Source of the DNA: a virus | IMG/VR virus record: IMGVR_UViG_3300010885_012777 | Span: 1-26,491 of that record | Length of the DNA: 26,491 nt | Strand: one strand, 5' to 3' | In this document: positions 1 to 26,491 of the stretch, piece by piece | How the letters are laid out: each line of letters begins with the position of its first letter | Position numbering within the stretch: position 1 is the stretch's first letter | Position numbers and translations under genes: made by a program | Notes under the pieces: generated by a model | What the model saw: the letters and a program-made list of their open reading frames with translations, nothing else | The model's database searches: none | Told to the model about the DNA's origin: nothing

Positions 1-1
1 C

Positions 2-1435
2 ACCACCCCAGTCAGCCTCTGGCTCGCTGAGTGTGAGAGACTATTCCGCTTAGTGCTTCAGGAGTCGAACTTCTACAACTCCATCGCGCAGTTCTACTAC
101 GACCTCGTGATCTTCGGCACAGCCGTGACGATCATCTATGAGGACTTTGAGAACGTCATCAACTGCTACAACCCCTGCGCAGGCGAGTACTACGTCGACA
201 TCGATGGCAAGTACCGGCCGACGGTTCTCTATCGTGAGTTCACCATGACTGTTGCGGCTGTGGTCGACGAGTTCGGCTACGAGAACTGCTCAGCGGTTGT
301 GAAGCAACTCTACGACAAGCTCGGCTCCGCTGGCTCTCCCGGCACCAACCTCACTCGCGAGATCATCGTCGCCCACGCGATCGAACCCAACAACGATGGG
401 CGAGACTTCGGCATCGACGCTTCCTTCGCCTTCCGGGAATGCTTCTGGGAATGGGGTGGTTCGACTAGTCCCCAAGCAGGCGCGCCGTTGGCTCCTGCCT
501 TGTTGCGCAAACGCGGCTTCCACGAACAACCCCACATGACCGTCCGCTGGGACATTGTCTCTAACGATCCCTACGGGCGCAGCCCAGCAATGGACGGCCT
601 ACCGGATCAGAAGCAACTCCAACTCGAAACCCGGCGCAAGGCCCAAGCGATCGACAAGATGGTCAACCCTCCCTTGGTTGCCGACGTTCAGCTGAAGAAC
701 CAACCAGTCTCCCTCCTTCCCGGCGGCATGTCCTTCGTAACCGGCTACACCTCCTCAGGCAAGCCCGGCATCTCATCAATCTACGATACCAAGTTCCCCA
801 TCAACGAGATCACAGCCGATCTCGAGGAGGTCCGTGGGCGCCTACGCAAGGTCTTCTTCAACGACCTGTTCCAGACTGCTTCGCAATTCGAAACCCGTTC
901 CAACATCACTGCGGTTGAATGGTCCATGCGCAAGGCAGAGTCCATGGTCATGCTTGGGCCGGTGCTCGAACGCATCGACAACGAGGGCCTAAAGGTCGCA
1001 GTCGAACGCATCTTCGGCATCATGTCCCGCGCTGGCATCTTCCCCGATCCGCCAGAAGAGATTGCTGGCAAGAACATGGAGATCGAGTTCGTCTCAATGC
1101 TGGCGCAGGCCCAAGACGCAGCGCAGGCTGCAAGCATCGAACGTGTTCTAGGCCTTGCAGGCAACCTCGTCGGGGTCAAGCCCGAGATCATGGACAACCT
1201 CGATACAGATTTCGCGCTTGACAAGTACTCTTCTCTGTTGTCAAATGATCCTAGAATGATTAGGAGTCTCGAGGCCGTGGCAGCGATTCGGGAAGAACGA
1301 GCGCAGGCAGAGCAGCAGGCACAGATGGCGCAGCAGGCTGATGCTGCTCAGAAGTACGCGGCCTCCGCTAAGAACCTCGCAGCAACCCCCGTCTCAGGCG
1401 GAGGCAGTGCCCTTGACGCACTGACCGGAGGTTGA
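2..1435 (+). CDS. Portal (head-to-tail connector) protein, 5'-truncated
   Basis: The reading frame is open from base 2, so the gene starts upstream of the window. The GTG at 53 lies inside a continuous sequence (SLWLAECERLFRLVLQESNF) and is not a start. The product would form the dodecameric portal ring at the capsid vertex, through which DNA is packaged and ejected. The SNFYNSIAQFYYDLVIFGTA segment, a WDIVSNDPYGRSPAMDGLPD segment and a later VNPPLVADV stretch match the head-to-tail connector family of T7-like phages (PF12236 type). The last 50 or so residues are Ala/Gln-rich and likely helical, followed by a Gly/Ser tail, as is common in this family. It heads the head module, and its stop is followed one base later by the next ATG, with the Shine-Dalgarno GGAGG lying inside its last codons. 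Family assignment is strong; the missing N-terminus cannot be judged. Confidence 0.93.
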   Translation, partial: TTPVSLWLAECERLFRLVLQESNFYNSIAQFYYDLVIFGTAVTIIYEDFENVINCYNPCAGEYYVDIDGKYRPTVLYREFTMTVAAVVDEFGYENCSAVVKQLYDKLGSAGSPGTNLTREIIVAHAIEPNNDGRDFGIDASFAFRECFWEWGGSTSPQAGAPLAPALLRKRGFHEQPHMTVRWDIVSNDPYGRSPAMDGLPDQKQLQLETRRKAQAIDKMVNPPLVADVQLKNQPVSLLPGGMSFVTGYTSSGKPGISSIYDTKFPINEITADLEEVRGRLRKVFFNDLFQTASQFETRSNITAVEWSMRKAESMVMLGPVLERIDNEGLKVAVERIFGIMSRAGIFPDPPEEIAGKNMEIEFVSMLAQAQDAAQAASIERVLGLAGNLVGVKPEIMDNLDTDFALDKYSSLLSNDPRMIRSLEAVAAIREERAQAEQQAQMAQQADAAQKYAASAKNLAATPVSGGGSALDALTGG

Positions 1436-1436
1436 T

Positions 1437-1589
1437 ATGAAAATATCCAAACTATCAAACCATTATGGATGGCTTATTTCAATTGGCAATATCCGATTCA
1501 ATATCAAGTTGTGTCATCGATATGGTCATTGGAAGCCGAAACCAACTATAGGTAAAACATCTATTCTAGTACACAGACCGTGGCGCTAA
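1437..1589 (+). CDS. Small basic AT-rich ORF, unknown function
   Basis: A 50-codon ORF too short for most ORF callers. It begins with ATG one base after the portal stop, preceded by GGAGG at 1427-1431 with good spacing. It ends in TAATG, overlapping the start of the next gene. The product (MKISKLSNHYGWLISIGNIR at the N-terminus, RPWR at the C-terminus) is basic, has a CHRYGHW motif and no obvious membrane segment. By my count it is about 37% G+C (56 of 153 bases), while a 60-base line of the capsid gene counts at about 63%, so it looks like a late insertion (a moron-type gene). I do not recognise the family. The ribosome binding site and precise start/stop junctions argue that it is translated; the short length leaves doubt. 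Confidence 0.6.
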   Translation: MKISKLSNHYGWLISIGNIRFNIKLCHRYGHWKPKPTIGKTSILVHRPWR

Positions 1590-2056
1590 TGGCCAATGCA
1601 GCAGATCGTAAATCCATTCGTGCCCAAGAGAAGCTCGCAGAGCGTGAAGCCCGTGAGCGTGGGGAAGTTGTTGCGAAGCTGGCTGCGACTCCGCAGGGCC
1701 GCGCATATCTGTGGTCAAAGCTCGAAGCTGCCCATGTCTTCCAAACGTCCTTTTCTTCCGACCCGCTCGCGATGTCTTTTGCGGAAGGCGAGCGTAATCA
1801 AGGCCTTATCCTTCTCAACGACGTAATCACCTACTGCCCTGAGCAGTTCATTCAAATGATGGTAGAGAACAATGTCAGACGTTCAGCAAGGCAACCAGAC
1901 AGCGACAACCGAATCCCAGACGCAGACAGCGAATCAACCCTTGGGGAACGAGACGACGGTGCGGGACGAGAGCGGGACGATCAAGGACCCAGCAGCGTTA
2001 GCAAAGACGGCGGATACGACAACATCGTCGACTACGGATCAGTCAAAGTCGGCTGA
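1589..2056 (+). CDS. Bbp19-like phage head-module protein
   Basis: A 155-residue protein from ATG 1589, which shares its first base with the last base of the preceding stop. An in-frame GTG at 1580 is less likely. Residues 30-92 (AYLWSKLEAAHVFQTSF, then EGERNQGLILLNDVI and CPEQFIQMMVENN) match the pattern of the Bbp19-like family found between portal and scaffold genes in BPP-1-like podophages. Its role in those phages is not established, but its position implies head assembly. From residue 95 onward the gene overlaps the scaffold gene in another frame. That 61-residue tail is hydrophilic and rich in Asp, Arg, Ser and Gly, so it may be an overprinted extension that is dispensable. Confidence 0.72.
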   Translation: MANAADRKSIRAQEKLAEREARERGEVVAKLAATPQGRAYLWSKLEAAHVFQTSFSSDPLAMSFAEGERNQGLILLNDVITYCPEQFIQMMVENNVRRSARQPDSDNRIPDADSESTLGERDDGAGRERDDQGPSSVSKDGGYDNIVDYGSVKVG

Positions 2057-2612
2057 GGGTAAGACTGAAGAAGGCAAGGCCAAGACCGAAGCCGCCACTG
2101 GCGCCCCGGAGAAGTACGAAGCCTTCAAAGCCCCTGAGGGTATTACCCTCGACGACAAGCTGATCGAATCGGCTGCGCCGTTGTTCAAAGAACTCGGCCT
2201 GTCACAAGACCAAGCCCAGAAGCTCGTTGACTTCCACGCCGCCCAAACCAAAGCCGCAGGCGATGCAGGCATGAAGGCCTACGAAGACATGCGGGCTGAT
2301 TGGCGCACCAAGACCGCTTCAGACAAAGACCTTGGCAACGGCACCGACCTTCGCCCCGATGTCAAAGCCAACATCGGTCGCGCGCTGGACCTTGTCCCAG
2401 CTGAGGCCAAGACTGCTTTTTTTGAAGCCATGGACCTTACAGGCGCAGGCGATAACCCTGCGGTGATCCGAGTCATCAACGCTCTTGCCCAACGCATTGG
2501 CGAAGGCAAGCTAGTAGCCGGTGGTGGCGTAAGCCCTGCTGGTGTGCCGGGTGGCAAAGCCCGCACTGGCGCACAAGCCCTATTCCCCCATTTACCATCC
2601 TCGAACGGCTAA
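1872..2612 (+). CDS. Capsid scaffolding (assembly) protein
   Basis: A 246-residue protein lying directly before the major capsid gene, the usual place for scaffold. It would guide procapsid assembly inside the shell and leave before DNA fills it. Residues 1-75 are low-complexity, rich in Thr, Gln, Ser, Glu and Lys. Residues 80-125 carry the family-typical segments PEKYEAFKAPEGITLDD and APLFKELGLSQDQAQKLVDF, followed by a helical region and a Gly-rich C-terminal tail (AGGGVSPAGVPGGK). The ATG at 1872 has only a weak ribosome binding site (AGAGAAC) and lies inside the preceding gene, so translation may be coupled. No better start is visible before the conserved segment. The function is inferred from motif pattern and synteny, which agree well. 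Confidence 0.85.
   Translation: MSDVQQGNQTATTESQTQTANQPLGNETTVRDESGTIKDPAALAKTADTTTSSTTDQSKSAEGKTEEGKAKTEAATGAPEKYEAFKAPEGITLDDKLIESAAPLFKELGLSQDQAQKLVDFHAAQTKAAGDAGMKAYEDMRADWRTKTASDKDLGNGTDLRPDVKANIGRALDLVPAEAKTAFFEAMDLTGAGDNPAVIRVINALAQRIGEGKLVAGGGVSPAGVPGGKARTGAQALFPHLPSSNG
1896..1932 (+). repeat. Short direct repeat at scaffold start
   Basis: The ten bases CAGACAGCGA occur at 1896-1905 and again at 1923-1932, a period of 27 bases, or nine codons. The repeat therefore stays in frame in both overlapping genes: it encodes a QTA motif in the scaffold and PDSD/DADS in the Bbp19-like tail. It may reflect local duplication that helped build the overlap. Confidence 0.55.
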
Positions 2613-2636
2613 CCCCAGAGTGGGTCGAACAGCTAA
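2601..2636 (+). repeat. Imperfect direct repeat across the scaffold stop codon
   Basis: TCGAACGGCTAA (2601-2612) and TCGAACAGCTAA (2625-2636) match at 11 of 12 bases. The first copy contains the scaffold stop codon and the second lies in the gap before the capsid gene. This suggests a short duplication that extended the gap. Confidence 0.5.
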
Positions 2637-2686
2637 GGCTCAGATAGCATGACGAGGTCTACGCCTACCCCTCAAACCCACTCTGG
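2615..2686 (+). promoter_or_regulatory. Long-range inverted repeat in the capsid gene leader
   Basis: CCAGAGTGGGT (2615-2625) and ACCCACTCTGG (2676-2686) are perfect reverse complements over 11 bases, separated by 50 bases. They almost exactly bracket the only substantial non-coding gap in the late operon (2613-2696). The 3' arm ends in the GG that begins the capsid Shine-Dalgarno GGAG (2685-2688), so a folded transcript would partly sequester that site. A small GCTA/TAGC stem is possible inside the loop. There is no U-run after the 3' arm, so it does not look like an intrinsic terminator. A role in translational control, RNA processing or mRNA stability of the capsid message is inferred. Confidence 0.6.
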
Positions 2687-2696
2687 AGATTAACCA

Positions 2697-3740
2697 ATGG
2701 CCATTGTTGGCTCAACTGCCCTGACTTACGCCGACTGGGCGAAAAGGATGGACGACGACTATCGCACTGCGATGATCATCGAACTCCTTTCCCAGACGAA
2801 TGAAATCCTCGATGACATGCTGGTCGTCGAAGGCAACCTCCCAACCGGACATAAGACCACCGTCCGTACCGGCCTCCCTCAGGCCACTTGGCGCCTTCTG
2901 AACCAAGGCGTTCCGAATGCCAAGTCGACCACCGCGCAGATCGTCGACACCTGTGGCAACCTCGAAACCTACTCGGTGATCGACAAGGACATCGCTGACC
3001 TCAACGGCAACACCGCTGAGTTCCGCCTGTCTGAAGTCCGCGCCTTCCTCGAAGGTATGTCGCAGCAGGTTGCTTCGACGCTAATCTACGGCAACCAAGG
3101 TGTGAACCCGGAACGCTTCACCGGCTTTGCCCCTCGCTACTCGACCCTGTCTACGACTGCTTCCCAGACCGCCAACAACGTCCTCAACGCAGGCGGTACA
3201 GGCTCGACGAACACTTCCCTCTACATCGTCGTCTGGGGTGCTGACACTTGGCACGCGACCTTCCCCAAGGGCAAGATCACGGGCCTCCAGCATCGGGACA
3301 TGGGCGAGTGGCCGGTACAGGATTCGGCAGGCAACACCTACCAAGCCTACCGCGATCACTTCAAGTGGGAGATCGGTCTTGTCTCACGCGACTGGCGCTA
3401 TTGCGTCCGCGTTGCGAACATCGACATCACCCAGTTGACCGGCGTCTCCGCTGCGAACCTGATCAACCTGATCGTCCGCGGTCTCTACAAACTCCCGACT
3501 GCTCCCGCAGGCGCCACCGCTATCCAGACTTCGGACACTCCCGAAATCCGGGCTGACATGGGCCGCACGGTTATCTACTGCAACCGCGTGATCCGAACCT
3601 ACCTTGACCTTCAGGCCATGAATAAGACTAACGTCTTGCTCCGTCTTGAAGAGTTCAACGGCGAGGTCGTCACCACCTTCCGCGGCATCCCAATCCGTAC
3701 TTGCGATGCTATCCTCAACAATGAGACCGCGTTGGTCTAA
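2697..3740 (+). CDS. Major capsid protein (BPP-1 Bbp17-like)
   Basis: A 347-residue protein, the expected size for an HK97-fold major capsid protein without a large prodomain. The N-terminal stretch (LTYADWAKRMDDD, ELLSQTNEILDDMLVVEGNL, PTGHKTTVRTGLPQATWRLL) and the later DLNGNTAEFRLSEVRAFLEG are characteristic of the BPP-1-type capsid proteins of podophages. It would form the icosahedral shell with the scaffold as assembly template and the next gene product as an external cement. The ATG has GGAG eight bases upstream, at the end of an inverted-repeat arm, which may matter for its high, timed expression. The gene is G+C-rich with no sign of disruption. Confidence 0.94.
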   Translation: MAIVGSTALTYADWAKRMDDDYRTAMIIELLSQTNEILDDMLVVEGNLPTGHKTTVRTGLPQATWRLLNQGVPNAKSTTAQIVDTCGNLETYSVIDKDIADLNGNTAEFRLSEVRAFLEGMSQQVASTLIYGNQGVNPERFTGFAPRYSTLSTTASQTANNVLNAGGTGSTNTSLYIVVWGADTWHATFPKGKITGLQHRDMGEWPVQDSAGNTYQAYRDHFKWEIGLVSRDWRYCVRVANIDITQLTGVSAANLINLIVRGLYKLPTAPAGATAIQTSDTPEIRADMGRTVIYCNRVIRTYLDLQAMNKTNVLLRLEEFNGEVVTTFRGIPIRTCDAILNNETALV

Positions 3741-3753
3741 GGGAGTCGATCAG

Positions 3754-4299
3754 ATGATTCTTGACGCATTCCAAATGTTCGATCTGCCTTCTGCCCCGCG
3801 CAATCTCGCGCAGGTGGTTGGCACTTACGCCTCTACCAACACGCTCGACTACGGAATCACCTCTGGTATTCCGGCGTCCTCGGCTGGCGGTGGCGCCCGC
3901 GATATGGGTGTCGGTGATGACCCGGCGCTGAAGCTCCTTGTGCAGGTCACCACGACCTTCACCTCTGGCGGCGCCGGCACGTTGGCTGTTGCCTTGCAGG
4001 GTGCGGTTGATGATGGCACCGGTGCACCGGCTGCCTTCAGCACTTGGTGGTCCTCGCCTGCCTACGCTCTGGCCTCGCTGAACGCCGGCTCTCGCCTACT
4101 CGACATGGACTTCCCGCGTCCGCCTGACGGCATTGCAGTTCCGCGCTTCGTGCGCCTATTGTACTCCGTAGCTGGCGCAACCATGACGGCCGGTCAGATC
4201 GTCGCAGGCGTTGTCCTCGATCGTCCGGACCAGATGTACCAAGGCACTGACAACTCGATCATCGGTGGATACCCTGCCGGTATCACGGTTGCGAACTAA
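3754..4299 (+). CDS. Capsid cement protein (Bbp16-like)
   Basis: A 181-residue protein from ATG 3754, preceded by AAGGGAG with eight bases spacing. The open frame extends further upstream but overlaps the capsid gene. It begins MILDAFQMFDL and contains GGGARDMGVGDDPALKLLVQ, a run of alternating beta-strand residues (TLAVALQGAVDD), WWSSPAYALASLNAGSRLL, RFVRLLYSVAG and VVLDRPDQ. This order matches the Bbp16-like cement family encoded just after the capsid gene in BPP-1-like phages. Such proteins bind the outside of the expanded capsid at three-fold or quasi-three-fold positions and stabilise it. Position and motifs agree. Confidence 0.88.
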   Translation: MILDAFQMFDLPSAPRNLAQVVGTYASTNTLDYGITSGIPASSAGGGARDMGVGDDPALKLLVQVTTTFTSGGAGTLAVALQGAVDDGTGAPAAFSTWWSSPAYALASLNAGSRLLDMDFPRPPDGIAVPRFVRLLYSVAGATMTAGQIVAGVVLDRPDQMYQGTDNSIIGGYPAGITVAN

Positions 4300-4305
4300 G
4301 GAGGT
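4298..4305 (+). promoter_or_regulatory. Strong Shine-Dalgarno fixing a GTG start
   Basis: AAGGAGGT lies four bases before GTG 4310 and overlaps the stop of the cement gene. It decides the start of the following gene in favour of GTG 4310, because the same frame is open back to an ATG at 4211 inside the cement gene. Confidence 0.75.
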
Positions 4306-4309
4306 CAGC

Positions 4310-4798
4310 GTGAGCAAGCTCAAACGCTGGCTTCTGGGTCTAGGCTTAGTCGGGGCACTTGCCTCCGGCTTTGCTTGGGCCCAAGTCCCAGCCACTCTCA
4401 ACATCACCGGCAACGAGATTGTTCTCGGGGCGTTGCCGGGAGGTGGTTCACAGATTGCTATGCCTGCCTACATTCTACGGGGAGGTGCCAACCACACCCT
4501 CGTCGCGGCAGGCACTACGGTCTCGACCCAAGTTGCTGCTACCGCCTCTAGCGTTCTTGCTACTGGCGCTATCACCACATGGGCCGTCAACCTCCCAACC
4601 GCTCCCTATACAGGACAGCGCGTTATCATCAACTGCCCGGGTGGTTCCGTTACCACCCTGACGATCACCGCAACCTTGCCTGCTAGTGTAGCGATTGTCG
4701 GAACCAACCCGACCTCTTGCACCTCTGGCGGCACGATAGCTCAAGGATCTGGCTGGGAGTATTCCACCACAGCCAACACTTGGTATCGGTTCCTGTAG
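4310..4798 (+). CDS. Exported phage protein with fibre-like C-terminal domain
   Basis: A 162-residue protein starting at GTG 4310. Residues 1-24 form a Sec-type signal peptide: basic KLKRW, a hydrophobic core, and an AWA|QV cleavage site. The mature part is beta-rich, with TLNITGNEIVLG near the start. It ends in a segment (LPTAPYTGQRVIINCPGG, then VTTLTITATLPASVAIVGTN and ANTWYRFL) of a type that I know from the ends of phage tail-fibre and fibre-associated proteins. Two cysteines in the mature part could pair. It opens a run of five signal-peptide proteins. A soluble periplasmic or surface role, or a structural role reached through the periplasm, is possible; the specific function is unknown. 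Confidence 0.75.
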   Translation: MSKLKRWLLGLGLVGALASGFAWAQVPATLNITGNEIVLGALPGGGSQIAMPAYILRGGANHTLVAAGTTVSTQVAATASSVLATGAITTWAVNLPTAPYTGQRVIINCPGGSVTTLTITATLPASVAIVGTNPTSCTSGGTIAQGSGWEYSTTANTWYRFL

Positions 4799-4801
4799 GA
4801 G
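4797..4801 (+). promoter_or_regulatory. Shine-Dalgarno discriminating two adjacent ATGs
   Basis: AGGAG overlaps the preceding TAG stop. It is three bases from ATG 4805 and six bases from ATG 4808, so the second ATG is better spaced. Starting at 4808 removes a single methionine from the product. Confidence 0.55.
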
Positions 4802-4807
4802 AGAATG

Positions 4808-5275
4808 ATGAACCTCAAGCGTCTCGCCCTTCCGCTCCTCGCAGCCTTGGCAATTGGCCTTGGCGGTGTCGTAGCGCAGAACATCACCAAATCGGTTCAG
4901 CTGTCGCAGGACGGCTCAGGCCCGATTGGCTTCGACACCACCAATGGTGTCTACTTCCCGGGCCATCTGAACTCCACCAGCACGACGCCGTCCTACGATG
5001 GTGCCTCGTGTGGCGTGGCTCAGTCTATTTCTGGCGTCAGCACTTCCCGCTCGATCGCTGGTACCGACACGGCTGGTACTCTCCAGACCGGCGGCACCGC
5101 GACCCAGTGTCAGGTGGTCTTCGCCCGAGCCTACCTCTCGACTCCGTGGTGTGTGTTCTCATCCAACACAGGCGCAAGCCCTGTTGGTTGGACCGTCTCC
5201 ACGGCGGGCTTCAACGTCACCATGGCATCAGCCGCTGGCCTTCGGGTCAGCTACTCCTGCATAAGCGCAAGCTAA
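4808..5275 (+). CDS. Exported Cys-containing phage protein, probable fibre/decoration domain
   Basis: A 155-residue protein from ATG 4808 (156 residues from the adjacent ATG 4805). Residues 1-23 are a Sec signal peptide (MNLKRLALPLLAALA, ending VVA|QN). The body has VQLSQDGSGPIGFDTTNGVYF, then a C-terminal beta-rich module with SIAGTDTAGTLQTGGTATQC, VVFARAYLSTPWCVF and LRVSYSC. This 'GTDxAGTLxxG ... C ... P-C ... Y-x-C' layout recurs in phage virion proteins and fibres. All four mature cysteines lie in this module, which suits disulfide formation after export. The stop overlaps the start of the membrane-protein gene (TAATG), implying translational coupling. The exact role is not known. Confidence 0.75.
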   Translation: MNLKRLALPLLAALAIGLGGVVAQNITKSVQLSQDGSGPIGFDTTNGVYFPGHLNSTSTTPSYDGASCGVAQSISGVSTSRSIAGTDTAGTLQTGGTATQCQVVFARAYLSTPWCVFSSNTGASPVGWTVSTAGFNVTMASAAGLRVSYSCISAS

Positions 5276-6360
5276 TGTTCTGGCTCGGCCTAATCAGTTC
5301 GACTGCGTTTGTTCCGGGTTACACCGGCGCTACGTTGCCGACTGGTTGGGCCGTGCTTTCCTGTCTCCTCCCCCTGACCCTTTGGAGCAAGGCTGAAGTA
5401 GGCCCGCTCCATTGGGTGCTTTTTGCCTTCCTAGGCTACGCGGCAGCTTCGCTCTTGTGGACCACGAACGTCTTGAATGGAATTGAGGCCTTGTGGATGT
5501 TGTCGATTGTAGCCTTGGCCTTTCGCCTAGGATCAACGGACCTCTCCCTCCCAGCTCTTTGGAAAGGCCTCGCCTATGGCCTTGGGGTTTCATCGGTCGT
5601 CTGCATCTTCCAATGGTTCTATTTCGAGCCAGTCCTTCATCTCAACTGGAACCCGCCGGGCTTGATGTATAACTCAGCCAACCTAGGCGCGATCTGCGGG
5701 CTGGTGGTTGTGGCCCTTGCTACAGAGAAGCTTTGGTGGCATATTGCCCTAGTGGCTCCGGCCTTAGTTCTCAGTCACTCACGTGCAGGGTTAGCCATTG
5801 CAGCCATTGGTCTCTTAGCTTGCTGGGTCCGTCGGCCTGTAGTGATCGCCTGTGTTGCCTTGGCTGGCTTCGCTGCCATTACCTTCCATCCTTCCTCTTC
5901 CGACATCGAACGCTTCAACATCTGGTTCGCCACTTGGGACCTCCTCACGCCTTTCGGCCACGGCGCTGCCTCCTACCTTGGCCTTTGGATCGCCACATCG
6001 GCAGGCATTATGATCCCGGAGTATGCACACAATGAATGGCTCCAGTTTGCTTTCGAGTACGGCGCCGCGGCAGCAATTCCAATCGGGGTCATGGGGTTCG
6101 TCCTTACCCAAGGGGAACATAAACTATTTCCCTGCGCCATCGCCTTCTTCGCCCTTGCCTGCATTTCCTACCCGCTTCACTCACCCCTCACTGCACTGGT
6201 TGGCGCAGTCGCTGCGGGTAGGGTTGTTAGTGATTGGGATAGCCTTTGGCTTCTGCGCGGCATCCGCCGACTTCCTTTCCTATCGTGGGTACCTTCGCCA
6301 AGAGCAGATGCTAGTTCGTTTGGCCGCGCATATCTTCCCATTCAACCATCAACTTCGTAA
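5275..6360 (+). CDS. O-antigen ligase/polymerase-like polytopic membrane protein
   Basis: A 361-residue integral membrane protein from ATG 5275; the frame is open further upstream but that part lies in the preceding gene. I count roughly nine to ten hydrophobic segments. SHSRAGLAIAAIGLLA (Arg about residue 170) and the late-loop motif YAHNEWLQFAFEYGAAAAIP (His about residue 252) match the Arg-containing helix and the HN-x-(Y/W)-L-Q-x-x-x-E-x-G signature of the O-antigen ligase/polymerase (WaaL/Wzy, Wzy_C) superfamily. Those enzymes join polysaccharide chains to lipid A core or polymerise repeat units on the periplasmic face of the inner membrane. In a phage this could alter host surface polysaccharide (superinfection exclusion or seroconversion) or glycosylate exported proteins; both are inference. 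Flanking genes encode signal-peptide proteins. The family-like C-terminus seems to continue in the +1 frame after about 6216, so the last 45 or so residues given by this frame may not be the native ones. Confidence 0.75.
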   Translation: MFWLGLISSTAFVPGYTGATLPTGWAVLSCLLPLTLWSKAEVGPLHWVLFAFLGYAAASLLWTTNVLNGIEALWMLSIVALAFRLGSTDLSLPALWKGLAYGLGVSSVVCIFQWFYFEPVLHLNWNPPGLMYNSANLGAICGLVVVALATEKLWWHIALVAPALVLSHSRAGLAIAAIGLLACWVRRPVVIACVALAGFAAITFHPSSSDIERFNIWFATWDLLTPFGHGAASYLGLWIATSAGIMIPEYAHNEWLQFAFEYGAAAAIPIGVMGFVLTQGEHKLFPCAIAFFALACISYPLHSPLTALVGAVAAGRVVSDWDSLWLLRGIRRLPFLSWVPSPRADASSFGRAYLPIQPSTS

Positions 6361-6367
6361 CAGGTGA
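6218..6367 (+). other. Out-of-frame continuation of the membrane protein's C-terminus
   Basis: In the +1 frame, 6218-6364 encodes 49 residues (VGLLVIGIAFGFCAASADFL, then SYRGYLRQEQMLVRLA and AHIFPFNHQLRNR), ending in TGA 6365-6367. This looks like a final transmembrane helix followed by a basic helix and an FPxNxxLR motif of the kind found at the ends of O-antigen ligase-like proteins. The annotated frame instead ends in a Ser/Pro/Arg-rich tail without that character. The TGA lies three bases before the next ATG, overlapping its ribosome binding site (AGGTGA). The crossover must lie between about 6190 and 6230; the GGG run at 6216-6218 is a candidate. It could be a real mutation, a sequencing indel or a programmed +1 shift. 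Confidence 0.55.
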
Positions 6368-6370
6368 AGC

Positions 6371-6787
6371 ATGAAAAGACTTCTTCTCCTCCTAGCTCTT
6401 TTGCTTGCACCAGCGATTGCTTCAGCGCAGGCGGTGGGACCGTCAGGCCCGGCTTGTAACAAGTCCTTCCAAGTCTCGCAGGCAGCGACGGTCCTTACTA
6501 AGGTTGTCTCAGGCATTGCCAATCAATCCATTTCCCTTTGTGGTTGGTCCGCCAACTCTGGCGCTGCCGCTTCCACTTGGCAACTCCAATACGGCACCGG
6601 CACTAATTGCGGAACTGGTGGCACAGCCATCACCCCAGTCTACTCCTTGGCGATCAACGGTGTGCAGGTCGATCACCAAGGCTCGGCCTTCATCTCCCTT
6701 GCAGGCGGCGCTGCTCCAGCGGACCTTTGCCTAGTCACCACTGGCACTGGCCCGTTGCAGATTATGATCTATTACTCACAACAATAG
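6371..6787 (+). CDS. Small exported four-cysteine phage protein
   Basis: A 138-residue protein starting at ATG 6371, with AGGTGA just upstream. It has a textbook signal peptide: MKRLLLLLALLLAPAIASA, cleaved before Gln 20. The mature domain of about 119 residues is beta-rich, with WQLQYGTGTNCGTGG in the middle and GTGPLQIMIYYSQQ at the end, and contains four cysteines. I recognise this layout from uncharacterised small phage proteins near tail genes but not a named function. It follows the O-antigen-ligase-like gene and precedes two leaderless phage proteins. A periplasmic or virion-associated adhesive domain is an inference. Confidence 0.75.
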   Translation: MKRLLLLLALLLAPAIASAQAVGPSGPACNKSFQVSQAATVLTKVVSGIANQSISLCGWSANSGAAASTWQLQYGTGTNCGTGGTAITPVYSLAINGVQVDHQGSAFISLAGGAAPADLCLVTTGTGPLQIMIYYSQQ

Positions 6788-6796
6788 GAGGGCCAC

Positions 6797-7354
6797 ATGG
6801 CTCGTTGGAAACTTCTTGCCTCTCACTACCTGAACGTCCCCGGTACCGAATGGGAATACAAAGAGATCGACCGCACGACTGGTCGGCCGAAGCTGCGGAA
6901 GTTCCCTGTTCCGCTGTTGCTCGATCCGGGTCAGTACGCGGATTGCAACTATCGCGATACTGTCAATGGCGATCCTGAGATCATCGTCTGTCATGAAGGC
7001 AAAGGTCTTGACAAGGACATCATCTTCGTTGGCGATCCGACTCCGGATATGCTCCCGCTCGATGACGAGGCCAAGGCTATCTCTGCTACCTTCGCGGGCA
7101 AGTGGGGACACCCGATTGAATCGCTTGAGGCCAATGGCCCGAGCTATTCGGAGCAGCTGCTGAACAAGCTTCAGGAAGAAGTCGCAGACGTTCGATCGAA
7201 GACCACCAGCAATCAAGTCGAGGGAATGTCTGAACTCCTCACGGCGATGACACAGATGATGAAGCAGAATCAGGAGATGATGTCGGCGATTCTCGGTGGT
7301 GGACCCAAGCCGATTGCCACCAAAGCCCTCTCTGCCTCTGGCCGTAAGGTCTAA
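6797..7354 (+). CDS. Conserved-type phage protein, unknown function, with C-terminal helix
   Basis: A 185-residue leaderless protein with a strong ribosome binding site (AGGAGG at 6786-6791). Residues 1-105 (WKLLASHYLNVPGTEWEYKE, DRTTGRPKLRKF, then GKGLDKDIIFVGDPTPDM and PLDDEAKAIS) follow a pattern I associate with a conserved phage protein of unknown function located among tail genes. Residues 120-165 are a likely coiled coil (LNKLQEEVADVRSK, then a Met/Gln-rich MTQMMKQNQEMMSAIL stretch), followed by a short basic tail. It is a cytoplasmic or structural protein in the midst of exported ones. No catalytic motif is visible. Confidence 0.75.
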   Translation: MARWKLLASHYLNVPGTEWEYKEIDRTTGRPKLRKFPVPLLLDPGQYADCNYRDTVNGDPEIIVCHEGKGLDKDIIFVGDPTPDMLPLDDEAKAISATFAGKWGHPIESLEANGPSYSEQLLNKLQEEVADVRSKTTSNQVEGMSELLTAMTQMMKQNQEMMSAILGGGPKPIATKALSASGRKV

Positions 7355-7357
7355 CCC

Positions 7358-7786
7358 ATGCCCTCACAGACGGACTTGGATCAAAGCGGAACCTTTCGGC
7401 AGTACGTCCGCCGATGGCTGGGTCCGTCTGTAGGATGGGTGCTGTCGCCAGATGATAACGTCTTGGCAATCTCTGTGGCTGGGACATATGCCCCGGTTAA
7501 TAACACTACCTTAATCACTGTCTCTGTCAATGGTGTGGTGATTATCAATCTCCCAGATTGCTTCAAGGGTGTGATCCCAGCGAACTCACTTCCCGGGAAG
7601 TTCCTTGCCCTTCCTCTGACCATCACTGACATTGGCGGCTTTGCCTCAGCCCAGCCGATCACCATCAACGCTCCAGCCGGTCGTTTCATCATGGGCCTTG
7701 CTTCGATCTCAATCGCCAACGCCTATGGCGCATTCACCCTCCTCCCCGACATCGACACCGGCAACTGGAATGAACAAGGAGCCTAA
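7358..7786 (+). CDS. Beta-rich phage protein, probably structural
   Basis: A 142-residue protein with AAGGT eight bases before the ATG. It has no signal peptide. The sequence is rich in Val, Ile, Thr and Asn with alternating polarity (LITVSVNGVVIINLPDCFKG, QPITINAPAGRFIMGLASIS), suggesting a beta-sandwich, and ends in an acidic/amide tail. It lies just before the gene for a fibre-like exported protein, and its last codons carry the AAGGAG ribosome binding site of that gene. A tail or decoration component is plausible, but I do not recognise the family. Confidence 0.68.
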   Translation: MPSQTDLDQSGTFRQYVRRWLGPSVGWVLSPDDNVLAISVAGTYAPVNNTTLITVSVNGVVIINLPDCFKGVIPANSLPGKFLALPLTITDIGGFASAQPITINAPAGRFIMGLASISIANAYGAFTLLPDIDTGNWNEQGA

Positions 7787-7787
7787 G

Positions 7788-8639
7788 ATGAAGAAGCTAC
7801 TTCTAGCCTTAGGGCTTCTCCTTGCTCTTGCCTCAGGCGCCTCTGCTCAATGCACCGGGGTGTTCCCAGCAGGCTATGGTTGTGGCAATTCTAGCGTAGC
7901 TTCTGCGACCCCAAAGGCAATTCCATTTACCAACTTCGTGCCGCAGATTGCCAATCAGACCATCCTCAGCAATATCTCTGGCGGTACTGCGGCTGCCTCT
8001 GGCAACAGCCTCACAGCAATCCTCGACAACATTCTTGGCTCTACTCAGGGCCTTGTCATCTACCGCGGTGCATCCACGTGGACCACGTTAGCGAATGCAG
8101 CAGGATCGTTGACCAACAATGGCTCGGGCACGATCTCTTGGTTAGCAGCAGGCTCAGGCACGGTCACCAGCGTCAGCATCACCGCAGGCACAGGCATTAC
8201 GCAAAGCGGATCGCCTGTTACAACCTCAGGCGCGATCACAGTTAACGTTGACAAGGCTACCGCAGCTAATCTTGAAGCAGGTACTTCCAACAAAGTCCTC
8301 ACCTCTGACATCATCTACGACAGTGAAGTCACAATCACCTTTGCCTCATCGCAGACATGGAACTTCTCCACCTTCCTTAACGCACGCACGACTCTCACAG
8401 CCAACACTACCTCTTTGACCTGCTCCAATATCAAGGCCTCCCAGTCCGGCACAATCTCGCTAGTCCAAGATGGAACTGGCTCGCGCACGATGGTTGCTGG
8501 ATGGTGTAGCCAGTTTCGTTGGGCAGGCGGTACGCGAGGAGTCCTCACCACCACAGCCTCAGCTATCGACGCGCTGTTCTACACTTGTGTTAGCACCTCC
8601 ATCTGCTACGTCTCCTTAAGCAAAGCACAGGCGAACTAA
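7788..8639 (+). CDS. Tail-fibre-like protein with a signal peptide
   Basis: A 283-residue protein from ATG 7788, six bases after AAGGAG. Residues 1-20 form a signal peptide (MKKLLLALGLLLALASGASA) followed by QCTGVFPAGYGCGN. The body has hallmarks of phage fibre shafts: a GLVIYRGASTWTTLANA block, Gly/Ser/Thr-rich repeats (GSGTVTSVSITAGTGITQSG), and ATAANLEAGTSNKVLTSDII, a connector common before fibre C-terminal domains. The final 100 or so residues form a beta-rich domain with four of the six cysteines. It is probably a receptor-binding or fibre component. A cleavable leader on a fibre is odd for a virion assembled in the cytoplasm, although such leaders do occur in some phage lineages. Confidence 0.78.
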   Translation: MKKLLLALGLLLALASGASAQCTGVFPAGYGCGNSSVASATPKAIPFTNFVPQIANQTILSNISGGTAAASGNSLTAILDNILGSTQGLVIYRGASTWTTLANAAGSLTNNGSGTISWLAAGSGTVTSVSITAGTGITQSGSPVTTSGAITVNVDKATAANLEAGTSNKVLTSDIIYDSEVTITFASSQTWNFSTFLNARTTLTANTTSLTCSNIKASQSGTISLVQDGTGSRTMVAGWCSQFRWAGGTRGVLTTTASAIDALFYTCVSTSICYVSLSKAQAN

Positions 8640-9401
8640 ATGCGTAAGCCCATTGCACTCAGCTTCTTAAGTCTCTTTGTTGCCCTTGGTGCCTTAGCCA
8701 ATCCTTCTGCGACGCAACAGCCATTGATGCTTGGTCAAACTATCGGCCCTGCGATTGGTGTGCCTGCAAGCATAGCCACTACTGCTATTTGGAGTACTGC
8801 CCAGACTGTACGAACCCTAACGACTACGTCTAATATAGTCTCTGGCGATCTTGTTATAGTCGCGGTGTCCTACTATACAGGTACGGGCGCTTCTGTTTCT
8901 ACAGTTTCGGATGGGACTAATAGTTATTCTTTAGGTGTGTCGGCGCGCGGTGCTTCAGGTACTCCGGCTGCAGTTGAACTATGGTACAAGTCTAATGCAT
9001 CTGCTGTGGGTTCTGGAGCCACCATTACGCTGACCTTCACCAGCGGTACAGCCGGTGGTAACTTAGCAGCAGCGCGAGTCACCGGTATTAACACGTCTTC
9101 GCCCTTAGATAAAACAGCAACAGACGTAACGACCACAAGTACGCCAACTGTTACAACTGCTGCACTTACGCAGACGAACGAAATAGCTTTTGGCATACAA
9201 GGTGGATACAACCAAACTACATATACCGTAGCTTCTGGTTTCACCAACATAATGAGTTCCAATAACACCGGCCAAGTTGTTTTAGGACTGGACTATAAAG
9301 TAGTCGCATCTACATCGGCCATAACATACCAACCTACCTCTAGTGGTGGTGGTGGACCTGCCAGCATGGGTGCTGCTGTGGCAACTTTCAAAGGCTTTTA
9401 A
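8640..9401 (+). CDS. Exported beta-rich adhesin-like phage protein
   Basis: A 253-residue protein whose ATG directly abuts the previous stop (TAAATG) with only a weak ribosome binding site, so translation is probably coupled. Residues 1-20 resemble a signal peptide (MRKPIALSFLSLFVALGALA|NPS). The remainder is an Ig-like or jelly-roll-type repeat region rich in Thr, Ser, Gly and Ala (VSDGTNSYSLG, AAVELWYKSNA, NEIAFGIQGGYNQ), as in phage and bacterial adhesion domains. Unlike the other four exported proteins it has no cysteine. The DNA is visibly more AT-rich (27 and 23 G+C in the 60-base lines at 8821 and 9181), suggesting recent acquisition of a receptor-binding domain. The function is inferred. 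Confidence 0.72.
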   Translation: MRKPIALSFLSLFVALGALANPSATQQPLMLGQTIGPAIGVPASIATTAIWSTAQTVRTLTTTSNIVSGDLVIVAVSYYTGTGASVSTVSDGTNSYSLGVSARGASGTPAAVELWYKSNASAVGSGATITLTFTSGTAGGNLAAARVTGINTSSPLDKTATDVTTTSTPTVTTAALTQTNEIAFGIQGGYNQTTYTVASGFTNIMSSNNTGQVVLGLDYKVVASTSAITYQPTSSGGGGPASMGAAVATFKGF

Positions 9402-9403
9402 CT

Positions 9404-9410
9404 AGGAGGT
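9404..9410 (+). promoter_or_regulatory. Strong Shine-Dalgarno restarting translation
   Basis: AGGAGGT lies four bases before ATG 9415, in a 13-base gap. It is one of the strongest ribosome binding sites in the window and marks the resumption of the conserved tail module after the accessory block. Confidence 0.65.
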
Positions 9411-9414
9411 TAAG

Positions 9415-9627
9415 ATGAAACAAGGTCGCGCGTCTAGTTCAATGATGGGTTCGACAAAGCAAGAGCCAATCCCACACAAGGTCAACGTCTCGGCGGTGGC
9501 TCAGATCGGGACCAAAGAAGTTAACATCGGCCGGGCGAAGTCCTTGCCGTTGTACGAAGGCCGTGGGCTATCAGCACCTATGGCGGGGACTTCGACCCAC
9601 AAAGCTGGCTCACAAGGAAAACGATAA
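9415..9627 (+). CDS. Small phage protein, unknown function
   Basis: A 70-residue basic, Gly/Ser-rich protein with a strong ribosome binding site. It has no membrane segment or leader. Sequence blocks GSTKQEPIPHKVNVSAVAQI and GRGLSAPMAGTSTHKAGSQG, ending in GKR, look largely unstructured. Comparable tiny proteins precede the tail ring gene in many podophages. Its C-terminal tail (GTSTHKAGSQGKR) resembles that of the gene two positions downstream (GTNHGPCGTQGKH), which suggests a shared role or origin. No function can be assigned. Confidence 0.66.
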   Translation: MKQGRASSSMMGSTKQEPIPHKVNVSAVAQIGTKEVNIGRAKSLPLYEGRGLSAPMAGTSTHKAGSQGKR

Positions 9628-9628
9628 G

Positions 9629-9949
9629 ATGGAAATCGACTTTGAACGAATCGCTATGTTGCTCAGCGTTGTTGAGAAGGCCACCAGTGTCTCGCCAAAG
9701 CTGACCTCGATCTCAGGCGCGGCGATGGATGAACTTACCGATCTCAACGAAGAGATTCGTGCCGATCGGGAAGCACGGACTCTGGCTGAGAAGAAGAAGA
9801 ATGATGAGATTGCTGCCAAGCAGCAGGCTGAGGCCGCAAAGCAGCGTGAGGCTGAAGAGGCTGAGACGCTGAAGCAGAACGCCAAGCCTCAGCCGAAGCC
9901 GACCATCACTGATCCCGTTCCTCTGGAAACTGTCGAAAGGAAAATCTAA
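9629..9949 (+). CDS. Coiled-coil phage protein, unknown function
   Basis: A 106-residue protein from ATG 9629 with AAGGA upstream; the same frame is open earlier but overlaps the preceding gene. Residues 1-45 form a helical head (IAMLLSVVEKATSVSPK). Residues 45-90 are a highly charged coiled coil rich in Glu, Lys, Ala and Gln (EARTLAEKKKNDEIAAKQQA), followed by a Pro/Lys-rich tail. It could be a chaperone or assembly factor for the tail proteins that follow; this is inference from position only. The gene ends in TAATG, overlapping the next start. Confidence 0.7.
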   Translation: MEIDFERIAMLLSVVEKATSVSPKLTSISGAAMDELTDLNEEIRADREARTLAEKKKNDEIAAKQQAEAAKQREAEEAETLKQNAKPQPKPTITDPVPLETVERKI

Positions 9950-10143
9950 TGGCCAAAGACATCCTCAACCAATTCGGCCGGAACTCTTCCCAGCCTCAGG
10001 CGCCGAGGGCAACCTCTGGCGGGGTTAAGGCAGCTAAGCCGTTGCCGTACTCTCCGCCTGTGGGTCCGACCTCGCATATGGAACGTAAGGTCGGGCTTGG
10101 TGGTACCAACCACGGCCCTTGCGGCACTCAGGGAAAGCACTAA
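9949..10143 (+). CDS. Small Gly/Pro-rich phage protein, unknown function
   Basis: A 64-residue basic protein starting in a TAATG overlap with the previous gene, with AAAGGA upstream. It starts MAKDILNQFGRNSSQPQAPR and ends GLGGTNHGPCGTQGKH, with many Pro, Gly and Ser residues, so it is probably disordered. Small proteins opening with a similar MAKDILNQFG block sit next to tail genes in related podophages as far as I recall, without known function. A minus-strand open frame over the same bases has no start context and is discounted. Confidence 0.66.
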   Translation: MAKDILNQFGRNSSQPQAPRATSGGVKAAKPLPYSPPVGPTSHMERKVGLGGTNHGPCGTQGKH

Positions 10144-10146
10144 GCC

Positions 10147-11244
10147 ATGACTGTGTACGTCGATGCGGATACCGCTATCATCAACCGAGCCTTGCAGGTG
10201 ATCGGTACCCGCACGACGGTCACAACGACTGAGATGAATGCGCTAACGTCCAACGAAGCCATCCAAGCAGATTTGATCTACGGCAAGTATCGTAATCAAC
10301 TGCTTCGGATGGCTCCGTGGGATTGTGCACTTAAGACAGCCAACCTTCTCTACATCACCTCGGCGCCGGGCACGCCAGAGAACACTTCTGCTGCCACGGC
10401 CCTTTGGCAACCCGGCCAGCCTGCTCCTCCGTGGGGATATGAGTACTTCTATCCTTCAGATTGCCTGCGCGCCTGCTTCGTGATTCCTGCTTCGCAGACA
10501 GGCTTTGCCTCCGGCGTCCCAATCACCACAGCCGTTACTGGCGGCTCGCCAATGACATGGGCTTGGCAGCCGGTGAAGTTCAAGGTGCAGATTGACACCT
10601 TCCGGCAGGCTACGGCTTCGGCGCTTGTAGCAATTGGCTCTGGCTATCAGGTTGGTGAGGTCGTCACCCTTGGCGGGATCGGTGCTGTTACTACAAACCT
10701 CCCAGCTGGCTTTGTGCAGATTCAGGTCCTTACGATCAATGGCTCCGGCGGCATCCTCACCTACTCCCTCTACGCCACCCCTTGGGTTCTTAAGACCGGA
10801 TTCTTCTTTGCCGTTCCGACCTATACCTTGACCCAAGCGGAGACAACTGGTGTTGGCACAGGCGCCACCCTTACTGTCTCGGCTGTGGCCCTTGCGACCT
10901 TTGCACAACGGGTCATCTTGACCAATCAGGAATTCGCCACCCTCGCCTACTGCCGCGAGATCACCGACCCAAACGCTATGGATGAACTCTTCCAAGAGGC
11001 ATGGGTGGATGTGCTAGGGGCCGGGCTTCAGTCAGCGCTCCGTGATGACATTGGCTTTGGCAACAACCTTATCGCGCGTGCCAATGCCATGATCGAACGC
11101 GCGCGATCCATCGATGCCAATGAAGGCTTCACCCAGAACGATGTAACGCCCGATTGGATCAGGATCAGAGGCAACCTTGGCAGCGGCGGGTATTCGAACC
11201 CTTGGGGCAGCTTTGACTGGGGGTCGTTGTGGCCCAGTTTGTAA
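10147..11244 (+). CDS. Tail ring (gatekeeper) protein, T7 gp11-like, with inserted domain
   Basis: A 365-residue protein. The N-terminal segment (ADTAIINRALQVIGTRTTVT, SNEAIQADLIYGKYRNQLLR, MAPWDCAL) and the C-terminal segment (FAQRVILTNQEFATLAYCRE, MDELFQEAWVDVLGAGLQSA) match tail tubular protein A of T7-like phages, which forms the ring joining portal and nozzle. T7 gp11 is about 196 residues, so this one is much longer. The excess lies at about residues 155-260, a Gly/Thr/Val-rich insert (SGYQVGEVVTLGGIG, TTGVGTGATLTV) between the conserved halves. A similar insert is present in the next gene. Assignment is supported by the order ring, nozzle, ejection proteins. Confidence 0.85.
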   Translation: MTVYVDADTAIINRALQVIGTRTTVTTTEMNALTSNEAIQADLIYGKYRNQLLRMAPWDCALKTANLLYITSAPGTPENTSAATALWQPGQPAPPWGYEYFYPSDCLRACFVIPASQTGFASGVPITTAVTGGSPMTWAWQPVKFKVQIDTFRQATASALVAIGSGYQVGEVVTLGGIGAVTTNLPAGFVQIQVLTINGSGGILTYSLYATPWVLKTGFFFAVPTYTLTQAETTGVGTGATLTVSAVALATFAQRVILTNQEFATLAYCREITDPNAMDELFQEAWVDVLGAGLQSALRDDIGFGNNLIARANAMIERARSIDANEGFTQNDVTPDWIRIRGNLGSGGYSNPWGSFDWGSLWPSL

Positions 11245-11256
11245 AGGTAGCCTGAA

Positions 11257-14082
11257 ATGGCTGAGCCGGTTGTCCAAGCCTCATTTAATAGCGGCGAGTG
11301 GAGTCCTTCGCTCTACGCGCGGGTGGATATTGAGAAGTATCACTCAGGTGCAGCGCTGTTGCGGAACTTCTATGTTGATTACCGAGGTGGGGCATCAACG
11401 CGTGGTGGAACGAAGTACATCATCCGCGGCTATAAAGACTCCACAGCGATCCGCCTAATCCCTTTCCAAGCCAGCTTCCCAATCGGCTATGTGCTGGAGT
11501 TTGGCGATCTCTATATCCGTTTCCACAAGAACGGTGCGCCGGTCTTAGAGTCAGCGCTGAACATCACTGGCGCCACCAATGCCAACCCTTGTGTCTTGAC
11601 CGTTGCTAACACCTACACAACCGGCGACATTGATTGGGTCTATGTCACCGGCATGAATGGTATGACGGAGCTTAATGGCAAGTACTTTATTGTCCACACC
11701 TGCACAGCCGGTACCATCACCATCTACGATCTCTTCGGCAATCCTGTTGACTCCTCGGCCTTCGGCATATGGACTTCTGGCGGAACGGTTCAGCGAATCT
11801 ACACGATCGCTTCGCCTTATGCAGCAGCCGATCTGGCCTTGTTGAAGTTCGTTCAGAACGTCAATTCGCTTATCATCTGCCACCCAACCTATTCAGCCCG
11901 CATCCTGACCTACGCATCGGCTGCTAGCTGGACCATTACGGCGATTACCTTTGGTACAACAGTCTCAGCGCCATCAGGTGTAGCTGCTACCACAACCTTG
12001 GCCGCAGGCTCGGTTAACTACTCCTACATCGTCACAGCCGTGGATGGCACAGGGCAGGAGAGTCTTGTCTCCTCTCGAGCAACACTCTTGTCAAAGACCG
12101 ATCTACGAACCGTCGCAGGCTCCAACACAATTTCTTGGTCGCCTGTGGCAGGCGCTGCGAGCTACAACGTCTACAAGGCCGATGTTGTTTACAACGCCCC
12201 AGTGCCAACCGGCGTCCCCTATGGCTTCTGTGGCAACGTCGTTGGCACCAGCCTTGTTGATTCAAACATCGCAGGCGATTTCTCCCAACCCCCGCCAACC
12301 TCAGCGAACCCCTTCGGTGTCGGCTCACAGGTTGCAGCCACAACCATTACTGCCGCTGGTTCCTACACCACCGCCCCTACAGTCACCTTCAGCGCAGCCC
12401 CTGCTGGCGGCACAACGGCTACCGGCGTTCCAGTTCTTGGAGCGGCGACTATCTCCTCAATCGCAGCAGGTGGTGCGAGCTACGCTATCAACGACACCAT
12501 CACTCTTGCCAACGGGGTGATCCTAACCGTTACTAACGTAGCGATAGGCGCAGTTACCGCCGCCTCAATCACCAACGTTGGCTCTGTCACAACGATCCCA
12601 GCGAACCCCAACGCTCAGGTCTCCTCCTCTGGCGCAGGTACAGGTGCGACCTTCAACCTGACTTGGTCAGTGACCTCAATCACGATTGTGAACAAAGGCC
12701 TTGGCTATCTTGTGGCCCCGACTGTTACCTTCTCCGCCGGCGCTGCCACAGCGACCTCTACCCTTGGCCCATCCTCAGGCGGCTTCCCGACGGTCCCAGC
12801 TTTCTTCCAACAACGGTTGGCCCTTGCAGCGTCGCTTAACCACCCCGAGACGATTTACTTCTCTGAGCCGGGGCAATACTTCAACTTTAACGTCTCGACT
12901 CCATCACAGAGCGATGACGCAATTACAGCCGCGCTTGTCAATGGGCAGCTGAACAACATCAAGGCGATGGTTCCGCAGCCGGGTGGTTTGATCGTTCTTA
13001 CTGACGGCGCCAGCTTCTTGATCAACGGCGGATCGCTTGGTGCGGGTATTACTCCTGCGTCGATCACCTCCAATGCCCAAAGCTTCCTCGGTTGCAATGA
13101 CATGCCACCGATCGTCGTCAACTATGACATCCTCTATGTCCAGTCGAAGGGTTCATCGGTCCGAGACTCGAGCTACAACTTCTACGCCAACGTATTTACC
13201 GGTACTGACATCTCCGTCATCTCCTCCCATCTCTTCTTCGGCTATCAGCTGCTCGAGTGGGCATGGGCCGAAGAACCCTACAAGCTTGTCTGGGCTGTGC
13301 GTAATGACGGGGTTATGCTCAGCCTAACCTTCATTAAGGAACAGGAGTTCACCGCTTGGGCACACCACGACACGCTTGGGTACTTCAAGTCAGTAGCGAC
13401 GATTGTTGAACCGGCTTCGGTCGGCTACAACAACTACGTCTATACTGTTGTTCAGCGCACGATCAATGCGCAGACGGTGAAGTATATCGAATACTTCCCC
13501 GAGCGCGCGACCACGCTGTTGGTCAAGGACTATTGGACGGTCGATTGCGGCCTTCAGTATAACGGATCGCCTGCCACGACCTTCTCCGGTGGCGAGTATC
13601 TGGTTGGCCAAACCTGCACAGGCCTTGCGGATGGAATCATCATTCCGAACTTCGTGATGCCAGCCACGGGTGTCTTCACCCTAACCACCCCAGCGTCCAA
13701 GGTCACTGTTGGCTTGGCGATCCCAACACCGCAGCTTCAGACCCTGCCGATCGACACAGGCCCGCCGACGATCCAATCGAAGACCAAGAAGATTCCGGGG
13801 ATCATGCTCAAGATTGCAGCAACGCTTGGCCTCAAGGCAGGCGCCACCGCCACTTCTACATTGGTCCCGATCAAGGACCTTGTTCGTGGCCAAGTCTCAG
13901 GCATGCTCACTGGCCTTGGATCAGATCAACGGGTCACTGACCTTGTTAATGGCAATGCCTATGTCTTGCTTGACCCGACCTACAACATCCCGGGTCAAAT
14001 CTACATCGAACAACCCTACCCCTACCCTGCTACAATCCTTGGCGTGTTCCCAGAACTCTCAGTCGGAGACACACCGAAGTGA
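11257..14082 (+). CDS. Tail nozzle protein, T7 gp12-like, with Fn3-like and beta-rich inserts
   Basis: A 941-residue protein. Its N-terminus (QASFNSGEWSPSLYARVDIE, KYHSGAALLRNFYVDYRGGA, STRGGTKYIIRG, then RLIPFQASFPIGYVLEFGDL) is the signature of the nozzle (tail tubular protein B) family in podophages. Residues 236-345 resemble a fibronectin type III-like fold (VNYSYIVTAVDGTGQESLVS, ISWSPVAGAASYNVYKAD). Residues 358-511 are a Gly/Ala/Thr-rich repeat region with recurring YxxAPTVTFSAxxA and AxGTGATxxL units. The nozzle core then resumes with FFQQRLALAASLNHPETIYF. The protein would form the distal hexameric tube that contacts the cell envelope. The inserted modules probably project outward and could help host attachment. 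The last bases overlap the next gene (GTGA). Confidence 0.83.
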   Translation: MAEPVVQASFNSGEWSPSLYARVDIEKYHSGAALLRNFYVDYRGGASTRGGTKYIIRGYKDSTAIRLIPFQASFPIGYVLEFGDLYIRFHKNGAPVLESALNITGATNANPCVLTVANTYTTGDIDWVYVTGMNGMTELNGKYFIVHTCTAGTITIYDLFGNPVDSSAFGIWTSGGTVQRIYTIASPYAAADLALLKFVQNVNSLIICHPTYSARILTYASAASWTITAITFGTTVSAPSGVAATTTLAAGSVNYSYIVTAVDGTGQESLVSSRATLLSKTDLRTVAGSNTISWSPVAGAASYNVYKADVVYNAPVPTGVPYGFCGNVVGTSLVDSNIAGDFSQPPPTSANPFGVGSQVAATTITAAGSYTTAPTVTFSAAPAGGTTATGVPVLGAATISSIAAGGASYAINDTITLANGVILTVTNVAIGAVTAASITNVGSVTTIPANPNAQVSSSGAGTGATFNLTWSVTSITIVNKGLGYLVAPTVTFSAGAATATSTLGPSSGGFPTVPAFFQQRLALAASLNHPETIYFSEPGQYFNFNVSTPSQSDDAITAALVNGQLNNIKAMVPQPGGLIVLTDGASFLINGGSLGAGITPASITSNAQSFLGCNDMPPIVVNYDILYVQSKGSSVRDSSYNFYANVFTGTDISVISSHLFFGYQLLEWAWAEEPYKLVWAVRNDGVMLSLTFIKEQEFTAWAHHDTLGYFKSVATIVEPASVGYNNYVYTVVQRTINAQTVKYIEYFPERATTLLVKDYWTVDCGLQYNGSPATTFSGGEYLVGQTCTGLADGIIIPNFVMPATGVFTLTTPASKVTVGLAIPTPQLQTLPIDTGPPTIQSKTKKIPGIMLKIAATLGLKAGATATSTLVPIKDLVRGQVSGMLTGLGSDQRVTDLVNGNAYVLLDPTYNIPGQIYIEQPYPYPATILGVFPELSVGDTPK

Positions 14083-14510
14083 AGTCGATCGCGCATGTCT
14101 CCAAGGCCGAAATTGAACACTTGATTTACTCCGGCGCCTGTGGTCCTATGGAGGATAATGAGAAGCAGATCATTATGCGCTTCACCCGCAGCTGCTCGAA
14201 TCTGTGGGTGGGGATGGAGGGGGAAGATGTGCTTGGCTTCTGTGGCTTGATCCCGCCGAGCTTGATCTCTGACACAGCCTACCTTTGGCTTCAGACAACT
14301 GACAAGCTGCGAGAACATGTCTTCACCTTTGTGCGGAATTCGCAAATGGTAGTTCGGGACATGCTAGAGATTTACCCAACGATAGTTGGTGATTGTCGAA
14401 TCGAAGACGAGCGGGCGCAGGTTTGGCTTAAGTGGCTGGGGGCAGTCTTTGGGGAACCCACCGCGACCCATATCCCCTTTGAGATAAGGAAGCAAAATGG
14501 CAGGGGCTAG
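14079..14510 (+). CDS. gp13-like (DUF2833/GNAT-fold) phage protein
   Basis: A 143-residue protein starting with GTG 14079, overlapping the nozzle stop by four bases (GTGA). The motif order (NLWVGMEGEDVLGFCGLIPP, AYLWLQTTDKLREHVFTFVR, then WLKWLGAVFGEP) matches the T7 gp13-like DUF2833 proteins, which resemble GNAT acetyltransferases. In T7, gp13 is needed for proper virion assembly around the internal core. Its position between nozzle and gp14-like genes is the classical one. A clear acetyl-CoA-binding loop (Q/RxxGxG/A) is not visible, so enzymatic activity is doubtful. It overlaps the next gene by 14 bases. Confidence 0.72.
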   Translation: MKSIAHVSKAEIEHLIYSGACGPMEDNEKQIIMRFTRSCSNLWVGMEGEDVLGFCGLIPPSLISDTAYLWLQTTDKLREHVFTFVRNSQMVVRDMLEIYPTIVGDCRIEDERAQVWLKWLGAVFGEPTATHIPFEIRKQNGRG

Positions 14511-15078
14511 TATTGCCTTAGCGGCAGGTGGGTCGATCCTATCGGGGATTGCTGCGAAGCGATCGGCTGATGCAACAGCGTCGGCCTACGGCTACCAATC
14601 GCAGGTGGCTGGGATGAACTCCAAACTGGCCTTGCAGAACCGCGATTGGGCTCTTCAAGCCGGAGGCAAGGCCGCAGTTCAGTATGGGATGAAGGCAAGG
14701 GCAGATGCAGGGAATATCAAGGTAGCGCAGGCAGCAAGCGGGGTCCGCCTTGATTCGGATTCGTCTGTCAATGTCCGCGAGAGCCAGAAGATGATTACCC
14801 GGATGGATACCGATACCATCAACACTGACACGGCCCGGAAGGCCTATGGCTTCGAGGTCGCTAGCGAAACAGCAAAGACACAGGCGGAGATGTACTCTCG
14901 GGCCTCGAGTGATGCGAAGAAGGCCGGCAATCTGGCGATGATGGCGTCGCTTGTCTCAGGCGCTGGATCGGTTGCAGGCAAGTGGACAGAGGCGAAGTCG
15001 GTTGGGTTGCTTACCTCTGGCAAGAACACCAATCCCTATGCTACTTCCTACAACAATCCTAACATGGCGGAGAGTTGA
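14497..15078 (+). CDS. Internal virion (ejection) protein, T7 gp14-like
   Basis: A 193-residue protein starting inside the end of the previous gene, with AAGGAAG upstream of the ATG. The small hydrophobic N-terminal segment (MAGASIALAAGGSILSGIAA), the Asn/Ala/Gln-rich helical middle, and AQAASGVRLDSDSSVNVRES (residues about 77-96) form the usual layout of gp14-like ejection proteins in podophages. These are ejected first and form a pore in the outer membrane. A second hydrophobic stretch lies at about residues 148-160. The stop overlaps the next start (TGATG). Confidence 0.84.
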   Translation: MAGASIALAAGGSILSGIAAKRSADATASAYGYQSQVAGMNSKLALQNRDWALQAGGKAAVQYGMKARADAGNIKVAQAASGVRLDSDSSVNVRESQKMITRMDTDTINTDTARKAYGFEVASETAKTQAEMYSRASSDAKKAGNLAMMASLVSGAGSVAGKWTEAKSVGLLTSGKNTNPYATSYNNPNMAES

Positions 15079-16835
15079 TGCCTCAGGTTCCTTACAGCCC
15101 TGTTCCGCAGGTTCAGCAGCAGATCAATCCTGTTGGCGGCGTTCACGTTGACGCACCAGCGGCTGCCTTTGGCGGCGCCAGTGCAGCGGCCTTAGGTCAA
15201 ATTGGCCACGCGATCTCAGGCGTTGGCGATGAGATGTTCAAGCGGGCGGTTGCGCTCCAGCAACTTGACAACGATACTAAGGCGAAGCAGGCAGACTCAG
15301 ACTACATGATCTCGGCGGGCGATTTGCATGCGCAGTTTGGTGCGCTGCAAGGACAGGATGCTGTCAAGGCCTATCCGAAGTACTCGGCTGATCTCAAGGC
15401 CGAGAGGGAACGGATTCGCGAATCGTTGCCGAATGACATGGTTAAGAAGATGTATGACTCGCAGAGCCTGTCAACAATGGGTCGGAGCATCTTCAATGGG
15501 GCTGGGCATGCAGCGGCGGCGCAGAAGAAGTATGTCATCGGCACTGCTCAGGCCCAGATGGAGCTTGATGCCAAGGCAGTCTCTGACTCTCCGGGCGATG
15601 AAGCATTGTTCGAACAGAAGCTCCAACGGACGAAGGCGAACGCAGTACAGGTTGCACTTGCTGAAGGAAAGCCGCCCGAGTCACCACAAGGAAAGCTATT
15701 GGTTGCAGCTGCTATAAGTAATCAATGGTACAATAAAATCAAAGGCCTTAGTCAGACTTCGCCTTTCGAAGCCAAGGAGATGTTGGATAGACATTCAACT
15801 GAGTTGCTTGACCCGGATCGAATAAAGTTGGATGCCATTGTGACCTCGTCTGGGCGGGCTGTAGGCGCGGCGAACATCGCCAATGAAGTCTATAATGCGG
15901 GTAAGGGCACCGATGACAAGCCCGGGAAGTCCTTCGAGGACATGGAGGCAGAGGTCCGGAAGAAGGCGAAGGCTGTGGCGCCTAAGGACCCGATCCTAGA
16001 ACAGCATGCCGTCTCGGCCTTCAAGGGCCACTATAACAATGCCAAGTATGTGGAGCGTCAGCAGGAACTGACCAATATGGAAACAGTCAAGGGCGGGATT
16101 CAGACCTTTGGCGGAACGACGGTGCAGCAGCTAAGGGCTGACCCGAAGGTTGCAGCGGCGATTGACGCTCTGCCGAAGTCGAAGACCCTAGACCTCCAAG
16201 GGACCATCAACGGATTCAACAACGCCCGGGACCTGCAGACGAAGGAGTCTGCAATGATCAGGCTCAATGGTCTTTCGCACAACGACGTGGAGGCCTTCCT
16301 CAATACCGATGTGACTAAGGAGCCTCTCTCTAAGGGCGATATGATCAGCTTAATGAACAAGCAGGCGAAGCTGAAGGCGAATCCATCGACTGATCCAAGG
16401 GTGTCGAAGGCTCTTGGTGTTCTTCGTAACGCGCGTGGGGCTGAACTACAGGCGCTTGGTATCTACGCACGCACAACTAGCCCAGATAACAAGGAAGACT
16501 ACGATCACTACACTGGGGCCCTTCAGTCGGCTATCGAAGTCTGGATGGAGGACCACGGCAACAAGCCGCCTGATGCGAAGACTATCGCTAATGAGATCGG
16601 TCCTTCGGTCATTCGCCAACGCACCGAGAAGGGTTGGCTATGGGATAGCAAGGTTCCGTTCTACACTCAGACCGTGCCGGAAGCATTCTCCACTCGTATC
16701 AAAGCCGACGTGCAAGCACAGATGGGTTATGAGCCGACGGAGCAAGAGGTCTATAAGGCCTACGTTCGGATGCAGTATCTGAAGTTCTACAAGAAGCAGC
16801 CTAAGGCTCCTAAGGATCAAGGCAAGGCCCCATGA
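15078..16835 (+). CDS. Internal virion (ejection) protein, T7 gp15-like
   Basis: A 585-residue, mostly alpha-helical protein. ATG 15078 is chosen because it forms a TGATG overlap with the preceding stop; a TTG three bases earlier is in frame but less likely. N-terminal residues 1-45 are Pro/Val/Gly-rich (PQVPYSPVPQVQQQ, VHVDAPAAAFGG). The rest is a long Lys/Gln/Ala-rich helical body typical of gp15-like proteins, which form a periplasmic tube for genome ejection together with the gp16-like protein. T7 gp15 is about 747 residues, so this is a shorter variant. The assignment relies on order, size and N-terminal pattern rather than on a catalytic motif. The C-terminus ends in a basic Lys/Pro/Ala-rich tail, and its stop overlaps the next gene by four bases (ATGA). 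Confidence 0.8.
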   Translation: MPQVPYSPVPQVQQQINPVGGVHVDAPAAAFGGASAAALGQIGHAISGVGDEMFKRAVALQQLDNDTKAKQADSDYMISAGDLHAQFGALQGQDAVKAYPKYSADLKAERERIRESLPNDMVKKMYDSQSLSTMGRSIFNGAGHAAAAQKKYVIGTAQAQMELDAKAVSDSPGDEALFEQKLQRTKANAVQVALAEGKPPESPQGKLLVAAAISNQWYNKIKGLSQTSPFEAKEMLDRHSTELLDPDRIKLDAIVTSSGRAVGAANIANEVYNAGKGTDDKPGKSFEDMEAEVRKKAKAVAPKDPILEQHAVSAFKGHYNNAKYVERQQELTNMETVKGGIQTFGGTTVQQLRADPKVAAAIDALPKSKTLDLQGTINGFNNARDLQTKESAMIRLNGLSHNDVEAFLNTDVTKEPLSKGDMISLMNKQAKLKANPSTDPRVSKALGVLRNARGAELQALGIYARTTSPDNKEDYDHYTGALQSAIEVWMEDHGNKPPDAKTIANEIGPSVIRQRTEKGWLWDSKVPFYTQTVPEAFSTRIKADVQAQMGYEPTEQEVYKAYVRMQYLKFYKKQPKAPKDQGKAP

Positions 16836-19800
16836 GCAATCTAGATTATGATGACGGCGAGTTTAACCCGGTTGACTTCATTGCCAACGAACGTCGAAGG
16901 GTTATGGGGACGGCAGTTGGCGGCCTTGAGGCTGATCCGGAGAAGGCTGCGCGAGCGGTTCAGCTATCGCGGGCGACTGGTGTTCCTGCACCAGTGATCT
17001 CTGGCGATCAGGAGAACTTTGAGCAACAGCATAAGACGGCGCTGACTTCGTCGCTCCTGACCAACAACGAATACCTCCGCAGCTACATCGCCTCCAACCC
17101 TATGGCGGCGAAGGTTTCGAACGACGACTACGCGCAGCTGGATGTTGCCTCAGAGAAAATCTCTGGACTGAAAGAGCTACCATTTGCTCGTCGCTTAGCC
17201 TTCTCTATCTCACGCGGGATCGAGGATTCGCTAGGTTCGACAATCGAAGGTATGGGCGGGCCGAAGGGTTTCACCGATCGGTTCAAGACCATCGGCAAGC
17301 AGAAGATGCTGGAGGCGGTTGGCGAAGATGAAGCGATGGCCCTTGAGGCCTCGGCCAATACCTTCACTGGCAAGTTTGGGCAAGCGGTTGGTGGTATGGT
17401 ACCCGCCCTTGCTGCGGCTGTGGCTGGTGGCCTACCGGGTGCAGGCCTTCAACAAGCTTTTTCTATGGCGAACCAGTTTGAGGAACAGGCGGACCTCGCA
17501 GGTGCGTCGGAGAACACAAAGGGCACGGCCTATACAGCAGGCTTTACTGTTGGCACTGTGTTCGGCGTGTTGCCTATTCACGTCTTGCAACAGGGTGGCA
17601 TTGCTGTCAAGGGCATAGGCAGTTGGACAGTCAATCGTGCCATTCAAGCCTTGCAGATGGCTGGACTCATGGGCGTGATTGGCGAAGGCCAAGAGGCTTC
17701 GTCTAAGATTGTTCAGCGGATGCTGTATGATCCGACGGCCGAATATACCTTTGATGAAGAACGCTTTGCTATTAGCATGTTGCTAGGCGGCTTCATGGGT
17801 GCAGCCTTTGGCAAGGTGAAGCCATATGTGGATTCGGGAAAGGATATTCCTGTTGGTCTTGATCCGATAACGGATGGAATTAAGGCTGAGCAGGCGAAGG
17901 CAGATGGGGACAGCCTACAAGAGGCGCTGAAGGAATCAACAGCCTCATCTACACGTGAGCGAAGCCCTGACCTTTATGCCGACTTTGCTCGTCAGCAAGT
18001 AGGCAATCGCGAGATCGGCATTTCCCCTGACGCGGTTCGCAAGCTCTATGGCGAGAAGCTACCGGAGGTGGATGATGGCATCCTTGGTTGGGTACCGGAC
18101 CTTCAGTTCAAGCTAGATGCAGCGGAAGCCTCTGGGCTGGATGTGAAGGTGCCGCTGGCTGATTGGCTGGCGAACGTAGAGCCAGATGTGGCGAAGCAGC
18201 TTCATGACTTCATTCGGGTGCGGGATGGAGGGGTGACGATTGAGGAAGGGAAGGTTCTGAAGGCTTCGGCGATGGTCGAGGCGTTTCATGGATCGAGACA
18301 TGAGTTTGATGCGTTCTCTTTAGAGAAGGTTGGCGCTGGCGAAGGTAATCAGTCATATGGACATGGACTCTACTTTGCTGAGAGTGAGGGTGTAGCGGAT
18401 AACTACAAGCTCGCTGGTGATCCTGCTGCTCGTGAAGCACGTCGCAAGAACAATCTGGCTAAGCTTCGTGGCGAGCCTGTAACTGAAGAAGCTCCCCAAG
18501 GCAATCGTTATCGGGTCAAGATCAATGTAGATAAGGAAGCTTTGTTAGATTGGGACAAAGACCTTATGGATCAGCCTGCTGGAAAGGCGGCGTTAGAAAG
18601 GATAGACCCTGCATTTCGAGAGACCCTGGATAGCTATCTCGACGAACATGGCCAAGCTGCCTTGGATGATCTCAACGGCATGCAGCTTCAGCGGTTGTTG
18701 GAACGGTTTGCTACTGAGGATATGCTTCCCGGTGTTGAATCAGATGGTAGCAATCCTAGAAAGGATGCTTCGGATTATCTCAAGAGCCTTGGCATCCCCG
18801 GGATTAAGTATCTGGATCAGGGGTCGCGGGCGAACGCTGGATATATACGAGATATTCGTGAGTTCGGTGAAAGCAACATTCGAGATACGCAGGTATTAGA
18901 AACTAAACTTCGTGAGAAGGAAGAATTGATTGCAGCTAAACCTGATGATGATATGCTTCGTGCCACAGTCAAGGGCATGGATCGTGAGATAACTCAATTA
19001 CAAAATAAGATCGCTGAGCGTGAACAGCGTATTGGAGAGATGCAAAGGATTCTTGATGAAGAGTCCACCTCCAACTTCGTCATCTTCGACGATTCTCTAA
19101 TCGAAATAACCCACAAGAACAACGAGGCGGTGCAGGCAGTTCGGCGAAGCGCGGGCCTTGAGCATCCCCTTGCGGACCTCTACGGCGCTGAGGACTTCGT
19201 CTATGGCGAGAACATCACCGCGAAGATCAAGCCGAAGGAACTCTACACCGCTCACGAGCTTGAGCTAGAGGCAGCGGTTAAGGAAGAAATGGATCGCATC
19301 CTGCCGAAGGGTGGGTTGGAGATTCAATCGGCTCATGAGATCACCATGGATGGCGAAAGCCCCCAAGGTGTTCATATGATGTTTGATAAGCGAATGCCAT
19401 TGGCATTGTATTCGCTTGTTGCAGAAGACCCTATTGGAATTAAGCGCCATGAGATCATGCATCATCTACGAGGGATGGGGTTCTGGTCGCCGAGTGAATG
19501 GAGTACGCTAGCGTATGCTGCGGTTGAGCAGGGATGGATTAAGAAGTACGACATCAATGCTCGGTATCCTAGGCTGAGTTCGGTTGGGAAGATTGAGGAA
19601 GCGGTAGCCGAGGCCTTCCGTGAATGGCGTCGGGTCGGAGACAAGGGATTGCCGACTCCTGAGCGGGCTCTCTTCCGCAAGATGGAGATAGTAGTCCGAG
19701 CGATCCAGCGGGCGTTTGCTAAGGCCTTTGGGAAAGAGAAGGCACCGACTTGGGAAGAGTTGTTTGATCGTGTGGATGAGGGAGAGATTGGATCGAGGGA

Positions 19801-22800
19801 AGGGACCAAGCCGATCGTGGAAGGGGCTAAGGCCTCACAAGAAGAGCCAACTCTCACCTCTCAAATAAAGAATATCCATAACGAACGCACTGCCGCTGCT
19901 GAAGCTGAAATAGCTAAGCTTGAACAAGAACATGATAAGCTTGTAGATGTTGCTTCTAAAGGAAGTAATGAGGCTGAGGCTAAGGCTAAACAAGCTGGTG
20001 TAACTGTCAATAGCAGTTCTGATCTACTCCAGTTCATGTCACCAGAAGCTATTGCTGCGCATAAAAGAATTCGTGAGATAGGCAATGAGATTCGTAAGAA
20101 GTCAGCCGAAGCTAATTATGATCGAGTGCTTCAGATTCTGCCAGAAGGCTTTACTGCCGTACGCGATATACAGAAGAATGATTGGGGCGGTGCTGAGTGG
20201 GCTAAGGCTGTAGGCACTGAAGATCAACATGTCATCGGTATTCATAATAAGGAAGGCAGCCTTGTTGGTAATCTCAGTGGGTTCCTTCATCACGAGAAGT
20301 GGTTTGAGGATTTCCTAAAGAACCCGTCTCAGGAATCTGTGCATGAACGTGCTATGCGGGCAGCTGAGGAGGCAAGCCAGAACGATGGTAATGTTACAGA
20401 TTTGGCTTTCGAAAAGCAAAGACCAGAACTTCAAGACATTGCCAATAATATAGATCAATCAACAAAGCGTACACCCGGAGAAGCTACAGTACAGTCTATT
20501 CATCGAGTTAAGGCTTCTGCCTCGCAAGGCGAACTCGACGTCACCCGTATGGAAGACAAGGCCGTCTTCGATAAGGCCGCGGCGATTGGGATGACGGTCG
20601 ATCAGTACCGAAGGTATATGAACCTGATCGAATCCCGACGCATTGAGGACATGGAAGCCGATCTCAAGCGTGCTACTAAGGCCGAGGAACGTCGGCAGTC
20701 GAAGGAGTGGAAGGAGAACAAGGCTGGGCTAAGGACAGAAGTCGCTGAGCAGATGGCCCAACGCCCTGACATTCAAGCGCTTCGGTTTGTGGAGGACAAG
20801 AAGATCAACCTGACTCCTGAGACAGCCAACTCCCTTGCCGAGTACTTCGGCTATCAAACCGGCGCTGAGATGATTGAGCGGGTGAAGGCCTTGCAGGAAC
20901 AGCGGAAGGCCTCGGGCCTGAACTCCTACGAGTTCACCCGTCGCCTGATTGACGTCGAAACCGATCGCCGGATGGAGCAACGGTATGGGGACCTTGGGGA
21001 GAACATTCTCAAAGAAGCCAAGGATCAAGTTCTGTCGGAGACGCAGCTGGACTTGCTTCATGAAGAGACTCTGGCCCTCGCCGAACAGGCTAGGGTGCAG
21101 TTGCCGATTCCGCAGAAGGAGCTCCGGGCCCAGATCGTAGAGGGCGTTCAGAAGATGGAGTTGAAGAACCTATCCTCTGATCATCTGCTGGAAGCTGCTG
21201 GTCGTGCCGGGCGCGATATGGAAATGGCCCACCTTAAGGGAGATATTCAAGAAGCCTTCCGCCAGAAGCAACGCCAGTTCATCGCTGTTGCGATGGCCAA
21301 AGAGGCGATGAAGATTGAAGCCGACGCGGCGAAGCTGGACAAGTTGGCGAAGAAATACGAAGGGCGTGATCTGCCGAAGATCGACCCGGCTACCGCAGCC
21401 TACACTCAGCAGTTGCTCCAGCAGGCTGGCTACAAGGTCAAGCTGATGCCGCAGGAGATCGAGCGGGAAATTGCTGCTCATGGCCATGGATCACTTGGAG
21501 ACTATGTGCAGCATCTTGTGGACTTCGGTTGGGAGCCGGAGTTGAGTGAGAACATCCTTAGCCGCGGTGGGAAGCCACTGGAGCAGGCGAAGGTCTCGGA
21601 GTTCTATGAGCTAAAGGACGCAGCGGATAGCCTTGACTTCATCGGCAGGAATCAGATGAAGATCGATCTCGCTGGTGAGAAGATGGATTACAAGGATTGG
21701 AAGGAAACCACCCTTGAGAAGATTCGCTCCAGACCAGTCCGCGACATTACCAAGGCCGAGGCCGGAGGCAAGGAAGGAAGTTGGCTCTATCGGCTGGATG
21801 CTCCGCTTACGCGCATGGAAGAGATTGTTAAGGACCTTGACCTCCGGGAAGAACTTGGTCCGTTGTACAAGGCCTTGATTGTTCCTTTCGAACTCTCCAA
21901 GGCCAAGTCCTACAACATGCTCAATGAACTCTCGAAAGAGATCAAGAGCATCAATGGGTTCAATAAGAAATGGCGCCGGAGTCTGGAAGACAACATCCCC
22001 AATGACTTCGTCTATGATACCTATAACGAAACCTTGTTCAAGCTCAACCGCTGGAACATGGTGAAGATGATGTTGAATTGGGGCAACGAGAGTAACGCCC
22101 TGAAGATGATTGACGGGATCGCCCGGGCAGGTGGCGAAGTCAAGCCGTCGAAGGAATTCCTCAACTACATCCATGCTCGGCTGGAGGACATGTTCGCCCA
22201 ACACGCTACGCCTGAGGACTGGAACTTTGTTAAGAAGATTTGGTCAGTCTTCGACGGCTATAAGGGCGAGGTGGAGACGATGAATCGAAACCTTGGGGGC
22301 AAGATTCCCAAGTGGATTGAAGGGCGGGAGATACAGACGCCCGATGGGCCGATCACTGGCGGGTACTTCCCCTTGATCCCAGACAAGAGACGCAATCTAG
22401 GGCCGATGGCTGAAGGGAAGAAGATAACTGGGACAGGTCCGATGAGCGAGGACTACTTCCGGGCCACGACGAATCAGAAGTATTTAGAACAGCGGACTGG
22501 GGCTCGGTATTTTGTCGACATAACGAATGGCCCAGAGCAGTTGATCGGCAGGCTGCAACAGGTCATCCACGACATCTCCTATCGGGACTTCGTCAAGACC
22601 GCTGGGCAGGTGATCTACGATAAGGAGATTATGGCCGCGATCACGAAGCACTACGGCCCTGAGTACGCGGCCCAGATGGTGCCTTGGCTGAAGCGGATTG
22701 CTAATCAGGTGACGGTGAATGAGGCGGAGTTGCAGGGGTTCAATGACATCTTAGGTGCGGCACGGCTCAACCTTGTGGCTGCGGCGCTCCCACTTAATTA

Positions 22801-23767
22801 TACCGTCATGCTTTCGCCTTCGATGGGCACACTCAATCTGAAGCAGATGGCCTTGTTTAATGCTGATCGGACCGCCAACAAAGCGCTGGTGATGGAGAAC
22901 TCGAAGGAAATCCAGCACATGCTCTATTCGCTGGATCGGGATGTGAATCAAGCGCTTCGCACCCAGCTCGGCAAGCAAGGCTGGACAGCGTTCCAGCTGA
23001 AGTCGATGGAGTGGATGTTCTGGGGTCTGATTAAGGCCGAACAAGAGTTTCGAATGACGACGTTCTATGGCGAGTTCATGAAGCAGAAGGGGCTGGGCAA
23101 GAGTGACTTCGATGCCGGGCTTATTAGCGATAGCTTGATCCGTGAGCGACATGGATCGCAACATGTTGGTGATCTCCCAGCGTTGATGGCCAGCAATAAT
23201 GAATTTGTCAAGATGTCCACTGTGTTCATGGGCTACTTCTCCACTCAGCGGAACTGGATGCGGCAGATACCCGGACAGGTAAGAGCGGGAGATATGAGTG
23301 GTGTGGCTAAGACCCTATGGGGTACTATGGGTGTAGCGACAATTATGAATGCTTTGCTTTTCACAAAGACTCACGAGGATGAGAGTATGCTGCCTTGGGA
23401 GAAGGGTTTCTTTAAGTGGGCCTCACGAGCGGTCCTCAGCACCCCACTTCAGATGATTCCCTTTGTCCGCGATGCTTGGAACTACGCCACCGAAGGGATG
23501 CAACCAACCTCACCAATTGTAGGCTTGATGACTTCAGTTTATGAGACGATTAAGGACGGAGTTAAACTTGCTGAAGGCGGTCAGCCGAAGAACCCAATCA
23601 AGCATGGGATGAATACCCTTGGCGCCGTCTTTGGTGTTCCGGGCGCAATGCAGGCAGGGCGAACGGGTGAGTTCCTGAAGGACGTGGTGACTAAGGAACA
23701 ACGGCCGCGCGGCATCGTTGAATGGATGAGAGGCCTTGCCACAGGCGAAGCAAAGAGGAAGAAGTGA
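16832..23767 (+). CDS. Giant polyvalent ejection protein (gp16-like) with ART-like and zincin-like domains
   Basis: A 2311-residue protein, against about 1318 residues for T7 gp16. Residues 1-390 contain hydrophobic segments (around 190-205, 225-250 and 310-325) typical of membrane-crossing ejection proteins. Residues 395-480 form a connector seen in polyvalent proteins. Residues 484-760 look like an ART-PolyVal ADP-ribosyltransferase: FHGSRHEFDAFS (His 486), YGHGLYFAES (Tyr 514), YLKSLGIPGIKYLDQGSR and, at the end, NFVIFDDSLIEI (754 = second Asp), with a coiled-coil insert before it. Residues 830-930 carry HEIMHHL (His 873, Glu 874, His 877) and IEEAVAEAF (Glu 922/923/927), a gluzincin-like metalloprotease arrangement. 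Residues about 1007-1228 are encoded by AT-richer DNA and unrecognised. From 1235 a helical gp16-type C-terminal body follows. It would be packed in the capsid and ejected with the DNA, delivering these domains into the host. I see no lytic transglycosylase motif. Confidence 0.85.
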   Translation: MSNLDYDDGEFNPVDFIANERRRVMGTAVGGLEADPEKAARAVQLSRATGVPAPVISGDQENFEQQHKTALTSSLLTNNEYLRSYIASNPMAAKVSNDDYAQLDVASEKISGLKELPFARRLAFSISRGIEDSLGSTIEGMGGPKGFTDRFKTIGKQKMLEAVGEDEAMALEASANTFTGKFGQAVGGMVPALAAAVAGGLPGAGLQQAFSMANQFEEQADLAGASENTKGTAYTAGFTVGTVFGVLPIHVLQQGGIAVKGIGSWTVNRAIQALQMAGLMGVIGEGQEASSKIVQRMLYDPTAEYTFDEERFAISMLLGGFMGAAFGKVKPYVDSGKDIPVGLDPITDGIKAEQAKADGDSLQEALKESTASSTRERSPDLYADFARQQVGNREIGISPDAVRKLYGEKLPEVDDGILGWVPDLQFKLDAAEASGLDVKVPLADWLANVEPDVAKQLHDFIRVRDGGVTIEEGKVLKASAMVEAFHGSRHEFDAFSLEKVGAGEGNQSYGHGLYFAESEGVADNYKLAGDPAAREARRKNNLAKLRGEPVTEEAPQGNRYRVKINVDKEALLDWDKDLMDQPAGKAALERIDPAFRETLDSYLDEHGQAALDDLNGMQLQRLLERFATEDMLPGVESDGSNPRKDASDYLKSLGIPGIKYLDQGSRANAGYIRDIREFGESNIRDTQVLETKLREKEELIAAKPDDDMLRATVKGMDREITQLQNKIAEREQRIGEMQRILDEESTSNFVIFDDSLIEITHKNNEAVQAVRRSAGLEHPLADLYGAEDFVYGENITAKIKPKELYTAHELELEAAVKEEMDRILPKGGLEIQSAHEITMDGESPQGVHMMFDKRMPLALYSLVAEDPIGIKRHEIMHHLRGMGFWSPSEWSTLAYAAVEQGWIKKYDINARYPRLSSVGKIEEAVAEAFREWRRVGDKGLPTPERALFRKMEIVVRAIQRAFAKAFGKEKAPTWEELFDRVDEGEIGSREGTKPIVEGAKASQEEPTLTSQIKNIHNERTAAAEAEIAKLEQEHDKLVDVASKGSNEAEAKAKQAGVTVNSSSDLLQFMSPEAIAAHKRIREIGNEIRKKSAEANYDRVLQILPEGFTAVRDIQKNDWGGAEWAKAVGTEDQHVIGIHNKEGSLVGNLSGFLHHEKWFEDFLKNPSQESVHERAMRAAEEASQNDGNVTDLAFEKQRPELQDIANNIDQSTKRTPGEATVQSIHRVKASASQGELDVTRMEDKAVFDKAAAIGMTVDQYRRYMNLIESRRIEDMEADLKRATKAEERRQSKEWKENKAGLRTEVAEQMAQRPDIQALRFVEDKKINLTPETANSLAEYFGYQTGAEMIERVKALQEQRKASGLNSYEFTRRLIDVETDRRMEQRYGDLGENILKEAKDQVLSETQLDLLHEETLALAEQARVQLPIPQKELRAQIVEGVQKMELKNLSSDHLLEAAGRAGRDMEMAHLKGDIQEAFRQKQRQFIAVAMAKEAMKIEADAAKLDKLAKKYEGRDLPKIDPATAAYTQQLLQQAGYKVKLMPQEIEREIAAHGHGSLGDYVQHLVDFGWEPELSENILSRGGKPLEQAKVSEFYELKDAADSLDFIGRNQMKIDLAGEKMDYKDWKETTLEKIRSRPVRDITKAEAGGKEGSWLYRLDAPLTRMEEIVKDLDLREELGPLYKALIVPFELSKAKSYNMLNELSKEIKSINGFNKKWRRSLEDNIPNDFVYDTYNETLFKLNRWNMVKMMLNWGNESNALKMIDGIARAGGEVKPSKEFLNYIHARLEDMFAQHATPEDWNFVKKIWSVFDGYKGEVETMNRNLGGKIPKWIEGREIQTPDGPITGGYFPLIPDKRRNLGPMAEGKKITGTGPMSEDYFRATTNQKYLEQRTGARYFVDITNGPEQLIGRLQQVIHDISYRDFVKTAGQVIYDKEIMAAITKHYGPEYAAQMVPWLKRIANQVTVNEAELQGFNDILGAARLNLVAAALPLNYTVMLSPSMGTLNLKQMALFNADRTANKALVMENSKEIQHMLYSLDRDVNQALRTQLGKQGWTAFQLKSMEWMFWGLIKAEQEFRMTTFYGEFMKQKGLGKSDFDAGLISDSLIRERHGSQHVGDLPALMASNNEFVKMSTVFMGYFSTQRNWMRQIPGQVRAGDMSGVAKTLWGTMGVATIMNALLFTKTHEDESMLPWEKGFFKWASRAVLSTPLQMIPFVRDAWNYATEGMQPTSPIVGLMTSVYETIKDGVKLAEGGQPKNPIKHGMNTLGAVFGVPGAMQAGRTGEFLKDVVTKEQRPRGIVEWMRGLATGEAKRKK

Positions 23768-24204
23768 TGGCTTGGAGAGTAGCGAATAGCCTTGTTCACC
23801 TAAGGGAGCAGGTTAATGCAAAGTGGCCCAATCGATCAAAGGCTTCCGATGGAACCATCGGTAATGCAGAGCATCAGACAAGGGACTCCGACCACAACCC
23901 TTGGGTACGTGATGGAAAGCAAGGCGTTGTTACAGCCCTCGACATCACCAACGATCCTGCCAACGGCGTGGTATCCGAAGACATTGCCGAGGCCATAAGG
24001 CTCAGCCGAGACCCTCGGGTCAAGTACATCATCTCAAACAAAAAGATCGCCGCGAGCTACAACGTCCACGGCGAGAAGGCTTGGGAATGGCGACCCTACC
24101 ACGGCGCCAACCCTCATGATCACCATTGCCATATCTCGGTAGTGAGTGAGAAGCTGAAGTACGACTCTGTTGTTGATTGGAAGTTCCAGAAAGGGGACAA
24201 GTGA
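23767..24204 (+). CDS. Endolysin, M15-like zinc peptidase
   Basis: A 145-residue single-domain protein starting at ATG 23767 in a TGATG overlap. It shows the zinc-ligand pattern of phage M15-type peptidoglycan peptidases: TRDSDHNPW (His 43), VVTALDITND (Asp 59), and NPHDHHCHISV (His 120 and His 122 the likeliest pair). The segment VKYIISNKKIA...WEWRPYHGANPH is typical of these phage L,D-/D,D-peptidase-like lysins. It would cleave peptide cross-links of peptidoglycan at lysis. There is no signal peptide or membrane anchor, so it depends on the holin that follows. It is at the small end of the usual endolysin range. Confidence 0.87.
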   Translation: MAWRVANSLVHLREQVNAKWPNRSKASDGTIGNAEHQTRDSDHNPWVRDGKQGVVTALDITNDPANGVVSEDIAEAIRLSRDPRVKYIISNKKIAASYNVHGEKAWEWRPYHGANPHDHHCHISVVSEKLKYDSVVDWKFQKGDK

Positions 24205-24452
24205 TGAACAGTACGTTTCAATATGTTGTTAATCGCCTTCAGGAGAAGTCCACTTGGGTGTCGATCGGCACGCTACTCACTGGCCTTGGAGTCATGATCA
24301 AGCCTGATCAGTGGCAGGCGATCATGGGCATCGGCATGGGCGTTGGTGGATTGTTGGGGACGCTGCTTCCGGCAAAGGTTCTTGAGGAGAATGTGAAGCC
24401 GTCATCCGATCCTACCCCACTATCGACCTCAACCACGGAGAAGAACCAATGA
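24204..24452 (+). CDS. Holin, two transmembrane segments
   Basis: An 82-residue protein from ATG 24204 (TGATG overlap with the endolysin stop; the same frame is open upstream within the endolysin gene). Residues 16-33 (TWVSIGTLLTGLGVMIKP) and 38-57 (AIMGIGMGVGGLLGTLLPAK) form two hydrophobic, Gly-rich helices separated by a short DQWQ turn. A hydrophilic Ser/Thr/Pro-rich tail follows. This design is common among phage holins, which form lesions in the inner membrane that release the endolysin. Position right after the endolysin supports it. The specific holin class cannot be fixed. Confidence 0.8.
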   Translation: MNSTFQYVVNRLQEKSTWVSIGTLLTGLGVMIKPDQWQAIMGIGMGVGGLLGTLLPAKVLEENVKPSSDPTPLSTSTTEKNQ

Positions 24453-24847
24453 AGAAGCTTTGGTTAGTGCCGATCCTTGCTCTCAGCCTTGGTGGCTGTG
24501 TTACCGTTGAGCAAGTAGTGAGGACTGTTTCGGTTGCTACGGTTGGGGTGAAGAACCCGGTCACGAAGAAGGCCCTGTACAACTTCGAGAATGGAATGAT
24601 CATTGCCTTTGCTGGGCTGAATGCCTACAAGCGGACCTGTCAGAAGGGCTTGATCGATCAATCCTGCCGACAGGTCGTTGCCGAGCTTCAGGTCTATACT
24701 CGGCAGATTCCTGATGATTTAGCGAAGGTCCGGGTCTTCGTGAAGCAGAACGATCAGGTGAATGCGGTTGTTGCCTTCGACCTGTTACAAACCCTCTTTG
24801 CCAACTTCAAGGCAGCTGCTGCTGCCAGAAATGTAAAGGTGTCGTGA
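24449..24847 (+). CDS. Lysis-cassette lipoprotein
   Basis: A 132-residue protein overlapping the holin stop by four bases (ATGA). MKKLWLVPILALSLGGC is a lipoprotein signal with lipobox LGGC (Cys 17), so the mature protein would be lipid-anchored, probably to the outer membrane given the Val at position +2. The mature part is helical with two more cysteines (KRTCQKGLIDQSCRQVVAEL), which could form a disulfide loop. Its position suggests an outer-membrane spanin (Rz1-like) role, but it is longer than typical Rz1 proteins and lacks their Pro-rich character, so it may be an unrelated lysis or exclusion lipoprotein. Confidence 0.74.
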   Translation: MKKLWLVPILALSLGGCVTVEQVVRTVSVATVGVKNPVTKKALYNFENGMIIAFAGLNAYKRTCQKGLIDQSCRQVVAELQVYTRQIPDDLAKVRVFVKQNDQVNAVVAFDLLQTLFANFKAAAAARNVKVS

Positions 24848-25059
24848 TGGATGTGATTTCAATTATAGAGTTGATTACCAAGGCGACAACGATTGCTGAA
24901 GCGCTGATCGAGGCCGGGCAGACTGCCGCGCCTGCCTTCAAGGCTATTGCCGATCTGGCTACCGGCGCACAGACGGAAGAGATCACTGACGAGCAGCTTC
25001 AGACGACCGAAGATGTTCTCGATGGTCTGATCTCTCAGTTCAATCTGGATATGGAATAG
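24847..25059 (+). CDS. Small acidic helical protein, unknown function
   Basis: A 70-residue protein from ATG 24847. AAAGGT at 24835-24840 is six bases from this ATG, favouring it over an in-frame GTG three bases earlier. It is acidic and predicted helical (MDVISIIELITKATTIAEAL, then TDEQLQTTEDVLDGLISQFN). It has no transmembrane span of sufficient length and no leader. It sits between the lysis lipoprotein and a small membrane protein in the same transcript, so a lysis-associated role is possible. I do not recognise it. Confidence 0.66.
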   Translation: MDVISIIELITKATTIAEALIEAGQTAAPAFKAIADLATGAQTEEITDEQLQTTEDVLDGLISQFNLDME

Positions 25060-25061
25060 AA

Positions 25062-25298
25062 ATGCAAATAGCCAACGATACAGCAATGTTGATTCTGGCA
25101 ATTACCGGAGCGTTGTTCACGTGGACATTGTCGGTTATATCGTTGGTCATTTGGCTCACAACGAAGTTCAGGGCCCTAGAGATCATGATGTATAGCGAAA
25201 TGAACAAGCGCGATCAACGCGCGGCGATGCTTCATGATCGGCTTATGATTCTGGAGCTAAAGGTCCTTGGGGTGACGCAGACGGAGAACCGGCCGTAA
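25062..25298 (+). CDS. Small single-pass membrane protein (possible inner-membrane spanin or holin partner)
   Basis: A 78-residue protein with one strong N-terminal membrane helix (about residues 7-32: LILAITGALFTWTLSVISLV) followed by a charged helical tail (FRALEIMMYSEMNKRDQRAA, then LMILELKVLGV). This N-in membrane anchor with a helical soluble part resembles a short i-spanin or an accessory holin. The lipoprotein upstream makes a spanin pair conceivable, although the soluble part is short for crossing the periplasm. It is the last plus-strand gene, and its final 56 bases overlap the convergent minus-strand gene. Confidence 0.66.
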   Translation: MQIANDTAMLILAITGALFTWTLSVISLVIWLTTKFRALEIMMYSEMNKRDQRAAMLHDRLMILELKVLGVTQTENRP

Positions 25299-26481
25299 CG
25301 GCTTGGTAGAAGCGCATCCCGAAGCGGTCTTGGCCTAGGCATTTGATCTGACCGCCGCGTTCCATAATCTCCAGCATTCGCATAACGGAGTGGGCAGGCG
25401 CGTGCTTGCGGGCTTCGTTGACCAAGGTCGTCTCCGACATTGACTTTGTCCCAAAGGCTCCCTTCTGGGTCATGAAGTTGTGGATTTCATCCATGGCCTT
25501 GGCGTCCGCGCCGATGATACCGGCTTGGAAGATTTCTGGCATGAGTTCTTCGGCTTCAAGCATCCAGCCCATGCCGGTGTTGAAGTCGTCCTTGGTGAGG
25601 ATCAAGCTGTTGGATTTGCTGGCGGCTGCGACCATGGAAAGCTTATACAGATGGACTCGTCGGCGCGTATTGTAATGCAGAAGCTTGGGGTGAGATGGAC
25701 TTGGCGGCTCTCCAAGCGCGCGCCAGTTGTTGACTGCTGTTCGGTATTCTTCAGTAACCGAGTAACCACCTCCAAGAGAGTTGATAATTCTGAGATCGTG
25801 TAGGAGGTCTTGATTGGTAGGTCGGTTAATGATCGCAAAGTCATCTCCAACAATCCTTTCATCTGAAAACACCATCATGATTCGTGAGCAGAAGCCTTGA
25901 TCCCAAGCGCCCTCGGGGATGAACTTCAAGAGGTTCGAAGGGGTCGACCCAGCGATCATATTCACCTGCGGGGACTTGATACTGATCTTGAGATCGTTGC
26001 CTCGACGCCGTTGGCCGTAGGGATCGGGGTCGTAGAAGGCCGAGAGGACCCCGACCATTTCATCATCGTACTTGTGCATAAAGGCGCCGAGTTCATCAGC
26101 GGAGATTTGGATAGAGTTGTATTCAACTGCTGGGTCGGGGAGGCTGATGAAGGTACGTTTGGACTGGAGTAACGCGTCCACAAGACTCGCAGCTGACATG
26201 GAAGTGGGTGCTAGGTGCGGCTCCGGAAGTTCCAGCGAGTAGGAACGCCCAGCGCGGATCGCTCTTGTCTTGCCAACGCCCGGATGACCCACAATGAACA
26301 CATATGTATTCGGATACAACCTGCTTGAGGTCATCAACCATACCTTCTGCTCCAATGCTGCCGAGATGGTGCCGATGGCGACCCATCGTAGGAAGATTTT
26401 GGGCGAGTCGATGTGGGAGTTGTGGTCGATGAATGTCTCGACCCAACTCTCGCACTTGCGTTTGATTGGTGGTTTAGCCAC
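25243..26481 (-). CDS. P-loop ATPase, phage primase/helicase type (DUF3987-like)
   Basis: A 412-residue protein on the minus strand, starting at GTG (bases 26481-26479) with GAGGTGA upstream. The N-terminal region (FLRWVAIGTISAALEQKVWL, LYPNTYVFIVGHPGVGKTRA) contains a Walker A motif at residues 65-72 (GHPGVGKT). IQISADELGAFM supplies Walker B residues Asp 129 and Glu 130. PQVNMIAGSTPSNLLKF and FCSRIMMVFSDER resemble the sensor and arginine-finger region. This order matches phage ATPases of the DUF3987/primase-helicase group acting in DNA replication. The C-terminal 130 residues look like a winged-helix region (SETTLVNEARKHAPAHSVMR, MLEIMERGGQIKCLG). It belongs to an early or replication module transcribed toward the late operon. 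Exact activity is uncertain. Confidence 0.78.
   Translation of the reverse strand: MAKPPIKRKCESWVETFIDHNSHIDSPKIFLRWVAIGTISAALEQKVWLMTSSRLYPNTYVFIVGHPGVGKTRAIRAGRSYSLELPEPHLAPTSMSAASLVDALLQSKRTFISLPDPAVEYNSIQISADELGAFMHKYDDEMVGVLSAFYDPDPYGQRRRGNDLKISIKSPQVNMIAGSTPSNLLKFIPEGAWDQGFCSRIMMVFSDERIVGDDFAIINRPTNQDLLHDLRIINSLGGGYSVTEEYRTAVNNWRALGEPPSPSHPKLLHYNTRRRVHLYKLSMVAAASKSNSLILTKDDFNTGMGWMLEAEELMPEIFQAGIIGADAKAMDEIHNFMTQKGAFGTKSMSETTLVNEARKHAPAHSVMRMLEIMERGGQIKCLGQDRFGMRFYQAVTAGSPSASPQGPLAPES
25288..25307. terminator. Weak hairpin at the convergence point
   Basis: ACCGGCCGTAACGGCTTGGT can form a GCCG/CGGC stem with ACC/GGT outside, separated by bulges; the loop is the TAA stop of the last late gene. 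It lies inside the minus-strand gene and has no T-run on either side, so a terminating function is doubtful. It is the only candidate I can see where the two transcription units meet. Confidence 0.2.
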
Positions 26482-26484
26482 AGG

Positions 26485-26491
26485 TCACCTC
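26485..26491 (-). promoter_or_regulatory. Shine-Dalgarno of the minus-strand ATPase gene
   Basis: Read on the minus strand, GAGGTGA is followed by CCT and then GTG. It supports the GTG start of the ATPase gene, which otherwise has no ATG near this position. Confidence 0.6.

Follow-up and report, generated by a model that had tools for sequence, protein, structure and literature searches.

The locus described here raises the question of what a putative surface-glycan enzyme does within the virion genes of a phage. Phage polymerases of surface glycans are familiar as genes of temperate phages, in which they bring about serotype conversion of the lysogen. In the DNA analysed here (hereafter the window, 26,491 nucleotides of an IMG/VR virus record, a 26.5 kb contig from a soil phage whose own genome is incomplete), a gene encoding a protein with a Wzy_C domain lies inside the virion module of an epsilon15/BPP-1-like podovirus. 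The module contains the following features.

2697..3740, plus strand: major capsid protein (MCP), epsilon15 gp7-like, the upstream anchor of the module (NCBIfam NF045672, E 1.7e-105; phrog_212, E 4.8e-84)
3754..4299, plus strand: Bbp16-like cement protein, the left border of a variable slot (PF21190, E 3.1e-11)
4310..4798, plus strand: exp1, a signal-peptide protein (MSKLKRWLLGLGLVGALASGFAWA/Q) with a GTG start after GGAGG (from sequence)
4805..5275, plus strand: exp2, a signal-peptide protein directly upstream of the Wzy_C gene (from sequence)
5275..6360, plus strand: polytopic membrane protein of 361 aa with a predicted Wzy_C/WaaL fold and with R170, R213 and H252 (H-x10-G) at catalytic positions (PF04932; AF2 model and Foldseek; alignment with Wzy-beta)
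6371..6787, plus strand: exp3, a signal-peptide protein directly downstream of the Wzy_C gene (from sequence; relatives are directly downstream of the Wzy_C gene in loci L120 and L132)
6797..7354, plus strand: g10, a conserved co-oriented gene that closes the slot on the right (most complete loci have a homologue)
7788..8639, plus strand: exp4, a signal-peptide protein with a tail-fibre-like C-terminal domain (tblastn to an annotated tail fiber)
8640..9401, plus strand: exp5, a signal-peptide protein (from sequence)

A preliminary description of this DNA had placed the Wzy_C gene at 5275-6367. Its start was right, but the gene runs from an ATG at 5275 to a stop at 6360, and 6367 is where an unrelated frame that overlaps it stops. 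The ATG shares one nucleotide with the stop codon of exp2 (TAATG), so that the Wzy_C gene overlaps translationally with a gene for an exported protein. From the MCP gene through 9401, every gene is on the plus strand with intergenic gaps of at most 13 bases, in the order MCP, Bbp16, two signal-peptide proteins, the Wzy_C gene, and then exported and tail genes, which agrees with the earlier placement of the gene between the cement gene and the tail genes. A family match was sought for exp5 and none was found. Elsewhere in the window, a 2311-aa protein (phrog_9880) is encoded at 16832-23767, and its stretch GSRHEFDAFSLEKVGAGEGNQSYGHGLYFAE reads like the ADP-ribosyltransferase fold of polyvalent phage proteins.

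Both sequence and structural modeling indicated that the protein is very probably a glycan transferase that lies in the inner membrane and belongs to the Wzy_C (WaaL/Wzy) superfamily, where the preliminary description had also placed it. Pfam PF04932 (Wzy_C) matched residues 158-267 of the 361-aa protein with E 1.3e-6 and 28.7 bits, slightly below the cut-off of 31.7, and the longer stop-to-stop frame in a six-frame search reached 32.1 bits, above the cut-off. A homologue from the same slot (L036) scored 38.2 bits, and the profile was matched by 13 of the 15 phage relatives. About ten to eleven membrane helices were predicted (Kyte-Doolittle and model), and the motifs SHSRAG and YAHNEWLQ, reported earlier, are both present, the latter belonging to an exact H-x10-G (H252...G263).

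The AlphaFold (AF2) model built on an alignment of the 15 phage relatives (pLDDT 80.4, pTM 0.80) has a WaaL-type GT-C membrane fold. In the comparison with WaaL that had been suggested at the outset, the sole Foldseek match in the PDB below E 0.001 was the O-antigen ligase WaaL (cryo-EM structure 7TPG_B; E 8.8e-6, probability 1.00, TM 0.55/0.51), although sequence identity to it is 16% and the rmsd to the model is 7 A. A weaker earlier model from fewer sequences also had WaaL 7TPG as its top match, followed by the SEDS protein RodA. NCBIfam and PHROGs offered no family for the protein, a tblastn search of 50,697 phage records gave no match for it or for L036, and a sequence search of the PDB gave nothing useful. 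The best viral structural match was an uncharacterised 434-aa protein of Arthrobacter phage Faja (BFVD A0A3G2KG04; probability 1.00, E 0.003), suggesting that WaaL-like proteins may be commoner among phages.

The only phage Wzy_C proteins of known function that were found are the Wzy-beta proteins of epsilon15 and Pseudomonas phage D3, both O-antigen polymerases, and residues were mapped onto them by MAFFT alignment, disregarding the cellular ORFs L230 and L232 (wrong frames) and L224 (empty). R213 corresponds to R270 of D3 and H252 to H300, both reported as essential in that enzyme, as are R254 and R272 (Taylor et al., PMC4815439). R170 aligns with R204 of D3 and R210 of epsilon15, and all three residues have counterparts in epsilon15 Wzy-beta. 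A lack of the conserved Arg and His, named in the preliminary description as evidence that would contradict the assignment, was therefore not encountered. D3 residues R254 and R272 are not conserved in the phage family, in whose 15 members R213, W217, G228, N253, G263 and P300 are invariant. In hhalign comparisons the similarity to epsilon15 Wzy-beta was very weak overall (E 0.005), and with D3 Wzy-beta the core was not aligned and gave no pairwise profile match.

A protein-similarity search recovered few near relatives: two contigs matched at 100%, and a third at 38%. Since the A1 alignment varied too much to be scanned with a degenerate pattern, relatives were collected by means of the capsid protein, which yielded a survey set of 173 distinct loci. 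This synteny survey, also among the earlier suggestions, located the Wzy_C gene in 15 loci, one of them a contig with the window's own version at 100%. The 15 distinct full-length phage copies occupy a common slot; wherever both borders are present, the gene is on the late strand between Bbp16 and g10, and it is found in 12 of 94 complete slots. The relatives are 19-38% identical to the window protein. On the capsid tree, presence and absence of the gene require 11 changes, at least seven of them forced by well-supported branches, a patchy inheritance which indicates that the gene was repeatedly gained or lost at one site.

Between the window and L004, dN is 0.64 and dS 1.24 (near saturation) for the Wzy_C gene, and 0.08 and 1.06 for the capsid gene. 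With similar dS values, dN below dS, and a far higher dN for the Wzy_C gene, both genes appear to have been co-inherited under constraint while the enzyme evolved much faster. Taken with the shared slot of the 15 copies, dN below dS places the observation well outside what chance would give. A glycan-specific enzyme is expected to diverge in this way, far more than the capsid. A recent bacterial origin was rejected, since the highest profile score among cellular Wzy_C proteins (Alphaproteobacteria, Acidobacteriota) was 61 bits, compared with 337 within the family, and no recent donor was seen.

Other observations were made on these loci. In L013 (6992-8889) two tandem Wzy_C paralogues, one of a short type and one of a long type, are joined by an ATGA overlap. 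L085 (JAIQFO010000051.1), a contig of 36 kb assigned to a Terriglobia MAG, carries the same module with the Wzy_C gene, and profile matches are commoner in Acidobacteriota genomes (29/199) than in those of Alphaproteobacteria (5/289); together these give a weak hint of Acidobacteriota as host.

Promoter-like and terminator-like patterns were no commoner than in shuffled sequences. From this and from the shared strand we infer that co-transcription of the Wzy_C gene with the virion genes, and hence its late expression, is likely. Twelve clade contigs of 44-50 kb, four of which are carriers, contain no tyrosine integrase or resolvase, and two carrier contigs appear by inspection to encode their own DNA polymerase, helicase and nuclease set. 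The window comes from an incomplete genome; from the clade contigs, which may likewise be incomplete, the phages of this clade are likely to be lytic. A plausible lysis cassette was recognized by sequence reading at 23.7-24.4 kb, consisting of a candidate M15-like endolysin and a small membrane protein.

Comparison with known systems places the unusual feature of this locus in its genomic position, since phage Wzy_C enzymes acting on surface glycans are already known. Epsilon15 shares the capsid lineage of the window phage (MCP and Bbp16-type cement protein), and its Wzy-beta is a polytopic protein of Wzy_C type in which the S-R, R...W, G-x-G and HN motifs align with those of the window protein. 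However, epsilon15 is a temperate, seroconverting phage whose wzy-beta lies on the strand opposite to the late genes; it follows the tailspike, and an inhibitor of the alpha-polymerase, lysis genes and the integrase lie next to it. Phage D3, whose R270 and H300, reported as essential, are matched in the window protein, is likewise seroconverting, and its wzy-beta is antisense to the late genes, between the fibre and acetylase genes and the lysis/integrase genes. The earlier statement that seroconversion genes usually lie near integration modules was thus right in substance. Temperate phages provide two more examples, in VarioGold (a Variovorax phage) and in a prophage of Acinetobacter (PMC9658991, PMC13228068). 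VG_p25 of VarioGold, an O-antigen ligase family protein with ten predicted TM segments, adjoins a signal-peptide gene (PMC9658991) as does the window gene, but it runs against the strand of the late genes and has lysis and integrase genes as its neighbours. The window gene, which is co-oriented within the virion genes, does not have the arrangement of a temperate-phage serotype-conversion gene outside the late operon.

The function that we tentatively prefer, and which has nearly as much chance of being right as of being wrong, is that of a late, periplasm-facing polymerase or ligase that would use host lipid-linked glycan and alter the host surface polysaccharide. Enzymes of the superfamily transfer undecaprenyl-diphosphate-linked glycan in the periplasm by means of essential Arg and His residues (PMC3643930, PMC4815439). 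By extension, the window protein would be produced late, at the time of the virion proteins, in an infection that appears lytic, and would take undecaprenyl-diphosphate-linked host glycan in the periplasm; R213, and probably also R170, would hold the diphosphate, and H252 of the H-x10-G would activate the acceptor. The glycan would then be joined to another glycan chain, the host surface polysaccharide bound by phages would be changed, and the producing cell and the released progeny may thereby be protected from adsorption or superinfection.

The preference for a polymerase or ligase comes from the characterised phage members, which are polymerases, from the missing PglL mark and from the hypervariable sequence. 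Whether the role is one of surface remodelling is finely balanced: a lytic phage that makes the enzyme late has little time left to alter a surface, and the constant neighbour of the gene is an exported protein and not a glycan gene. No other gene for LPS synthesis or for a Wzy inhibitor was recognised beside the Wzy_C gene.

The exported neighbours point to a second possible function. A block of Sec-signal-peptide proteins, some with tail-fibre-like domains, lies inside the virion module of the clade (4310-5275, 6371-6787 and 7788-9401 in the window, and the slots of most relatives), with signal peptides called by a simple pattern and not by a trained predictor. Residues 135-282 of exp4 are 36% identical to an annotated tail fiber of Caulobacter phage S2B (tblastn, E 2e-6). 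In carriers, long forms of the Wzy_C gene are preceded directly by exp2 and short forms by exp2b; the exceptions are L059 and L083, where an HNH-like ORF intervenes, and L013, where the second copy follows the first. Start and stop codons overlap with the upstream gene in ten of 13 cases (the window, L004, L120, L130, L132, L206, L013, L008, L085 and L027). In L083 the intervening ORF (5989-6336, between exp2b and the Wzy_C gene) is HNH-endonuclease-like, and a BNR_4 protein (7235-9211) is encoded directly 3' of the Wzy_C gene.

The protein might therefore be a dedicated O-oligosaccharyltransferase, which would transfer host lipid-linked glycan to Ser/Thr of the adjoining Sec-exported phage proteins, as PilO, TfpO and PglL do with pilins, so that sugar-coated fibre-like proteins would be presented on the cell or the virion. 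These bacterial enzymes belong to the Wzy_C superfamily, and a transferase gene that adjoins and is co-oriented with the gene for its exported target is a published hallmark of the PglL type (PMC3643930). The coupling to exported proteins ranks this function second, and exp2 or exp2b is found in 12 of 12 carriers as against 31 of 82 non-carriers (Fisher p 3e-5), a comparison in which the union of the two families was chosen post hoc. However, a phylogeny-aware test of the association was not significant (independent pairs averaging 2.8 for and 0 against), and the slot is rich in Sec-signal-peptide genes with or without the Wzy_C gene: exp1, exp2 and exp2b are common in phages that do not carry it, and the exp1 family occurs with and without it in 70 of 173 unique loci. 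No consistent difference in Ser/Thr content or low complexity was detected between exported neighbours with and without the Wzy_C gene. The PglL_A motif (PF15864) had no match at E <= 1 in any of the 15 relatives, which separates the window protein from PglL, although PilO-type enzymes also do not have PglL motifs (PMC3643930).

Adjacency and coupling thus lend circumstantial support to glycosylation of the neighbouring exported proteins, and a dedicated O-oligosaccharyltransferase is judged rather unlikely. A more specific proposal is unlikely, namely that lytic soil podoviruses carry their own periplasmic protein-glycosylation pair in the virion operon, made up of a fibre-like protein exported by Sec and a Wzy_C transferase translationally coupled to it. 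The transferase would add host O-antigen or capsule units to that protein, so that virions or infected cells would be coated with host sugar.

Variation at the catalytic positions bears on a third explanation, in which the protein would be a decoy or dominant-negative homologue of Wzy/WaaL. It would draw lipid-linked glycan or partner proteins away from the host enzyme and stop O-antigen assembly, so that the receptor would be lost late in infection. Fourteen of the 15 relatives retain R170, which L004 replaces by His, and in the six short forms (286-304 aa) Tyr occupies the column of the catalytic His, with a His three residues before the conserved Asn instead; these substitutions suggest that some copies may work differently. 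The phage proteins are also small, at 286-366 aa, whereas most cellular matches lie in open frames of about 420-870 aa. Nevertheless, H-x10-G is intact in the window and in all long forms, R213, W217, N253 and G263 are among the invariant residues, and the nearby His of the short forms is compatible with a shifted but active site. Variants whose catalytic positions are altered could have such a role, which is improbable as a general explanation.

Chance similarity of a non-glycan polytopic membrane protein (transporter, holin or exclusion protein) is highly improbable, and a holin or transporter was rejected, because the slightly low Pfam score and a lone weak PHROGs holin match in one of the 15 relatives (E 0.007) stand against WaaL as the only significant model match, the Wzy_C matches of most relatives, the aligned catalytic residues and the plausible lysis cassette elsewhere, so that no transporter or holin family, which the preliminary description had named as a contrary outcome, fits the protein.

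In conclusion, an enzyme class of lysogen serotype conversion is here encoded in the virion operon of apparently lytic phages, by a gene that has been replaced or lost again and again at a fixed slot, that evolves much faster than the capsid gene, and that is translationally coupled to exported, partly fibre-like proteins. If the enzyme remodels the host surface, glycan editing would also serve the last minutes of a lytic infection, in progeny release and competitor exclusion. If the exported proteins are its targets, this locus would represent a phage-encoded protein-glycosylation system.
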